From Marinobacter szutsaonensis (lineage in GTDB: Bacteria; Pseudomonadota; Gammaproteobacteria; Pseudomonadales; Oleiphilaceae), in contig NZ_BAAAFC010000001.1 of the NCBI RefSeq assembly GCF_039523335.1, positions 806,001 to 870,000 on the forward strand: a DNA stretch of 64,000 nt. The letters run 5' to 3'. Below the pieces are notes generated by a model. The model was not told the origin of the DNA, ran no database searches, and was given only the letters and a program-made list of their open reading frames with translations. Both the position numbers and the translations under genes were made by a program. Of this stretch, positions 1 through 64,000 are shown piece after piece. The number at the start of each line of letters is the position of its first letter. Position 1 is the stretch's first letter.

Positions 1-1093
1 GTTCGCGGATGTTTCCGGGCCAGCCATGACGGCACAGACTCATGATCGCAGCCGAGTTCAGGCGCAACGAACCCCGTTTTTCCTTCTCCATGCGGGAAAT
101 CAGTTCGTTGATGAGCAGCGGAATATCCTCCACCCGTTCACGAAGGGCGGGCATCTCGATGGGAAAGACGTTCAGGCTGTAAAAGAGGTCTTCCCGGAAT
201 TCTCCGGCCTCGATCATGTCCTCAAGGCTCCGGTCGGTGGCAGCAATGATCCGGACATCGACATTTTCACTACGATGGCTACCCATGCGCTCGAAAGTGC
301 GGTCCTGTAGAACCCGCAGCAGCTTCACCTGCAGAGGTAGCGGAAGCGCGTCAATTTCATCCAGGTACAGGGTGCCACCATCGGCCAGCTCCAACCGCCC
401 CGCCCTGGCGGAAATCGCGCCCGGGAACGCTCCTTTTTCATGGCCGAACAGCTCGCTCTCCAGCAACTCGGCCGGGATTGCCTTGCAACTGAGCGGCACA
501 AACGGGTGATCCCGCCGGGAGGAATGGAAATGCAGGTTGCGGGCGACCACTTCCTTGCCGGTGCCGGATTCACCAGTGATTAGTACCGTCACGTCCATGT
601 CCGCCACCTGCTCCATCAGGTGGTGCACATGCTGGATCTTGCGACTGGTGCCGACCAGACTGCGAAATAGCTGCAAACCACGCAAATGCCCCCGCTCCTG
701 CCGGCTGCGGTCAGCCTGGTCCCGGTAGATCTGTGCCCGGTAAAGGGAATCGACAAACTTGGCGTAATTCAGGGGCCATTCGAGGCGGGCAATGATGTGG
801 CTGGCGCATTGGTCGGACAGCCCGGAGGGTTCGGTACCGTTCACCAGTAGAATCGGCACTCCCGGCAGCGCTTCGCACACTCTGGCAAGAGTTTCGCCGG
901 CGCGGTTGCCGTCACCACTCACCAGGGCGACACTCACTTCTTCTCGCTGAGGTTCACCGGCATCGGCCAGCAGCGCCAAAGCTTCGTCACCGGCTATTAC
1001 CTGCTCTTCGCCGACAAATTCGAGGATAGTGACGATATCGTGCTGCCTCAGTTCGTCCTCACTGAGCACCAGCACTTTGTTATTTTTAGACAT
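1..1093 (-). CDS. fleQ: FleQ-type sigma-54 enhancer-binding protein, C-terminus cut by window edge
   Basis: Translating the minus strand from the ATG at 1093 gives 364 residues that match the FleQ family: an N-terminal receiver-like domain without a clear phospho-acceptor, then an AAA+ domain with Walker A GESGTGKE and Walker B LYLDEID. The reading frame runs off the window in the WPGNIRE region, so the Fis-type DNA-binding domain is not seen. FleQ is the master activator of flagellar genes and a c-di-GMP-responsive regulator in pseudomonads. Two positions are odd. The sigma-54 contact loop reads GAFPGA instead of GAFTGA, and the second conserved arginine of the FREDLYYRLN stretch is serine (FREDLFYSLN). 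It may therefore be a divergent FleQ paralogue not able to drive sigma-54 open-complex formation. Family assignment is firm; orthology to fleQ itself is less sure. Confidence 0.8.
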   Translation of the reverse strand, partial: MSKNNKVLVLSEDELRQHDIVTILEFVGEEQVIAGDEALALLADAGEPQREEVSVALVSGDGNRAGETLARVCEALPGVPILLVNGTEPSGLSDQCASHIIARLEWPLNYAKFVDSLYRAQIYRDQADRSRQERGHLRGLQLFRSLVGTSRKIQHVHHLMEQVADMDVTVLITGESGTGKEVVARNLHFHSSRRDHPFVPLSCKAIPAELLESELFGHEKGAFPGAISARAGRLELADGGTLYLDEIDALPLPLQVKLLRVLQDRTFERMGSHRSENVDVRIIAATDRSLEDMIEAGEFREDLFYSLNVFPIEMPALRERVEDIPLLINELISRMEKEKRGSLRLNSAAIMSLCRHGWPGNIRE

Positions 1094-1194
1094 TTTGACC
1101 TTCCGTTGGAGACTACACTGGTATTTAAGACGGCTTGGGGGGAAGAGTCAATTTTATGACGGGTTGATGGGAATTGGGAGTGACAGCCCAGGTT

Positions 1195-1287
1195 GGGGTC
1201 AGAAGAAGGCTTTCTTCTGACCCCGTCTTCACTCGACTCCGGAGCTGTGGCCATATTGGGGTCTGATGAAAGCCTTCATCTGACCCC
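1195..1287. repeat. REP-like hairpin pair
   Basis: Two 30-nt hairpins at 1195-1224 and 1258-1287 beginning GGGGTC and ending GACCCC. The first has the GAAGAA/TTCTTC inner stem and is a perfect palindrome. The second has the GATGAA/TTCATC inner stem with the typical T-T mismatch at position 7. They sit between two minus-strand genes. These are the only members of the family in the first 33 kb. Confidence 0.85.
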
Positions 1288-1298
1288 GTCTTCAAGGA

Positions 1299-2657
1299 TC
1301 ACCGGCGTGCAGCCCGGCGGGCCGCGGAGGCGGTGAATTCGTTACCGCGGAAGCCGGGCGCAAAGTCATAAGCCTTGAACCCATCATCCAGGCCGTCGAT
1401 GTAATAACGCTGGGCCTTCAGGTCATAGGTCATTTCCATGGTGGTCCAGAACACCGGCTCGCTGTAGTAGCTGATGTTGTGGGCCTCGGACACCCGCCAC
1501 AGGTTACCTTCCTGATCATATTCCTCGGACGCCAGGATCTGCCAGCTGTCCTCGTCCACGTAGAACACCCGGCGGGCGTAGATGTGACTGATGCCGGTGC
1601 GCAGCGTAGCCTCGACCACCCACACCCGATGCAGTTCATAACGGGTCAGTTTCTGGTTGATGTGCTTCGGGCGAATGACGTCGTCAGCCTCGACGGAATC
1701 GCCGTGCAGCTTGTAGGCATTGTAGGGCACGTACATCTCACGCTTGCCTTTCAGGGTCCAGTCGTACTGGTTGGGCGCTCCGTTGTACATGTCCTTCTGG
1801 TCAACCGAACGCAATGATGACGAATTCGGCAAGTCCGTTTCATAGGCCAGGTTGGGAGAGCGACGCAGCCGGCGGGAGCCGGAGTCGTAGCGCCAGGCCA
1901 GGCGCGGGGAACGAATCTGGTCCAGGGTTTCGTGGACCAGTGTAATTGTCCCCGCGAGAGATGAAGGCGAAATGGTGTTGGTTTTGAGATAGAAAATCTT
2001 GTTGTCTATTTCTTCCAGTTCCGCACCTTTGCGACTGTAGGCGAAGAAGTAATCGTACTCATTGACCACCGGGTTGTAGGAACCGTCGGTCTGGGGCGTT
2101 GCGGAAGCACTGCGGAAGGAGATTTCGGTGCCCCGGTAACGAAGGATATGGTTCCAGATCACCTCCAGGCCATTACGGGGGATTGGGAACGGGCTGGTCA
2201 TGATGGTGTCGCGCACCCCATTGCCGTTATCCAACAGCTCGGCGCTGGCGGCATTCTCGACAGACTTCTCGTACACATGCTCCGGGAAGGCTGCAGTACG
2301 ACGGCTCTGGTAAACCGGCATGAAGAAATCCGGGCCGTATTGCTCGATCATCCCGATGTGCCCGTCGGACAAGTGGTCCCGGTAGAGATCCAGATTGTCC
2401 CGAGTAATGACAAACAAGGGTTTATCGTCGGGAAACGGAGTTACCTCGACCTCTCCCCGGCGCCAACCTGCCGGTGGCGTGCTCAGCCCCCCGGTCCACT
2501 CAGGGATGGTACCTGACGAATTGGCGCTGCGTTCGGCACCCACCGGAGTCAGCTCGCTTCCAAGCCTTTCGGCTTCCGCCGGACTCACCTTGGCCAGTGC
2601 CTGCCCGGACAATCCGAACAGTACCGCCGCTGCACCCGCGACAATGTGGCTTCGCAT
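1299..2657 (-). CDS. DUF1329 family exported protein
   Basis: A protein of 452 residues from the ATG at 2657, chosen because GGAG lies 9 nt upstream; an in-frame ATG 24 nt earlier has no ribosome site. The N-terminus is a signal peptide ending in GQALA before KVSPAEAERL. The rest resembles DUF1329 proteins, which are thought to have a LolA/LppX-like lipid-binding fold in the periplasm or outer membrane and are common in marine gammaproteobacteria and pseudomonads, often near RND-type exporters. No exporter is next to it here. Function beyond envelope or lipid association is not known from the sequence. Confidence 0.8.
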   Translation of the reverse strand: MRSHIVAGAAAVLFGLSGQALAKVSPAEAERLGSELTPVGAERSANSSGTIPEWTGGLSTPPAGWRRGEVEVTPFPDDKPLFVITRDNLDLYRDHLSDGHIGMIEQYGPDFFMPVYQSRRTAAFPEHVYEKSVENAASAELLDNGNGVRDTIMTSPFPIPRNGLEVIWNHILRYRGTEISFRSASATPQTDGSYNPVVNEYDYFFAYSRKGAELEEIDNKIFYLKTNTISPSSLAGTITLVHETLDQIRSPRLAWRYDSGSRRLRRSPNLAYETDLPNSSSLRSVDQKDMYNGAPNQYDWTLKGKREMYVPYNAYKLHGDSVEADDVIRPKHINQKLTRYELHRVWVVEATLRTGISHIYARRVFYVDEDSWQILASEEYDQEGNLWRVSEAHNISYYSEPVFWTTMEMTYDLKAQRYYIDGLDDGFKAYDFAPGFRGNEFTASAARRAARR

Positions 2658-2853
2658 ACCTGACATCTCCAGCAGTTCCATAAGACGGGCTGCTTTTTGC
2701 CAAATTCAAACGATCGTTTCAAGTGAATGTTTGTATCTTCTTGTGAAGGCGGAGAGAATCATGAGACAGGTGCAGAAATCGTTGCACATAAATGGTACAA
2801 TCCCCTCTTTAATAATCTGCCAGATCCTCCTTATCCGAAATCGCAGGTACTCC

Positions 2854-3366
2854 ATGGCCTCGCAATGGCATTCGCTGGTCTCCCAAAAACTGTTTCTGGC
2901 CAAGACGTTGCTGGGGCAGCTTGATCTGCCCGCATTATCAGCCAACGGGCAGCCGGCACCGGAAGCGGAGCAGGCGCTCCGACGGGAAGCGGCAATACAG
3001 GGTGCCACAGAGCTGGTACTGCGCAGTCGCAGGTTGCTGCTGGTGATGATTGCCCGGCTCTATCAGGAACGGAATGCCGAGCCGGAGACACTGGAGGAAC
3101 TGGCGGCATTGATCGGCGCGGATGCCAACGAGGTGTACCGCCTTCGGGACCTCGCGTCGGAGGCTGGCAGCTGGTGGAATCACCTGGATCAACTGGAACA
3201 GAGCCAGAGTCGCCCGCCGGCGACCCGGAAAACCGTAACCGATGACAACATCATCGCGGTTTCAGCGGAAACCGGGCCGGACAGGTCAGCGACCGGATTA
3301 CTCAAGACCCTGGGCGCGCTCAAACATTTTGCCGACGATCTGGAAGAGCAACACAGCGAGTGGTGA
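2854..3366 (+). CDS. DUF6586 family protein
   Basis: 170 residues starting MASQWHSLVSQKLF. A much longer upstream extension is open in this frame, but it is antisense to the DUF1329 gene and is rejected. The protein is largely alpha-helical, without membrane segments or recognisable catalytic motifs. Its position beside a small conserved gene, then sulA and lexA, matches the arrangement in Pseudomonas, where a DUF6586 gene lies between topA and sulA-lexA. The name of the family is from memory of that neighbourhood. Role unknown. Confidence 0.75.
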   Translation: MASQWHSLVSQKLFLAKTLLGQLDLPALSANGQPAPEAEQALRREAAIQGATELVLRSRRLLLVMIARLYQERNAEPETLEELAALIGADANEVYRLRDLASEAGSWWNHLDQLEQSQSRPPATRKTVTDDNIIAVSAETGPDRSATGLLKTLGALKHFADDLEEQHSEW

Positions 3367-3417
3367 ATCATCACCAGGCTCGGGCTTCCGGATCTCAACA
3401 ACAGACAGGTTTACTGA

Positions 3418-3678
3418 ATGTCACCATCGTTTTTTGAAATTGTACAGCTGAGTAACGGCGACTATGCACTGCGCCGGATCGACGACGACAGTGCGCCACT
3501 GGTAAGAATCTCGTTCTCCCAGGAAGCGCGGGAGATGATGGAAGATCGCGACATGAATGTCGCCAAGGCCATGATCGCTGCCGGCATCGAAGCCGTGGGC
3601 GACATCACCCATGATATTGACTGGGAAGAAGACGACGTCGACGCAATCGACCCACAGCCTTCCTACACCCTGCACTAA
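3418..3678 (+). CDS. Small conserved protein of the lexA neighbourhood
   Basis: 86 residues beginning MSPSFFEIVQLSNGDYALRR, acidic at the C-terminus. Lies 51 nt after the DUF6586 gene on the same strand and converges with sulA. It resembles the short Pseudomonas protein found at the same place in that genus (next to DUF6586 and sulA). No known domain function. The two small genes are probably co-transcribed. Confidence 0.75.
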   Translation: MSPSFFEIVQLSNGDYALRRIDDDSAPLVRISFSQEAREMMEDRDMNVAKAMIAAGIEAVGDITHDIDWEEDDVDAIDPQPSYTLH

Positions 3679-3712
3679 ACAGTGCGGCAGGCCCCTGGCC
3701 TGCCACTGACCC

Positions 3713-4204
3713 TCAACGCTGGCGAAGCACCACCCCGTGACTGTTACCCTCGGCGGACGCCTGCTGGAGTGATTCCAGCGCCGAGCGGCCGAGTTTGCGG
3801 GTCCACATCACCACCGCGTGACAGGTACCGGCCCGGAGTGCGCGTTCAGCCAACTGCTGGGCCGGCAGCTCGGGGGTAGAGCGCAGTACCAGCAACTCCC
3901 CCGTGACAATGCCATGCATCTTCTGCCACTTACTGACAAGCTCCTGCGGCGGATCAATCCAGGCGAGCCAACGCTTTTCCTGATTAAGCTGGGTCAGCAT
4001 CGGCAGCAGTAACTGGAAGTTCTCCACCTGGCCCTGGGGCAGAATAATCTCGGTCACATTACCGGTGACTTCCGCGGGACGAGGCTCGGGGTTACGGCGG
4101 GTACGGATGACAGCCCGTCGCCCGGCAACACCCGACGCCGGCTCGGAATGGGACAGGATGCCTTGCTGATAAGCCAGATTCTGGTTGAAGCTCAGTTGTT
4201 CCAT
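3713..4204 (-). CDS. sulA: SulA-like SOS cell division inhibitor
   Basis: 163 residues. The central part (VTEIILPQGQVENFQLLLPMLTQL... then LAWIDPPQELV) has the RecA-like SulA fold signature. SulA binds FtsZ and blocks septation during the SOS response. The gene follows lexA by 46 nt on the same strand with no separate LexA box visible between them, so it is most likely transcribed with lexA, as in Pseudomonas. The N-terminus (MEQLSFNQNLAYQQGIL) is longer and more divergent than in enterobacteria, which is usual outside that group. Confidence 0.85.
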   Translation of the reverse strand: MEQLSFNQNLAYQQGILSHSEPASGVAGRRAVIRTRRNPEPRPAEVTGNVTEIILPQGQVENFQLLLPMLTQLNQEKRWLAWIDPPQELVSKWQKMHGIVTGELLVLRSTPELPAQQLAERALRAGTCHAVVMWTRKLGRSALESLQQASAEGNSHGVVLRQR

Positions 4205-4250
4205 AAGTCACCCGTTTGTTCTTTTATCGATTCTCTTTAGCTGGCCCGGT

Positions 4251-4859
4251 TCAGTGCAGATCAGAGCGGCGTATGACACCCACGCCCAGGCCTTCGATAA
4301 ACAGTTCCTGCTCGGTCAGATCCACCTCGATGGGCTCGAACTCCTCGTTCTCGGCAATCAGGTACACCTTGGTTCCATCCTTCCGGAAACGCTTGACGGT
4401 TACTTCTTCCCCGACCCGGGCCACGACCACCTGGCCGTTGTGCACATCCTGGGTGCGGTGAACCGCCAGCAGATCGCCATCAAGGATGCCTATATCCTTC
4501 ATACTCATGCCGCGCACCCGCAGCAGATAGTCTGCGGACGGCGAGAAGAAATCTGGCTTAAGGGTACAGTGATCCTCAATATGCTCCTGGGCCAGGATCG
4601 GACTACCGGCAGCCACCTGACCGATCACCGGCAGACCAAGATCCTCCTCGGCTTCCGGCAGACGGATGCCTCGGCTGGCACCGGGTACCATTTCAATCGC
4701 GCCCTTGCGGGCCAGCGCCCTCAGGTGCTCCTCCGCCGCATTGGCAGAGCGAAAGCCCAGTTCCGCCGCAATTTCCGCCCGTGTGGGCGGGTAGCCGGTC
4801 TCGTCAACATAGCGACGAATGATATCCAGTACCTGTTGTTGCCTGGCAGTCAGCTTCAT
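4251..4859 (-). CDS. lexA: LexA SOS repressor
   Basis: 202 residues, the normal LexA length. The N-terminal winged helix begins [20 protein letters not shown] and contains the recognition region [13 protein letters not shown]. The self-cleavage site is the Ala-Gly of QVAAGSP. The catalytic serine is in RGMSMKD and the lysine in TVKRFRK, so autocleavage should work. LexA represses DNA-damage genes and is cleaved when RecA filaments form. A LexA box lies in its own upstream region at 4911-4926, consistent with autorepression. sulA follows in the same operon. Confidence 0.97.
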
Positions 4860-4910
4860 TCCGTTACTCCGGTCAGTCCAGGTGACAGGCCAGCCCGCTT
4901 ATGGACATGC

Positions 4911-4926
4911 CTGTTTTTTTATACAG
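4911..4926 (-). promoter_or_regulatory. LexA operator (SOS box) upstream of lexA
   Basis: A 16-bp site of the form CTGT-N8-ACAG with an all-A/T spacer, 52 bp upstream of the lexA start. This is the full consensus of the gammaproteobacterial SOS box. A half-site (TATATACAG) lies at 4936-4944, but I could not complete a second box there. Confidence 0.85.
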
Positions 4927-5057
4927 TGAATTGACTATATACAGTGTTTTATCCAGTGTAAAGCCCGTCCATCGATTTTCTGTCGCCTGCGTAACCCGTT
5001 GGCAACAGGGGGATGTGTTATGGTGAAAAGACCATGCATGCAGAGTCAGGGAAACCG

Positions 5058-6059
5058 ATGTCACAGACCAGCACCTGCGCGTTACCGGACGTGCGGCTCA
5101 ATAACGAGGGAGAGGAACGCCGCCTTGGCGTGGAGGTGGAACTGTCCGGCCTTGGCTATGAAATGCTCGTGGATCATGCTGCACGCTTGCTGGACGGGCC
5201 GGCAGAGCCGGTGTCGCGCTATGTCACGAAGATTGAATCCGATCTTGGCCCCTTCACCATTGAGCTGGATTCGGATCCGATCAAGGACCTGGACCTGGCC
5301 GACGAGCGCCTGCCCCGGTCCATCCGCGAACTCGGTGGCCAGGCCATGGACGTAATCGATGCGGCGGCCGAGCGAATCGTGCCTCTGGAGATCGTGACGC
5401 CACCGATCCCCCTGTCCCGCCTGCAGGATGTGGAAACCCTGGTGGATGAACTGCGCCTGCTCGGGGCCCTGGGCAGCCGCGAGGCCATCTACTTTGCCTT
5501 TGGCCTGCAGCTCAACCCGGAGCTACCGGATCTCGAACCGGCAACCATCGTGCGCTATCTGCAGGCCTTCGCTGCGCTGTACGACTGGCTCAAGGGCAGA
5601 CACCAGCTGGACATCAGCCGGAAATTCACCACCTACATTGAACCCTGGGCCGCCCGTTATAACGAGCTGCTGATGGAAGATGACTACGCTCCCGACCAGT
5701 CGCAGCTGATGCGGGACTACCTGGAGTTCAATCCGACCCGGAACCGGGCGCTTGACCTGCTCCCGCTGTTCGCGCACCTGGACGCCGATCTGCTCGGCCA
5801 GTATGTTCAGGATCCGCGTATCAAGAGCCGGCCCACGTTGCATTACCGCCTGCCCGACTGCGACATCGACAACCCGGAGTGGCATTTCTCCAGCGTGTGG
5901 AACGACTGGGTTATTCTGGAGCAGATTGCCAACCGCGCCGGTGATCTGGCCGAACTGAGGGAACTGTTCAGGGACAGCCGGAAGTTCAGCTTCCACAACC
6001 TCACCCACAGCTGGCCGGAAACCACAGACCAATGGCTGCGTACCAAGGGTTATGTCTGA
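5058..6059 (+). CDS. Amidoligase-family enzyme
   Basis: 333 residues from the ATG at 5058, selected for the AGGGA six bases upstream; earlier in-frame starts at 5013 and 5034 have weak sites. The motifs GVEVELSGL, TIELDSDPI and EIVTPPIPL fit the glutamine-synthetase-like amidoligase family (PF12224), predicted to form amide bonds between carboxylates and amines using ATP. The stop overlaps the start of the next gene, a class I glutamine amidotransferase-like hydrolase, by 8 nt, so translation is coupled. This pairing has been described in comparative studies of amidoligases as a predicted peptide or amino-acid amide modification system. The substrate is unknown. Confidence 0.85.
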   Translation: MSQTSTCALPDVRLNNEGEERRLGVEVELSGLGYEMLVDHAARLLDGPAEPVSRYVTKIESDLGPFTIELDSDPIKDLDLADERLPRSIRELGGQAMDVIDAAAERIVPLEIVTPPIPLSRLQDVETLVDELRLLGALGSREAIYFAFGLQLNPELPDLEPATIVRYLQAFAALYDWLKGRHQLDISRKFTTYIEPWAARYNELLMEDDYAPDQSQLMRDYLEFNPTRNRALDLLPLFAHLDADLLGQYVQDPRIKSRPTLHYRLPDCDIDNPEWHFSSVWNDWVILEQIANRAGDLAELRELFRDSRKFSFHNLTHSWPETTDQWLRTKGYV

Positions 6060-6801
6060 AGAATTCCACGAAGCCCCGGAAATTCCGGGGGTCACCATCG
6101 GTATCAGCGGCCCGGCACGGCGCAGTCTTGCCCATCGACTGATCAGCCTGGGCCTGCGAATGCATGGTGCCCGCACCCACTATATTCGCCCCGGTTCCCG
6201 CGTGGATGTCTCATTGCTGGACGGCCTGGTGCTCTCCGGCGGCACTCACGTACACCCGGAGAACTACGGCCAGCAGCCCCAGGTGACCGCCCGTTACGAC
6301 CGCCGGCGGGATGCCACAGACCAACGACTGCTGAAAGAAGCGGAAGCGATCGGCATTCCGGTACTGGGCATCTGTCGCGGGGCGCAGTTCATCAATGTGT
6401 TCCATGGCGGCTCCCTGTGCCAGAACGTCACGCCCCTGAGGGTCCATACCCGGCACAGGCCCCTGCTTTTGCCCCTGCAAACCGTCCGGCTGGTCACTGG
6501 CAGCCGGTTGGGGCAGTTGATGCACGGCCCGGTGATCGGCGCCAACCGCATCCATAGCCAGGCGATCAAGCGGCTGGGCAAGAACCTGAGGGTGGTCGCC
6601 GTCGACAACGACCTGTTTGTCCAGGCCATCGAAAACACCCGGGGCCAGTGGCTCATGGGTGTGCAGTGGCATCCGGAATACCTGCTGTATCATGGTGGCC
6701 ATCGACGCATTTTCGGCCAATTTGTCGAGGCTGCCCGCAACTTCAAACTGGCCCGTCTGGAACCCGAAGCCGGGCCGGCCGATCCTGAAACCACATCCTG
6801 A
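6052..6801 (+). CDS. Class I glutamine amidotransferase-like hydrolase (peptidase C26)
   Basis: 249 residues. The nucleophile elbow VLGICRGAQ carries the catalytic Cys and GVQWHPEYLL supplies the His-x-Glu of the triad, so the active site is complete. It resembles gamma-glutamyl-GABA hydrolases of the PuuD type. Overlapping the amidoligase gene by 8 nt, it probably either hydrolyses the gamma-glutamyl-type amide that its partner makes or delivers ammonia to it. The following SIMPL gene starts 15 nt downstream of the stop with its own strong AAGGAG and may be in the same transcript. Confidence 0.88.
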   Translation: MSEEFHEAPEIPGVTIGISGPARRSLAHRLISLGLRMHGARTHYIRPGSRVDVSLLDGLVLSGGTHVHPENYGQQPQVTARYDRRRDATDQRLLKEAEAIGIPVLGICRGAQFINVFHGGSLCQNVTPLRVHTRHRPLLLPLQTVRLVTGSRLGQLMHGPVIGANRIHSQAIKRLGKNLRVVAVDNDLFVQAIENTRGQWLMGVQWHPEYLLYHGGHRRIFGQFVEAARNFKLARLEPEAGPADPETTS

Positions 6802-6816
6802 AGGAGTACTACCATC

Positions 6817-7500
6817 ATGAACGGACGGAACCGCTTTCTGCTCCCTCTCATCCCCCTGGCCATGGCGCCTGCCCTGGCACTGGCCGGCGAGCTGACCCTT
6901 ACCGGAGAGGGTTCGGTTCGCTATGAACCGGACAGCGCCCGCCTGCAATTCACCGCCAGCGCCGAGGATCCGCTCGCCAACAAGGCCAGCGAACAGGTCC
7001 GGCAACAGATGGAGACATGGCGGGAAGGCATCGAGGCCTGGAGGGACAAGCTCGCTGACTACAGCGATGCCCGGCTCAATCTCTATACCCGGACAATCCC
7101 GCCGGCAGAGCGTGGTGGCCAGGCGACCCAGCAGGCCGTCGCCTCCCAGACCGTGAGCTTCAGCATCAGCGACCTGACGCTGCTCAACCCGCTGCTGGAG
7201 CAGGCCCAGACACTGGGCATGGAGTACAACCTGGGGCCGCAGCAGTTCTACCATTCCGGTGAGCAGCAACTGGAACGGGAAGCCCTGGCGGCCGCCATCG
7301 CTGATGCCCGCTCCCGATGCGAGTTTGTTGCTGCTGAACTGCAACAGTCCTGTGGCGAGGTGGTCACCATGAACATCAACAGCGGTTACCGGCCGGTGCC
7401 GATGATGATGGCCGAGTCCAGAGCCGCCAAGGATGTGGTGACCAGCGTTGGCATCCGCGAGATTACCGCTTCGGTTTCCGCCACCTTCACCCTCGAATGA
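6817..7500 (+). CDS. SIMPL domain (DUF541) periplasmic protein
   Basis: 227 residues with AAGGAG ahead of the ATG. A signal peptide ending ALALA precedes GELTLTGEGSVRYEPD, the usual beginning of DUF541/SIMPL proteins. The remainder alternates strands and helices as in the BP26/OMP28 family, which form oligomeric periplasmic assemblies linked to oxidative or envelope stress. It ends 8 nt from the convergent tamB stop. Biochemical role unknown. Confidence 0.85.
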   Translation: MNGRNRFLLPLIPLAMAPALALAGELTLTGEGSVRYEPDSARLQFTASAEDPLANKASEQVRQQMETWREGIEAWRDKLADYSDARLNLYTRTIPPAERGGQATQQAVASQTVSFSISDLTLLNPLLEQAQTLGMEYNLGPQQFYHSGEQQLEREALAAAIADARSRCEFVAAELQQSCGEVVTMNINSGYRPVPMMMAESRAAKDVVTSVGIREITASVSATFTLE

Positions 7501-7507
7501 TCCGGGC

Positions 7508-10500
7508 TCAGAAATCCCGGGTGTAGAAGATGTCCAGGGAGGCCGCCAGGCCACTGGCCGCCTCCAGGTAGAAGTATTTGCCGAGGTCGTAGCGCAACGC
7601 CACGGTGGTGATGGGCTCGAAGATCCCCACCCCATAACGCACGCTGAGGTCGTCTGTCAGGTAGCCACTCGCGACCACCGACGTCTGCTCGCCCGCGCCT
7701 TCAGCTTCCAGGGTCAGCTGCCGGATCCCGAACTCCTCCCCGATTTCTCCTGTGACCTTGCTGGCCTGGGTCAGACCCAGTGACAGGGCGGCCCGGCTCA
7801 TCTGGCCTTCGTCGCCCTGGCTCTGGGGCGCCCGGCCAAGGATGAGGTAGGACAGCGCATCGGATTGCGGCATGTCCGGGTTCGAGAAGACTTCGGTTGA
7901 TGGCGACTGGACCGGCCCACTGAGTCTCAGCCCGGCCACCACGGTACCCACCTCACGTATCGCCTCGATCTCGAGGTAGGGCTCGGTAATATTGCCCACG
8001 AACAGCAACCGGGCCGTGCGCAGTTCCAGCTCCTGGCCATAGGCCTCGTAATTGCCATCCACTAGTTGCAGCGTCCCCCGGGTATCCATGTCGTTGCCGA
8101 TGCGCAGGGTGCCCTCGAGATTACCGGTGACCCCAAAGGCAGCGAAGGTAACTTCATCCTCCCCGACCCGGACGGTGACATCCATATTCATCGAACGGAT
8201 GGCGGGCTCCTCCTGTTCCACACCCACGATAACCTCGTCCTCGGAGACCTGGACCGCCTGGGCTGGCAGGGACTTGATTTCAATACTGCCCCTGGGCACC
8301 GCCACCTCGCCGGTTACCGCCAGATCGCCTTCACTGAAGGTCACCTCCAGATCCGGCGCAATTTCCAGCCGGGCGTAGGGCTCGATGTTGAAGGGAATCC
8401 GGCTGCCGACAATCGCCAGGCTGCCCCGGGGCGCTCCGGACCAGTCCAGGGTGCCATCCAGTGTTGTCTCACTACGCTCGTTACTGCGAATCCGCCCGCT
8501 CAGGTCGGCGGAGTATCCGTTCAGATCGACCTGCAGCAGGATATCCTCGAGCGGCACGGGCAACGTCGGATCCATGATCCGCCCGTCCACCAGCGCCAGC
8601 TCTCCCGTTACCGCAGGTTTCATCAGCGGGCCGGACAACCGCCCCTGACCACTGATTTCACCAGCCACTTCCTGCAGCCCGGTAAAGACCCCGGCCAGGG
8701 CCAGATCCAGACCCTGCAGACTGAAGTCCCCGTCCACCCTGCGCTCAGGACTGTCGGGGTCGACGGACAGATCCAGACGGAAACTGCCGAGCGCATCGCC
8801 ATCCAACCGGATATCGACATTTGCCACCTCGGGCTGCAGGGCCAGTTCCGCGGTCAGGGATGAGTAACCCAACGCCTCCCACTCACCATCGACCAAAACA
8901 TCGAATTCGCCACTGCCCGCATCAACAAACACCCGGCCGGTGGGGCCTGCATCGCCCTGGGTGAAGGACACCTCGGCGTTCAGCTCCGACTGCCACCGGA
9001 GCGTTTCAGGCAACAGTGGCGCCAGGGCCTCAGTGGGGAAGCGGCTGATGCGGTAGGCAATATCAGGGCGCGGGTACAGCAACTGGTCCTCCGCGCACAC
9101 CGAGCTCCGCTGCCAGGCCCAGCAATGGGCACCGAACCGTACCTGGCCATCCGACTCCCAGGCCAGTTCCGCCGGGGCCTGCAGCCGCCACCGTTGATCT
9201 TGTTCCGGAATCTCGATGTCACCCCCGGCAAGGCGTCCAAGCCAGCTTTGCCACCCCTCGCCAAAGCCGCCGGCAAACGCCAGTGAGACCTGTGCCTCCG
9301 AGTGTCGGGCATCAACCGTCAGCGTGTGATCCTGCTGACTGCCGGCGGCTTTCAGTTGAAGTGATTCCAGTTCCTGCCCGGCCGCCTCAATGGCTTCCGC
9401 ATCGACATTGGCCTCGAGTATCTGGCCTTCCGACAAAGCGGCCGCCAAAGTGACATTCCCGATGGTCAGCTGGTCCTGCCAGGCCAGGGCTTGGCCACTG
9501 GCCGCGACTTCCGCAATGGGGTCCTCAGGACTGCCGGAAAGATTCAGAGTCGCCTCTAGCTCCCCGCCGAGGCCGGCAAGAAGTTGATCCGGCTCGGGCA
9601 GGGACAGGGTCAGATCTGCAGACAGCTCAGGCCCCCAGGTACCCTCGCCGGAGACCCGGTTATCCCCCACAACCAGCTCCAGACCGGAGACCACCCAGCT
9701 GCCGGTTTCGGTATCGAGGGCGCCGGTCGCCAGGGTCTCGTGGGATCGCCAGCTACCCGTGAGGTCCCAGCTCGCGGTCATGCGCGGCACCGGCGCATCC
9801 TCCAGGGAGCCCTCGCTTTTGACCTCGCCATTGAGCGACGCTTCCAGCGCGGGCACCCAGAATCCCGGATTGAAATCACTGAGTTCAAGGGCAGCCTCCC
9901 AGGTCACCGGTCCGTCAAAGCCGACCCGGCCATTGCCGGTGGCCGATCCGGCACCGGTTTGCAGGGCAAGCTCCGAGAGGTTGACCCCCTTGAGATCGCC
10001 GTCCAGGGAAGCTGAAATGGTGGCCTCCCCCATCGGCCCTAGCGTCTCCGCCTTGAGGGAACCCTTATATTGATTGTCCGCCCAACGGAAGCTGCCGGTC
10101 AGGGTATTGAGTTCGACCGGCGGCTCGGACAGATTCGGCACCAGCGAATACCAGGGGAATCGATCCAGTGCCAGGTCAGCATCGGCGGAAAAGCCGTCAG
10201 CCCAGCTCAGGCTGCCCCGGACACTGGCTTCACCCGGCTGTTCCCCTTCCGTGGCCAGCACCAGTTCAAGGTTGTCAGCCCCCGCGGTGGTGACCAGACC
10301 GGACAATCTTAATGCCACCGGTCCGACGGTACCTGGCAGGCTGGCCTTACCATTGGTGCGGAAACCCTGCTCCAGCGATCCGTCCGCCTCCACGACAAGA
10401 TCCTGGAAGGTGAGTGTATCAGGAAGGCCATCCAGGGCCGTGAACTGCTCAGAGACAACCCGCAGTTGTGCCGGCAGCGACGTGTCCAGAGGCGCCACCT

Positions 10501-11257
10501 GCCCGGAAAGGGCAGCATCAAGATAGCCACGGCTGCGGCCCTCCAGGCGCAGATCTTCGACGCTGCCGGCCAGGTTCACTTCAATCTCCCACTGATCCCC
10601 ACGGGGTGGCGGCAGTGTGGCGATGACTTCTAGGTCGACCGGCCAGTCTCCCCGGGTTTCCACCCGCCCCCGGGCGGTGACGGCATAGTCCTCCAGCTGG
10701 TAGTGAACCCGCTCGAGCTGCCAGCTGGCACCGGACCCGCCAGCATCCAGTTCAAACCGATCCCAGACCGGGGATCCATTGACCGTGAACGCCCCGATAC
10801 GAACGTCCGATATTTGCAGGGACAGCGGGATGTCGACCACCGGCAGGGCGAAGCCCGAAGCGGGTTCCGTGCCGTCGGACGACGGGGCTGTCTCAAGACC
10901 CATAGACTGTGCGTGCAACGTGTCGACGCACAAACGCTTCTCGAACAGGCATGAGGGCGACCAGTCCAGCAACGGCTGCTGCAAATCCAGATTGATGCCG
11001 TAGCCCTGCCATTGCAGCCGGCTCGCCTGCCAACGACCCAGCAGGGAGCCCTGCCCTTCGTCCACTGTCAGCCCCGGTACTTGTTCGATAATCCAGGCCG
11101 TCCCGGTTTCCGAACGAACCAGTAGCAGGGCCGCACCGATCAGCAACACCGGTACCAGGATGATCACCGCAAGGATCACACCCAGCCAGCGCAACGGGTG
11201 CCACTTGCGGCGGCGATTCTTGCCAACCGTTTCCGTTGCCTGCTTCTCGTCCGTCAC
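7508..11257 (-). CDS. tamB: TamB translocation and assembly module protein
   Basis: 1249 residues starting at a GTG that overlaps the tamA stop in a GTGA junction. A single N-terminal membrane segment (residues about 20-48, rich in Leu/Ile/Val) is followed by a very long, beta-rich periplasmic region and a C-terminal DUF490 domain ending in a short beta-strand (SLDIFYTRDF). TamB spans the periplasm, works with TamA in outer-membrane protein insertion, and belongs to the AsmA-like bridge proteins implicated in phospholipid transport. Length and order (tamA first, tamB second) are standard. Confidence 0.95.
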   Translation of the reverse strand: MTDEKQATETVGKNRRRKWHPLRWLGVILAVIILVPVLLIGAALLLVRSETGTAWIIEQVPGLTVDEGQGSLLGRWQASRLQWQGYGINLDLQQPLLDWSPSCLFEKRLCVDTLHAQSMGLETAPSSDGTEPASGFALPVVDIPLSLQISDVRIGAFTVNGSPVWDRFELDAGGSGASWQLERVHYQLEDYAVTARGRVETRGDWPVDLEVIATLPPPRGDQWEIEVNLAGSVEDLRLEGRSRGYLDAALSGQVAPLDTSLPAQLRVVSEQFTALDGLPDTLTFQDLVVEADGSLEQGFRTNGKASLPGTVGPVALRLSGLVTTAGADNLELVLATEGEQPGEASVRGSLSWADGFSADADLALDRFPWYSLVPNLSEPPVELNTLTGSFRWADNQYKGSLKAETLGPMGEATISASLDGDLKGVNLSELALQTGAGSATGNGRVGFDGPVTWEAALELSDFNPGFWVPALEASLNGEVKSEGSLEDAPVPRMTASWDLTGSWRSHETLATGALDTETGSWVVSGLELVVGDNRVSGEGTWGPELSADLTLSLPEPDQLLAGLGGELEATLNLSGSPEDPIAEVAASGQALAWQDQLTIGNVTLAAALSEGQILEANVDAEAIEAAGQELESLQLKAAGSQQDHTLTVDARHSEAQVSLAFAGGFGEGWQSWLGRLAGGDIEIPEQDQRWRLQAPAELAWESDGQVRFGAHCWAWQRSSVCAEDQLLYPRPDIAYRISRFPTEALAPLLPETLRWQSELNAEVSFTQGDAGPTGRVFVDAGSGEFDVLVDGEWEALGYSSLTAELALQPEVANVDIRLDGDALGSFRLDLSVDPDSPERRVDGDFSLQGLDLALAGVFTGLQEVAGEISGQGRLSGPLMKPAVTGELALVDGRIMDPTLPVPLEDILLQVDLNGYSADLSGRIRSNERSETTLDGTLDWSGAPRGSLAIVGSRIPFNIEPYARLEIAPDLEVTFSEGDLAVTGEVAVPRGSIEIKSLPAQAVQVSEDEVIVGVEQEEPAIRSMNMDVTVRVGEDEVTFAAFGVTGNLEGTLRIGNDMDTRGTLQLVDGNYEAYGQELELRTARLLFVGNITEPYLEIEAIREVGTVVAGLRLSGPVQSPSTEVFSNPDMPQSDALSYLILGRAPQSQGDEGQMSRAALSLGLTQASKVTGEIGEEFGIRQLTLEAEGAGEQTSVVASGYLTDDLSVRYGVGIFEPITTVALRYDLGKYFYLEAASGLAASLDIFYTRDF

Positions 11258-12981
11258 AGTTCCGGCCCCATCGAAAAGTGAATTCGCCAGCCTCCGCCGA
11301 ACTCCGGATCCAGGCCCTTGGCGATATCCAGGCGCAACGGCCCCACCGGGCTGACCCAGCGCAGGCCGATACCGGCACCGGTGGCCAATGGATCAAGCAG
11401 ATCGTTGATGGCATTGCCATGATCCACAAACACCGCTGCCCGCCAGCGCTCGGCAAACTCGTACTGGTATTCGGCACTGCCAGCCATCAGGTACCGTCCG
11501 CCCACCGGCACACCATTGTCGTTTTCCGGCGACAGGGTTTCATAGCCATAACCCCGGACACTCTGGTCACCACCGGCGAAGAAACGCAGCGAAGGCGGCA
11601 CATCCTCAAACCGGTTGGTGCCAACCGCTCCAATCTGGAACCGCCCCAGGAACCGGTGATTGTCAAACAGGGTATACAGCCCCTTGGCCTGGGCGTATAC
11701 GTGCAGGATATCGACCTTGGACAGCACCGCTCGGTGGGAGCCGGTCACATCCAGCTGCAGACGATAGCCCCGGGAGGGATCCAGGGGCGAGTCCTGTCGC
11801 AATTTGGAGTAACCAACGCCAGGCAACAACAGGCTACTGGTACCCTTCTCGTCATTGCCGATGTTGAAGCGCTCCCCTTCCCACCGGATGGACAACACCT
11901 GCAACCAGCCGTTATCCAGCTGATGCTGCCACTGCTGGCCCAGGGTCAGCAGTTCGGATTCCACGTTCTCGATATCCTCCCGCTGATAACCGGCGGTCAG
12001 GCGGATCAGGTCCGTCATCGGCGGGTCCAGGGGCAGCTCGTACCAGGTACTGAGATTCTGCCGGGGCTGGGATATTTCGGTTTCGGCACCGCGCTTGTGT
12101 CCCATCGGGTTGATCCAGTGCTCGCGCCAGGTACCCCGCACGCGGGGACCAACGTCTGTGGAGAAGCCGACACCCGCGGCCACTGAACGGCGATCACGGC
12201 GAGTGACGGCGATGCTTACCGGGATAACCCCATCAACCGCGTTGCCCGGAACGGCATCCACATCGACGCCGGAAAAATAACCACTGCTGGAGAGATCCCG
12301 GTTCAGCTGGGCAATGAGGTCCGTGTGGTAAGGCGTGCCCGGCTCGAAGGTGACAAAATCCTCCAGTAGGGAGATTTCAAACCAGTGCCCCTCCTCGAAC
12401 GTGACCTCCCCCAGGCGGTAGCGCTCACCGGACTCGAAGGCCAGAACAATTTCGGCTGTGTTTTCCTCAGGATTGACGCGTAACGTCCGGGTCACAAACT
12501 GGCCGCCAAAATAGCCCCGTTGGCGGGCCCGGGTCTGAATGGCACTGCGCAGGCTGGAATATTCTCCGTGATCCAGAACATCTCCCACCGCCGGCGTTTC
12601 CGGCAGCCCGCTCATAAACTCCGGATCTTCCCCGGCGGGGCCACGGATATCCACTTCCCGCGAGGTCACCTTCACCGGTTCGCCCGGTTCAATCTCCAGA
12701 ATGAGCAGAGCCAGGTCTTCATCGTCTCCCGCTTCCACACGCCAGTCGATTTGCGGGTTGTAATAGCCCAGCGCCCGGAGCGCCTCACCGGCCTGGCGAA
12801 CTGCCGTAGCGGCATACCGGCGCAGATTGGCCTCGCTGCGACCTTCTACCTCACCGATAAAGGCCTCCGCGTTGGCTTCCAGTTCCGGATAGTCGCCGTT
12901 GACCCGAACCTCCACCTGCCGGGCAAATCCCGCAGCCGGCCACATCAAGGCCAGCGCCAAAAGCAGGCGGAACGGGTACAT
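11254..12981 (-). CDS. tamA: TamA outer-membrane Omp85-family protein
   Basis: 575 residues: signal peptide (MYPFRLLLALALMWPAAGFA), three POTRA domains and a C-terminal beta-barrel with the Omp85 loop-6 motif VRGY in the segment GGDQSVRGYGYETL. The last residue region HFSMGPEL is the final barrel strand. Works with TamB, whose gene overlaps it by 4 nt. The upstream gap of about 190 bp to the divergent gene at 13170 should hold the operon promoter. Confidence 0.95.
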   Translation of the reverse strand: MYPFRLLLALALMWPAAGFARQVEVRVNGDYPELEANAEAFIGEVEGRSEANLRRYAATAVRQAGEALRALGYYNPQIDWRVEAGDDEDLALLILEIEPGEPVKVTSREVDIRGPAGEDPEFMSGLPETPAVGDVLDHGEYSSLRSAIQTRARQRGYFGGQFVTRTLRVNPEENTAEIVLAFESGERYRLGEVTFEEGHWFEISLLEDFVTFEPGTPYHTDLIAQLNRDLSSSGYFSGVDVDAVPGNAVDGVIPVSIAVTRRDRRSVAAGVGFSTDVGPRVRGTWREHWINPMGHKRGAETEISQPRQNLSTWYELPLDPPMTDLIRLTAGYQREDIENVESELLTLGQQWQHQLDNGWLQVLSIRWEGERFNIGNDEKGTSSLLLPGVGYSKLRQDSPLDPSRGYRLQLDVTGSHRAVLSKVDILHVYAQAKGLYTLFDNHRFLGRFQIGAVGTNRFEDVPPSLRFFAGGDQSVRGYGYETLSPENDNGVPVGGRYLMAGSAEYQYEFAERWRAAVFVDHGNAINDLLDPLATGAGIGLRWVSPVGPLRLDIAKGLDPEFGGGWRIHFSMGPEL

Positions 12982-13169
12982 TCTCGGGATCGGGTTAATA
13001 GACAGACTCCGGCTTCTGATGTTCTTTCCGTAGGGGTGCTATACGTTCCATTAAAGATTGGAAGTTTAACGTCAGGCGGTCAAGTTGAGGAGCCTGTCGT
13101 GCTTGGGGTACAAATACGCTAACCTGTCAGGGACTTACACAGCCTCCAGATCGGATCAATGGCCACCGC

Positions 13170-14177
13170 ATGTTGCATATAAACCGGGAAAACCTGAAGT
13201 CCAGCCACCAGCTTGTCTGGTTTATCATCGATTTCCTGATGCTCGGCCTGCTCATCCTGAACCTGGCATTCATAATCTGGGACTCCATCTACAACTTTGT
13301 CGCCATCCAGAACCTGCTGAAAGAGCATGCCCCGGCGCTGCAGTCCACCTACCAACCCATTCACGAGCGCTTCATTTTCTACGACATGATCTTCGTATCG
13401 ATCTTCCTCACGGAGTTTTTCGTGCGCTGGGGCTATGCCATCAAGGCCAGTGTCTATGACCGGTGGTATTTCTACCCGTTCATTCACTGGTACGACCTGG
13501 TGGGCTGTATCCCGGTGGGCAGCTTGCGTTTCCTCCGGATCCTGCGGGTGATCTCCATCATCTACCGGTTGCATCAGTACCGGATCATCGACATCACCAG
13601 CACCAAGATCTACCGGTTCGTGAACTTCTATTATGAGGCGTTCATGGAGGAGTTGTCGGACCGGATCGTGCTCAAGGTGCTCAGCGGCGTCCAGGACGAG
13701 GTCCGTCGCGGTTCGCCGCTGTTCGACCGGATCCAGAAAGACATCCTGTATCCACGCCGGGACATGCTCTCGGACTGGATCTCCCAGCGCGTTGCCGAAG
13801 CGGCCCAGGAAGGCTATGTGCCCAATCGGGGTGCCCTGCGCAATTACCTGGAAGGTCGGGTGGACAACGCCCTGAAGCAGAACCTGGAGCTGTCGCGACT
13901 GAAATTCCTGCCCGTGGTCGGCCCCACGATCCAGGAAACCCTGGAAGATGCCGTCGGCGACATCGTCGCCAACGTGATTCACCAGATTCTGGAAGACCTG
14001 GCCTCCAGCTCCAACCACGCGTTCATCGAGGACATCGTGAACGTCTTCCTGCCCACCCCTGACCAGGTGGCCACCGATGAAACCCAGAACCAGGCGCTGA
14101 TCGACCTGATCATCGAGATCCTGGATGCCATAAAAGGCCAGGTTAAGGTCAAGCACTGGCGTGCCCAGCTGCCGTAA
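13170..14177 (+). CDS. Voltage-sensor-like membrane protein (ion transporter family, no pore seen)
   Basis: 335 residues. Hydrophobic segments at about 15-43, 71-92 and 100-125 are followed by an S4-like helix with arginines every third residue (SLRFLRILRVISIIYRLHQY). This resembles the S1-S4 voltage sensor of ion transporter proteins (PF00520). I see no S5-pore-S6 or selectivity filter. Instead, some 200 soluble, mostly helical residues follow (EELSDRIVLKVLSGVQDEV onward). It could be a sensor-only or proton-channel-like protein; function is not established. It is followed 38 nt later by an amidase gene. Confidence 0.65.
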   Translation: MLHINRENLKSSHQLVWFIIDFLMLGLLILNLAFIIWDSIYNFVAIQNLLKEHAPALQSTYQPIHERFIFYDMIFVSIFLTEFFVRWGYAIKASVYDRWYFYPFIHWYDLVGCIPVGSLRFLRILRVISIIYRLHQYRIIDITSTKIYRFVNFYYEAFMEELSDRIVLKVLSGVQDEVRRGSPLFDRIQKDILYPRRDMLSDWISQRVAEAAQEGYVPNRGALRNYLEGRVDNALKQNLELSRLKFLPVVGPTIQETLEDAVGDIVANVIHQILEDLASSSNHAFIEDIVNVFLPTPDQVATDETQNQALIDLIIEILDAIKGQVKVKHWRAQLP

Positions 14178-14215
14178 CGTATAAGAGAGACGCCCAAAAC
14201 AACAAGAGATAGCCC

Positions 14216-15697
14216 ATGGACGCCCTGCATTACCAACCGGCCCACGAACTCCTGCGCCAGCTTGAGAACGGAGCACTGACCAGCGAACAACTCACCCAGG
14301 CGCTGCTGGCCCGCATCCGGGAACAGAACCCCGCCATCAATGCGGTGGTTACGCTGGATGAAAACCGCGTTCTGGAGCAAGCCAGGGAAGCGGACCGGCA
14401 GCGCGCGAACAACCCGGAGCTGGGCCCCCTGCACGGCCTGCCGCTCACCATCAAGGACACCTGGGAAGTGGCCGGCATGACCTGTACTGCAGGCGCGCCG
14501 GCCCTGAAAAACCATCAGCCCAAACGCCATGCCGATGTCATCAGGCGCCTTGAACAGGCCGGGGCCATCATCCTGGGGAAAACCAACATTCCGCTCTATG
14601 CAACGGACCTGCAGAGCTACAACAAACTGTTTGGCGTCACCAATAATCCCTATGACGCTACTCGTACACCCGGCGGTTCTTCCGGGGGTGCAGCCGCGGC
14701 CCTGGCGTCTGGTTTTACACCATTGGAGGTCGGCAGCGATCTGGCGGGCTCCATCCGCATACCGGCCCATTTCTGCGGCGTGTTCGGGCACAAGCCGAGC
14801 CGTTCCCTGGTATCGTTCCGTGGTCACATACCCGGCCCGCCCGGCACCGAATCCCAACCGGACCTGGCCGAGGGTGGCCCCATGGCCCGAAACGCACGGG
14901 ATCTGGAACTGCTGCTGAAAGTCATTGCCGGCCCGCGCCCCGCCGAAAGCCGCAGCTGGGCCCTGGCCATGGAGCCGGCGCGGCTGGAAAGACTCGATCA
15001 GGCCCGGGTAGGCCTCTGGCTCGAAGACCCCTTGTGTCCAGTGGAAGAGGAACTCGTGCAAGGGTATCGGACCCTGGCCAGCAACCTCGAAGACCACGGC
15101 GCCCTGGTGGCGGAGGCGAAGCATCCCCTGCTTGGCCTGGAGCACATCCTGCCTGTCTACTTCAATCTACTCGGCAGTCTCATCGGCACCTCCCTGAAAC
15201 CCGCCCAGCGTCGCCAGATGAAATGGATCGCGCGTTTACAACGCTGGCTGCATCTGTTCGGGCCGACCACGCCCTACATCGGCGAATACGCCCGCGGCGT
15301 GAACCAGAAAATCTACGAGTGGATGCAGTGGAGCGAAGTCCGGGAGAAGATGCGGGCCGAGATTGAAACCCTGTTCGAGGGTTTCGACGTGTTGCTCACG
15401 CCCATTACCCCCACGGCGGCCATCAGGCATGACCACAGCCAGCCGGTCTTCAAGCGGCGCATAACCGTTGCCGGCAAACCCCGGGCCTACATGGACCAGT
15501 TCTGCTGGATTGCCCTGGCGACACTGCTGGGGCTGCCGGCCACGTCCGTACCCATTGGGCGCACGAAAGACGGGCTGCCCTTTAACGTGCAGGTGATCGG
15601 AGCACCGGGGACGGATCTGACGACGATTCGGTTCGGGGCATTGCTGGAGGAACATCAACTGGCAGGTTTTGTTCCTCCATCCCAGGACCCTGAATAG
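14216..15697 (+). CDS. Amidase signature family enzyme
   Basis: 493 residues. The Ser-cisSer-Lys triad is recognisable: Lys in TIKDTWEV, the glycine/serine-rich signature GGSSGGAAAAL, and the nucleophile Ser in GSDLAGSIRIPAHFCG. Such enzymes hydrolyse carboxamides. The sequence is longer than GatA-specific motifs would require and there are no gatB or gatC neighbours, so it is a catabolic or detoxifying amidase rather than a tRNA amidotransferase subunit. Substrate unknown. Confidence 0.9.
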   Translation: MDALHYQPAHELLRQLENGALTSEQLTQALLARIREQNPAINAVVTLDENRVLEQAREADRQRANNPELGPLHGLPLTIKDTWEVAGMTCTAGAPALKNHQPKRHADVIRRLEQAGAIILGKTNIPLYATDLQSYNKLFGVTNNPYDATRTPGGSSGGAAAALASGFTPLEVGSDLAGSIRIPAHFCGVFGHKPSRSLVSFRGHIPGPPGTESQPDLAEGGPMARNARDLELLLKVIAGPRPAESRSWALAMEPARLERLDQARVGLWLEDPLCPVEEELVQGYRTLASNLEDHGALVAEAKHPLLGLEHILPVYFNLLGSLIGTSLKPAQRRQMKWIARLQRWLHLFGPTTPYIGEYARGVNQKIYEWMQWSEVREKMRAEIETLFEGFDVLLTPITPTAAIRHDHSQPVFKRRITVAGKPRAYMDQFCWIALATLLGLPATSVPIGRTKDGLPFNVQVIGAPGTDLTTIRFGALLEEHQLAGFVPPSQDPE

Positions 15698-15736
15698 CGA
15701 CGGAGTAGCATCACGTCAATCACAGGCAAATCAGCC

Positions 15737-16438
15737 TTATATCCGGTACTGCTTGTTCACACTCTCCATCATATAGCCGACACCATAGACCGGCTTGAGA
15801 CGAAGGCCGTAGGAACCATCCAGCTTGAGGCGCTTTCGAATCCTCGAGGCATGGGTATCAAGCGTGCGCGTTGTTCTTTGCGTCAACCCACCCCAGACGT
15901 GGTCGTAGATGCTCTCCCGATCAAACACCGAGTTCGTATTGCCGAAGAAAAACAGAAAAAGCTCAAATTCCTTGTCGTTGAGTTTGACCGGTTCACCGTT
16001 CACCAGAACCGTTTTCTCTTTCATCTTTAGCGAATAATTTATATTTCCATCAAATTGAGCGATCTCGTGGTATCGACGCCTGCTTAGGACCGAAAGCTTC
16101 GATAGCAGCAGCTTTATGTCAAAAGGGTCCTCCAGAAAATCGTCGCTTCCGTTACTGATCGCATTCAGAAGCTCCTCCCGGTCAGACGCAGCTCCAGACG
16201 AGAGACTTATGACGTAAGGCCACCATCCGAACTCCGCGCGGACTTTGTATAGGGGAGCACAGTTAATACTGCCCTTCCCGATATCCAGATCCAGCAGGAT
16301 CAGATCAAAATCCTTCGCGCTACCGGTTTGCGAAGCGAGGTCATAGTCAAACTCGTGAATGGTGCAATCCGGCGTGTCGATAACGCGCGATATGTAGTCC
16401 TTCCATTCTTTGTTTTCAGAAAAGATGAGTATTTTCAT
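15737..16438 (-). CDS. OmpR/PhoB-type response regulator with atypical receiver
   Basis: 233 residues: receiver (about 1-120) and winged-helix DNA-binding domain (about 130-230; TLDTHASRIRKRLKLDG and VYGVGYMM are typical). The phospho-acceptor candidate D50 is present (LILLDLD), but the acidic pair that binds Mg is Glu8-Asn9 (FSENKEW) and the conserved Lys before Pro is Asp104 (FLEDPF). The receiver is thus unlikely to be switched by ordinary phosphorylation. No kinase gene is adjacent. It lies at the start of a lower-GC block of signalling genes. Confidence 0.85.
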   Translation of the reverse strand: MKILIFSENKEWKDYISRVIDTPDCTIHEFDYDLASQTGSAKDFDLILLDLDIGKGSINCAPLYKVRAEFGWWPYVISLSSGAASDREELLNAISNGSDDFLEDPFDIKLLLSKLSVLSRRRYHEIAQFDGNINYSLKMKEKTVLVNGEPVKLNDKEFELFLFFFGNTNSVFDRESIYDHVWGGLTQRTTRTLDTHASRIRKRLKLDGSYGLRLKPVYGVGYMMESVNKQYRI

Positions 16439-16460
16439 AATCTCTAATCCCGATGAAAAG

Positions 16461-16502
16461 GCGCCCTCCTCACGTTGGCAGGGTGAGAATAAGGAGGGCG
16501 CA
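16461..16502 (-). terminator. Hairpin after the epimerase-like gene
   Basis: Inverted repeat with arms GCGCCCTCCT and AAGGAGGGCGC at 16461-16502. On the minus strand the hairpin is followed by a short T run just downstream of the epimerase-like gene. The loop is long (about 20 nt), so it may be a weak terminator or a processing stem ahead of the response regulator gene. Confidence 0.45.
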
Positions 16503-16511
16503 AAAGCGGAA

Positions 16512-17537
16512 TCAGCAACTCTGATTCATGTACCAGGGCACGGCGACAGATAACCCGGCGCGAATGTCATGTCGGGGCTGATACCCCAGGCAATTCCCAA
16601 TCTTCATCAGATCTTCCCGGGAATATCTGATCTCCTCAGAGGCAGACCGGTTGTACAGAGGCGAGTGTTTGTGCTTCTGACTCACAGAAGACAATTCAAA
16701 GCTCATGTAATTGAACAGTTCATTCAGGGTGATGGGATTTCCGGCTACCACACTGTACACCTCACCCTTTGCCTCCTCTGGCGCCACCGCCGCAAGTATA
16801 TTGGCCTGAACCACATCCGCGACGTAACAGAATTCCAGACTGGCCCGACCATCCCCATTAATGACAACCCGTTGACCAGACAACATCGTCGCCAGCCATC
16901 GCGGAATCACAGTGGCGTTGGGCGCCTCGGGATTCTGGCGAGGGCCGAATACCTCAAAGTAACGCAAGCCGATGGGTTTGAACTGGTAGTTCTGTGCGAA
17001 GACCGAGGCATAGAATTCATTCATCTGCTTGGTGATCACGCGAGCCGCGCCGTGATAACTGTTGCGGAGGGCAGCCGTCGATTCCGGGCCTGGCTGGTGA
17101 CTCACCGACCCACAGGAGGCGTAGGTGAAGCTGGATACCGCTTCATCACGTGCCGCCATCAGCATGTTCAGGAAACCATTCACGTTAGTCTCATGATGCT
17201 TACGCAGGTCTTCCGAGCAACGTGGGACAGAATCCACGGCGGCATGATGCAAGACATGATCCACACCACGAACCGCATCCACGCATGTGGCAAAATCCTC
17301 GATACTGCCTTCTATGAAGAAGAAATTTCTCCAGGCTTCCTCACCAACACACGCGCGCACTTGCGCCAGGTTATCGCGGCTCCCGGTTGAGAAATTGTCC
17401 AGTCCGACCACTTTTTGGCCATGGACCAGCAACCACTCGAGCAGGTTTGAACCGATGAATCCCGCTACTCCGGTAATCAGCCAGGCTTTTGGTTTTGCCT
17501 GCAATGAACTTGCACATGACTCGAACAGGGTCGTCAT
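16512..17537 (-). CDS. NAD-dependent epimerase/dehydratase-like protein lacking the catalytic Tyr
   Basis: 341 residues of extended SDR type, most like WbpP/UDP-GlcNAc 4-epimerases. The nucleotide-binding motif GVAGFIGSN (about 23-31) and the segments LHHAAVDSVPR and NVNGFLNMLMAA are well kept. The catalytic YxxxK is not: where relatives have SPYAVTK, this protein has AARVITK, so the Tyr is Arg166 while Lys170 is retained. The preceding Ser region is also altered (ASCGSVS). It may bind NAD and a nucleotide sugar without turning it over, or use Tyr161. Start supported by GGAGAATGAGAG just upstream. Confidence 0.8.
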   Translation of the reverse strand: MTTLFESCASSLQAKPKAWLITGVAGFIGSNLLEWLLVHGQKVVGLDNFSTGSRDNLAQVRACVGEEAWRNFFFIEGSIEDFATCVDAVRGVDHVLHHAAVDSVPRCSEDLRKHHETNVNGFLNMLMAARDEAVSSFTYASCGSVSHQPGPESTAALRNSYHGAARVITKQMNEFYASVFAQNYQFKPIGLRYFEVFGPRQNPEAPNATVIPRWLATMLSGQRVVINGDGRASLEFCYVADVVQANILAAVAPEEAKGEVYSVVAGNPITLNELFNYMSFELSSVSQKHKHSPLYNRSASEEIRYSREDLMKIGNCLGYQPRHDIRAGLSVAVPWYMNQSC

Positions 17538-17600
17538 CTCTCATTCTCCCGAAAAGACTTACAATAGTGTTCTGAACATCGGTATATCGCTCAGGGGTGT

Positions 17601-18407
17601 TCAGAGGTAAACATCATCACCGGAATGCTCGTAACTGAAATAAGCAACAGGAAGTGACGATACGAAAGACGCCTGCCAATCATTGCCAATGCCCTGACAG
17701 ACAACCGACTTGCCACCTTCGTGAATCGCCGTGTTGAGTTTGGTGACTTGGGAGACGTAGGCAGAATGATCGAACTGCTGCTCTCCGGAACCGATCGCCA
17801 GCCATTCCGGTGTGATTGCAATCATTGAAACAACCCGTTCGATGACCGAAAGGACCGGTGAGACACCCTCGTCCAGAACCGGGTTGCTCAGGACAACGTC
17901 TATGTCGTTATCGGATAACTGGAAGATCACCTTGCGTAACTCGCGCAAATCGTGGATGTCCAGCAGCTCTCCGGCTTCCAGGACGAGACAGAGACTGAAG
18001 CCCCTGCTTTCCACGCCCGGGGCTAACCTGATCAAAGCTTTGGCAAACCGCTCCACCAGAAGTGCCTGAGGCTTCACCCCAATCAATAACCATGACTCAG
18101 GGACCAGATCACAGGGTCCGCCGCAGGCTGGCCCAGTCAACGTCGCACCGGTACAACCCCAGACGATCCGGTTCAGAAAGGCGATGTATCTATCAACACC
18201 GAATGACTCTTTTCTGAAATTTTCCGGGCTACCACAACTGCCCGCCTTGGCCAGGAAATCTGCAGCGTTGAACCTGTAACCGACCAGATCCCCCCGACGA
18301 CTGAAAACACCGAGCCCCCTCAAGGGCGCCCGGCCAGATCCAACGATCAAACCAGCCGGTGGAGAGAACGCTGGTATGACTGAGTCTGGCAACGGGTTTC
18401 GTAGCAT
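17601..18407 (-). CDS. Unrecognised protein, possibly a strongly diverged EAL domain
   Basis: 268 residues with no clear family. From about residue 105 the pattern (SWLLIGVKPQALL, SLCLVLEAGELLDIHDL, DIDVVLSNPV, ERVVSMIAITPEWLAI, SVVCQGIGNDWQ) follows the strand-helix order of EAL phosphodiesterases at the NVS, LELTE, DDFG, KID and AEGVE positions, but none of the catalytic residues is kept. This is my inference from pattern only. It sits between the epimerase-like gene and a divergently transcribed CI-type repressor gene, in a lower-GC block. Confidence 0.5.
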   Translation of the reverse strand: MLRNPLPDSVIPAFSPPAGLIVGSGRAPLRGLGVFSRRGDLVGYRFNAADFLAKAGSCGSPENFRKESFGVDRYIAFLNRIVWGCTGATLTGPACGGPCDLVPESWLLIGVKPQALLVERFAKALIRLAPGVESRGFSLCLVLEAGELLDIHDLRELRKVIFQLSDNDIDVVLSNPVLDEGVSPVLSVIERVVSMIAITPEWLAIGSGEQQFDHSAYVSQVTKLNTAIHEGGKSVVCQGIGNDWQASFVSSLPVAYFSYEHSGDDVYL

Positions 18408-18509
18408 CTTCCTGGCCCCTTCAAATACATTCGTGGTTGAAAACTACTCAAAACCAGCACTGGAATTCCGCAAAATCAGTAGGATTCACCGGCGATTTGT
18501 GACGTAGTT

Positions 18510-18539
18510 TTGATTTTCTCTTCAGAAACTCGCTAGAAT
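18510..18539 (+). promoter_or_regulatory. Sigma-70-type promoter for the CI-type repressor gene
   Basis: TTGATT at 18510-18515 and TAGAAT at 18534-18539 with an 18-bp spacer, about 100 bp before the GTG start of the repressor gene. Both hexamers differ from consensus by one or two bases. Confidence 0.5.
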
Positions 18540-18569
18540 CTTAAGAAAGTAAAGACACTGCCTCACATT

Positions 18570-18588
18570 TGTACGCAAATTTAGTACA
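18570..18588. promoter_or_regulatory. Candidate repressor operator
   Basis: Inverted repeat TGTAC-N9-GTACA just downstream of the predicted promoter and 52 bp before the repressor start. The position fits an autoregulatory CI-type operator. Only one copy was noticed. Confidence 0.4.
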
Positions 18589-18639
18589 TTTGATCGTATT
18601 GTGTCAATTGTTTAACCAGGTTTTGAGAGGGTTTCACCA

Positions 18640-19080
18640 GTGAGTCAACATGACACCGGAGTAAAAGCGGTTCTCTCAAGGATGAAGCGGATCTATGGGG
18701 TGGACAAAGATGCGGAGCTTGCGCGCGCACTGGACATCAGCCCACAAACACTGAGCTCATGGCGTCAGCGATCTGCGGTTCCCTATGCATTATGCGTTGA
18801 GTGTGCGAAATCGAAGGGTGCGTCTCTGGACTGGCTTCTATACGGTGAAGGCCCGATGATGCGCGAAGAAAAAGCGCTGGAGGACGAGGCGGACACAGCT
18901 CAGCCTCAATCCTGCGCAGACCTGAGAGCGCAAATTACAAAAATTCTGGAGGATCTCCCCCGGAAAGATCTGGAGGACATCCTCAGTGAATCGATCCATC
19001 GCAAACGTCTGAGAACGCTGGAGCAGCGTTTTGAAAACTTGCAGGCACAGTTTTTCGATACCAGCCAGGAGGCTGTCTGA
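18640..19080 (+). CDS. Phage CI-type helix-turn-helix repressor
   Basis: 146 residues from a GTG preceded by GAGAGG. The N-terminal domain (VDKDAELARALDISPQTLSSWRQR) is a lambda-repressor-like helix-turn-helix of the PF07022 type, and GASLDWLLYGEGPM is the usual end of that domain. The C-terminal part (about 90-146) is an acidic coiled-coil-like stretch, not a LexA/S24 peptidase, so it is not SOS-cleavable by itself. Divergent from the EAL-like gene and convergent with the GGDEF-EAL gene. No other phage genes are near, so it is probably a domesticated regulator of this signalling block. Confidence 0.8.
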   Translation: MSQHDTGVKAVLSRMKRIYGVDKDAELARALDISPQTLSSWRQRSAVPYALCVECAKSKGASLDWLLYGEGPMMREEKALEDEADTAQPQSCADLRAQITKILEDLPRKDLEDILSESIHRKRLRTLEQRFENLQAQFFDTSQEAV

Positions 19081-19135
19081 TGTCTGCAACAACCTGAAAG
19101 CATGGAGCAGGAAGCGTTAAAAAAGGATCGTCACC

Positions 19136-21250
19136 CTAGTCGGCCATCTCGTTAATCGCTGCAATGAGCTCGCTCAGCACCAGGACCACTTCCTTGAGAG
19201 GCGCCGAATCCGTCGGCACACCATCCCGACCCACGCCGGGATTCTCAGCAAGCAACGTGTTCACCGACTGTTTGATTTCGCCCAGTCTGATCTGCTTTTC
19301 CGAGGCATTTTCCAGCAGTCGCTCAATCTCGCTGACAGACTCAAGGACGGATTCCAGCTCCGCTTGCCGCTCCTCAAGCGGGACCGCTCTGCCACTACTC
19401 TGGTTTAACATCTCCCTTAACAGGAGTTTGTGCTCCATCAACGCAAACGAAAACAGGTCACTGTCGACGGGCGAAGTTTCATCCCATGAGTCAGACAGGC
19501 TGTCCCCTGTAGAGTACTCCCTCAGATAATCAACAAACCCGGATTCAGGCAGCGGTCTTGAGATACCGAATCCTTGCACACAGGAACACCCGAGGGCTTT
19601 GAGCAAGTTGAACTGCCTGGGGTTTTCCACGCCTTTGGCGTAAACCTGAACCCCGTATTGCGCAGCAAAATCCACGATGTTCTGGACGATAAACATACTG
19701 CCCAGATCATCCTCAAGGCTGGATACATAGCCCTGGTTGATTTTGATGGTATCGATGGGAATCAGCGGTGACGAGAGAAGGCAGGAATCCCCGGTTCCGA
19801 AATCATCAAGCGCGAACCGAATCCCCCGGCTTGCCAACTGACACAGTGGCGCCTCCAGCGCCAACGGATCGCCAAGACCGGCGAGATCGATAATATCAAT
19901 GCTGAGTTTCTTGACGATCTCGTGCCGGTAATTCGAAATAATCGACATCGCCCTGCGAACAAAAACGTTGTCAGCAAGTTGCCGAGCGCCAATATTGATA
20001 CACAGCTGGCTGGGGATATCCGTCTCCCGCCAGGATTCCAGAGTCTGTAGTGCAAGATCCAGCACCCACAGGCCCACCTCGTCATAGACAGCGTGGTCTT
20101 CGATCGATGCCAGGAAGTCTATCGGGCGTTGCAGGCCCCGCTCAGGATGGGACCAGCGCAATAGCCCCTCCGCAAGCTCAACCCTTCCCGTTTCGAGGGA
20201 AACCACGGGCTGGAAGTGCAGACAGAATTCCTTCTTCCTGAACCCATCGATGATCTCACGGACACCCTCGCCACTGGTTCGGCATTGCTCGGACTTGTCG
20301 CTGTAGACCACACGCCCTTGAACACCTTCCAGCCTTGAACGCTCGACAGCCTTACGAGCCTTGGCCAGAAGCTCCTCCGGCATCAGGCTCTCCCAGATGT
20401 TCCGCACACAGGCACCCGCATTCACGTGAAAGCTGAATGAAAAACCACGCACAACAAATTCGCCGGTCAACTTCCGGTAAACCTTGTCCAGAAGAGCCCT
20501 GAAATCCCCCCTGCCGTTGAGCATCACCAGAAACTCGTCCTTTCTGTAACGCGCAACGAAGATGCCCTCATCAAGAAGAGGCTTTAAACGATCAGCCATG
20601 GTGGCCATGAGCTCATCGGCGAGATCCGACGAAAAATCAGCGGACTGTTGGCGCCACCCTTCCAGCGAAAAAAGTGCAACCACAAAATCCCGGGATCGTG
20701 GAGAGACTGTACTGCACAGAAGGTCAAGTTTACGTTCAGCTGCGAGCGTATTGGGCAAGCCGGTCACAGAATCGCAAAGGCTTTGCCCCCCGGACGGCAT
20801 CCTTGTTTCATCTGATTGCTCCCTGAAAAGCACAATGAGGAACCGACCCTCCCGAGCCTCAAGGCTGCTGACACCAAACACCTCGAAGGTTTTTTCTGAT
20901 GCTACAGACACAAGGTAGATGTCCCGGGGGGCAGAAATCTCGCTTTCGGATACGCGGCGCGCGGAGTCATCAGTTCCGGAGAAATTCGCCAGGGCCTGGA
21001 TCCCGGGCGAGGATTCAAAAAGATCAGTGAACCGTGCACCGACGATCTTGAGAGGCGCCAGGCCCAGGGCTTCTATCGCAAACCTGTTTGCATCGACAAC
21101 CCTGGGCTCTTCCGCTACCTGCAAAACCAACCCGGAAACAGGCAATTCGTAGAAAGTGCGAGCGTAAAACAAAGACTTTCCGGTTGCGGAAAAATTTCCG
21201 AACACCACGTTCGAATTCATGCCACCCTTGTTATCCTGGACCAACTTCAT
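19136..21250 (-). CDS. PAS - degenerate GGDEF - degenerate EAL protein
   Basis: 704 residues from the ATG at 21250, which has AAGGCGG upstream; the frame is open 63 nt further. Order: a PAS-like domain (LVLQVAEEPRVVDANRFA), a GGDEF domain whose signature is RKDEF, then an EAL domain with EGL in place of EAL (LAEGLLRW), IDIID for the glutamate motif, KIN for KID, and AKGVE for AEGVE. DDFGTG is kept. Loss of several metal ligands argues that it neither makes nor breaks c-di-GMP and acts as a binding or scaffold protein. A C-terminal helical tail of about 130 residues follows. Confidence 0.85.
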   Translation of the reverse strand: MKLVQDNKGGMNSNVVFGNFSATGKSLFYARTFYELPVSGLVLQVAEEPRVVDANRFAIEALGLAPLKIVGARFTDLFESSPGIQALANFSGTDDSARRVSESEISAPRDIYLVSVASEKTFEVFGVSSLEAREGRFLIVLFREQSDETRMPSGGQSLCDSVTGLPNTLAAERKLDLLCSTVSPRSRDFVVALFSLEGWRQQSADFSSDLADELMATMADRLKPLLDEGIFVARYRKDEFLVMLNGRGDFRALLDKVYRKLTGEFVVRGFSFSFHVNAGACVRNIWESLMPEELLAKARKAVERSRLEGVQGRVVYSDKSEQCRTSGEGVREIIDGFRKKEFCLHFQPVVSLETGRVELAEGLLRWSHPERGLQRPIDFLASIEDHAVYDEVGLWVLDLALQTLESWRETDIPSQLCINIGARQLADNVFVRRAMSIISNYRHEIVKKLSIDIIDLAGLGDPLALEAPLCQLASRGIRFALDDFGTGDSCLLSSPLIPIDTIKINQGYVSSLEDDLGSMFIVQNIVDFAAQYGVQVYAKGVENPRQFNLLKALGCSCVQGFGISRPLPESGFVDYLREYSTGDSLSDSWDETSPVDSDLFSFALMEHKLLLREMLNQSSGRAVPLEERQAELESVLESVSEIERLLENASEKQIRLGEIKQSVNTLLAENPGVGRDGVPTDSAPLKEVVLVLSELIAAINEMAD

Positions 21251-21632
21251 AAACCCGCCTTGATGGCCTGAAGCGAAGACCAATAACTCCGCCCGCCATA
21301 CAGTGTCTCCCAAAGAACTGCAGCCAACACTTTACTCTTTTTGAGTAATTCACTCTATGCAGGGTCATTACAGCAAAACCAGGATCTTCCCGGTTATCCT
21401 TGATCACACCAAGGTCTCACTGAATTCCCACTCGCTGCCTTCAACTAATACCTATCTGTTTTAATTGCCATTTATTAAGAAACAAAAAGGCATCCATAGT
21501 TACGGGCCGACGTCGAGGACGGCCCGAAGCAGTCTGCAAAATCTTGTGAAAAGTGGTCCGAAGGCGGGATACTAAAAAAGAGTAGGCAGAGGCAAGCCAC
21601 CAGGGACATGCCCCCATTTGGATCAATAAAGA
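21251..21632. other. Intergenic gap with one hairpin
   Basis: About 380 bp between the HD-GYP gene and the GGDEF-EAL gene. It contains a 7-bp stem with a 10-nt loop at 21503-21526 (arms CGGGCCG and CGGCCCG), without the T tract of a terminator on the minus strand. I looked for a c-di-GMP riboswitch (GEMM) before the GGDEF-EAL gene and did not see one. Confidence 0.4.
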
Positions 21633-22655
21633 TCAAGGCTCCGCGTAGCGCTCTTTCACTTCCAGAATTTCCGGGAGGCATTGTTCAAACAATTCCACGA
21701 GTGCCGGATCGAAATGGCTTCCAGCCTCTTCCCTGATCAGTCCGACAGCATCACCGACCGTCCAGGCCCTCTTGTATGGCCGTTCCGAAGTCAAGGCATC
21801 AAATACGTCTGCAATGGCAACAATCCGCCCTACCCTCGGAATATCCTCACCGCTGAGACCTGCCGGGTATCCTGTGCCGTCCCAGCGCTCATGGTGGGTC
21901 AGCGCCACTATGCGAGCCAATTCAAGCAGCTCGGACTCATCATCTCCCAGGATCTCCGCCCCGATTTCACAGTGCTTTTTCATCTCGGTCATTTCGTCTT
22001 CGGTCAGCTTTCCCGGCTTGCGGAGAATACTGTCCGGAATACCGATCTTTCCGATGTCATGCATTGGCGCGGCATTCAGCAGGAGCTCCGCCTCTTCCTC
22101 GTTCATACCGGCAGCAAGGCCCAGGATCTGGCAGTAATGGCTCATCCGGATAACATGCAACCCGGTCTCGTTGTCCTTGTACTCGGCTGCACGACCAAGG
22201 CGCTGGATGATCTGAAGCCGCGTGCTCCGCAGTTTCTCCGTCTGCTCGCGCACCTTGCGATCAAGTTCCCGGTTCTGGTCATGGAGCGCTAGATGCGTTC
22301 TCACACGGGCTTTTACAAGTGGGGGACTGACAGGCTTGGTGATGTAATCAACAGCGCCCGCATCAAAGCCCTGCAGTTCGTCTTCAAGGGTCATTTTGGC
22401 ACTGACGAAAATGACGGGGATGTGGCGGGTAGTCAGATCTTTTTTTAACCGACGGCAAACTTCGTAGCCGTCCATCCCTGGCATCATGATGTCCAGGAGA
22501 ATCAGGTCCGGCATGGTCTTGCTCACAATCCTGAGCGCCATCTCACCACTTTTGGCGGCCTGGACGTGGTAATCCGGTTTCAGGATTTCTACAAGCAGGT
22601 CGATATTGTCTGCGATATCATCAACTACGAGAATACGCTGCTGTTTTTCAGACAT
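21633..22655 (-). CDS. Response regulator with HD-GYP c-di-GMP phosphodiesterase domain
   Basis: 340 residues from MSEKQQRILVVDD; an alternative ATG at 22706 overlaps the kinase stop codon but the site GAGAGAGG favours 22655. The receiver has DD at its N-terminus, phospho-Asp in LILLDIMMPGMDG and Lys in YITKPV, so it is complete. The HD-GYP domain has HDIGKIGIPDSIL, HHERWDGTGYP and the C-terminal metal-site residues, so it should hydrolyse c-di-GMP to pGpG/GMP. The gene directly follows and is probably coupled to the hybrid kinase gene, its likely phosphodonor. Confidence 0.93.
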   Translation of the reverse strand: MSEKQQRILVVDDIADNIDLLVEILKPDYHVQAAKSGEMALRIVSKTMPDLILLDIMMPGMDGYEVCRRLKKDLTTRHIPVIFVSAKMTLEDELQGFDAGAVDYITKPVSPPLVKARVRTHLALHDQNRELDRKVREQTEKLRSTRLQIIQRLGRAAEYKDNETGLHVIRMSHYCQILGLAAGMNEEEAELLLNAAPMHDIGKIGIPDSILRKPGKLTEDEMTEMKKHCEIGAEILGDDESELLELARIVALTHHERWDGTGYPAGLSGEDIPRVGRIVAIADVFDALTSERPYKRAWTVGDAVGLIREEAGSHFDPALVELFEQCLPEILEVKERYAEP

Positions 22656-22705
22656 CTGCTTACCTCTCTCACGCAAGGCGGAAGACTCCACCAGGTCATC
22701 ATTCA

Positions 22706-25700
22706 TCAGGCGCTGAAACTTTTATCCAGCTCATCAAGTATTCCGGCAGCCGCATCAAAATCATATTCCGATAACGCCTGCCTCAACTGCTTCGCGAACT
22801 TTGACAGCCCTGCCTGTTCCAATGAAGCGATGTTATCCTGCAGGTATTGCTGCGATCCGGCGTCGAACTCCTCGACCAGCAGGCGAAGTTCACTGACCAC
22901 TACCGTCGCCCGCTCGGGATCGCCACCATCCACCCCCGAGAAACCGCCAGTGTGCACGGCAAGCCCTGCGTCATCGATGGCGGACACGAGACGGCTCACT
23001 TCCTGTTTAAACTTTTCAAGCTCAGCCATCGGAACCCGGCTTTCCTCGGTGACATACGCTTCGAGTTTACCGGCAATGGCGACAAGTTCATCCGCACCCA
23101 GGCTTGCGGCGCTGCCCCTGAGGGAGTGAAGGAAATGTGCCGCCTCATGCCACTGTTTTTTTCGGGTAAGCTCATCAAGCGTCTCAACGGCGGTTCGGCT
23201 GTTTTCAGCCAGACGGTGCACCTGCTTGAGGTACAGCGATACATTGCCCTGGAATCGCTCCAGCGCTGACACGGTATCGAGCCCCTCGATGCTGGGTACT
23301 CCATTGGAATCAGCCCTTTGCGGGTGACGCTTCGCCCCTGGTGACGGCGCTTCAGGATGAATCCATTTCGCCATGACCGAAAAAAGATGTTCGACGTTGA
23401 TCGGCTTTGTGATGTGGTCGTTCATTCCGGCCGCAAGCACTTTTTCCCGTTCATTTGCCATGGCGTTGGCGGTGAGCGCCAGGACAGGCAGATCGCGATA
23501 GCGCTCCTGCTCACGAATCCGTCGGGTTGCGGTGTAACCATCCATCTCGGGCATCTGGCAATCCATAAGGACGCCGTCAAACGTTTCAGTCTCGAGCTTT
23601 TCCAACGCCTCAATGCCATTACTGGCCACCGAAACAGACATGCCATTACTGGAGAGCAGCTCGGCGGCCAGTTCCTGATTGATTTCGTTATCCTCCACAA
23701 GCAGGATTCTGGCCCCTGAGAGCCGGGTCACATCGTGTTGAAAGGTCGCTCTGGGGCCCGCGCCATCTGTTCTCGACACGACGTCCCGCCCCAGGGCTGT
23801 TGCAATGACATCAAAAAGGTCCGAAGGCGTCACCGGCTTCGTCATCAGAAACACACCGGGTTTGTTTGCGATTGCCTCTCTCGCCAATTCATGATTCAGC
23901 GACGCTGTCGTGAGAATCAGCGGTGGATGGGGCTGGGGAACCGGCGACACACACAAGGCATCAAGCAGCTCGGCGCCGTCTGCATCCGGGAGGTTCCAAT
24001 CCGAGAACACGAGCTGGAAGTCTTCTTCGGTGGCTTCCAATTTCGCCAGTGCGCCGGCCTTATCCGGAACATTTACCACTTCCATGCCCATACTGGTGAG
24101 CTTATGCTCGAAAACATCCCTTACTGCGGGCCGGCTGGCGATCAATAGCACCCGGAAACGCCCCGACTGGGTTACCCGCTTACTTTGCGACCGGTCGCCA
24201 GCCGGATCCAGTTGCTGAATCACGGTAAAATGGAAAGTGCTGCCGACACCGGGCTCACTCTCTACCCAGATATCGCCACCCATCATTTCCGTCAGGTTTC
24301 GGCATATCGCAAGACCCAGGCCGGTTCCGCCAAAGCGGCGGGTAGTGGATGAATCTCCCTGGGTAAAAGACCTGAACAGTTTTTTCTGTTGCTCCTGCGT
24401 GAGACCGATACCGGTATCGCTCACCCAGAAGTGCAGCCGGCATTGGTCAGAGCCACTCTTTTCGACCTCCGCTCCGATAATGACCTCTCCCCGGTCAGTG
24501 AATTTCACCGCGTTATTGCACAGATTAATGAGTATCTGCCCGAGCCGGAGCGGATCACCCACCAGTGTATCGGGAAGGTCGGCAGGCACGTCAAAAAGAA
24601 GATCCAGTCCTTTCTGCTCGGCTCCGAATCCGGTAATTGTGGCTACGTTGTCAAGCACATCGTCCAGGCGATAGTCGACTGACTCGATTTCGAGCTTGCC
24701 CGCCTCAATCTTGGAGAAATCCAGAATGTCATTAATGATGCCCAGAAGGGCATCGGCTGAACGCCCGACCTTTTCAATGTAATTTCTCTGGCGCTCAGAG
24801 AGGTCTGTCTGCAGTGCCAGATGGGTCATCCCCATGATGGCATTCATTGGGGTGCGAATCTCATGGGACATATTCGCCAAAAAGTCCGACTTGGCCCGGG
24901 CAGCGTCCTCCGCCGCCTCCTTGGCGGCGCGCAATTCCTGCTCCAGTTCCTTCTGTTTTTCCACATCAATGTTGATGCCGGCAATCACCTTTGCCCGTTT
25001 GTTTGCATCCCACTCGATAACCTGACCAATACTCAACGTCCATTTCCAGCGTCCATCTTTGCAGCGGCTTCGGAATTCCACCCGGATGGTGTCTGTTTCG
25101 CCTTTCAGATGACGTTCCCACGCCTCCTGGAATCGGGCACGGTCGTCAACGTGCACCAGTTCAAACCAGCCTTCCATGCCGCCGTTGACGGAATACCAGT
25201 TACCTGCGGGTGTCAGGATATCCTCGGGCGCGTACCCCAGAATGCTGGCTGCAATCCGGTTCGTGAGCAGGGACTGCTCTTCTATCGAAAATTCCCACAA
25301 ACCGAGCTCCGCGGCTTCCGCGGCTGCCTTGAGACGGGCCTCACTCTCCAGAACACGTTTTTCTGAGGCCTTGCGATCGGTGATGTCGATCAGCCACCCG
25401 AGAATGCCGGCCTCCCCTCGGTATTCAATCGGCATATAGGTGACCAGAGTATCCCTCACCTCACCCGATGGACCACGCATTTGCAGTTCCCGATTATGCA
25501 CCGAGCCATGGAGTTCCAGACTGCGCAAAACCTCTTCACGATCTTCTGGATGCAAATAGATCTGCCCAACCTGATCCCCGACCCGGACGTCTACCAGTGA
25601 CGTGAACTTGGGATTGGCAAAGCGGATAACGCCACCGACGGTAATGGCGACACCCACCGGGCTATTATCAAGAATTTCCTGAAGCTGCTGTCGCCCCGAC

Positions 25701-26965
25701 TCCAGCTTCCTGGAAGATGCTTCGAGTTCTGCGGTGCGCTCCCCAACCAGCTTGGCGAGCCGGCGATTCATCTGTTCACCGACCCGCAAGATGATGGCCA
25801 GCATGCCAAAGGTCAGCGCGGTAATCGTAATCAGCCCGATTACTGCCTGGTTCCGGAAGGCCACGTATGGCTCGAGAGCCTCATCAACATCAATTTCGGT
25901 AACGATTCCGATTCCCAGAGAATCGTTCCACCGCCAGGCCCCGAATACCTCGCTTCCACGATAATCATTGTAGCCCTGGACGTTCACGCCGGACCGCCCT
26001 GCTGCAACATTGGCTACCGATTCAATCAGCCGGCGCTGCTCGCCGGACGCGAGATCAACCCGGTCACCTACTTGACCAACCCCGTCGAGACGCATACCCA
26101 GTAATTGCTTGCGAAACCGGCTTTCCGTCAGGAAAACGCCATCAGCACTGACGATATAGGTTTCCCCCGAATCACCAAACTGGCCAATCCGCGTTACAGG
26201 CGACAGCATGGAATCGAGCTCCAGCTCAACGAGAACCGCCGCAATCACTGTACCGGTCAGATCCCGGACCGGCACTGCCATGGCGAGCAACGCCCCCCGA
26301 TTTTCCGTGAACATTGCCGGGAACGTCTCGTGCGATCCCTGAAAAACATTCAACCATTTTTCAGCGTGCTCACCCGGTTCAAGCCAACGTGAGGTAATCG
26401 GTTCGGCCCGGCTGCTCCAGTGAATCAGGTAATCGGGTCCGACCAGCTGAGCGGATACATACTCCTTGTCCTGAAGATGATCGTGGAAATTCTCAGTAAG
26501 TTCCTCATAGGCTCTCAGCCTGTAAGCGCTTCCGTTAGAGTTGGCCAGTAGATCACTGACACTCCGGCGAGTCTCTTCGAGATCTGTGAAATGATGAATT
26601 CTGTCATCGAGGCTTTGCCCGTACAGCTCGAGTGTTTTTGCAGCAGAGTCATTGATTGTCTGGAGAACACCGGCTGTTTTGCTACGCAGTTCGTCGCCAA
26701 CCTGTCGAAGGGAGTAGGTGGCCAGGAAAATCACACCTCCCAGATAGATTAAAACTGCCAGGTAGGTCAGGCGGCGGGGCTTACGCTCTCCGCCAAGAAC
26801 CTTGTCGAGATGGAGCTTTCGGGAAAGCGGACCGGAGAAGATGAGAGCAAAGACCAGTAAAAGCGAGCCTGCCACGAGAAAAATGCCCAGCAGTGCGGGC
26901 AAGTTGTCACCAAGCAGGTGCCAGAGAGATTCATTTTTATCCACGGCTACGTCGCTTTTCTCCAA
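22706..26965 (-). CDS. Hybrid sensor histidine kinase with Cache, PAS, two receivers and HPt
   Basis: 1419 residues. Membrane segments near residues 22-46 and 67-86, a periplasmic Cache-type sensor (about 90-370), a third membrane segment near 372-395, two PAS domains, HisKA with phospho-His in [10 protein letters not shown] (about 701), HATPase with the N box near 816 and GGTGLGLA near 880, a receiver from about 938 ([11 protein letters not shown]), a second receiver from about 1081 ([10 protein letters not shown]) and an HPt domain with [11 protein letters not shown] near 1281. This is a BarA/ArcB-like phosphorelay. The predicted start is a TTG close to AGGA; a GTG slightly downstream is possible. 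The HD-GYP regulator is the likely output. Confidence 0.92.
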
Positions 26966-27063
26966 TGTCCTGCGCTAAACGTGATTCTTGCACAGAGATT
27001 GATCGCTGACTGTCAACGAAAGTAAAAATTTACCGTCCGGCTTGGCCCAGCCAGCCGGGCGGA

Positions 27064-28665
27064 TCATACACCCGGTTGCAGGCAGGGTTGCTGTCGTTCG
27101 AATCGATTCGACCGAAGGATGTCTGCTACCCCCGTGGACTCCTGCGGAAGATCACTCTTTTCGAGTTGTTGATAGCCCAAGGTCATGTTTCTCGTCTTTT
27201 TAGCCTCGTAGAGAGCAAAATCCGCCAACCGCATGAAGTCTCCGAGCGCCCAGCCACTGTCTTCAAGACTCACTACAAATCCAGATGATACCGTCACCGG
27301 GCTGGCTAATCCGGCCCTCGAAGAAAGCTCCTGTTCGGTCTTTTTCTGAAGAGTACACAACCTGGAAAACATCAGGTTGTCGGTGCCCATTGGCGAGATC
27401 AGCGTGAATTCCTCACCACCTGACCTCGCAATGATGGCGTCGTCATCAAACACTTTCCTCAGAATATCTGCAAAGGATATCAGTGCCCGGTCGCCCGCAT
27501 CGTGGCCATAGGTATCGTTGATTCTTTTGAAGTGATCAAGATCAAAGATGACACAACACAACGCATTGGAACTCCGCCTGTATCGCTGGGCAAAAATTTG
27601 ATTGAGACCGCGCCGGTTATAAAGGCCCGTCAGCTCATCAAGCAGGCTTTGCCTCTCAAACATATCACGTTGTTGACGCAGACTTTCTCGTTGTGAGATC
27701 AAGATATTACCCGCTGCGTCGGTGATTAATTGAAGCGCTTCAAGATCATCCGGATGATTCCACTCGAACCCTTTTTCCATTGCTTCGGAGGGGCTTGCTC
27801 CAGTGATACTCAAAATTCCATTTCGGACCCTTCTGAGGGGTTTGACCAGAAAATGGTCAAGACTGACATACAAGCTTAAGGTGAATATTACAAACAACAA
27901 CAGCGCACTCATTATTACCATCAAAAGACTGCGGTTAAGCTCCCTACGCCATTCACGCGATTCTCTTATGCTGACCTGCGGCGAGAGATTTTCCTGATTC
28001 AGAACGGGAAGAGACGCCTGAACCAATGCGAACTCCTCATTCAGGAATTTGACCCGGGGAGCGGCGAGAGTGCGATCGACTGTCATGGAGATATCTGCAC
28101 CGAAGCTGTCTCCCAACTCCGCGAGCCATGCCTGATCGATAACTTTTGCCAGAATGACCACACCCTCAGATGGGCGCTGACCATCCGACCCCTTTATTTT
28201 TGAAAAGCCAAGCAACAGGGGTTTTCCATCGATCACAACGATTCCGGCCCCGGTATCCTGGCGGAAATTGTGTGGCAACCGTTCCAATACCTGAAGATCA
28301 AGAGGACTTTGCTCTGAAATCAGAGTGGCATCCCAATCGTTGTTCCAGGATTTAACATTCAGTAGATCGGCACCGTATTTTTCGAGCCATATTTCCTTGA
28401 AGTTGGAAACGATATAACTCTGGTTTCGGTCCTGCACAAACTCGTAGGTATCGTTCCAAAACCCCCAATCCGTCGCGATGCTCTCGAACCTGGCGAAGTC
28501 TTGCTCGACGATCAGATTCAAGCGCGTGATGTCTTTCAATAACTGTTTACGTTCCATGTCCTCGATAAAGGGAATGGCCACAATCACAAACAGAACGTAG
28601 CCCACAAGGAATGCAAAAATGGCAGAAAAGGATATAGACAGGATTATTTTCGAACGGATAGACAT
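27064..28665 (-). CDS. CHASE4 diguanylate cyclase
   Basis: 533 residues: membrane helix at about 7-30, CHASE4 sensor (ARFESIATDWGFWNDTYEF is typical), second helix near 243-265, a HAMP-like linker, and a GGDEF domain with active signature SGGEEF near residue 418 and substrate motif NDTYGHDAGD. The allosteric RxxD site is absent (FDDDAI precedes IARSGGEEF), so product inhibition through it is not expected. It makes c-di-GMP from GTP in response to a periplasmic signal. It precedes the hybrid kinase gene on the same strand by about 100 bp and could be co-regulated. Confidence 0.92.
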   Translation of the reverse strand: MSIRSKIILSISFSAIFAFLVGYVLFVIVAIPFIEDMERKQLLKDITRLNLIVEQDFARFESIATDWGFWNDTYEFVQDRNQSYIVSNFKEIWLEKYGADLLNVKSWNNDWDATLISEQSPLDLQVLERLPHNFRQDTGAGIVVIDGKPLLLGFSKIKGSDGQRPSEGVVILAKVIDQAWLAELGDSFGADISMTVDRTLAAPRVKFLNEEFALVQASLPVLNQENLSPQVSIRESREWRRELNRSLLMVIMSALLLFVIFTLSLYVSLDHFLVKPLRRVRNGILSITGASPSEAMEKGFEWNHPDDLEALQLITDAAGNILISQRESLRQQRDMFERQSLLDELTGLYNRRGLNQIFAQRYRRSSNALCCVIFDLDHFKRINDTYGHDAGDRALISFADILRKVFDDDAIIARSGGEEFTLISPMGTDNLMFSRLCTLQKKTEQELSSRAGLASPVTVSSGFVVSLEDSGWALGDFMRLADFALYEAKKTRNMTLGYQQLEKSDLPQESTGVADILRSNRFERQQPCLQPGV

Positions 28666-28848
28666 CTCTGTCCCACAGTCATCAGCTCAGGAGAAAGCCG
28701 GCAGCACAAATCTTATTACGACAACTCATTCTCGATCATGTCGCACTGGCAATCGACGATTATCACACAAACTTCGCTGATCAATTGTTAATCAAGGTGA
28801 AAATGTGGAGGGCTGTGTTGAGAAGGGAGATTGAGGGCTGCTTGAACG

Positions 28849-28873
28849 AAAAAGCCCGCATAAGCGGGCTTTT
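28849..28873 (-). terminator. Terminator of tRNA-fMet
   Basis: On the minus strand a GCCCGC/GCGGGC stem with a short loop is followed by a T run, immediately after the CCA end of the tRNA. A-rich and T-rich flanks on both sides may make it bidirectional. Confidence 0.8.
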
Positions 28874-28878
28874 AAAAG

Positions 28879-28955
<77 letters not shown>

Positions 28956-29054
28956 TCAAAACTGGTTGTCTTTCGGGTTAACCCCGATCAACGTGGCGCG
29001 CATGATACGGTCTGGAATGCATCCTGTCAAAGGATATTACGGCTATCCCGTAAC

Positions 29055-30380
29055 TTATCGCTCAAGGATCGCAGTAACCCCTTGCCCACCCGCGGCACAG
29101 ATCGAAATCAGACCCCGACCGCTGCCTTTTTCCTCCAGCAGTTTGGCCAGCGTCGCCACGATCCGACCACCGGTGGCGGCGAACGGGTGACCCGTGGCCA
29201 GGCTGCTGCCCTTCACGTTGAGTTTGTCACGGTCGATACTGCCCAGCGGTTTGTCCAGGCCCAGGCGTTCCTTGCAGAAAACCGGATCCTCCCAGGCCTT
29301 GAGCGTGGAAAGCACCTGCGCGGCAAACGCCTCGTGGATCTCGTAAAAGTCGAAATCCTGCAACGTCAGCCCGGCTTTCTCCAGCATCCGGGGCACCGCA
29401 TAGGCCGGCGCCATCAGCAGGCCCTCCTTCTTGTCGACGAAGTCCACCGCAGCCACTTCCGAGAACGTCAGCCAGGCCTTCACCTCCAGGTTGTTCTCCT
29501 TCGCCCACTCTTCACTGGCCAGCAGCACACAGGACGCACCATCCGTGAGCGCCGTGCTGTTGGCAGCCGTCATGGTGCCGTTCTCGCGGTCAAATACCGG
29601 TTTCAGAGTCGCCAGCTTCTCCAGGGTGGTATCCGGACGCAGGATATTGTCCTTCTCCAGACCCGCCAGCGGCGTGATCAGATCACTGAAAAAGCCCTCC
29701 TCATAGGCCTTGGCCAGCTTCTGATGACTCTCCCAGGCCAGCTGATCCTGATCTTCCCGGGCAATACCCCATTCCTTGGCCGTCACCTGAGCATGCTCAC
29801 CCATGGACATCCCGGTACGCGGCTCGCCATTCTCAGGAATTTCCGGTACCAGATGCCCCGGCCGGAACCGGGCCAGAATCTTCAACCGTTCCTTCGCCGT
29901 CTTCGCCCGGTTTAAATCGAGCAGAATCTCCCGCAGCCCCTCACCCACACCAATTGGCGCATCGGAGGTGGTATCCGTACCCCCCGCAATCCCGCACTCG
30001 ATCTGCCCCAGCGCAATCTTGTTCGCCACCAGAATCGCCGCCTCCAGCCCGGTACCACAGGCCTGCTGAATATCATAAGCCGACGTCTCCGGCGCCAGCC
30101 CACAACTGAGCACCGACTCCCGGGTCAGATTGAAATCCCGCGAATGCTTGATCACCGCACCAGCGACTACCTCGCCCATGCGCTTGCCCTGAAGATCAAA
30201 ACGATCCACCAGGCCACGGAGTGCCGAGGTCAGCAGCTCCTGGTTACTGATCTTGCTGTAGGCGGTGTTGGATTTGGCGAAGGGAATGCGGTTGCCACCG
30301 ATAACCGCAACGCGGCGGATTCCGTTATCGGTCTTCTTCGCACTGGATTTGCTCTGCGTACGTTTCGGAGCCTGTGCCAT
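29055..30380 (-). CDS. Acetyl-CoA C-acetyltransferase (FadI-like thiolase)
   Basis: 441 residues from MAQAPKRTQSK; the open frame extends 54 codons upstream without a ribosome site. The thiolase residues are present: acylated Cys in QQACGTGLEAA, His in ATGHPFAATGGR and second Cys in SICAAGGQG. The overall length and the SNTAYSKISNQELL segment resemble FadI-type or broad acetyl-CoA acyltransferases used in beta-oxidation or in condensing two acetyl-CoA. A FabG-like reductase gene is 1.4 kb away on the other strand, and both genes share an upstream 43-bp element, suggesting joint control of a 3-ketoacyl step. Confidence 0.9.
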   Translation of the reverse strand: MAQAPKRTQSKSSAKKTDNGIRRVAVIGGNRIPFAKSNTAYSKISNQELLTSALRGLVDRFDLQGKRMGEVVAGAVIKHSRDFNLTRESVLSCGLAPETSAYDIQQACGTGLEAAILVANKIALGQIECGIAGGTDTTSDAPIGVGEGLREILLDLNRAKTAKERLKILARFRPGHLVPEIPENGEPRTGMSMGEHAQVTAKEWGIAREDQDQLAWESHQKLAKAYEEGFFSDLITPLAGLEKDNILRPDTTLEKLATLKPVFDRENGTMTAANSTALTDGASCVLLASEEWAKENNLEVKAWLTFSEVAAVDFVDKKEGLLMAPAYAVPRMLEKAGLTLQDFDFYEIHEAFAAQVLSTLKAWEDPVFCKERLGLDKPLGSIDRDKLNVKGSSLATGHPFAATGGRIVATLAKLLEEKGSGRGLISICAAGGQGVTAILER

Positions 30381-30503
30381 AGTCTTGTTACCTGAGTTAA
30401 ATGAGGATGAGCGAATGAATGAACCCAGTATGGGGTGATTGGGGAGGCCTCCCCCAAGGCCCGAATCAATGGAACTCAGTCTAACGCCACAGCCAGCCCG
30501 CTC

Positions 30504-30546
30504 ATTGGCACCCCTGACAACCAACCAAAAGCATTGAGTCAACCCA
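30504..30546. promoter_or_regulatory. Shared 43-bp element, copy 1 (thiolase side)
   Basis: 43 bp that match 31723-31765 at 35 positions with no gap. Conserved blocks are CACCCCTGACAAC and GCATTGAGTCAA, with a TTG(A/G)C...GTCAA dyad. It lies about 125 bp before the thiolase start. Confidence 0.6.
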
Positions 30547-30951
30547 GACGCTGCTGACTATTCATTGTAGGACCTAACTGGAGGTCCCGCAGGCCACCCC
30601 TCAGGAACGGACAAGCTAAAGCGGAAGCGTGCTGACCGGATTGTGTGTCGATGAATTTAACACTGTTAGCCTGTCCCGACCTCAAATGCCCGGAATCCAC
30701 CAGCGACCACCACTGCCGAGTCCGCCAGTCATTCTTGTAATCAAACCCTTCTTTATCGCATGGCGTAGTATATGCAGCAGCTTTCCCTGCAGTACCTTGT
30801 ATGCGCATACACGAGAGAGACCAGTACGCATAGATAAGCATCGAAAACCTGGCTTTCCCGGGATGGGAAGGAGCCGGTCAGTTTGTATCGGCTTGCCCAG
30901 CCGGCAAATGGAAAGACAACTATGTTTTGCCCTTCGAACAAGGAAAGAGCC
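30547..30951. other. Intergenic stretch with no gene seen
   Basis: About 400 bp upstream of the tandem-repeat protein gene. Reading frames here are short, lack ribosome sites and look random. No REP hairpin, tRNA or clear terminator was found; the segment AAGGAAAGAG just before 30952 is the ribosome site of the next gene. Confidence 0.5.
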
Positions 30952-31455
30952 ATGAAAATAAAAGCCCTGCAAAAACAATTTGGTGGCGCTCTGGCCACCG
31001 CGATCATACTGACAGGCCTGTCGGTACCGCTGGCTGCCACCGCAGAGGAGCAGTCCGCAAATTCTGTTCAGCTGGCCAGATCTGATAGTGGTCAGGGTGG
31101 CCAGTCCGGCGACGGAGACCAGGCGGCTGACCGTGATCGCACCATGGATCAGGATCGCACGATGGACCAGGATCGCACCATGGATCAGGACCAACTTCAG
31201 GATCAGTTGCGGATTCATCTCCAGACCATGGACCAACTGCATGACCGTATCCAACAAACCCAGGACCAGGATAGCCGCCAGGAACTGATGGTTCAGTATC
31301 GGGAGCAGATCCGGGAAAGCGTGCAGCTGATGAACCAGGCCTCGTCTGCGGCTGAGGGCGAGGAAGACATGCGCGTCCGCCATATGGAACAGAATCAGCA
31401 GGTGATGCAGCGGATGATGCAACACATGTGGCAGTACCAGGAGCTCCAGCGCTAG
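30952..31455 (+). CDS. Exported protein with RTMDQD tandem repeats
   Basis: 167 residues from the ATG at 30952 (AAGGAAAGAG upstream). A signal peptide ends at AATA before EEQSANSVQL. Three exact copies of RTMDQD follow, then a Gln- and Met-rich helical stretch (QLRIHLQTMDQLHDRIQQTQ, later VMQRMMQHMWQYQEL). The repeat region is encoded by three 18-bp direct repeats. The composition resembles periplasmic helical stress or metal-binding proteins, but I recognise no family. It is transcribed away from the thiolase gene. Confidence 0.65.
   Translation: MKIKALQKQFGGALATAIILTGLSVPLAATAEEQSANSVQLARSDSGQGGQSGDGDQAADRDRTMDQDRTMDQDRTMDQDQLQDQLRIHLQTMDQLHDRIQQTQDQDSRQELMVQYREQIRESVQLMNQASSAAEGEEDMRVRHMEQNQQVMQRMMQHMWQYQELQR
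31138..31191 (+). repeat. Three 18-bp tandem repeats inside a coding region
   Basis: Copies at 31138-31155, 31156-31173 and 31174-31191, each encoding RTMDQD, differing only at third codon positions. In-frame slippage here would change the repeat number without breaking the gene. Confidence 0.9.
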
Positions 31456-31492
31456 AACTCCTCCAGCATTGCACCTGATCGCGCGACCAAAC

Positions 31493-31532
31493 CATTCGGG
31501 GAGCCAGCCAGTCCGGCTCCCCCGAATGTTTT
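31493..31532 (+). terminator. Terminator after the tandem-repeat protein gene
   Basis: Stem with arms CATTCGGGGAGCC and GGCTCCCCCGAATG and a 9-nt loop, followed by TTTT, 38 nt after the stop codon. The arms pair over 13 bp with one bulged C. Confidence 0.75.
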
Positions 31533-31722
31533 CGACCTTGGCCGGTAAGACCGCATCGTTCCGAGCAATGTGGCACGGTGTTGCCCTCCAGATACCGACC
31601 TTCAGCTCCGAGGGTTTTCACATCGGTTGCCATAGACATTCAGAATGTCCTCAAGAGCTTGTGTCCCCTGAACCAGAAATCAGTAACCGGGCAGTCAACG
31701 CATCTGCAAGGCAAAATGCCTT

Positions 31723-31765
31723 ATTGACACCCCTGACAACACCTCACAGGCATTGAGTCAATCCA
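31723..31765. promoter_or_regulatory. Shared 43-bp element, copy 2 (reductase side)
   Basis: Second copy of the element at 30504-30546, on the same DNA strand although the genes are divergent. It lies about 75-115 bp before the FabG-like reductase start. Its partial dyad (ATTGAC...GTCAAT) would allow a dimeric regulator to act in either direction. Confidence 0.6.
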
Positions 31766-31838
31766 AAAACTGTCCGATTCTTTACCCTATGGGACGATTC
31801 GCATCCGGAAAACTGATTGCAACTACAAGGAAGCCTCC

Positions 31839-33245
31839 ATGTCTGACCTCTATCTCAGAATAGTAAACACCCCTGTCGGCAAATCCGCCGCCCAAACCCT
31901 GGGCCTGCCCGCACCCGTGCCGCTGAAGCGCCTGAAACGTACGGACCAGCCCTTCATCGAAGGCGACGTACTTATCGGCGCGGCGTCCGGTGCCCGGACC
32001 ATCGCCACTGTAGGCAACATTCTCGGCGCAAGCGCCGCCACCCTGCACCATGCCTCCGGCCCCGACACGCTTACCGATTCCGCCAAGGCCGGCAATAAGG
32101 CCAAGCCCCTGGCAATTGGCGGCGAAATCGACCAGAAATTTTCCGCCCTGGTCTTCGACGGCACCGGCATCAAAACCCCCGAGGAGTTGCGGGCGGTCTA
32201 CGACTTCTTCCATCCGACCATCAAAAAAATCGCCGGCAATGGCCGGATACTGGTGATCGGTATGGACCAGGCCAGCTGCCGCAAGGCACCCCAGGCCGCG
32301 GCGCAGCAGGCCCTGGAAGGCTTTGTCCGTGCCGTGGGCAAGGAAATCGGCAAGAAAGGCGCCACGGCCAACCTGATCCGGATGGTTCCGGGCGCTGAAA
32401 AGCAACTGGACTCCAGCGTCCGCTTCTTCCTGTCCGCCCGCTCCGCCTATGTGGATGGCCAGGTGGTGCGCATCGGCAAGAGCACCGAAGCACCGGCTAC
32501 CAACCCGGTGGCACCGCTGAGCGGCAAAGTCGCCCTGGTGACCGGCGCCTCCCGCGGCATCGGCGAAGCCATTGCCCGTACCCTGGCCCGGGACGGCGCC
32601 ACCGTGATCGGCCTGGACATCCCGCCGGCCATGGAAGACCTGCAGAAGGTGACCGATTCCATCAAGGGCAAGGCCCTGGCCTGCGACATCACCGACGAAA
32701 ATGCACCGAAACTGATTGCCGACTTCGCCGAGGAGCATTTCGGCGGCCTCGACCTGGTGGTCCACAACGCCGGCATCACCCGCGACAAGACTCTGGGCAA
32801 CATGCCTGAGCACTTCTGGGACATGACCATCGCTGTGAATCTGTCTGCCGAAGAACACATTGACGAAGAGCTGATGAAACGGGAATTGCTGCGGGAGAAC
32901 GGCCGGATTGTGTGTATCTCCTCCATCAGCGGCATCGCCGGCAACTTCGGCCAGACCAACTACTCCACCGCAAAATCTGGCGTCATCGGTTATGTCGAAG
33001 CCATGGCGAAACAACTGAAGAACGGCATCACCATCAACGCCATCGCCCCCGGGTTCATCGAGACCCAGATGACCGCGGCCATGCCCATCACTATCCGCGA
33101 AGCGGGCCGGCGTATGAATAGCCTGTCCCAGGGCGGACTGCCGGTGGATGTGGCTGAAGCGATTGCGTGGTACTGCAGCCCGGCGTCGAATGGGGTTAAC
33201 GGGAATGTTGTGCGGGTGTGTGGGCAGTCGTTGATTGGGAAATAA
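31839..33245 (+). CDS. 3-oxoacyl-ACP/CoA reductase, long FabG-like form
   Basis: 468 residues. The first 205 or so form an extra domain without catalytic motifs. The SDR domain follows with the NADP-binding motif VTGASRGIGEA, catalytic Ser in ISSISGIAG and YSTAK as the YxxxK, and the C-terminal NGVNGNVVRVCGQSLIGK. Such two-part FabG proteins (sometimes called FabG4 type) use CoA or ACP thioesters. With the thiolase encoded nearby, it could reduce acetoacetyl-CoA or longer 3-ketoacyl-CoA. Right after the stop begins a REP cluster. Confidence 0.9.
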   Translation: MSDLYLRIVNTPVGKSAAQTLGLPAPVPLKRLKRTDQPFIEGDVLIGAASGARTIATVGNILGASAATLHHASGPDTLTDSAKAGNKAKPLAIGGEIDQKFSALVFDGTGIKTPEELRAVYDFFHPTIKKIAGNGRILVIGMDQASCRKAPQAAAQQALEGFVRAVGKEIGKKGATANLIRMVPGAEKQLDSSVRFFLSARSAYVDGQVVRIGKSTEAPATNPVAPLSGKVALVTGASRGIGEAIARTLARDGATVIGLDIPPAMEDLQKVTDSIKGKALACDITDENAPKLIADFAEEHFGGLDLVVHNAGITRDKTLGNMPEHFWDMTIAVNLSAEEHIDEELMKRELLRENGRIVCISSISGIAGNFGQTNYSTAKSGVIGYVEAMAKQLKNGITINAIAPGFIETQMTAAMPITIREAGRRMNSLSQGGLPVDVAEAIAWYCSPASNGVNGNVVRVCGQSLIGK

Positions 33246-33255
33246 GTTGGTGGGT

Positions 33256-33467
33256 GGGGTCTGAAGAACGCCTTCTTCTGACCCCTTTTCTGCCCCAGGG
33301 GTCTGATGAAAAGCCTCCGGCTTTCCATCTGACCCCATCTTCAGATCAACCTCGGAGTTTGGGGCTAACTTGGGGTCAGATGAAGGCTTTCATCAGACCC
33401 CTGAGGGGAAGTCAGACTTCCCAACTGCCGCTAACTTGGGGTCAGATGAAGGCTTTCATCAGACCCC
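33256..33467. repeat. REP-like hairpin cluster, four members
   Basis: Hairpins at 33256-33285 (forward, AAG class), 33298-33336 (forward, ATG class with an enlarged stem), 33372-33401 and 33438-33467 (both reverse, ATG class). The second and third are separated by exactly 35 nt. A remnant CAGACCCC lies at 33479-33486. Confidence 0.88.
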
Positions 33468-33492
33468 TGAGCGAATATCAGACCCCTGGGGC

Positions 33493-33529
33493 AAAAAAAA
33501 GAGCCAATCCTTTCGGATTGGCTCTTTTT
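33493..33529 (-). terminator. Terminator of the tRNA Val-Asp-Val cluster
   Basis: GAGCCAATCC/GGATTGGCTC stem with TTTC loop, flanked by eight A on the left and T run on the right. On the minus strand it follows the first tRNA-Val; it can work in both directions. Confidence 0.85.
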
Positions 33530-33537
33530 CGGAATTC

Positions 33538-33613
33538 TGGTGGGTGGTGCAGGGATCGAACCTGCGACCCTCGCCTTGTAAGGGCGATGCTCTCCCAGCT
33601 GAGCTAACCACCC
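33538..33613 (-). tRNA. tRNA-Val (TAC), distal copy
   Basis: 76-nt cloverleaf with encoded CCA, D-loop AGCTCAGCTGGGAGAGC and T-loop GGTTCGATCC. Anticodon TAC. Last gene in the minus-strand order Val-Asp-Val. Confidence 0.95.
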
Positions 33614-33622
33614 GGGAAAAAG

Positions 33623-33699
33623 TGGCGGAGCGGACGGGACTCGAACCCGCGACCCCCGGCGTGACAGGCCGGTATTCTAACCAACTGAACTACCGCTCC
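33623..33699 (-). tRNA. tRNA-Asp (GTC)
   Basis: 77-nt cloverleaf with encoded CCA, anticodon GTC within CCTGTCACG, D-loop AGTTCAGTTGGTTAGAAT. Lies 9 nt upstream of the distal tRNA-Val in the direction of transcription. Confidence 0.95.
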
Positions 33700-33775
33700 G
33701 CATCAATTCAGCCCGTGGGCTTGAACCTGAAACCGGATGGGGTGATCCGGTGATGCCTTTGAAAGTCTCTGAAAG

Positions 33776-33851
33776 TGGTGGGTGGTGCAGGGATCGAACC
33801 TGCGACCCTCGCCTTGTAAGGGCGATGCTCTCCCAGCTGAGCTAACCACCC
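33776..33851 (-). tRNA. tRNA-Val (TAC), proximal copy
   Basis: 76 nt, identical to the copy at 33538-33613. It is separated from tRNA-Asp by 76 bp. The duplication suggests unequal recombination within the cluster. Confidence 0.95.
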
Positions 33852-34017
33852 ACTTCCAACCTCGAGAGGCTTTCAAGTCCTTGCTGTCTCAAGCAAGTGA
33901 GACGCGCATTTTAAGCATTTCGCTGACGGTGTCAAACCTTTTCCGGGAATTTTCTGAAAAAATCTGCAAGCCATTCAAAATCGGGCGGTTTTTAACCAAA
34001 ACCTGATCAGAAACCGG

Positions 34018-34260
34018 TCATTTGCCCGAGTCGTTTTTCGGCCCCTTTTCCACCAGGCGCTGGCCCGCCTGTTCGGCCTTCTGACGCAGGGACAACTCAC
34101 TCACCCGCGGGCGTCGGTTATCGGGAATTGACCGGCTCGCCAACGAGCAATTCAGCTCATCAAGGCGCCTGCGCACATCCTCAAGCCCCTGCATGGCCAG
34201 AGGCACCACGTCGTCCGCCAGCTTTTCCAGCCGGCCTTGCAAACGATCCTTTAAAGACAT
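34018..34260 (-). CDS. Small helical protein, unknown
   Basis: 80 residues from MSLKDRLQGRLEKLADD; AGGAAG lies 9 nt upstream. Highly charged, two amphipathic helices and a disordered tail ending KNDSGK, no membrane segment. It starts about 100 bp after the DUF2846 lipoprotein gene on the same strand. I do not recognise a family. It may be a small regulatory or chaperone-like protein. Confidence 0.55.
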   Translation of the reverse strand: MSLKDRLQGRLEKLADDVVPLAMQGLEDVRRRLDELNCSLASRSIPDNRRPRVSELSLRQKAEQAGQRLVEKGPKNDSGK

Positions 34261-34362
34261 CGTCCTGACTTCCTGATTCATTTCACTGAATGCAGTGTAG
34301 TAACCAGTCCCGACATTCACAATTGTGAAACTGCTCCTGCGCCCTGTCGATTCAGCCAATGC

Positions 34363-35205
34363 TCAGAAAAACCACCAACCGCCTGATTCCGCCTCTTCCC
34401 GACGCTCCCGCTCTTCCTCCAGCGCCGCATAGTCCCGTTCCAGCTTGCGGATCTTCCGCTCTGCTTCCAGAGGCTCCGACGGGCCACCACCGAACGGCCA
34501 GTACCAGGGCGCTGATTCGTATTTTCCCGCCTCCTTGAGGCGCTCAATCTCCAGTTCCCGCTCTTCTTCCAGCGCAGCCAGCGAGCGTTCGTAGTCGATA
34601 TCCTCGTTGACCTCCACAATCGAGGTAGCGGCATGGTTTGGCGCCAGCAAATCACTGTTCAGAAACTGGGTCGATACGATTTCCCCTGCCTGCATGGCAT
34701 AGCTGCGAGTCACCAGCTGAAGATCCCCCTCGGCCAGGGGATGCTCCGGATCCAGGTCCGGATGAATCTGCTCCGGTTCCGTAAGCTCATTGTAACGCAG
34801 ATAGTAGATCTGCCCCGGCTCCACCCGGAGCGTGGCATCGGCAATCAGACTGAGGCTGAACGAATTCAGCCCCTCCAGCCCGAGCAGCGGCCGACGCATG
34901 GCGATGTGACGCTCACCGGGGCTGACCTCGAGCCAGGTGTAACTGTCATTGCGGATGTTGAAATAGTGGTGGTCGTCAATGTAGACGCTGGGCGCCTCGA
35001 TCTCATCCGCCGCCCACTGGGAATGGGTGCGATAGAAATAAAGAAGGGCGTTATCCCGATCCCATTGACCATCCGGGATATGAACGAAATCGGGGCCGGA
35101 CACCGGATGCAGGAAGGAACCAACGCTCTTGCCGATCGACTGGTACACCGTACACCCGGAACCAAAGACCAGGAGCGACAGCGCCAGGAGGGTTCGTTTG
35201 CTCAT
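34363..35205 (-). CDS. DUF2846 family lipoprotein
   Basis: 280 residues. The N-terminus MSKRTLLALSLLVFGSGC ends in a lipobox-like GSGC, so it is probably lipidated. A DUF2846-like domain follows (ALLYFYRTH, YIDDHHYFNIRNDSYTWLEV, GQIYYLRYNE). The C-terminal quarter is coiled-coil (ERSLAALEEERELEIERLKE and a second stretch of charged residues). Envelope location is expected; role unknown. Confidence 0.8.
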   Translation of the reverse strand: MSKRTLLALSLLVFGSGCTVYQSIGKSVGSFLHPVSGPDFVHIPDGQWDRDNALLYFYRTHSQWAADEIEAPSVYIDDHHYFNIRNDSYTWLEVSPGERHIAMRRPLLGLEGLNSFSLSLIADATLRVEPGQIYYLRYNELTEPEQIHPDLDPEHPLAEGDLQLVTRSYAMQAGEIVSTQFLNSDLLAPNHAATSIVEVNEDIDYERSLAALEEERELEIERLKEAGKYESAPWYWPFGGGPSEPLEAERKIRKLERDYAALEEERERREEAESGGWWFF

Positions 35206-35344
35206 TGTTCTTGCTCTTCATCCCTTTGCGAGTTGCCTGATCATAACAACTGGCTCCCGCCAGAAATGAGAGCTACCGCAAGGGATGAATACAAACTGTT
35301 ACAAAGCGCCGAACACCCGGTTTAATGAAAGCTCAACAGCCCGA

Positions 35345-36313
35345 TCACTGACCGGACACTCGCGCCTCCAGTCGGTCCACCTCATCCGACAAACGCACCA
35401 GGCGAGATGTCAGCTGCGCACGGGACGCATCGATGGAATCCACGGTCTGCTTGAGCGAGGCCAGCTGGTTACGCAGCGAACGCACCTCCGAACTGCCAGC
35501 CACACCGTCGGTCTTCTTCTCCAGAGCAGTAATCCGACTTTCCATGCCACTGATCCCCAGCTTCTGCTCCTGCTCGAACCGACGGATACGGCTCTCGATC
35601 ACCTGATCCACATCCGCCATCTGCTGGCTCAGTTTGGTAATCTGATCCGAGGCCTGGGCGGTGTTTTCCTTCAGCGCAACAATCGACGTCTGCGTCTGCT
35701 CTTCAAGCGCGGCAATCTCCGAAGACAGAGAAGCCCTGGCTTCTTCGAGTGTGGTTCCCAGACTGGCGACCGCCTTCTTCTCTTCCTCCAGCGCCGACTT
35801 CAGCGTCGCCAGCTGCTCCTCATGCTCATCCAGCCGCGCCTTGTTCCGCTCATTGGCGACAACCCACAGCTTGCGGATCTCACTGGATGCCTCCTCAAGT
35901 CCCGACTTGTTCGACGCAATCTGCTCCTCCAGCGACTGCCCCCGCTCCTGCAGATTCTCCCCGGTCTCCGAGAGCTCTCCCTCAAACCGGGCCAGCGCCA
36001 ACTTGCTCTGCCGCGCCCAGTAATCCGCTTCCTCCAGCTGCGACTCCAACGCCTGAATCCGCTGGTTCTGGGAATACCAACCGGCCACCGCAGCAACCGC
36101 AACCGCAATCAACAACAACCAGACCGCCGCCAGACCACCCTTGCCGTTGCCTCCGTTACCGTTACCAGTCGGCGGCTTCCCGGCCCCGCCAGAACCACCG
36201 GACCGAGCAGCCGGCGCAGCGGTGGCCTTTTTTGGAGCCGGCCGTTTCCGCTCGCTACTGCCAATAGGTGCGTCTGCTCGGAGTTCGTCGTCATCTGGGC
36301 GGATGGAATCCAT
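35345..36313 (-). CDS. Membrane-anchored coiled-coil protein
   Basis: 322 residues from MDSIRPDDDEL, with AGGAG six bases upstream; 42 further upstream codons are open but lack a site. A basic, Pro/Ala/Gly-rich cytoplasmic segment (about 20-60) precedes one membrane helix (LAAVWLLLIAVAVAAVAGWY). About 240 residues of periplasmic coiled coil rich in Glu, Leu and Ala follow. The plan resembles structural or division-associated envelope proteins. No enzymatic motif. Confidence 0.7.
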   Translation of the reverse strand: MDSIRPDDDELRADAPIGSSERKRPAPKKATAAPAARSGGSGGAGKPPTGNGNGGNGKGGLAAVWLLLIAVAVAAVAGWYSQNQRIQALESQLEEADYWARQSKLALARFEGELSETGENLQERGQSLEEQIASNKSGLEEASSEIRKLWVVANERNKARLDEHEEQLATLKSALEEEKKAVASLGTTLEEARASLSSEIAALEEQTQTSIVALKENTAQASDQITKLSQQMADVDQVIESRIRRFEQEQKLGISGMESRITALEKKTDGVAGSSEVRSLRNQLASLKQTVDSIDASRAQLTSRLVRLSDEVDRLEARVSGQ

Positions 36314-36484
36314 TACTGCTCCTGGGTCTGGGTTCTGGTTGTTCGTTTTTCTATTAGTCGGATCATTGAAAAGCCGTACCCGATTCACTCTGTCTGAGTT
36401 ATCGACGTTTTTCAGGTCAACGACCGATAATACATGCACTTATGAACAGGGTGAAATGAAGCTCCGATAATGTGGCATGGGGCC

Positions 36485-36579
36485 GGGGTCTGAAGAACGC
36501 TTTCTTCTGACCCCTCTTTGGCGGCAACCACGGAGTCTGACCTCAAGACGGGGTCAGATGAAGGCTTTCATCAGACCCC
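36485..36579. repeat. REP-like BIME unit
   Basis: Forward AAG-class hairpin at 36485-36514 and reverse ATG-class hairpin at 36550-36579, separated by exactly 35 nt. Confidence 0.88.
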
Positions 36580-36621
36580 TGAGGATGATCCCTGCTTTGC
36601 AGGCATACCCGCCAATGCCTG

Positions 36622-36733
36622 GGGCGGCGTTGAACCGGACTTTCCAGAAATGTCGAAGGCCAGGGATGGCCTGAGACAAGCGCACATGGATGTGCTCGTA
36701 GCGGTTTCTGGAAAGTCCGGTTCAACGACGCCC
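36622..36733 (+). repeat. Cloverleaf inverted-repeat element A
   Basis: Arms 36622-36650 and 36705-36733 pair over 29 bp with one mismatch. The outer 18 nt read GGGCGGCGTTGAACCGGA, unlike the other copies; the inner 11 nt CTTTCCAGAAA are shared. The 54-nt core folds into two short hairpins, GGCCA-GGGA-TGGCC and GCACA-TGGA-TGTGC. Lies 80 bp before purE. No open reading frame. Confidence 0.85.
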
Positions 36734-36813
36734 TTCACAGGACTCGCCAAGTTGCATGCCAAGTAACCAAAACATACAATGGCCGGCTTTCCAATTATCT
36801 CAGGATGTTGCAT

Positions 36814-37305
36814 ATGCAGCCGCTTGTAGGACTCATCATGGGCTCCAAATCCGACTGGCCCACCATGGAACACGCCGCTAACATGCTCGAAAAACTCGGC
36901 GTACCCTACGAAACCAAAGTCGTCTCCGCCCACCGCACTCCAGACCTGCTCTTTGACTATGCCAAAACCGCCGCCGACCGCGGCCTGAAGGTCATCATCG
37001 CAGGCGCCGGCGGAGCCGCGCACCTCCCGGGCATGGTCGCCTCCCAGACCGCCCTGCCCGTACTCGGTGTACCGGTCCAGTCCAAAGCCCTGAACGGCCT
37101 CGACTCCCTGCTGTCCATCGTCCAGATGCCGGGCGGTATCGCCGTCGGCACCCTGGCCATCGGCAAAGCGGGAGCCACCAACGCCGGCCTGCTGGCAGCA
37201 CAAATCATCGGCACGTTCGATGATAATGTCCGCAAAGCGGTCGAAGAGTTTCGTTCGACTCAGACCCAGACGGTCCTCGATAATCCGGATCCGAGCGATC
37301 AGTAA
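36814..37305 (+). CDS. purE: PurE, N5-carboxyaminoimidazole ribonucleotide mutase
   Basis: 163 residues from [19 protein letters not shown] lies 11 nt upstream. The phosphate- and nucleotide-binding [16 protein letters not shown] and [14 protein letters not shown] motifs are all standard for class I PurE. It converts N5-CAIR to CAIR in purine synthesis and works directly after PurK, whose gene lies 450 bp downstream beyond two inverted-repeat elements. Confidence 0.97.
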
Positions 37306-37349
37306 GACCTGATAACCCAAATCAAGCTGGCATACCAAACTTGGGAGAT

Positions 37350-37461
37350 GGGAGTCTTAGGGGTATCCTTTCCAAAACACGCTACGAGCACGTCCATGTG
37401 CGCTTGTTTCGGGCCGTCCATGGCCCTCAACAGTTTTGGAAAGGATACCCCTAAGACTCCC
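37350..37461 (-). repeat. Cloverleaf inverted-repeat element B
   Basis: Arms 37350-37378 and 37433-37461 pair perfectly over 29 bp. The outer 18 nt are GGGAGTCTTAGGGGTATC, specific to this copy; the inner 11 are CTTTCCAAAAC. The 54-nt core is the reverse complement of the A/C type core, with hairpins around GGCCATGGACGGCC and GCACATGGACGTGC on the minus strand. Confidence 0.88.
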
Positions 37462-37574
37462 CATACTTATTGCGATAGCCGTTCAAGCGCAGAGAAGGGC
37501 GAACTTGTCGAGTAGTTGAGAAATCTGACTAGTGCGATCGCAGTGAGAACAAGCGGTTTTGCACAGGGTTTGGT

Positions 37575-37690
37575 TGAGCGGGTTGGGCAAGGCTTTCCAA
37601 AACTGTGCGGAGCCATGGATGGCGGAGCCCAAGCGTCACAGGGACGTGCCGCCAGGAGCGTGTTTTGGAAAGCCTTGCCCAACCCGCTCA
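37575..37690 (+). repeat. Cloverleaf inverted-repeat element C
   Basis: Arms 37575-37603 and 37662-37690 pair perfectly over 29 bp. The outer 18 nt are TGAGCGGGTTGGGCAAGG; the inner 11 are CTTTCCAAAAC as in B. The 58-nt core has the same order of two hairpins (GCCATGGATGGC, then CACAGGGACGTG). Ends 65 bp before purK. Confidence 0.88.
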
Positions 37691-37755
37691 CACTCCCAAA
37701 GTCAGACCAGAAATCAGACTAAACTCATATGCCAAACCATGGCAGGAGAACACAA

Positions 37756-38874
37756 ATGAGAATTGGTGTACTAGGCGCCGGCCAACTCGGGCGCATGCTG
37801 GCCCTCGCCGGATACCCGCTGGCCAAGACCTTTGTATTCTACGACATGTCCGGCAGCCCCAGCGCCGGGCTCGGCGAAGTCATCATCGACCGCGAAGGCC
37901 AATACCTGGACGACTTCCTGTCCCGGGTTGACCGCGTCACCTACGAATTCGAACACCTGCCGGTCGAGGTTGCCGAAAAACTGGCCAAAGAAAAGCCGGT
38001 TCACCCCTGCCCACGAGCATTGCAGGTGTGCCAGAACCGCGAAGCCGAGAAAACCCTGTTTGGCCAACTGGGCATCCCCACCCCCGAGTGGAAAATTGCC
38101 GACAGCGCCGAATCCCTGAAAGCCGCCGCCGAAGAGCTCGGCTGCCCCGTGGTCGCCAAGTCCATCACCGAAGGCTATGACGGCAAGGGCCAAGCGGTAC
38201 TGAAAGATCCGGAGGATGCCGAAAGCGCTTGGGAGAGCATTGGCCACCAGCGCCTGATCGTCGAGAAGTTCGTCAACTTCAAGCGTGAAGTGTCCATCAT
38301 TGCGGTGCGCGCCGAAGACGGCGATCTCGCCTTCTACCCGATGGCGGAGAACACCCACCACGAAGGCATTCTGCGCTACTCCATCGCCCCGGCCCCCGGC
38401 CTGGAGAGGCACGTCCAGGAAGACGCCGAGCGCTACATCAAGGCACTGTTGAACGAATTGGACTACGTCGGCGTATTGACTCTTGAGCTGTTCGAGACCG
38501 AGGACGGGCTGGTGGCCAACGAGATGGCACCCCGGGTGCACAACTCCGGCCACTGGACCATCGAAGGGGCCATGACCAGCCAGTTCGAGAACCACATCCG
38601 CGCCGTCAGCGGTCATCCGCTGGGAAATGTCGCGCCCCGTGGTCTAAGCTGTATGATCAATATCATCGGCGAACACGGCGACATCGAGCGCATTCTGGAA
38701 CTGCCCTACGCGCATGTTCACCTCTACAATAAGGGGGAACGGCCGGGCCGCAAGCTGGGTCACGTGAACATTCTGGCGGACAGCTACGAGGAGCTGGTCT
38801 GGCGGGTCCGGAACTGCGCGCAGTTCCTGCCCGGTTGCCCGGAGTTTAAAAGTTCTTTGACACCAAAGGGTTGA
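37756..38874 (+). CDS. purK: PurK, N5-CAIR synthetase
   Basis: 372 residues from MRIGVLGAGQLGRM with GGAGA upstream. The N-terminal dinucleotide-like motif is followed by an ATP-grasp domain (VVAKSITEGYDGKGQ, EKFVNFKREVSII, ANEMAPRVHNSGHWT). It makes N5-CAIR from AIR, ATP and bicarbonate for PurE. The gap to purE is unusually filled with two large inverted repeats, so the two genes may not be simply co-transcribed. Confidence 0.97.
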   Translation: MRIGVLGAGQLGRMLALAGYPLAKTFVFYDMSGSPSAGLGEVIIDREGQYLDDFLSRVDRVTYEFEHLPVEVAEKLAKEKPVHPCPRALQVCQNREAEKTLFGQLGIPTPEWKIADSAESLKAAAEELGCPVVAKSITEGYDGKGQAVLKDPEDAESAWESIGHQRLIVEKFVNFKREVSIIAVRAEDGDLAFYPMAENTHHEGILRYSIAPAPGLERHVQEDAERYIKALLNELDYVGVLTLELFETEDGLVANEMAPRVHNSGHWTIEGAMTSQFENHIRAVSGHPLGNVAPRGLSCMINIIGEHGDIERILELPYAHVHLYNKGERPGRKLGHVNILADSYEELVWRVRNCAQFLPGCPEFKSSLTPKG

Positions 38875-38945
38875 TATAGCTCAAATCGCCCTTATATTGC
38901 AGCAACGTACACTCACATAAACAGAGAGACAGGGAGAACGACCTC

Positions 38946-39524
38946 ATGGCATTTGAACTTCCCGCACTGCCTTACGAAAAGAACGCACTGGAACCGCACA
39001 TCTCTCAGGAAACCCTCGAGTACCATTACGGTAAGCACCACAACACCTACGTCACCAAGCTGAACGGCCTGGTTGAAGGTACTGACAACGCCAACAAGTC
39101 CCTGGAAGACATCATCAAGAGCTCCAGCGGCCCGCTGTTCAACAACGCAGCCCAGGTGTGGAACCACACTTTCTACTGGCACTGCCTGAGCCCGAACGGT
39201 GGCGGTGAGCCGACTGGCGCAGCCAAGGACGCCATCGAGAAGGCCTTCGGTTCTTTCGAAGACTTCAAGAAAGAGTTCAACGACAAGGCCGCCAACAACT
39301 TCGGCTCCGGCTGGACCTGGCTGGTGAAGAAGGCTGACGGCAGCGTGGCTATCGTCAACACCAGCAACGCGGAAACCCCGCTGACTGGCGCTGACAAGCC
39401 GGTACTGACTGTAGACGTGTGGGAGCACGCCTACTACATCGACTACCGCAACTCCCGTCCGAACTACCTGGAAGCGTTCTGGAATCTGGTTAACTGGGAT
39501 TTCGTCAACGAAAACCTGGCATAA
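38946..39524 (+). CDS. sodB: Iron superoxide dismutase
   Basis: 192 residues, full length. FELPALPYEKNALEPHIS is the FeSOD N-terminus. Metal ligands are His in YHYGKHHNTYV, His in QVWNHTFYW, and DVWEHAYYIDY. The distal Gln/Gly pattern (NNFGSGWTWLV) is that of FeSOD rather than MnSOD. Cytoplasmic superoxide detoxification. GGGAG is ten bases ahead of the ATG and a strong terminator follows. Confidence 0.96.
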   Translation: MAFELPALPYEKNALEPHISQETLEYHYGKHHNTYVTKLNGLVEGTDNANKSLEDIIKSSSGPLFNNAAQVWNHTFYWHCLSPNGGGEPTGAAKDAIEKAFGSFEDFKKEFNDKAANNFGSGWTWLVKKADGSVAIVNTSNAETPLTGADKPVLTVDVWEHAYYIDYRNSRPNYLEAFWNLVNWDFVNENLA

Positions 39525-39572
39525 TCAGCCGATTCCGGCTTTCAGAAGGCGGTCCATCCGGGCCGCCGACAA

Positions 39573-39597
39573 GCGCCCGCCCTGTGCGGGCGTTTTT
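39573..39597 (+). terminator. Rho-independent terminator after sodB
   Basis: CGCCCGC/GCGGGCG stem, CCTGT loop, then five T. Starts about 50 nt after the sodB stop. Confidence 0.93.
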
Positions 39598-39711
39598 GTA
39601 TCCGCTCAGCACCAAAAATGAACAAATTGATACAACCCTGCCGGGAAATCTCTGAAAAAATCATGGATACTCAAGGAAGTAGATTCAGACCAACCATTCA
39701 GAGGAGTTGAA

Positions 39712-40299
39712 ATGGGAACGACCCTTATCGGCCTGGCAGTGATCGCTGTCGTCGTTATCTACCTGGTGTTCATCTACAACCAGCTGGTGTCCCTGCGCAA
39801 CCAGTTCAAGAACGGCTTTGCCCAGATTGACGTGCAACTGCAACGGCGCCATGACCTGATTCCCAACCTGGTGGAAGCCGCCAAGGCCTATCTCACCCAC
39901 GAGAAATCCACCCTCACCCAGGTGATGGAAGCCCGTAACAACGCGGTCAGCGCCCAGAAGGACGCCGCCACCGATCCGGGTGACAGCACCAAGATCCAGC
40001 GTCTGGGCGGCGCCGAGAACCTGCTCACCAAGGCCCTGGCCAACTTCTATGCCGTTGCCGAGAACTACCCGGAGCTTAAGGCCAACGAAACCATCCAGCA
40101 GCTGATGGAAGAGCTCTCCAGCACCGAGAACCGGGTTTCCTTTGCCCGTCAGGCCTACAACGATGGTGTGATGAACTACAACATCTTCCGCGAGAAGTTC
40201 CCCAACAACCTCGTCGCGGGCATGTTCGCGTTCAAGGAAACCGCTCAGCTCCAGCTTGAGTCCCCGGAAGCCCGTCAGGCCCCGAAAGTCGCTTTCTGA
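39712..40299 (+). CDS. LemA family protein
   Basis: 195 residues preceded by GAGGAG. One N-terminal membrane helix (LIGLAVIAVVVIYLVFIYN), then the LemA signature around QIDVQLQRRHDLIPNLVE and NIFREKFPNNLVAG. LemA proteins are membrane-anchored helical bundles with the bulk on the outside. The M48 peptidase gene starts 10 nt downstream, a pairing seen repeatedly in bacteria. Confidence 0.93.
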   Translation: MGTTLIGLAVIAVVVIYLVFIYNQLVSLRNQFKNGFAQIDVQLQRRHDLIPNLVEAAKAYLTHEKSTLTQVMEARNNAVSAQKDAATDPGDSTKIQRLGGAENLLTKALANFYAVAENYPELKANETIQQLMEELSSTENRVSFARQAYNDGVMNYNIFREKFPNNLVAGMFAFKETAQLQLESPEARQAPKVAF

Positions 40300-40309
40300 G
40301 GCCTGAGCC

Positions 40310-42283
40310 ATGGCTCATCCCGGATTTTTCCAGCGCCAGGCCCATGCCCGGCGCAACACCGGCCTGCTGGTGTTCCTGTTCCTGACCGCAGTGGTGCTGA
40401 TCACCCTCGCGGTCTGTGTCGTTGGCTACCTGGTCACCCGCAGTGAAACCTCCAGCCTCGCTTTCCATCACTGGCTGCTGTCCAGTCATGGCCTGATTAC
40501 GGCCTCCGCCGTGGTCACCCTCATCGGCATCGGCTCACTGGTGCGCTGGGTGGATCTGGCCGGTGGCGGTGAACGGGTCGCCCGTATGGTGGGGGCCCGC
40601 GCCATCGATCCCGATACCCGCGATCCGGATGAGCGCAAGCTCCGCAACATCGTCGAGGAAATGGCCATTGCCAGCGGCGTTACCGTGCCTGAGCTGTATG
40701 TGATGGACCAGGAAACCGGCATCAACGCCTTTGTGGCCGGTTATACCCCCGGCGAGGCGGTGATGGTGGTTACCCACGGTGCCCTCACCCAGCTCACCCG
40801 GGACGAACTCCAGGGCGTGGTCGGCCACGAATTCAGCCACATTCTCAACGGTGACATGCGGATCAACGTCCGCCTGATCGCATTGCTGGCCGGTATCCTG
40901 ATGATTGGCCAGATCGGCCAGTTTCTTCTGCGCGCCGGCTTTTACAGCAGCCATGGAGTACGATCCCGGAACCGGGATGGTCGCGCCCAGGCTGCCATGG
41001 CGGCGGTTGGTCTGGCCCTGATGATCATCGGCTATGTCGGCGTATTCTTCGGCCGCCTGATCCAGTCTGGGGTATCCCGCCAACGGGAAATGCTCGCGGA
41101 TGCCTCGTCGGTTCAGTTCACCCGCAATCCAGAGGGTATCGGCGGCGCTCTGTTCAAGATCGGCATGAAGGGCGGTTACCTGGACACCACCAGCCACGCC
41201 AGCGACATGAACCACATGTGTTTTGGTGAGGCGGCGCGGATGAAGTTCACCTCCCTGCTGGCCTCACACCCGCCCATCGATGTGCGCATCAACACCATCC
41301 AGCCCGGCCTTCTGGCCCGCCTGCGCAGCCGGCTGCGAGATACCCGGCCAGCCAGCGATCTTCGCGGGGGCGCCAAGGCGCCAGCCGGTTCGGCGGGTTT
41401 TGCCGACGTTGCCCGGGACATCTACCAGCCGGTCCGCTCCGGCCGTACTTCGCCCATCGCTCGCGCCGCGCCGGTGCCGGCGAAGGAACTGTCGAGCCAG
41501 GTGGGCACGGTCACCCGGCAGGGTGAAGATTTCGCCATGGCGTTCCTCGAGCAGCTGCCGGCCACCTTCCGCACCCTGCTCTACACCCGCGCCGGGGCCA
41601 TTCAGCTGTGCTACGCCATGCTGGTAGGTGACCTCTCGCGGGAGCAGCAGAAGGAGCGCCTGGCCCTGATTCCCGAACACCCGGTGCTGGGCTGCCAGCC
41701 GGAGATCATGGCGAAGATCCTGCCGGCCCTGAAAAGCATTGGTGAAGGCGTGCGCTTCCCCGCCCTGGAACTGGCCATGCCGGCGCTGCGCAAGCTGGAT
41801 CCGGAGGAACGGGAGGGGCTGATCAATAATGTGCGAAAGCTCGCAGCGGCGGACGAGAAGATCAGCCTTTTCGAACTGACCCTCACCAGCTTCCTGTCCC
41901 GCCACCTGGGCGCTCACGCCGGCCGGGTGGTACCCGTTCGCCACAAGAGCTACAAACCCCTGTTGCCGGCCATCCAGAGATTGCTGAGCCTGATGGCCCG
42001 AGCCGGCACCGCCGACAACACCGAGGCCCAGAAGCTCTATCAGGAGGCCGTCGCCGGTTTTGTCGATACCCGGAAGGGAGACCTCCCCGCACTGGAGAAA
42101 GTCACCATGCGGCAGTTGCAGGAAGCCCTGAAAGCACTCAACAGCCTGTCACCATTGCTCAAGCCGGCCATCATCGACGCCTGCGCCCACTGCGTGAGCC
42201 ACGACGGCAAGGTGGAAGTCAGGGAGTATGAGCTGATGCGGCTGGTGGCGGACCAGATGGATTGCCCGATGCCGCCTTTGTAG
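40310..42283 (+). CDS. M48 family membrane metallopeptidase with C-terminal TerB-like region
   Basis: 657 residues. Two membrane helices near residues 20-45 and 60-80, the zinc motif HEFSH near residue 175 (GVVGHEFSHILNGDM), further helices at about 190-260, and a cytoplasmic half longer than HtpX. The last 200 residues (REGLINNVRKLAAADEKISL and IIDACAHCVSHDGKVEVREY) look like two TerB-type helical repeats. It probably degrades or surveys membrane proteins together with LemA. Confidence 0.9.
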   Translation: MAHPGFFQRQAHARRNTGLLVFLFLTAVVLITLAVCVVGYLVTRSETSSLAFHHWLLSSHGLITASAVVTLIGIGSLVRWVDLAGGGERVARMVGARAIDPDTRDPDERKLRNIVEEMAIASGVTVPELYVMDQETGINAFVAGYTPGEAVMVVTHGALTQLTRDELQGVVGHEFSHILNGDMRINVRLIALLAGILMIGQIGQFLLRAGFYSSHGVRSRNRDGRAQAAMAAVGLALMIIGYVGVFFGRLIQSGVSRQREMLADASSVQFTRNPEGIGGALFKIGMKGGYLDTTSHASDMNHMCFGEAARMKFTSLLASHPPIDVRINTIQPGLLARLRSRLRDTRPASDLRGGAKAPAGSAGFADVARDIYQPVRSGRTSPIARAAPVPAKELSSQVGTVTRQGEDFAMAFLEQLPATFRTLLYTRAGAIQLCYAMLVGDLSREQQKERLALIPEHPVLGCQPEIMAKILPALKSIGEGVRFPALELAMPALRKLDPEEREGLINNVRKLAAADEKISLFELTLTSFLSRHLGAHAGRVVPVRHKSYKPLLPAIQRLLSLMARAGTADNTEAQKLYQEAVAGFVDTRKGDLPALEKVTMRQLQEALKALNSLSPLLKPAIIDACAHCVSHDGKVEVREYELMRLVADQMDCPMPPL

Positions 42284-42333
42284 GCGGCGTGAAGGAGGGG
42301 CCAGATGTAACTCAGGGGTCTGATGCTCCTCTT

Positions 42334-42430
42334 GGGGTCTGATGAACTCGTTCATCTGACCCCGGCTTGGACTTCATGCTCCCAGGTTCCGGCTGAACAT
42401 GGGGTCAGATGAACGAGTTCATCAGACCCC
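42334..42430. repeat. REP-like hairpin pair
   Basis: Forward ATG-class hairpin 42334-42363 and reverse ATG-class hairpin 42401-42430 with a 37-nt linker. Half-copies (GGGGTCTGATG at 42315, CAGACCCC at 42440) lie on both sides, between two convergent genes. Confidence 0.85.
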
Positions 42431-42487
42431 TGAGTTGGATCAGACCCCAAGGGGTGCCCCCAAGAGTTGCGCCAAACCCTTTTTTTA

Positions 42488-44449
42488 TCACTGCGCCCGC
42501 ATCTCACTACCAGCATCAAACAGGTCATCAATCGCCGGCCGCTCATCCGCGCTTGGCAGGCCGAGCTTCTTGCGGACGTTCAGGTTCACCTCCCACAGCG
42601 CCTTGTACTTCTCGTCGGTCGCGGCTACTGAGTCCGCCTTGCCCAGCATGATCTTCGGGCGTAGGAACACCAGCAGGTTGCGCTTGATCCGGCTCTGGGA
42701 CTCGGAGGAGAACAGGCGGCCGAGGACCGGGATGTCGCCCAGCAGGGGCACTTTGCTCTTGGTGACCTGAAGGTCGTCGCGGGTCAGGCCGCCGAGGACG
42801 ATGGTTTCGCCGTCGTCCGCCAGCACCGTGGTCTTGATTTCACGCTTGTTGGTAACGATGTCGGAGGCGTTCTCAATGCTGTCCGCAACGCTTTCGGTAG
42901 TCTGCTCCACCACCAGGCGCACCAGGCCGTCGGCACTGATGGTCGGGGTGACCTTGAGGGTCAGGCCCACATCGCGGCGTTCGATGGTGGTGAACGGGTT
43001 GCTCAGGCCATCGCCGGTCACGGCGGTCTGGCCGGTGCGGAACGGCACGTTCTGGCCTACGGTAATCTCCGACTCCTGGTTATCCAGGGTAATGATACTC
43101 GGCGTGGACAGCAGGTTCGCCGCACTTGAGGTGGACAGCGCCTGGAGCAGGATGCCCCAGCTCAGGCCGTTCTCATCCCGCTCGCCCGCGCCGATGGTGA
43201 TACCTCCCGTTGCCGGAGTGATTGCCGATCCACTCAGGATTGCAGTGAGCACGTCCCCGAGACTCCGGCCGACATTTCCAAAGTTGGTGCCTACCACTGG
43301 TGTGGATTCTCCCGACTCATCACCCGCCGCTAATTGGACACCAAGATCCTGGCCCAGCTCATCACTGATCTCCACGATGGCCGCCTCGATCATCACCTGA
43401 GCCCGGCGAAGATCCAGCTGCGCCACAATCTGCTCGGCTTCCTGCATCAGCGAAGGATCACCACGGACCACCAGGGCATTCAGACCTTCGTCCGCGAAAA
43501 CGGAGAAGTTGTTGTTCGGGTTGCCTGCGGTACCACCGCCAGCCCCGCCACTGCCTGAACCGCCTTCCTTGAGCACCTCTCCCATCACACCCTTGAGGAT
43601 CTCGGTCAGGTTTTTGGCATCGGCATGCTTCAGGCGAATGACCTTGGTGGTCCCGCCAGTGGCGGAGGGCTGGTCAAGCTTGCGGATCAGCTCACGCATC
43701 TTCTCCCGGAAGGTTTCGTCGCCCCGAAGGATCAGACGGTTACTGCGCTCGTCGGCAGTCACGCTGTATTTACGGGCCGCATTTTCGCCCCCGGCCTTGC
43801 CAAGTTCATCCGGTGCCAGTTCCTGCAGCAGGGTGACCATGTCGCCCACCCAGGCTTCCCGTAGCTGAATCACCTCCACCTCGTACTTGGAGGGGCTGTC
43901 CAGCTCTCGGACGATCTGTTCGATGCGCTCGATGTTGGAGCGGTGATCGCTCACGATCAGGGCATTGGCGGCCGCGACACCGGCCAGGTGTCCGTACTTG
44001 GCCACCAGTGGGCGAAGGATGGGCACCAACTCCAGGGCATTGGCGTTATCAATCTGGATGACCCGGGTAATCAGTTGCTCGGAGGGGGTTTCGGGAAATC
44101 GGTCGAGTATCTCGGCGGACTGTTTGGCATCCACCTGCTGCACGATCTTGATCACCTCTTCCCCGGGAATGGCGGTAAAGCCGTGAACGTTCAGCACCGC
44201 CAGGAACAGATCGTAGATTTCATCCTTGTTCATGGGGGCGCTGGAGAGCACCGTCACTTTGCCCTTGACCCGGGGGTCCACCACAAAACTGTAGCCGGTG
44301 ATGTCTGCCACCTGGGTCACGAAGGCGCGGATGTCCGCATCCTTGAGGTTCAGCCTCCAGGTTTCCTCCTGCCCGTGAGCCAGGGACATCATCGGGAGAA
44401 GGATCAGCAGCGCAATGGCCCGTAGAATATTCGTCTTGTGGTTATACAT
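42488..44449 (-). CDS. gspD: Type II secretion secretin GspD
   Basis: 653 residues from MYNHKTNIL (an upstream GTG start would overlap gspC). After the signal peptide come N0 (LNLKDADIRAFVTQVADIT), N1-N3 repeats with a Gly-rich insertion in N3, and the secretin domain (LLSTPSIITLDNQESEITVGQ and VPLLGDIPVLGRLF). It forms the outer-membrane channel. It follows gspN and gspC on the same strand; other T2SS genes are not in this window. Confidence 0.95.
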   Translation of the reverse strand: MYNHKTNILRAIALLILLPMMSLAHGQEETWRLNLKDADIRAFVTQVADITGYSFVVDPRVKGKVTVLSSAPMNKDEIYDLFLAVLNVHGFTAIPGEEVIKIVQQVDAKQSAEILDRFPETPSEQLITRVIQIDNANALELVPILRPLVAKYGHLAGVAAANALIVSDHRSNIERIEQIVRELDSPSKYEVEVIQLREAWVGDMVTLLQELAPDELGKAGGENAARKYSVTADERSNRLILRGDETFREKMRELIRKLDQPSATGGTTKVIRLKHADAKNLTEILKGVMGEVLKEGGSGSGGAGGGTAGNPNNNFSVFADEGLNALVVRGDPSLMQEAEQIVAQLDLRRAQVMIEAAIVEISDELGQDLGVQLAAGDESGESTPVVGTNFGNVGRSLGDVLTAILSGSAITPATGGITIGAGERDENGLSWGILLQALSTSSAANLLSTPSIITLDNQESEITVGQNVPFRTGQTAVTGDGLSNPFTTIERRDVGLTLKVTPTISADGLVRLVVEQTTESVADSIENASDIVTNKREIKTTVLADDGETIVLGGLTRDDLQVTKSKVPLLGDIPVLGRLFSSESQSRIKRNLLVFLRPKIMLGKADSVAATDEKYKALWEVNLNVRKKLGLPSADERPAIDDLFDAGSEMRAQ

Positions 44450-44481
44450 CTGGCGATTTCGTCCTGTATCGTTGATCCCGG

Positions 44482-45333
44482 TCAGCGCCACTGCTCGGGT
44501 ATGGCATAACTAACGGTGAGGATGCTTCCGTCACGCTCGATTTCGATGTCCAGCTGGGCCTGGCCACGCCAGCTTTCCAGCAGAGATTTGTCCTGTTCCA
44601 GATCACCCAGTCGCTGGCCGTTGATGGCGGTGATCACGTCGCCGGCCTGCAGGTTTACGGCGTTGAGCATGGCGTTGGAGCCGTCATAGACATAACCGGA
44701 CATTCCGCTGTCATCCACCGGGCTCAGGCCGTATTGGGCCAGCACCGCCGCACCCTGGCTATCCACCTGCTCCCGAACACTGGCCAGGAACGCATCCGGT
44801 GACGATTCTGCCGGCACATCCTCCACTTCTGCAACCATGCCGGAATCGGTGGACTCCTCAAAGGTCAGTGACTCGTAGCGTCCACCCCGACGCAGCAGGA
44901 TCCGGTCCGGTTCCACCTCGGCCAGTTCGGCATTGCCGGGCAGCATGTCGCCCACCCGATAATACGCGGTTTCGCCGTTACTTCCTGCAACTATAGCACC
45001 GGAACCTTCGGGGCGTTCGCCAACCAGCACCCCTTCGAGCCGCAGGCGCAGGCCGGTCTCCGGTGCCGAGCGTTTCACGGACTCTGCCACGCCCGCCTGA
45101 ACACTGGGGCGACCGAAGAAATCATATCCGGCGATGGGGAAATCCTGGCCACCGGATGCGGCCATTCCCAGCGCCTCCTGAGAAGGCGCCACCGGTACCG
45201 GCCGGTCATTCCAGGCAACCAGCCAGGTGACCCGGGCCAGCGCGACCGCCAGGTAGAGGGTCAGGCCCAGAAGCAAGAGATTGGCAAGAATCCTGGAGAC
45301 GCGGGCCTGGGCCTGGCGAGTAAAGACCATCAT
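44482..45333 (-). CDS. gspC: Type II secretion protein GspC
   Basis: 283 residues from MMVFTRQAQ, with GGAGG eight bases upstream. One N-terminal membrane helix (LANLLLLGLTLYLAVALARV), the HR domain (LRLEGVLVGERPEGSGAIVA, YRVGDMLPGNAELAEVEPDRI) and a C-terminal PDZ-like domain (NAVNLQAGDVITAINGQRL). GspC links the inner-membrane platform to GspD. It starts right after the gspN stop. Confidence 0.93.
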   Translation of the reverse strand: MMVFTRQAQARVSRILANLLLLGLTLYLAVALARVTWLVAWNDRPVPVAPSQEALGMAASGGQDFPIAGYDFFGRPSVQAGVAESVKRSAPETGLRLRLEGVLVGERPEGSGAIVAGSNGETAYYRVGDMLPGNAELAEVEPDRILLRRGGRYESLTFEESTDSGMVAEVEDVPAESSPDAFLASVREQVDSQGAAVLAQYGLSPVDDSGMSGYVYDGSNAMLNAVNLQAGDVITAINGQRLGDLEQDKSLLESWRGQAQLDIEIERDGSILTVSYAIPEQWR

Positions 45334-45334
45334 G

Positions 45335-46126
45335 TTAAAGGCCTCCACGAATCAACGGTTGCCGGACCCGGAACACCACATCGTCCGGACTTGCCGAATC
45401 CGACCAGGGCTGGTCGGCCAGATCCACCATACGCTTGTAGACCTGGATTTCCATCATTCCGTTCCAGAGCAGGTTGGCCTGGGCCGCGGGCCCGCTGCCG
45501 CCCTGCTCGGCAATCTTCAGTTCCACCCCACCCTGGACCGTATCCAGGTTGGCCTGCATGGGCGGGAAATCCGCCGAACCGGTCTGATCCCCCATGGGCC
45601 AGGTCACCCGGCCGCCCGGCCACGTAGCCAGACCATCGGCCCGGGTAATCCGGTTATCTTCCCAGGCCAGTTGCAGGTGCTCGATGGTGACATTGCCTTC
45701 AATCATGGCGCCACGGCTCTTGCGGATCAGCTCCCGGAACTCGGCAACCCCGATATGCCCCGAGGCATCCAGCGCGGCACTCAGTGGCCAGCCCATCGTC
45801 AGATCACCCTGGAGCGAGGATTGTGCCGTATCCAGTTCAATATCCACCGGCAATGTCATACCACCAAGGGAAGGCCAGCCCAGCGACCAATCCACCCGTA
45901 GCGGATAACCGGCAACCACGACCCCGGCGGCACCGTCCCACAGCTTGCCCGACACCTGCCGGACCTGCACCTGGGGCGGGAGATTCACATGGGCGGAGGC
46001 CTGCTGCCACACCCAGCCGGCGGGCACCAGGATCACGAGTGCCACCACATACACCAGCGCCCCGAGCAGGAACAGCAACAGCAGCTTGCCCAGGCGGAAA
46101 AAGGATTTGGTTTCGGCGTCACTCAT
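45335..46126 (-). CDS. gspN: Type II secretion protein GspN
   Basis: 263 residues: N-terminal membrane helix (LLLLFLLGALVYVVALVIL) and a periplasmic beta-rich domain with SGKLWDGAAGVVVAGYPLRV and WRVTWPMG-type stretches characteristic of GspN. It is an accessory T2SS component. First gene of the gspN-C-D run. Confidence 0.88.
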   Translation of the reverse strand: MSDAETKSFFRLGKLLLLFLLGALVYVVALVILVPAGWVWQQASAHVNLPPQVQVRQVSGKLWDGAAGVVVAGYPLRVDWSLGWPSLGGMTLPVDIELDTAQSSLQGDLTMGWPLSAALDASGHIGVAEFRELIRKSRGAMIEGNVTIEHLQLAWEDNRITRADGLATWPGGRVTWPMGDQTGSADFPPMQANLDTVQGGVELKIAEQGGSGPAAQANLLWNGMMEIQVYKRMVDLADQPWSDSASPDDVVFRVRQPLIRGGL

Positions 46127-46199
46127 TCATTAATACACACAAAAAAGTCTGGAATCCGAGTCTAACAAAGGCATGGGGCAAGTTCATGACAAAAAACGA

Positions 46200-46237
46200 A
46201 AAAACCCCGCACCAGTGTGACCCGGTGCGGGGTTTTT
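46200..46237 (-). terminator. Strong bidirectional terminator between groEL and gspN
   Basis: A 14-bp stem (AAAAACCCCGCACC against GGTGCGGGGTTTTT) with a 10-nt loop. It serves groEL on the minus strand and could also act on plus-strand transcripts. Confidence 0.92.
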
Positions 46238-46293
46238 CAGGGTAGATCGGGCCGGGCCTCAGAAATCGGGGCCCGGTCGGGATCTGGCCGGCA

Positions 46294-47964
<1,671 letters not shown>

Positions 47965-48021
47965 TTAAACCGAAATTGAACCAATCGGATTAATGAGCGT
48001 TCGTGCCTGTCGCCTCAGCGA

Positions 48022-48309
48022 TCACTCAAGCACGCCGTAGATGTCGTTCTCGCTCATGATGAGCAGCTCTTCACCGTCAACCTTGACGGTGTTACCGGCG
48101 TACTGGCCGAAAACCACGGTGTCACCCACCTTGACCGCCAGGGCGCGGGTTTCGCCGTTGTCCAGGATGCGGCCGTTACCGACGGCGATCACTTCACCCT
48201 GGGAAGGCTTCTCTTTGGCGTTACCCGGCAGCACGATGCCACCCGCAGTTTTCTCTTCTTCTTCCTTACGGCGCACGACAACACGATCGTGTAGCGGACG
48301 AATTTTCAT
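48022..48309 (-). CDS. groES: GroES co-chaperonin
   Basis: 95 residues, [19 protein letters not shown], mobile loop [19 protein letters not shown] and conserved C-terminal [11 protein letters not shown]. Caps GroEL. Expressed from a sigma-32-type promoter about 150 bp upstream through a long, structured leader. Confidence 0.98.
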
Positions 48310-48452
48310 TGCTCGGTTTCTCCAATAGTCAGATTAATGTGGCAATGACAGTTGTTAATGAGGTTGGACCGGGTATTCACCTGATCCAGCCAAATTGCCC
48401 GGCTGCATAAGCGGCTGATTTACAGCCGATATCAGCCCGCAGCGAACTTGTG
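48310..48452 (-). promoter_or_regulatory. Structured 5' leader of groES
   Basis: About 143 nt between the predicted transcription start and the groES ATG. On the minus strand GCGGGCTGAT pairs with ATCAGCCGC (9 bp, one bulge) and CAGCC with GGCTG further on. Pseudomonads have a described groES leader RNA motif; whether this is the same structure needs a covariance search. Confidence 0.45.
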
Positions 48453-48458
48453 TGACGT

Positions 48459-48486
48459 TAATGGGGTTGGCGTAGGTATTTTCAAC
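48459..48486 (-). promoter_or_regulatory. Heat-shock (sigma-32) promoter of groESL
   Basis: Minus-strand GTTGAA at 48486-48481, a 14-bp spacer, and CCCCATTA at 48466-48459. These match the sigma-32 hexamers CTTGAA and CCCCATNT with near-ideal spacing. Confidence 0.8.
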
Positions 48487-48506
48487 ACCCCGGATGAAAA
48501 TTTTTT

Positions 48507-49046
48507 TCACTTTTTTTCGATGCGATCGTGGTCCCGTTCGGTCTGATCCTGGTACTCACCCTCGATGATGTCGCCGTTCTCGTCCCGGTCAAACGGACGC
48601 TGCCGGCCAAAGGGGTTGTCCCGGCCACCAAACGGGTCCTGTCCGAACGGATCGCCACCGCCGGCCCGGAAATAGAAACCGCTGCTCTGTCCGGAAATCA
48701 CCATCCGCTTGAGCACCTGGGCGGCGAAGAAATGGCGGGTACCGGGGATCAGGCACAGGAAACCGATGGTGTCCGTGATAAAGCCCGGCGTCAGCAACAG
48801 CGCACCACCCACCGCCAGGATCAGCCCTTCGGCCACCTCACGCGCCGGCAACTCACCACTGTTCAGCCGCTGCCGTGCCCGCAGCAAGGTTGCAAGGCCC
48901 TGCTGGCGTAACAGCCAGGCCCCGATCACCGCCGTCAGCAGCACCAGCCCGATGGTGTTGAGCACCCCAATCATGCCGCCCACCTGAATCAACACCGCCA
49001 TCTCGGCGATCGGCATGATAATGAATAAAAAAAGAAAGATGGCCAA
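48507..49046 (-). CDS. FxsA family membrane protein
   Basis: 179 residues from a TTG that follows AGGAGG by five bases. Hydrophobic segments at about 1-20, 24-45 and 70-95 (MLLTPGFITDTIGFLCLIPG-like), then a Gly/Asp/Arg-rich disordered cytoplasmic tail (GGDPFGQDPFGGRDNPFG). FxsA of E. coli relieves exclusion of phage T7 by the F plasmid; the general role is unclear. Ends about 50 bp before the groESL promoter on the same strand. Confidence 0.88.
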   Translation of the reverse strand: MAIFLFLFIIMPIAEMAVLIQVGGMIGVLNTIGLVLLTAVIGAWLLRQQGLATLLRARQRLNSGELPAREVAEGLILAVGGALLLTPGFITDTIGFLCLIPGTRHFFAAQVLKRMVISGQSSGFYFRAGGGDPFGQDPFGGRDNPFGRQRPFDRDENGDIIEGEYQDQTERDHDRIEKK

Positions 49047-49075
49047 AGTGCCTCCTCTTGGTATGTATATGCACA

Positions 49076-49285
49076 GGGGTCTGAAGAACCTGTTCTTCTG
49101 ACCCCACTTTCAGATCACGCCTAGAGTCTCGGTCCAAACAGGGGTCAGATGAAAGCGTTCATCAGACCCCGAATTCGGCTCTAGCAAAAGGGGTCTGAAG
49201 AAAACCTTCTTCTGACCCCATCTTAAGATCTAGCCCAAAAGTCTCCGTCCAAACAGGGGGCAGATGAAGACTTTCATCAGACCCC
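49076..49285. repeat. REP-like cluster, two BIME units
   Basis: 49076-49105 forward AAG, 49141-49170 reverse ATG (35-nt linker), 49190-49219 forward AAG, 49256-49285 reverse ATG with GGGGGC in place of GGGGTC (36-nt linker). The first copy is preceded by GCACA. Confidence 0.88.
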
Positions 49286-49402
49286 ATGTGCCGACCCCAA
49301 GTTCATCTACCCGACGTTCACGGTTATACTCCCAACCACAAAAACGACTCATCGCGGCACACAGAAACGTAAAACCACCTGATAACTCAATTAGGGCAAA
49401 CC

Positions 49403-50164
49403 ATGAAACTTCAAGATTCCGTGATTGCAATCACCGGCTCCGGCCAGGGCCTGGGCCGCGCCATGGCCGAATACCTGGCGGGCAAAGGCGCCAAATTGGC
49501 ACTCATCGACCTGATGCCGGAAAAACTGGCCGAAGCCGCCGAGGCCTGCACCCAGGCCGGTGGCGAAGCCAAAACCTACGTCTGCAACGTAGCCAAAGAA
49601 GAGGAAGTGGAAGCCACTTTCAAAGCCATCGTTGAAGACTTCGGCCAACTCAACGGCCTGGTCAACAACGCCGGCATCCTGCGCGACGGCCTGATGGTGA
49701 AGGTCAAGGACGGCAAGGTCGAGAAACGCATGGAACTGTCCCAGTGGCAGTCCGTCATCGACGTCAACCTCACCGGCGTGTTCCTGTGCGGCCGTGAAGC
49801 CGCCACCCGCATGATCGAGAACGGCGACCAGGGCGTGATCGTCAACATCGCCTCCATCTCCCGCGCCGGCAACATGGGCCAGAGCAACTACTCCGCCGCC
49901 AAAGCCGGCGTCTCCGCATTGGTCCCGGTCTGGGCCAAAGAACTCGCCCGCTACGGCATACGCTGCATGGGCATCGCCCCCGGCTTCATCGAAACCGAAA
50001 TGACCGGCTCCATGAAACCCGAAGCCCTCGAGAAGATGACCGCCGGCATTCCGTTGAAGCGCATGGGCAAGCCGGAAGAGATTGCCTCGACGGTGGCGTT
50101 CATCTTCGAGAACGACTACGCCTCCGGCCGAGTCATCGAAATCGACGGCGGCCTGCGACTCTGA
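49403..50164 (+). CDS. SDR family oxidoreductase (FabG-like)
   Basis: 253 residues. Cofactor motif [22 protein letters not shown], catalytic Ser in [17 protein letters not shown], and C-terminal [14 protein letters not shown] classical NAD(P)-dependent short-chain reductase of the 3-oxoacyl-ACP reductase type. It stands alone between two REP clusters, so no pathway can be read from context. Confidence 0.9.
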
Positions 50165-50193
50165 GGCCTAAACAGGGGTCTGAGGCCTGCACA

Positions 50194-50401
50194 GGGGTCT
50201 GAAGAACTTGTTCTTCTGACCCCATTTTCAAATCAACCCCAGAGTCCCGGTCCAAATCGGGGTCAGATGAAAGCCTTCATCAGACCCCAAGTCCGGCTCT
50301 AGCAAAGGGGTCTGAAGAAAACCTTCTTCTGACCCCAAGTTCAGGCCAAGCCCCGACGGTCCGTCCTAGCAGGGGTCAGAAGAAGGCTTTCTTCAGACCC
50401 C
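50194..50401. repeat. REP-like cluster, two BIME units
   Basis: 50194-50223 forward AAG, 50259-50288 reverse ATG, 50307-50336 forward AAG, 50372-50401 reverse AAG. Both forward-reverse linkers are exactly 35 nt. A truncated copy (GGGGTCTGAGG) precedes at 50175. Confidence 0.9.
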
Positions 50402-50437
50402 GATCCGACATCTCACCCCAACTTCACTCATAATCCC

Positions 50438-50752
50438 ATGACCATGGAACCCACCAAACCCCAAAAAATCTGGCAAGTCGTCCACGCCATCCCCCCGGGC
50501 AAAGTCGCCAGCTACGGCCAGGTCGCGGAGATGGCAGGCCTCGGCCGCCAGGCCCGTTTCGTCGGCCGCGCCCTGGGGCAATTGCCGGAAGGTCACGAAG
50601 TGCCCTGGTTCCGGGTGATTCGCAGCTCCGGGGAAATTGCGTTTCCGAAGGATTCGGAGATGTTCAGGACTCAGGTTGGGCTGCTTGAGGCCGAAGGGGT
50701 GGAAGTGGTGAATGGGCGGGTGTCGATGCGCAAATACCAGTGGCAACCTTGA
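50438..50752 (+). CDS. ATL-type alkyltransferase-like DNA repair protein
   Basis: 104 residues with the C-terminal MGMT-like domain: IPPGKVASYGQVAEMAGL and RFVGRALGQ are the DNA-binding helix-turn-helix and arginine-finger parts. The active-site PCHR of methyltransferases is PWFRVI here; Trp in place of Cys is typical of ATL proteins, which bind O6-alkylguanine and hand it to nucleotide excision repair. Lies between two REP clusters. Confidence 0.9.
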   Translation: MTMEPTKPQKIWQVVHAIPPGKVASYGQVAEMAGLGRQARFVGRALGQLPEGHEVPWFRVIRSSGEIAFPKDSEMFRTQVGLLEAEGVEVVNGRVSMRKYQWQP

Positions 50753-50765
50753 GGGCTTGGCACAA

Positions 50766-51006
50766 GGGGTCTGAAGAACGCTTTCTTCTGACCCCGTCTT
50801 GGACTGACCACAGAGATCTGATCGGAAGTTGGGGTCTGAAGAACTTGTTCTTCTGACCCCAACCTGGACGAAAACTCAACGGTTAAACTGAAAATGGGGT
50901 CAGAAGAACAAGTTCTTCAGACCCCTGTGCCACTGACCCCAATTTGAAATCCAACCCCGGAATTCCGGCCCAAGTCGGGGTCAGATGAAGGCTTTCATCA
51001 GACCCC
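50766..51006. repeat. REP-like cluster, four members
   Basis: 50766-50795 and 50831-50860 forward AAG, 50896-50925 reverse AAG, 50977-51006 reverse ATG. Spacings 35, 35 and 51 nt. The reverse copies end in CCCCTGTGC, the complement of the GCACA that precedes several forward copies. Confidence 0.9.
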
Positions 51007-51036
51007 TGTGCCTGCCCCAGACCCCACTCTCAGTCG

Positions 51037-52371
51037 TCAGGCCCGTGCCTCAGGCTCAACCCCAGTCTCCGCCCCAGGCGCCAACGCATCCAGCCGCTCC
51101 CCGCGACTCATCAGGAACAGCACCAGCATAATCGCCGGAATCCCCATAATCGCGGAGATGGTGAAGAACTCCGCATACCCGAAGTCCGCCACCACAATCC
51201 CGGAAAACCCGCCCAGAAACTTCCCGGGCAGCGTCATCAAGGAGCTGAACAAGGCATACTGGGTCGCGGTAAACGAGGCACTGGTCATACTCGATAGCCA
51301 GGCAATCAACGCCACGTTGGCAATCCCACCACTCAGGTTATCGGCACTGACTACCACCGCCAGCGTCACGATATCCGGCGGGTACTGCGCCAGCAGGACG
51401 AACAGCAGGTTGGTCGCCGCGGTCATGATTGCCCCGGCCAACAGGATCTTGCGCACGCCATAACGCACCACCAGCACGCCACCGACCAGTGAGCCGGCGA
51501 TGGTCATGAAGAAGCCGAAGATCTTGGTGACATCCGCCACCTGGGTCTTGGAGAAGCCCATGAAATCCAGGTAGAACGGATTGGCCATCACGCCCATGGC
51601 AATATCGGAGATTCGGTACACGGCCACCAGCACCAGAATCGCCACCGCCAGCTCCCGGTACCGGCGGAAAAAATCCAGGAAGGGTCCCGCCACAGCAGCA
51701 TAGAACCAGCCGGCCATCCGGGCCAGGCGCGGGGACAGGTGGCTGCGCTTCGCCGCTTCCTGTTCAATCTTGTGGGCAATGTCCGCCGCCGCGGCAAAAT
51801 GATTGACCTGCGGCTCCCGGGCGATCAGCACGGTCAGCACGCCAACGCCCACCAGCGCCGCCATCACCTCATAGGACACCTGCCAGGACCAGAACTCAGC
51901 CAGATACAACGCCCCGGCCCCGGCCACCAACAACGCCAGCCGATAACCGAAAATATAAGTCGCCGCCAACGCCGCCTGCAGCCGCTCCTCGGCAATCTCA
52001 ATCCGGTAGGCATCGATGCCGATATCCTGGGTGGCCGAGGAAAACGCCACCAGCAGACCGCACCAGGCCATCAGTTCAGGATTAGCTGTCGCATCCACCT
52101 GGGCCATCAGGTACAGCCCGGTGGCAATACCCGCCTGGGCCAGCAGGATCCAGCCCCGGCGCTTGCCGAAAAGGCGGTCCAGCACCGGCAGTTTCAGGCG
52201 ATCCACCACCGGCGCCCAGAACACCTTGATCGAGTAGGTGATCCCCAGCCAACTGAAGAAACCGATGGTCGCGGTCTCCACCCCTACATCCGCCAGCCGG
52301 GCATTCAGGGTGGAGAACACGAGCAGAAATGGCAGGCCTGCCGAAAAACCCAGGAACAGCAGGGCAATCAC
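51037..52371 (-). CDS. AmpG-like MFS permease
   Basis: At least 444 residues with about 12-14 membrane helices. LLFLGFSAGLPFLLVFSTLN, FFSWLGITYSIKVFWAPVVD and RRGWILLAQ are AmpG-like; AmpG imports anhydromuropeptides for cell-wall recycling. The coordinates use the first GTG, but the frame continues upstream to the yajQ stop and that extension (TRWALVRDTLYTYTRWQ) looks like real AmpG N-terminus. A GGAGG at 52437-52441 (minus strand) precedes it with no ATG/GTG/TTG at the right distance, so the true start may be a rare codon near 52433. Confidence 0.85.
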   Translation of the reverse strand: MIALLFLGFSAGLPFLLVFSTLNARLADVGVETATIGFFSWLGITYSIKVFWAPVVDRLKLPVLDRLFGKRRGWILLAQAGIATGLYLMAQVDATANPELMAWCGLLVAFSSATQDIGIDAYRIEIAEERLQAALAATYIFGYRLALLVAGAGALYLAEFWSWQVSYEVMAALVGVGVLTVLIAREPQVNHFAAAADIAHKIEQEAAKRSHLSPRLARMAGWFYAAVAGPFLDFFRRYRELAVAILVLVAVYRISDIAMGVMANPFYLDFMGFSKTQVADVTKIFGFFMTIAGSLVGGVLVVRYGVRKILLAGAIMTAATNLLFVLLAQYPPDIVTLAVVVSADNLSGGIANVALIAWLSSMTSASFTATQYALFSSLMTLPGKFLGGFSGIVVADFGYAEFFTISAIMGIPAIMLVLFLMSRGERLDALAPGAETGVEPEARA

Positions 52372-52449
52372 CTGCCAGCGGGTGTAGGTGTATAGCGTGT
52401 CCCGGACCAGGGCCCAGCGGGTGGAGAAAAGGATAGGAATGCCTCCGGA

Positions 52450-52932
52450 TCAGTCGCGGAAGTTGTTGAACTGCAGCGGAATATCCAGCTCGGCTTCCTT
52501 GAGCATGGCTATGGCCACCTGCAGATCGTCCCGCTTCTTGCCGGTCACCCGGACCTTGTCGCCCTGGATGCTGGCCTGGACCTTCATCTTCTGGTCCTTG
52601 ATCATCTTGACGATCTTCTTGGCCTTGTCAGTCTCAATGCCCTGCTTGAGGGAAAAATGCTGCTTCACCAGCTTGCCGGCCTTGCTGTCGCCTTCCTCCG
52701 CGAGCGCCCGGGTATCGATGTTGCGCTTGGCAAAGGCCATACGCAGCATGTCCTTCAGCTGCTCCAGCTGGAATTCCTCCTGCGCACTGATGGTAATGCG
52801 CTCGCCCTCCAGCTCGATATCCGCTTCCACATTCTTGAAGTCCCACCGGTTACCCAGCTCCCGCTTGGCCTGATCCACCGCATTTGTGACTTCGTGCATA
52901 TCTATTTCAGAAACTATGTCAAAAGAGGGCAT
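52450..52932 (-). CDS. yajQ: YajQ family nucleotide-binding protein
   Basis: 160 residues from [15 protein letters not shown]. The tandem ferredoxin-like YajQ fold is clear ([40 protein letters not shown]). Family members bind nucleotides, and some bind c-di-GMP and act as transcription co-regulators in Xanthomonas and Pseudomonas. This gives another possible c-di-GMP reader in the window. The AmpG-like gene begins right after its stop. Confidence 0.94.
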
Positions 52933-52999
52933 GGTCGTCATTCTCCAAAAACTGGTGCAGGTATACTGGCAAAAAGTGTCGGGGCTGCCGGGGCATGCC

Positions 53000-53201
53000 G
53001 GGGTCTGATGAACGCTTTCATCTGACCCCATTCTAGCGGGCAATGTCGAAACAGGGGTCAGAAGAAAAAAGCATTCTTCAGACCCCAAGTGCAAGCTCGC
53101 GGGTTCAAGGCCAACTCGGGGGTCTGATGAAAGCCTTCATCTGATCCCGGGGTTGGCGGCGAACTCGAAACGGGGTCAGAAGAAAGCTTTCTTCAGACCC
53201 C
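53000..53201. repeat. REP-like cluster, two short-linker units
   Basis: 53000-53029 forward ATG, 53054-53086 reverse AAG (33 nt), 53119-53148 forward ATG (ends GATCCC), 53172-53201 reverse AAG. Linkers are 24 and 23 nt, shorter than the usual 35. Confidence 0.85.
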
Positions 53202-53289
53202 TCGTGCAGGCGCCCCGATTCATGCCGAGGATCATACCAAGCCCCGGCAGACACCGCATCTGACAATGGACTGACAAGAAGTAGACGCT

Positions 53290-54261
53290 ATGCCAAACCT
53301 GGACCTCCCCATTCTCGTCGTCGATGACGCCAAGTTCAGCAGTATGGTGGTTGGACGCACGCTGCAAAATGCCGGTTATCGAGACATACGCGTGGCCAAC
53401 AACGCTCCCGCCGCCCTCGAGATGATCGAGCAGCGACCGGTGAGTGTGCTGATCGCCGACTGGCTGATGCCGGAAATGGACGGCCTGGCACTCACGGACC
53501 AGGTGCGGCAGCAGGATGAGCTGGCCAACCACTACACCTACGTCATCCTGCTCACCGCCCGGGAAGGGGTGGACGCCCTGTCGGAAGCCTTTGACCGGGG
53601 CGTCGACGACTTCATCTGCAAATCGGACATGACCAAGCAGCTGATCCCCAGGATCTTCGCCGCCGACCGCATGGCCGAGCGCCAGAACACCCTGCTGCGG
53701 ACCAATGCCTTGCTGATCGAGAACAACCGGGCGCTGAAATCCTGCAACATCATCGACCAGGAAACCGGCCTGTGTAACCACAAATACGCCCGGGACCGTC
53801 TGGACAAAACCCTGCGCCACGCCGAAGCCCGGGGCGGCGCCGCTGCTTATGTCCTGTGCGGCATCCGCAACTGGCAGGAACTGGGCCGCAAGCACCCACC
53901 GTCAGTGATGCGTGAACTGGCCACCGGCATCGCCCGCCGCCTGAAATCCCTGGTTCGCCCCATTGATGTGCTTTGCCGCGTAGGTGACAACCAATTCGCC
54001 CTGGTTGCCTACGTCCCGAACCGCGAACACTGCACCGCCACCACCTTCCGGCGCATCTTTGACGGCATCAATCACAAAGCCCTGAAAACCTCCGTCGGCT
54101 ACATCTCCGTGGAGGCCGGCATGGTTCTGTGCCGCGCCGACGCCAGCACCGGATCGCCCTCCGTGCTGGATATGGAGCGCACTGCCATGGAGGGCCTGAT
54201 GAGTGCTTACGAGACGCGGCGGTTTACTGAAGTCTTACCCAGGGCGCTGCAAGCAGGCTGA
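53290..54261 (+). CDS. Response regulator with degenerate GGDEF domain
   Basis: 323 residues. The receiver is complete: DD in LVVDDAKFS, phospho-Asp in LIADWLMPEMDG, Lys in DFICKSDM. A helical linker leads to a GGDEF-like domain (DQETGLCNHKYARDRLDKTL) whose signature is VGDNQF, lacking the Gly-Gly and Glu of active cyclases. It probably signals through protein contact or GTP binding. Surrounded by REP clusters, no partner kinase adjacent. Confidence 0.88.
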   Translation: MPNLDLPILVVDDAKFSSMVVGRTLQNAGYRDIRVANNAPAALEMIEQRPVSVLIADWLMPEMDGLALTDQVRQQDELANHYTYVILLTAREGVDALSEAFDRGVDDFICKSDMTKQLIPRIFAADRMAERQNTLLRTNALLIENNRALKSCNIIDQETGLCNHKYARDRLDKTLRHAEARGGAAAYVLCGIRNWQELGRKHPPSVMRELATGIARRLKSLVRPIDVLCRVGDNQFALVAYVPNREHCTATTFRRIFDGINHKALKTSVGYISVEAGMVLCRADASTGSPSVLDMERTAMEGLMSAYETRRFTEVLPRALQAG

Positions 54262-54295
54262 CCGGAAGCTGGTGGCACCCCAGGGGTCTAGCTCA

Positions 54296-54564
54296 GGGGT
54301 CTGATGAAAACCTTCATCTGACCCCAACTTGGGTCCCACTCAGGAGATAGAGTCTAAGACGGGGTCAGAAGAAAGCGTTCTTCAGACCCCAACTCCACAC
54401 CCAGACTCCACCCCAGGGGTCTGATGAATTCATTCTTCTGACCCCAAGTTAGATCGAGCCCCAAAGCTAAAAAGGGGTCTGATGAAAGCCTTCATCTGAC
54501 CCCAACTTAGATCGCCACCCCCAAAGCCAAAAAAGGGGTCAGAAGAAGGCTTTCTTCAGACCCC
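54296..54564. repeat. REP-like cluster, five members including a chimera
   Basis: 54296-54325 forward ATG and 54361-54390 reverse AAG with a 35-nt linker; 54416-54445 mixed, left half GATGAA and right half TTCTTC; 54474-54503 forward ATG; 54535-54564 reverse AAG (31-nt linker). Confidence 0.9.
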
Positions 54565-54636
54565 AAGAAAACAATCCGTAACACTGAGACACAACTCACA
54601 AACAGACATGTCGATAGGAAATACGTACTCTAAAAC

Positions 54637-54784
54637 CGTGGATTCAAGCAGTATCCCCCATGGCGGAGGAGCCGTGCAGTACCTCCGCCGCCATATGGGC
54701 GATGAGTTCACAGGATTAACGAATTTTTTCAGGCACTTTCGTTCTTTCCTTGTTTTCAGGCCAGCTTTTTAGCTGGCCTTTTTA
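54637..54784 (+). ncRNA. Candidate small RNA
   Basis: A region without coding capacity ending in a strong intrinsic terminator. A long stem joins CCCATGGCGGAGG (54658-54670) with CCTCCGCCGCCATATGGG (54681-54699), followed by a single-stranded U-rich stretch. A weak promoter-like pair, CAGACA at about 54602 and TACTCT at about 54625, lies upstream. It is separate from the REP cluster ending at 54564. No known RNA family recognised. The 5' end is a guess. Confidence 0.4.
54758..54784 (+). terminator. Intrinsic terminator
   Basis: GGCCAGCT/AGCTGGCC stem with TTTT loop and a T tract, 76 nt before the AraC-family gene. No coding sequence ends just upstream, so it most likely terminates a non-coding transcript. 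Confidence 0.88.
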
Positions 54785-54859
54785 TTGGGCCTGAGCCCCT
54801 CCCCGCATCTCCTGTATACTCGGCATCAAACGACTACAACAAAGCCGTACCGTAAAACC

Positions 54860-55936
54860 ATGACAAGTCCCGGAACCGTCTCCGTCGCTGCCCTGCGCCA
54901 ATACGTCCGTGCTGCCGAAGCCGCCGGCATTGATACCCGTGCGCTCTTGATAGAAGCGGAACTCAATCCCGCTATCCTGGAAACCGATGACGGCCGCATC
55001 AACGGTGAACAATTCCAGAATTTCATCCGCAAGCTCGCCGACGTGGCCAACAACCCCATCCTTGGCCTGGAAACCGGCGATTTCGTCCAACCCGGCTCCT
55101 ACAGTGTGCTCGGTTACATCACCATGAGCTGCTCCACCCTGGGCGAAGCCATTGCGCGGATTGCCCCGTTCGAAAAGCTGGTCGGCGACATGGGCACCAC
55201 CCGCCTGTCCGTGCACGGCGATACCCTCAAACTGACCTGGCACTGTAACTACGACGATCCCGTGGTGCGCCCACATCTGGTGGATAACGTGTTTGCCTCC
55301 TGGATCAACTACGCCCGCTGGCTAGCAGATGACACCACCACCGCGCCAACCGCCGTCCAGTTGCGCCGGCAATCGCCAGGCCCTGAGTTGGAAGCAGCCT
55401 ACCATCGCCGCTGGCACTGCCCTGTCGAGTTCGGGGCCGAGAAAGACAGCATCACCCTCCCCAAAGCCCTGCTGGACACCCGCCTTCGCCAGCCCGACCC
55501 GCTGCTCCGCAAAACCCTGGAGGCCCATGCCCTCACTCAACTGGCTTCCCTGGAAACCGATAGCGACCTGACCACCCGGGTGAAACACAGCATCCAGAAA
55601 CAACTCAACCACGGCATCACCCGCCAGGATCTGGTGGCCGAGGATCTTGGCCTCACCAGCCGCACCCTGCAACGGAAACTGAGTCAGGAAGGCGTGTCCT
55701 ATCAGCGCTTACTCGATGATGTGCGGCAACAGATGGCGGAGAATTATCTGCGGAACACAGATATGGCGATACCGGACATTGCACTGAGGCTGGGATATAG
55801 CGAAACCACCTCGTTTCACCGGAAGTTCAAGGCGGTGGCGGGGAAAACGCCGGGGGAGTTTCGGCGGGAACGCGGGTCTGATGGAAGCACCGGGGGTCTG
55901 ACCCCGAATGGGGTCAGACCCCATCTTCACAAATGA
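54860..55936 (+). CDS. AraC family transcriptional regulator with an arabinose-binding-like N-terminal domain
   Basis: 358 residues from MTSPGTVSVAALRQYV. The N-terminal domain (EAAGIDTRALLIEAELN, VLGYITMSCSTLGEAI) is of the PF12625 type found in OruR/ArgR-like regulators. The C-terminal double helix-turn-helix includes LTSRTLQRKLSQEGVSYQ and LGYSETTSFHRKFKAVAGKT. The last 20 residues after FRRERG are encoded by REP-derived DNA (GGGGTCTGACCCC and its inverse), so the C-terminus appears to have been extended by repeat insertion. No target operon is evident. Confidence 0.88.
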   Translation: MTSPGTVSVAALRQYVRAAEAAGIDTRALLIEAELNPAILETDDGRINGEQFQNFIRKLADVANNPILGLETGDFVQPGSYSVLGYITMSCSTLGEAIARIAPFEKLVGDMGTTRLSVHGDTLKLTWHCNYDDPVVRPHLVDNVFASWINYARWLADDTTTAPTAVQLRRQSPGPELEAAYHRRWHCPVEFGAEKDSITLPKALLDTRLRQPDPLLRKTLEAHALTQLASLETDSDLTTRVKHSIQKQLNHGITRQDLVAEDLGLTSRTLQRKLSQEGVSYQRLLDDVRQQMAENYLRNTDMAIPDIALRLGYSETTSFHRKFKAVAGKTPGEFRRERGSDGSTGGLTPNGVRPHLHK

Positions 55937-56155
55937 GAAAGGGGTCAGATGAACGTAGTTCATCAGACCCCGGAGTAACTCCTAACTCAAGGGTCTGAAG
56001 AAAACCTTCTTCTGACCCCAACTTAGACTCAATTCCAAAACCACGGCATAAAAAAGGGGTCAGAAGAAGGCTTTCTTCAGACCCCGGTGCCAAGGGCTAC
56101 CCCCGGCATTTGGCGCATGCCTCTGGGGTCTGATGAACTCCGTTCATCTGACCCC
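55893..56155. repeat. REP-like cluster entering the araC-type gene
   Basis: 55893-55922 is a loopless inverted pair (GGGGTCTGACCCC, four bases, then its inverse form) inside the 3' end of the regulator gene. Then 55941-55971 reverse ATG (31 nt), 55990-56019 forward AAG (starting AGGGTC), 56056-56085 reverse AAG after a 36-nt linker, 56125-56155 forward ATG (31 nt). Confidence 0.85.
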
Positions 56156-56170
56156 ATCTTAAGCCCTACC

Positions 56171-57382
56171 TCAAAGCTTGCGCCCCTTGGAGGCCGCAAT
56201 CCGCAACCGCAGAGCATTCAGCTTGATAAAGCCTTCCGCATCCTTCTGATCATACGCACCCTGATCTTCCTCAAAGGTCGCGATCTTCTCATCGAACAGG
56301 GAGTCGTCGGACTTCCGGCCAACCACGTCCACGTTGCCCTTGTACAGCTTCAGGCGGACGGTGCCGTTGACGTACTCCTGGGTATTGTCGATTAGCGCCT
56401 GCAGAGCCTCGCGCTCCGGGGACCACCAGTAACCGTTGTAGATCACCTCGGCGTAGCGCGGCATGATGCCGTCTTTCAGGTGCGCCACTTCGCGGTCCAG
56501 GGTAATGGACTCGATGGCACGGTGGGCACGCAGCATGATGGTGCCGCCCGGGGTTTCGTAGCAGCCGCGGGACTTCATGCCCACGTAGCGGTTCTCGACA
56601 ATATCGATCCGGCCGATACCGTTGGCGCCGGCGACCTTGTTCAGGTGTTCCAGAACCTCGTGGGGCTTCATCTCCTGACCATCGATGGCGACAATGTCAC
56701 CCTTGCGGTAGGTCAGCTCGATGTAAGTCGGCTTGTCCGGCGCGTCTTCCGGAGCCACGCTCCAGCGCCACATGTCTTCCTCGGCTTCCGCCCAGGGGTC
56801 TTCCAGGTTGATGCCTTCGTAAGAGATGTGCAGCAGGTTGGCATCCATGGAGTACGGGCTCTTGCCCTTCTTCTTCTCCACTGGAATGTTGCGCTCGTCG
56901 CAGTAAGCCATCAGCTTCTCGCGGGAGTTCAGATCCCACTCACGCCAGGGCGCAATCACCTTCACACCCGGCTTCAGCGCGTAGGCACCGAGCTCGAAAC
57001 GAACCTGGTCGTTGCCCTTGCCGGTGGCACCGTGGGAGATGGCATCTGCGCCAGTCTCATTGGCAATCTCGATCAGCCGGCGGGAAATCAGCGGGCGGGC
57101 AATGGACGTACCCAGCAGGTACTCACCTTCATAAACGGTGTTGGCGCGGAACATCGGGAACACGTAATCGCGCACAAACTCTTCGCGCAGATCCTCGATG
57201 TAGATCTCCTTGACGCCCAGCGCTTCCGCCTTCGCACGCGCCGGCTCCACTTCCTCGCCCTGGCCGATGTCGGCAGTGAATGTCACCACCTCACAGTTAT
57301 AGGTATCCTGCAACCACCGCACGATCACGGAAGTATCCAGGCCACCGGAATAGGCCAGAACCACCTTTTTGATATCAGACAT
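56171..57382 (-). CDS. argG: Argininosuccinate synthase
   Basis: 403 residues from [19 protein letters not shown], with GGAG seven bases upstream; the open frame runs further back through a REP hairpin and is rejected. The N-type ATP pyrophosphatase loop [36 protein letters not shown] and [16 protein letters not shown] are all standard. Joins citrulline and aspartate in arginine synthesis. Confidence 0.97.
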
Positions 57383-57446
57383 GCCCTTGCTCCAGACTGA
57401 ACAGAATGGATAGAAATGGGGGAGAATAAAGACGGGGTCAGCCTCA

Positions 57447-57750
57447 GGGGTCTGAAGAAAGTCTTCTTCTGACCCCAATTTAGCCCTGCCCCGTAAACGT
57501 CCCCAATTTCGCTATCGAAATAAGGCGCATATTGTACGGAAGTGCGGGAGGAAAGGCTATTGGGCGAATGGCGAGGGGGAGTACCAGGGCCTGATTAGGC
57601 ACAGGGGTCTGAAGAAAACTTTCTTCTGACCCCAACTTGGGTCCCACTTAGTGGCAGGGGTCTGAAGAAAACCTTCTTCTGACCCCAGCTTGATGCTAGC
57701 TCGGGAGTAGAGTCTAAGACGGGGTCAGAAGAAAGTGTTCTTCAGACCCC
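57447..57750. repeat. REP-like cluster, four members
   Basis: 57447-57476, 57604-57633 and 57657-57686 forward AAG, 57721-57750 reverse AAG (34-nt linker). The stretch 57477-57603 between the first two holds no other feature. The second is preceded by GGCACA and the last followed by TGTGCC. Confidence 0.88.
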
Positions 57751-57778
57751 TGTGCCTACCCAACTAGTCCCAGCGCCA

Positions 57779-59227
57779 TCAAACATAAGGAATCAACGAT
57801 TCCCCATAAAAATGCAACTCCTCTAAAACATGCCGCTTCTCCGGCGTCAGTCCCGGATCCGCCGCCAGCCGCTGAAGCTCCTGGGCATAGGCCTCCAGGG
57901 ACCGCCAGCCCTTCTTCGGATGCATCAGCCGCTCGGAGCGGAACTGTTCCCAGCGCTCCATCTCCTCCCCAATCAGGGTACTGGGGTAATTCCGGGCACG
58001 ATAACGGAACAGCATCTCCTGCAACCGCTCATCTTCAAACCGCACCTCTTGCTCACCCAGCGTCTCCACCGGCTGGCTCAGCAGCCAGTTCAGTTTCTCC
58101 CGATCGGTCTTGCTGATAAACCCGCCGGCATAGAGCTGCTCATCCGGATCGGTCAGATCACTACCCTCAAACTCCTGATCAAACGCCTGGGCAATGCGGG
58201 CAGGAAGGTCCGGCGCCTTGCGTAGCTTGGCCAGGTTCGCACGCAGTACATCGCCATCCAGTTCCAGCTCCGCCAACCGCTCAGCCGTCAGCGTGGACAG
58301 CATATTCGCCGGCGCCAACACCGGGCACTTGTTCAGCTGCACACCCTTGAGCGGGAACCGGCCCACGCCCTCCCCCAACTCCGCCTGGGAAGTAAAGACC
58401 CGCTCACGAATCTGCTCCGGGGTGGCGGCGATCAGCTCGTCCGGATCTTCCCTCAGGTCATAAACGACCACCAGATTTTTGTTGGAAGGATGATCCGCCA
58501 CCGGCGCCACCAGAGCGCAACAACCACGGCTGGCCGGGTACTTGGCGGAGATATGAAAAACCGGCTTCATGGTGCCGGTATCGAGCATCTGCCGGGCCGA
58601 ATGCTTGTCTTTGTGCTGCAACACAAAGTCGAACAGCTTGGGCTGCTTCTCCTTGATCATTTTGGCAACGGCAATGGTCGCTTCCACATCGGACATGGCA
58701 TCGTGGGCACTCTCGTGGGCAATGCCATTGGCCACCGTCAGCTCCTCCAGCTTGAAACTGGGGCTGCCATCTTCCTTCTTCGGCCAGTTGATACCCTCCG
58801 GGCGCAGTGCGTAGGTCAGCCTCACCATATCGATGATGTCCCAACGGGAATTCCCGTTCTGCCACTCCCGAGCATAGGGGTCACGCAGGTTTCGGTAAAG
58901 CGTGTGCCTGGTAACCTCATCATCAAAGCGCAGGCTGTTGTACCCCACCACACAGGTTCCCGGCTGACTGAACGCCTCGTTGATCTGGGCAATGAACTCG
59001 GCCTCCGGAAAGCCCTCTTCCACCGCTTTCTGGGGCGTAATCCCGGTAATCAGGCAGGCTTCCGGGGAAGGCAGGTAATCGTCCGCCGGCTTGCAGTAGA
59101 TCACCAGCGGATCCTCGATAATATTCAGATCCGCATCCGTCCGAACCCCGGCAAACTGTGCAGGCCGATCATGCACCGGATCGACACCAAAGGTTTCGTA
59201 ATCGTGCCAGTAGAACGATCGGATCAA
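57779..59227 (-). CDS. sbcB: Exodeoxyribonuclease I
   Basis: 482 residues from a TTG with AGGAG seven bases upstream. The DnaQ-like exonuclease motifs are present: FYWHDYETFGVDP (ExoI), NSLRFDDEV (ExoII), and HDAMSDVEATIAVAKM (ExoIII with His). The SH3-like and C-terminal helical regions follow to full length. Degrades single-stranded DNA 3' to 5' in recombination and mismatch repair, and ExoI also restricts replication-slippage and hairpin-related rearrangements, of possible interest in a REP-rich region. Confidence 0.95.
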   Translation of the reverse strand: MIRSFYWHDYETFGVDPVHDRPAQFAGVRTDADLNIIEDPLVIYCKPADDYLPSPEACLITGITPQKAVEEGFPEAEFIAQINEAFSQPGTCVVGYNSLRFDDEVTRHTLYRNLRDPYAREWQNGNSRWDIIDMVRLTYALRPEGINWPKKEDGSPSFKLEELTVANGIAHESAHDAMSDVEATIAVAKMIKEKQPKLFDFVLQHKDKHSARQMLDTGTMKPVFHISAKYPASRGCCALVAPVADHPSNKNLVVVYDLREDPDELIAATPEQIRERVFTSQAELGEGVGRFPLKGVQLNKCPVLAPANMLSTLTAERLAELELDGDVLRANLAKLRKAPDLPARIAQAFDQEFEGSDLTDPDEQLYAGGFISKTDREKLNWLLSQPVETLGEQEVRFEDERLQEMLFRYRARNYPSTLIGEEMERWEQFRSERLMHPKKGWRSLEAYAQELQRLAADPGLTPEKRHVLEELHFYGESLIPYV

Positions 59228-59276
59228 GGGGAGACTCCTGCTGAGGTTAATGATGCAGGGAGTTTAAGATGAACCC

Positions 59277-59507
59277 GGGGTCAGATGAAAGCCTTCATCA
59301 GACCCCAGTGCTAAAGCCGATCGCCAGAGCAGTCCCTAACTCAGGGGTCTGAAGAACTCGTTCTTCTGACCCCAAATTCAGGCCCAACTCAGAGCCAGCT
59401 TCCACTAACTCAGGGGTCTGAAGAAAACCTTCTTCTGACCCCATTTTCAAACAACGCACAGAGCCAGCGTCCGAATCGGGGTCAGAAGAAGGCTTTCTTC
59501 AGACCCC
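59277..59507. repeat. REP-like cluster, four members
   Basis: 59277-59306 reverse ATG, 59344-59373 and 59413-59442 forward AAG, 59478-59507 reverse AAG. The last pair has a 35-nt linker and ends CCCCATGTGC. Confidence 0.88.
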
Positions 59508-59521
59508 ATGTGCAACAGCCC

Positions 59522-60433
59522 CTAAAACAGGTTATTACCCAAGTCCGTTTGATGCGTCCGCAACCGAGGCAACCCGGCTCCAGTCAAAGTACTCATATCC
59601 ACCGTCATATTGGTAGGCAGGTTAATGAACACCCCCTGCCCGGCCTGAACCACATTCGCCCCGTCGGGACTCTGCCATTCCACGCCTTCACGTTGAAAAC
59701 CGATAAAGAAATCATCGGTAAAGCCGGTTCCGCCGGAGCCATCGTCAGCACCGACAATCAGCGAACGCAATTGGGATAAATCAGCGCATGTATCGCCGGG
59801 CACACAGGCACCATTTGCGTCAGCGATACCAATCTGCGTTGCGCGCTTTGAGGTTTTGAGATTATCTGGCCCAAACAGGGTCGCCTGCTGTGGGGTTCCC
59901 GAAGAGTCATTGATCATCAGACCAATATCGCCACTGAAGGAGGCGGTATTTGAGGAAACCGACCCCCGAGCCTGCTTGAACCCCATCCGGAACCCAGAAA
60001 GCCGACCCACCGAGTTATCCGGATTCACCTCATCCGGATCCACCGCCAGCTCGATATAGGGATCATAAGCCTCGAAAGGAACGGCCTCACCGGCAGCGTA
60101 GGTCACACCGTCATACTGGGCGCCGTCACCCTCCCGGGCAATATGGCCCAACGCCACATGGCTGGCAGCAAAATCCGCCCCACCATCAATCTGGCCGACG
60201 ACGACATCATCGATATTGACCCTGGTCTCGATACCCATATTCAGGGTCATCCGCGTGAACTCATGCCCGGAGGACGTGGTGCCGACGGGAAGGTTCTCAA
60301 TGTTCATAAAAGCCTGCCCTGTGACCTCACCCATCCTTTCCTCGGAAATGGGCTCAAGCTCCGCCTCGGCAACGGGCGCCACACCCAGGCAGAACATGGC
60401 AAGGGCAGCGTATCCATACGCTCGCTGTTTCAT
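59522..60433 (-). CDS. Exported DUF6160-like surface or pilus-associated protein
   Basis: 303 residues from MKQRAYGYAAL. A signal peptide ends VAEAE, followed by PISEERMGEVTGQAFMNIE, the motif that opens DUF6160/FilA-like proteins. The rest is Gly/Asp/Asn-rich beta structure without enzymatic motifs. Assignment rests on the N-terminal motif and composition. Possibly an outer-surface or fimbria-related component. Confidence 0.6.
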   Translation of the reverse strand: MKQRAYGYAALAMFCLGVAPVAEAELEPISEERMGEVTGQAFMNIENLPVGTTSSGHEFTRMTLNMGIETRVNIDDVVVGQIDGGADFAASHVALGHIAREGDGAQYDGVTYAAGEAVPFEAYDPYIELAVDPDEVNPDNSVGRLSGFRMGFKQARGSVSSNTASFSGDIGLMINDSSGTPQQATLFGPDNLKTSKRATQIGIADANGACVPGDTCADLSQLRSLIVGADDGSGGTGFTDDFFIGFQREGVEWQSPDGANVVQAGQGVFINLPTNMTVDMSTLTGAGLPRLRTHQTDLGNNLF

Positions 60434-60656
60434 AGGTTGTATCTCGGATTGTTGATTCAAGAGCCAGTTTCGACGCCCGACTCCACTGCCACCGCCGCTT
60501 ATTCTTCTTTTTACCAGCGATCGCAGGCGGCCACTTTGTGTTCTTTTTGATCAGCCACGGAAGCACTATAGCCGAGAAGCTGTAGGGGCTGGTGTGCGGT
60601 TATTCACAATCGAAGGAAGGAAGTGCGGGGCAGGCACAGCGGTCCGGTGTGGCACA

Positions 60657-60842
60657 GGGGTCTGATGTGGCAAGGGGGTCTGATGTGGCAAGGGGGTCTG
60701 ATGAAAGCCTTCATCTGACCCCAACTTCAAGCCTGACTCCAAACTCAGGGGTCTGAAGAACACTTTATTCTGACCCCGACTTCAGGCCGAACTCCGAGCC
60801 AAAGTCCAAGACGGGGTCAGAAGAAGGCTTTCTTCAGACCCC
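60657..60842. repeat. REP-like cluster with tandem half-copies
   Basis: Two 18-19 nt half-copies in tandem (GGGGTCTGATGTGGCAAG units, 60657-60692) lead into a full forward ATG hairpin at 60693-60722, then 60748-60777 forward AAG and 60813-60842 reverse AAG with a 35-nt linker. Confidence 0.85.
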
Positions 60843-60857
60843 AGGTGCACGCGCCAC

Positions 60858-61595
60858 TCAAACAGAAGCTCGGCGCCGAACCAGGCCCACGGCCAACAAC
60901 CCAAGCGACATCAAGCCGATAGTCCCAGGCTCAGGCACGCTGGCCACCGGCGGATTCTCTGGCTCCGGCGGCGCCGAATAAATCGCACCCACGGCATCGA
61001 TATCTGCCCCGACAGTGCTACCACCCTGCCCATCCTTGTCCGGGTCATCAATCAGCTGCACCGCATCGAACAGCAGCGAGCCAGCAGTAAAGCCACTGAA
61101 AATGGCGTCGATATCAAGGGAAGACGTCGAACCAGTCACAGATCCAACCTCGAAGAACCCATCGCCATTGCTGTCGTAACCTGATCCCAGGAGATCCAGC
61201 GTATCCAACGTGGGGCGGATCGCCACAAAGGTGTCTTCGATATCAGGGCCTACCTCGAAGATGTGAAGGTCATAGGCATCGTCGCCGCTGTTGGTAAGCG
61301 CATTATCGGTAAACGCAAGCTCAATCAATCCCCCGCTGCCCAGGGAAACCGAGCCAACAGAACCGCTGTAATTCGGAGCTCCCAGCGCCTCGTCCGGATC
61401 CATGTAATTCGGATCGGTCGGCACAGCCTCGCCACTGTACGAGGGATCATAATCAAGAACCTCATCGGCAAAACTCACATCCCCATCCGGAAAGGTAATC
61501 CCGTCATAGGTCACCGGCACCGCAAACACCCTGGCCGAAAACGCCAGCGCGAGAATGATCAAACCAGCCTGCATCAAACGAACATATCCCTGCAT
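60858..61595 (-). CDS. PEP-CTERM sorted exported protein
   Basis: 245 residues from MQGYVRLMQAGL with GGAG eight bases upstream. Signal peptide ending FAVP; middle region Gly/Ser/Asp-rich beta structure with calcium-loop-like DSNGDGFFEV and DDPDKDGQG. The C-terminus VPEPGTIGLMSLGLLAVGL plus RRR is a PEP-CTERM tag, recognised by exosortase and linked to exopolysaccharide export. No exosortase gene is in the window. Usually such proteins go to the cell surface or biofilm matrix. Confidence 0.85.
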   Translation of the reverse strand: MQGYVRLMQAGLIILALAFSARVFAVPVTYDGITFPDGDVSFADEVLDYDPSYSGEAVPTDPNYMDPDEALGAPNYSGSVGSVSLGSGGLIELAFTDNALTNSGDDAYDLHIFEVGPDIEDTFVAIRPTLDTLDLLGSGYDSNGDGFFEVGSVTGSTSSLDIDAIFSGFTAGSLLFDAVQLIDDPDKDGQGGSTVGADIDAVGAIYSAPPEPENPPVASVPEPGTIGLMSLGLLAVGLVRRRASV

Positions 61596-61752
61596 AGTGT
61601 TACTCCATAACTCCTTATGAATTAATAACGTGCAGTTGTCCAAAGGCAGGAACCATTCCGGTTACCGAGAATAACGCTCAAGACAGCAACTTACACCCAA
61701 CCATGACCCCCGACCAGATAAGCATCCGTTAAATATGTCGACACACGCACAG

Positions 61753-61896
61753 GGGGTCTGATGAAAACCTTCATCTGACCCCAATTTCAGGCCGTGGCAC
61801 AGGGGTCTGAAGAAAACCTTCTTCTGACCCCATCTTCAGGCCAAACTCCGAGCCACAGCCCAAGACGGGGTCAGAAGAAGGCTTTCTTCAGACCCC
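61753..61896. repeat. REP-like hairpins upstream of the RAYT gene
   Basis: 61753-61782 forward ATG, 61802-61831 forward AAG (preceded by GGCACA) and 61867-61896 reverse AAG with a 35-nt linker. The last ends 96 bp before the RAYT start codon. Confidence 0.9.
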
Positions 61897-61992
61897 AATT
61901 ATCCACCCCGTGACCCAGTTCACGGCCGGCTCCCCAATAACTCCCTAAAGTCCGGCACCAAATTAACCCAGCAGTCACAAGGATGTGATGAC

Positions 61993-62640
61993 ATGCCCCG
62001 CACCCAACGGTTCTGCCCCGCCGGCATCCCGCAACACATCGTTCAACGCGGCAACAACCGCCAGGTCATCTTCCGCGGACACAGCGATCAGGCCTTCTAT
62101 ACAAATCTGATGAAAAACTACGCCGAAGAGCACGGCGTGTCTCTGCATGCCTGGGTATTAATGGACAACCACGTCCACTTTCTGGCCACACCGGAAACCG
62201 ATAAAAGCATTTCATTATTCATGCAGGCCATCGGCCGACGATATGTCCGCTACTTCAACAGACGATATGACCGCACTGGCAGTTTATGGGAAGGCCGGTT
62301 TCGATCCTGCCTGGTGGATTCAGAAAACTACCTGCTTACCTGCCAGCGCTATATTGAGTTGAACCCGGTCAATGCGGGTATGGTAAATAATCCGGAAGAT
62401 CACTGGTGGTCCAGTTACCAATGTCACGGGCTGGGCAAAAACAGTGAAATGCACCAGCCGCATCCGCTTTATCTGGACCTGGATAAAAACCCGAGAGAAC
62501 GACTCCGCCAATACCGGCAATTATTTGCCCGGCCGATGGAAGAAAAAACGAAAGAGTTAATGCGGAGAACGGTAAATGGCGGGAAGGTTTTGGGGTCGGC
62601 GGGGTTTAAGAAAGAAATTGCGATGAAATATGGAATTTAA
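61993..62640 (+). CDS. REP-associated tyrosine transposase (RAYT, IS200-like TnpA_REP)
   Basis: 215 residues, with AAGGATGTG ahead of the ATG. The Y1 transposase domain begins PRTQRFCPAGIPQHIVQRGN and contains the HUH metal motif HVH (LMDNHVHFLATP). The region ENYLLTCQRYIELNPVNAG holds the usual RAYT Tyr and YIELNPV signature. RAYTs are single-copy relatives of IS200/IS605 transposases that bind and nick REP hairpins. REP-like units lie directly on both sides (61802-61896 and 62709-62803), so this is the probable partner of the whole repeat family. GC content is a little lower than in the neighbours. Confidence 0.93.
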   Translation: MPRTQRFCPAGIPQHIVQRGNNRQVIFRGHSDQAFYTNLMKNYAEEHGVSLHAWVLMDNHVHFLATPETDKSISLFMQAIGRRYVRYFNRRYDRTGSLWEGRFRSCLVDSENYLLTCQRYIELNPVNAGMVNNPEDHWWSSYQCHGLGKNSEMHQPHPLYLDLDKNPRERLRQYRQLFARPMEEKTKELMRRTVNGGKVLGSAGFKKEIAMKYGI

Positions 62641-62667
62641 GTTTAACTAAAGAGGTTGGTCCAAGAC

Positions 62668-62803
62668 GGGGTCAGATGAAAGCTTTCATCAGACCCCACC
62701 CTAACTCAGGGGTCTGAAGAGTTTACTCTTCTGACCCCATCTTAATGCCTGACTCTAATCCAAAATTCAACTCGGGGTCAGAAGAATAAATTCTTCAGAC
62801 CCC
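62668..62803. repeat. REP-like hairpins downstream of the RAYT gene
   Basis: 62668-62697 reverse ATG, 62709-62738 forward AAG and 62774-62803 reverse AAG with a 35-nt linker, ending CCCCTGTGC. The unit 62709-62803 mirrors the one upstream of the RAYT gene. Confidence 0.9.
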
Positions 62804-62813
62804 TGTGCTTAAA

Positions 62814-63182
62814 TCAATCCTGCTGCCAGCTCTGCACAGCTTCCTTACCATACTTCTCCCGCCACTCATTCAGAGTCTTGTGGTTACCCCCACGGGTTTT
62901 AACCACTTCACCGGTATGCGGGTTCTTGTAGGTCTTCATCGGGCGCTTCGGGCGGCTGCCAGCGGCGGCTTCGGCTTTGGTGCCGGCGATGGAAGGATCA
63001 ATGGCAGAAAGAATCTGCAGTACATCCTTCGGAGACTTGTCATACTCCTTCATCAAATCGCGAACCTTGTTTTCAAAGTCCAGCTCCTTTTTCAGGGCCT
63101 GGTCTTTTTCGAGCTTCTCCAGCTCGGCTGCAAGCTTTTCCATAAGCTGTTTTTTCTGGTAGTAATCGTTAATCTTTGCCAT
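62814..63182 (-). CDS. mvaT: MvaT/MvaU-like H-NS family protein
   Basis: 122 residues. The N-terminal coiled-coil oligomerisation region (MEKLAAELEKLEKDQALKKE) is followed by a linker and the DNA-binding motif KTYKNPHTGEVVKTRGGN, then HKTLNEWREKYG, closely matching Pseudomonas MvaT. Binds AT-rich DNA and silences acquired genes. The upstream 120 bp are strongly AT-rich, consistent with autoregulation. Confidence 0.93.
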   Translation of the reverse strand: MAKINDYYQKKQLMEKLAAELEKLEKDQALKKELDFENKVRDLMKEYDKSPKDVLQILSAIDPSIAGTKAEAAAGSRPKRPMKTYKNPHTGEVVKTRGGNHKTLNEWREKYGKEAVQSWQQD

Positions 63183-63300
63183 GGAATCAAAAACCTTATT
63201 TGAAGAAGGGTTTTAAAAAAAGGGAATTGACCAGAAGTCGCCAACAATAATAGACAAATAAATTTCTATTGGCAAAAAGATTTGTTTAAAAAACCGTAAA

Positions 63301-63327
63301 ATAAAAAAGCCGCCAAATGGCGGCTTT
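63301..63327 (-). terminator. Terminator of the UDP-sugar dehydrogenase gene
   Basis: AAAGCCGCC/GGCGGCTTT stem with a short AAAT loop. On the minus strand it is followed by TTTTTTATTTT, 23 nt after the dehydrogenase stop. Confidence 0.88.
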
Positions 63328-63350
63328 GCAGAATAAACTTATGCTCAATA

Positions 63351-64000
63351 TCAGAGCCGGAGATCGGCTTCCCCCAAAGGAAGCACGCCTTTCAAGTCGA
63401 AAAGCACACCATCACCCTTCATATATTGACGAAGTTCAAAACTGGCCTTTTCTGCATATTCACGATGAGGCACAGCCAGGAAAACAGCGTCATATTCAGA
63501 CTGCGCCGGCTTTTCAATTAAAGAAATGCCATATTCATGCCGGGCTTCTTCGTTATCCGCCCAACAGTCGGTGACATCTACCTTGCAACCAAAATCTTCC
63601 AGCTCGCGAATCACATCAATCACCCGTGTATTTCGCAAGTCCGGACAATTCTCTTTAAAGGTCAGGCCCATCACCAATACTTTGGAGTCGGCAATCGTAA
63701 GGCCTTTCTTGATCATCGCCTTGACCAATTCGGCTGCCGCATACGGCCCCATATTATCGTTGACTCGACGGCCCGCCAGGATAATCTCCGGATGATAGCC
63801 AATGGCCTGGGCCTTATGGGTCAGATAATACGGATCCACCCCAATACAATGGCCGCCAACCAGCCCCGGCTTGAACGGCAGGAAATTCCACTTGGTACCG
63901 GCCGCCGCCAACACCTCATGGGTATCAATCTTCATCCGTGCAAAGATCATGGAAAGCTCATTCATCAGCGCAATGTTCAGATCCCGCTGGGTGTTCTCGA
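63351..64000 (-). CDS. tviB: UDP-sugar dehydrogenase (TviB/WbpA-like), N-terminus beyond window
   Basis: The last 216 residues of a nucleotide-sugar dehydrogenase. The catalytic Cys lies in GGHCIGVDPYYL, with KWNFLPFKPGLV before it and GLTFKENCPDLRNTRVIDV after it; ENTQRDLNIALMNELSMIF continues to the window edge. It fits the UDP-N-acetyl-hexosamine 6-dehydrogenases of the TviB/WbpO group, which make precursors of capsule or O-antigen. The symbol is tentative. More polysaccharide genes are likely beyond 64 kb. Confidence 0.88.
   Translation of the reverse strand, partial: ENTQRDLNIALMNELSMIFARMKIDTHEVLAAAGTKWNFLPFKPGLVGGHCIGVDPYYLTHKAQAIGYHPEIILAGRRVNDNMGPYAAAELVKAMIKKGLTIADSKVLVMGLTFKENCPDLRNTRVIDVIRELEDFGCKVDVTDCWADNEEARHEYGISLIEKPAQSEYDAVFLAVPHREYAEKASFELRQYMKGDGVLFDLKGVLPLGEADLRL

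Follow-up and report, generated by a model that had tools for sequence, protein, structure and literature searches.

Three elements around purE of Marinobacter szutsaonensis, here termed A, B, and C, are on balance probably copies of a dispersed structured-RNA family that is related to the TwoAYGGAY RNA, serves as a distributed decoy for CsrA, and has stems shaped by template switching. The elements lie in a window of 64,000 nucleotides, which is the whole stretch of DNA that was analyzed. They belong to an extensive repeat family of bacteria that has received little notice and that resembles structured RNA. No published account of this repeat family was found in the literature within reach, to which subscription papers mostly did not belong.

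Elements A, B, and C and the extent of their family

Element A (36622..36733) lies on the plus strand and is built from two arms (36622-36650 and 36705-36733) that enclose a core (36651-36704). Element C is found on the same strand (37575..37690; arms 37575-37603 and 37662-37690, core 37604-37661). The GGA strand of element B is the minus strand (37350..37461; arms 37350-37378 and 37433-37461, core 37379-37432), so that B is reversed relative to A and C, as had been proposed from the sequence. The genes of the locus are purE (36805..37305, plus strand; NCBIfam TIGR01162, 221.2 bits) and purK (37756..38874, plus strand; NCBIfam NF004679, 433.1 bits, and TIGR01161, 367 bits), and an iron superoxide dismutase gene comes next after them. 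The closest named record for the purE-purK locus is that of Marinobacter pelagius, with records very near the window possibly omitted.

A covariance model built from 25 copies (R1) scores A with 112.6, B with 120.3, and C with 119.4 bits. In the genome of M. szutsaonensis, it yields 106 matches, from which 16 antisense duplicates and five partial or weak matches are subtracted, leaving at least 85 full-length copies. This number is a lower bound because scoring covered 150 of 1676 first-look candidates. Four of the five partial or weak matches sit at copies of a long form of the element, in which about 85 extra nucleotides form hairpins at the second loop (in this genome at C1:1816675, 2355824, 2386973, and 2388453 and at C4:86914). 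The long form additionally occurs at L014, L045, and L247, and its marker is matched with at most one mismatch in 39 of 61 same-genus genomes, where not every match is confirmed as an element.

R1 matches 60 of the 61 same-genus genomes, M. szutsaonensis included, with 0 to at least 61 matches per genome (61 candidates were scored in each, which gives lower bounds). Across the class, matches at an E value of 0.001 occur in 54 of 369 genomes and 49 of 272 genera, again with the own genome included; ten candidates per genome were scored under stricter filters in this survey, and the numbers are lower bounds as well. A sample of the phylum contains 16 matches in 299 at an E value of 0.0001, and all 16 listed belong to the class. 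One core query returned nothing from plasmid and phage collections, and one pattern returned nothing from viral contigs; a second, faulty query gave two weak plasmid matches with E values of 0.1 and 0.4.

The arms are 29 nt long in A, B, and C, with one mismatch in A and zero in B and C. Folding z-scores for both strands of the three elements (six values) range from -7.7 to -11.9, and 0 of 200 shuffles per strand were as good. The original prediction that each element carries a stem of its own sequence that still pairs is confirmed by these values. The arm length of exactly 29 bp holds for the three elements, but genome-wide the length is 28: among the 85 copies, Watson-Crick pairing stays at 80-100% from position 1 to position 28, counted outward from the core, and drops to 52% at 29 and 19% at 30. 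Arm lengths spread widely around 29, which had been named as an outcome that would count against the idea, are absent in this genome and partly present in other genera. There, the helix end is softer, and the paired runs of 109 copies are mostly 25-33 nt long with some reaching 45, a register shift of up to 3 nt being permitted. Similarly, the inner CTTTCCAAAAC that had been taken as conserved is near-identical across A, B, and C, but it is not family-wide, as many of the 85 copies differ from it. The arms have no conserved sequence, and the outer 18 nt of different copies in the genome typically share 7 and at most 14 of 18 positions. A simple MITE was rejected on this ground, since conserved terminal inverted repeats are missing. 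In base composition, the 5′ arms of the genome are very rich in G, with 802 G, 295 C, 218 T, and 215 A over the outer 18 nt of all 85 copies. Asymmetric pair frequencies in stems have been explained by template switching (PMC8794818).

At the Rfam cut-offs, no name was obtained for any element in the window or for 20 loci from other genera. The one sensible sub-threshold match is TwoAYGGAY (RF01731), which reaches 38.2 bits in B and 37.0 bits in C at a cut-off of 43 and is not listed for A. In the whole genome, 0 of 41 TwoAYGGAY matches reach the cut-off of 43, with the best one at 42.0 bits. The taxa of TwoAYGGAY are given in a table as gut, Gammaproteobacteria, and Clostridiales (PMC2864571). 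The present elements resemble it by a long, poorly conserved external stem and by two terminal loops that come close to the AYGGAY type, which are found on the same strand. Where TwoAYGGAY is described with a tandem GA in a stem (PMC4333381), inspection by eye shows GA/GA in the A and B class and GGA/GGA in the C class. The elements differ from TwoAYGGAY in that the cut-off is never reached, the loops read ANGGAN instead of AYGGAY, and at least 85 copies are dispersed in a single genome. Other candidates were set aside: microRNA matches, which all lie far below the cut-off and are yielded by any long hairpin; integron attC sites (by eye only); and intrinsic terminators, for which 36300-37800 holds one terminator-like match, inside B, with 1.7 expected.

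The two-loop head and its strand

The core of each element harbors two ANGGAN hexaloops. In A, these are AGGGAT (36662..36667) and ATGGAT (36686..36691), and in C, ATGGAT (37615..37620) and AGGGAC (37640..37645), all on the plus strand. In B, both the first (37416..37421) and the second hexaloop (37392..37397) read ATGGAC on the minus strand. The GGA-to-GGA spacing in the three elements is 21-22 nt when counted on the sequence. A search rule that demands loops closed by three pairs, with GG at positions 3-4, finds two such loops in 82 of the 85 cores of the genome and a single loop in the other three. Outside this rule, A occupies loop position 1 in 100% and position 5 in 99%, and all four letters occur at position 2, where G accounts for 38%, A for 7%, and T and C together for just 55% of the loops. 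None of the 85 antisense cores passes the rule, which is partly by construction since GG is demanded. Among 109 copies from other genera, the same rule detects two loops in 65, one in 36, and three in 8.

The predicted fold is also reflected in covariation. An alignment of 103 rows to the model has 93.6% paired cells compared to 52.0% in shuffled rows and a covariation score of 1.001 compared to 0.203, where the alignment itself is fitted to the structure. The alignment drew on 95 of the 109 loci from other genera, and two of its rows are antisense duplicates (L257 and L194). Both-sided changes across genera are found in P2 and P3.

Structures of RsmE with RNA show an ANGGAN hexaloop, and the best CsrA site spacing is described as more than 18 nt (PMC7652899). 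The paired ANGGAN hexaloops of the elements lie more than 18 nt apart, as for CsrA/RsmA-type sites, and the genome of M. szutsaonensis contains one CsrA gene. A single CsrA/RsmA dimer could clamp both hexaloops atop the long helix, and at least 85 copies per genome would together form a distributed decoy that titrates CsrA. For TwoAYGGAY, CsrA binding has been predicted by others (PMC4333381). Like CsrB/RsmZ-type sponges, the elements present GGA within hairpin loops, which would suit a CsrA dimer. Those sponges combine many sites in one RNA (22 GGA sequences in CsrB, PMC7652899), whereas here many loci carry two sites each on a long predicted stem of near-fixed length. The stems would be copy-specific because only pairing and length matter there. 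For an essential decoy, however, R1 counts ranging from 0 to at least 61 among same-genus genomes are odd.

If there were no strand preference, G.T and A.C mismatches would be expected to be equally common in the stems. Read on the GGA strand, the stems of the genome contain 46 G.T, 5 A.C, and 32 other mismatches at positions 1-26. The ratio of G.T to A.C is 18:0 where both neighboring genes are antisense, so that the bias in this genome can arise without neighbor-gene transcription; it is 8:0 and 11:1 in mixed gene contexts and 9:4 where both neighbors are sense. The 88 copies at four orthologous sites contain 55 G.T, 6 A.C, and 44 other mismatches, and the one-sided changes at these sites comprise 62 G.T, 4 A.C, and 39 others. 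In the 109 copies from other genera, 94 G.T, 16 A.C, and 57 others are counted with registers optimized and run ends left out, and the first 29 of such copies give 11, 7, and 14, respectively, when the model sets the registers. Selection seems to act on the GGA strand as a hairpin in its own right. Given the loops, the selected form is most likely RNA, which would entail transcription of the GGA strand.

Single-stranded DNA also tolerates G.T better than A.C, so that the bias does not prove the RNA nature of the hairpin. The main rival reading is accordingly a DNA-level repeat without RNA function, in which a single-stranded DNA hairpin of the GGA strand is the substrate of a transposase or repair system, in a REP/BIME or MITE-like manner. 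Besides the milder effect of G.T in DNA, the multicopy, intergenic occurrence in mixed orientation, the tandem arrays in other genera, and the deletions and inversions typical of hairpin DNA agree with such a repeat, as does the divergent orientation of 11 of 11 close pairs in the genome, which is as in a composite repeat. We regard it as rather unlikely nonetheless, as the loops are fixed where CsrA reads and variable at the letters that CsrA ignores, P2 and P3 change on both sides across genera, the arms are free of conserved sequence, and the core query and the pattern came back empty from plasmid and phage collections and from viral contigs, respectively. Like REP/BIME sequences, the elements are intergenic palindromic repeats that often occur as inverted pairs, but they measure about 112 nt, and their stem sequence is not conserved. 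REP/BIME repeats are marked by a conserved short palindrome that bears a GTAG or CGTC tag; by eye, a GTAG tag was not noticed in the elements.

Genomic context and flanking sequences

By the gene calls of the present analysis, 84 of the 85 copies in the genome are intergenic, and the remaining copy shares 69 bases with a called gene. The orientation of the copies to their neighboring genes is -- in 28, ++ in 26, +- in 19, and -+ in 12 cases. Neighboring copies that lie less than 170 bp apart (gaps of 51-165) are divergent (-,+) with facing 5′ ends in all 11 cases, one of which is the pair of B on the minus and C on the plus strand with its gap at 37462..37574. The close pairs in other genera, where most loci have only 200 bp of flank, include four divergent, one direct, and zero convergent ones. 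One idea is that the divergent gaps hold a putative bidirectional promoter. A promoter-like match is absent from the B/C gap, and the search for a shared promoter motif upstream of the 85 copies gave nothing convincing. The promoter scan of the window returned four matches with 0.7 expected; two on the plus strand precede A by 150-220 bp, a third precedes C by about 290 bp, and the fourth, on the minus strand, precedes the divergent gene.

Both flanks of the 85 copies contain motifs of width 18. The 5′ motif, ctca.aGGTtTG, reaches an LLR of 118.2 compared to 53.9 in one shuffled set, and the 3′ motif, C.CCcAA..tagaaggc, reaches 204.1 compared to 61.4 in one shuffled set. In C, they were placed by eye at 37557..37574 and 37691..37708 on the plus strand. 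Judged by eye only, the two motifs may pair with each other.

The position of the copies bears on a second rival, in which cis-acting leader or 3′-end hairpins control or stabilize the mRNA of each neighbor. Many copies lie 20-60 nt from the next gene, and A upstream of purE and C upstream of purK are both in sense. This role is quite improbable for the family, given that 28 of the 85 copies are antisense to both neighbors, that copies are gained, lost, and found in flipped orientation at one site, and that the likely purE promoter, which was assigned by eye and is absent from the scan list, lies downstream of A.

Other palindromes are found beside the family. A second palindromic family, GGGGTC(T/A)GA(A/T)GAA..TTC(T/A)TC(T/A)GACCCC, occupies 47 places of the window from 1195 to 62803. 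Its members often form inverted pairs at a spacing of about 35 bp, and their centers vary; 2 of 27 neighboring pairs are exact reverse complements including their private center (42334/42401 and 50831/50896). Copies of the palindrome GTAGGTCGGATTAGCGAAGCGTAATCCGAC, which we take to be a GTAG-type REP, are located between paired elements in the gap between two of the orthologous sites treated below, S1 and S2 (L232, L234, L249, and others).

Inheritance of the arms and upkeep of their pairing

Four sites around one gene of M. szutsaonensis (S1-S4) were compared with 29 other Marinobacter genomes, using the best 30 of 111 matching loci; the site loci had been searched in 120 genomes, of which 111 matched. 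The site set consists of 88 best-strand matches out of 120 rows. Of these, 82 entered the likeness test, which left out five rows in minority orientation and one misregistered row. Copies are orthologous between species. The likeness of the arms is 0.516 within a site across genomes and 0.415 otherwise, and within a genome it is 0.416 compared to 0.415 after permutation (132 of 300 permutations). The likeness of the cores is 0.739 within a site, 0.742 within a genome, and 0.686 otherwise, and the within-genome value lies above all 300 permutations (mean 0.690; 0 of 300). The arms are therefore inherited in place, and the cores appear to be exchanged or converted between copies as well. Conversion between copies would be the simplest cause of the partial within-genome resemblance of the cores; since cores that share a site resemble each other more as well, such conversion is partial at most.

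Arms can also be shared between copies. A tandem array at L344 (G660:C1:94415-95435) comprises five units about 227 bp apart with largely common arms and several G.T pairs, and the arms of two tandem copies at L345 are again largely common. Sharing of arms between elements had been named as another outcome that would count against the original idea, and it is largely seen in these tandem copies from two other genera. A new copy can consequently bring its arms along. The copy-specific arms look like a reflection of divergence, not of birth, and were probably not made at insertion. At the site orthologous to A, two near relatives (L013 and L016) lack the element. Such empty sites had been proposed as a check of whether one arm is native sequence, and neither BLAST nor inspection by eye revealed an arm there. 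A clean young insertion was not found.

An inverse copying at insertion, in which a short inverted repeat inserts and a fixed length of neighboring DNA is copied as the second arm, would account for copy-specific arms and for their sharp end at 28-29 bp in the genome, but is highly improbable in view of arms that are inherited at orthologous sites (0.516 versus 0.415), tandem copies that largely share arms, the armless empty A site in L013 and L016, and core-less remnants, for which the full element at S1 and S2 of near relatives makes deletion the better reading. The original prediction had offered strong selection for a long stem or the copying of adjacent DNA as the cause of the matched arms. 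Selection is supported, together with a strand preference (46:5:32), and the copying is not supported as an insertion event; inverse copying appears to act later instead, in the form of template switching.

Base pairs of the stem seem to change as units. In 67 comparisons of genome pairs and sites, with fourfold divergence up to 0.33 and genomes recurring between comparisons, fourfold sites differ by 25.4% with a ts/tv of 0.74. Stem pairs are changed on both sides in 22.1% (ts/tv 0.76) and on one side in 8.6%. Among nearest neighbors per site, distant ones included, the both-sided changes comprise 150 of the transition and 167 of the transversion type (0.90), which matches more loosely with a fourfold ts/tv of 0.58 over 19 nearest-neighbor pairs. 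Single comparisons vary: at S1, L232/L239 and L240/L243 display zero arm change at a fourfold divergence near 0.3, and at S4, L224/L225 retain only 3 of 24 pairs. If pairing were rescued by a second mutation, transition-type pairs should clearly lead, and the rate should lie below neutral. The near-neutral rate and the matched ts/tv fit better to a one-step copying between the arms. A change in one arm would be copied to the other, most likely through template switching during DNA replication, and each base pair would then drift as a single unit.

Template switching homogenizes arms and inverts spacers (PMC8604942), and a role in maintaining RNA hairpins has been proposed for it (PMC8794818). 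Cores that are inverted or deleted inside kept arms are what it predicts. At S4, L244 and L243 carry cores of opposite orientation inside similar arms. The purE-purK site falls into groups with plus and minus cores, whose arms are identical at 11.8 of 22 positions compared to 9.4 between different sites of the own genome. For these core inversions, replacement by another copy is conceivable as an alternative. The center is lost in L238 at S2, where both outer arms are left, and in L225 at S1, where mainly one arm is left; at purE-purK, L030, L032, L034, and L041 have arms without a core. Insertion into ready-made palindromes was considered for the latter four and for L238 and was set aside; for S2, deletion is the simpler reading in view of the full element found there in near relatives of L238. 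At three further purE-purK loci (L018, L027, and L038), C-like outer arms surround an unrelated short sequence (CTTTATAAAAAAAC..) in place of the core. The elements thus resemble the inverted repeats homogenized by template switching (PMC8604942) in their arm homogenization and spacer inversion, with the difference that a whole multicopy family is concerned here and that strand-specific selection is added. Judging from these sequence comparisons, template switching would be the process that keeps the arms matched.

The puzzle of the copy-specific arms is best explained by a vertical, pair-wise evolution of the stems in combination with a partly concerted evolution of the heads. More tentatively, the elements may represent a widespread, unnamed gammaproteobacterial RNA family, whose dozens of dispersed loci would constitute a collective CsrA decoy with stems as sequence-free rulers held in register by template switching and heads that evolve partly in concert. 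If this is true, about 165 unrecorded CsrA-type sites exist per cell, perhaps enough to shift a global regulator. RNA annotation would miss these sites because none of the copies tested brings the published model up to its cut-off. The family would additionally supply many orthologous long stems, accompanied by matched neutral sites, that make the upkeep of stem pairing directly measurable in bacteria, including the question of whether it proceeds via G-U intermediates or by one-step copying. The family would then be a natural laboratory for neutral evolution whose unit is the base pair instead of the single base.
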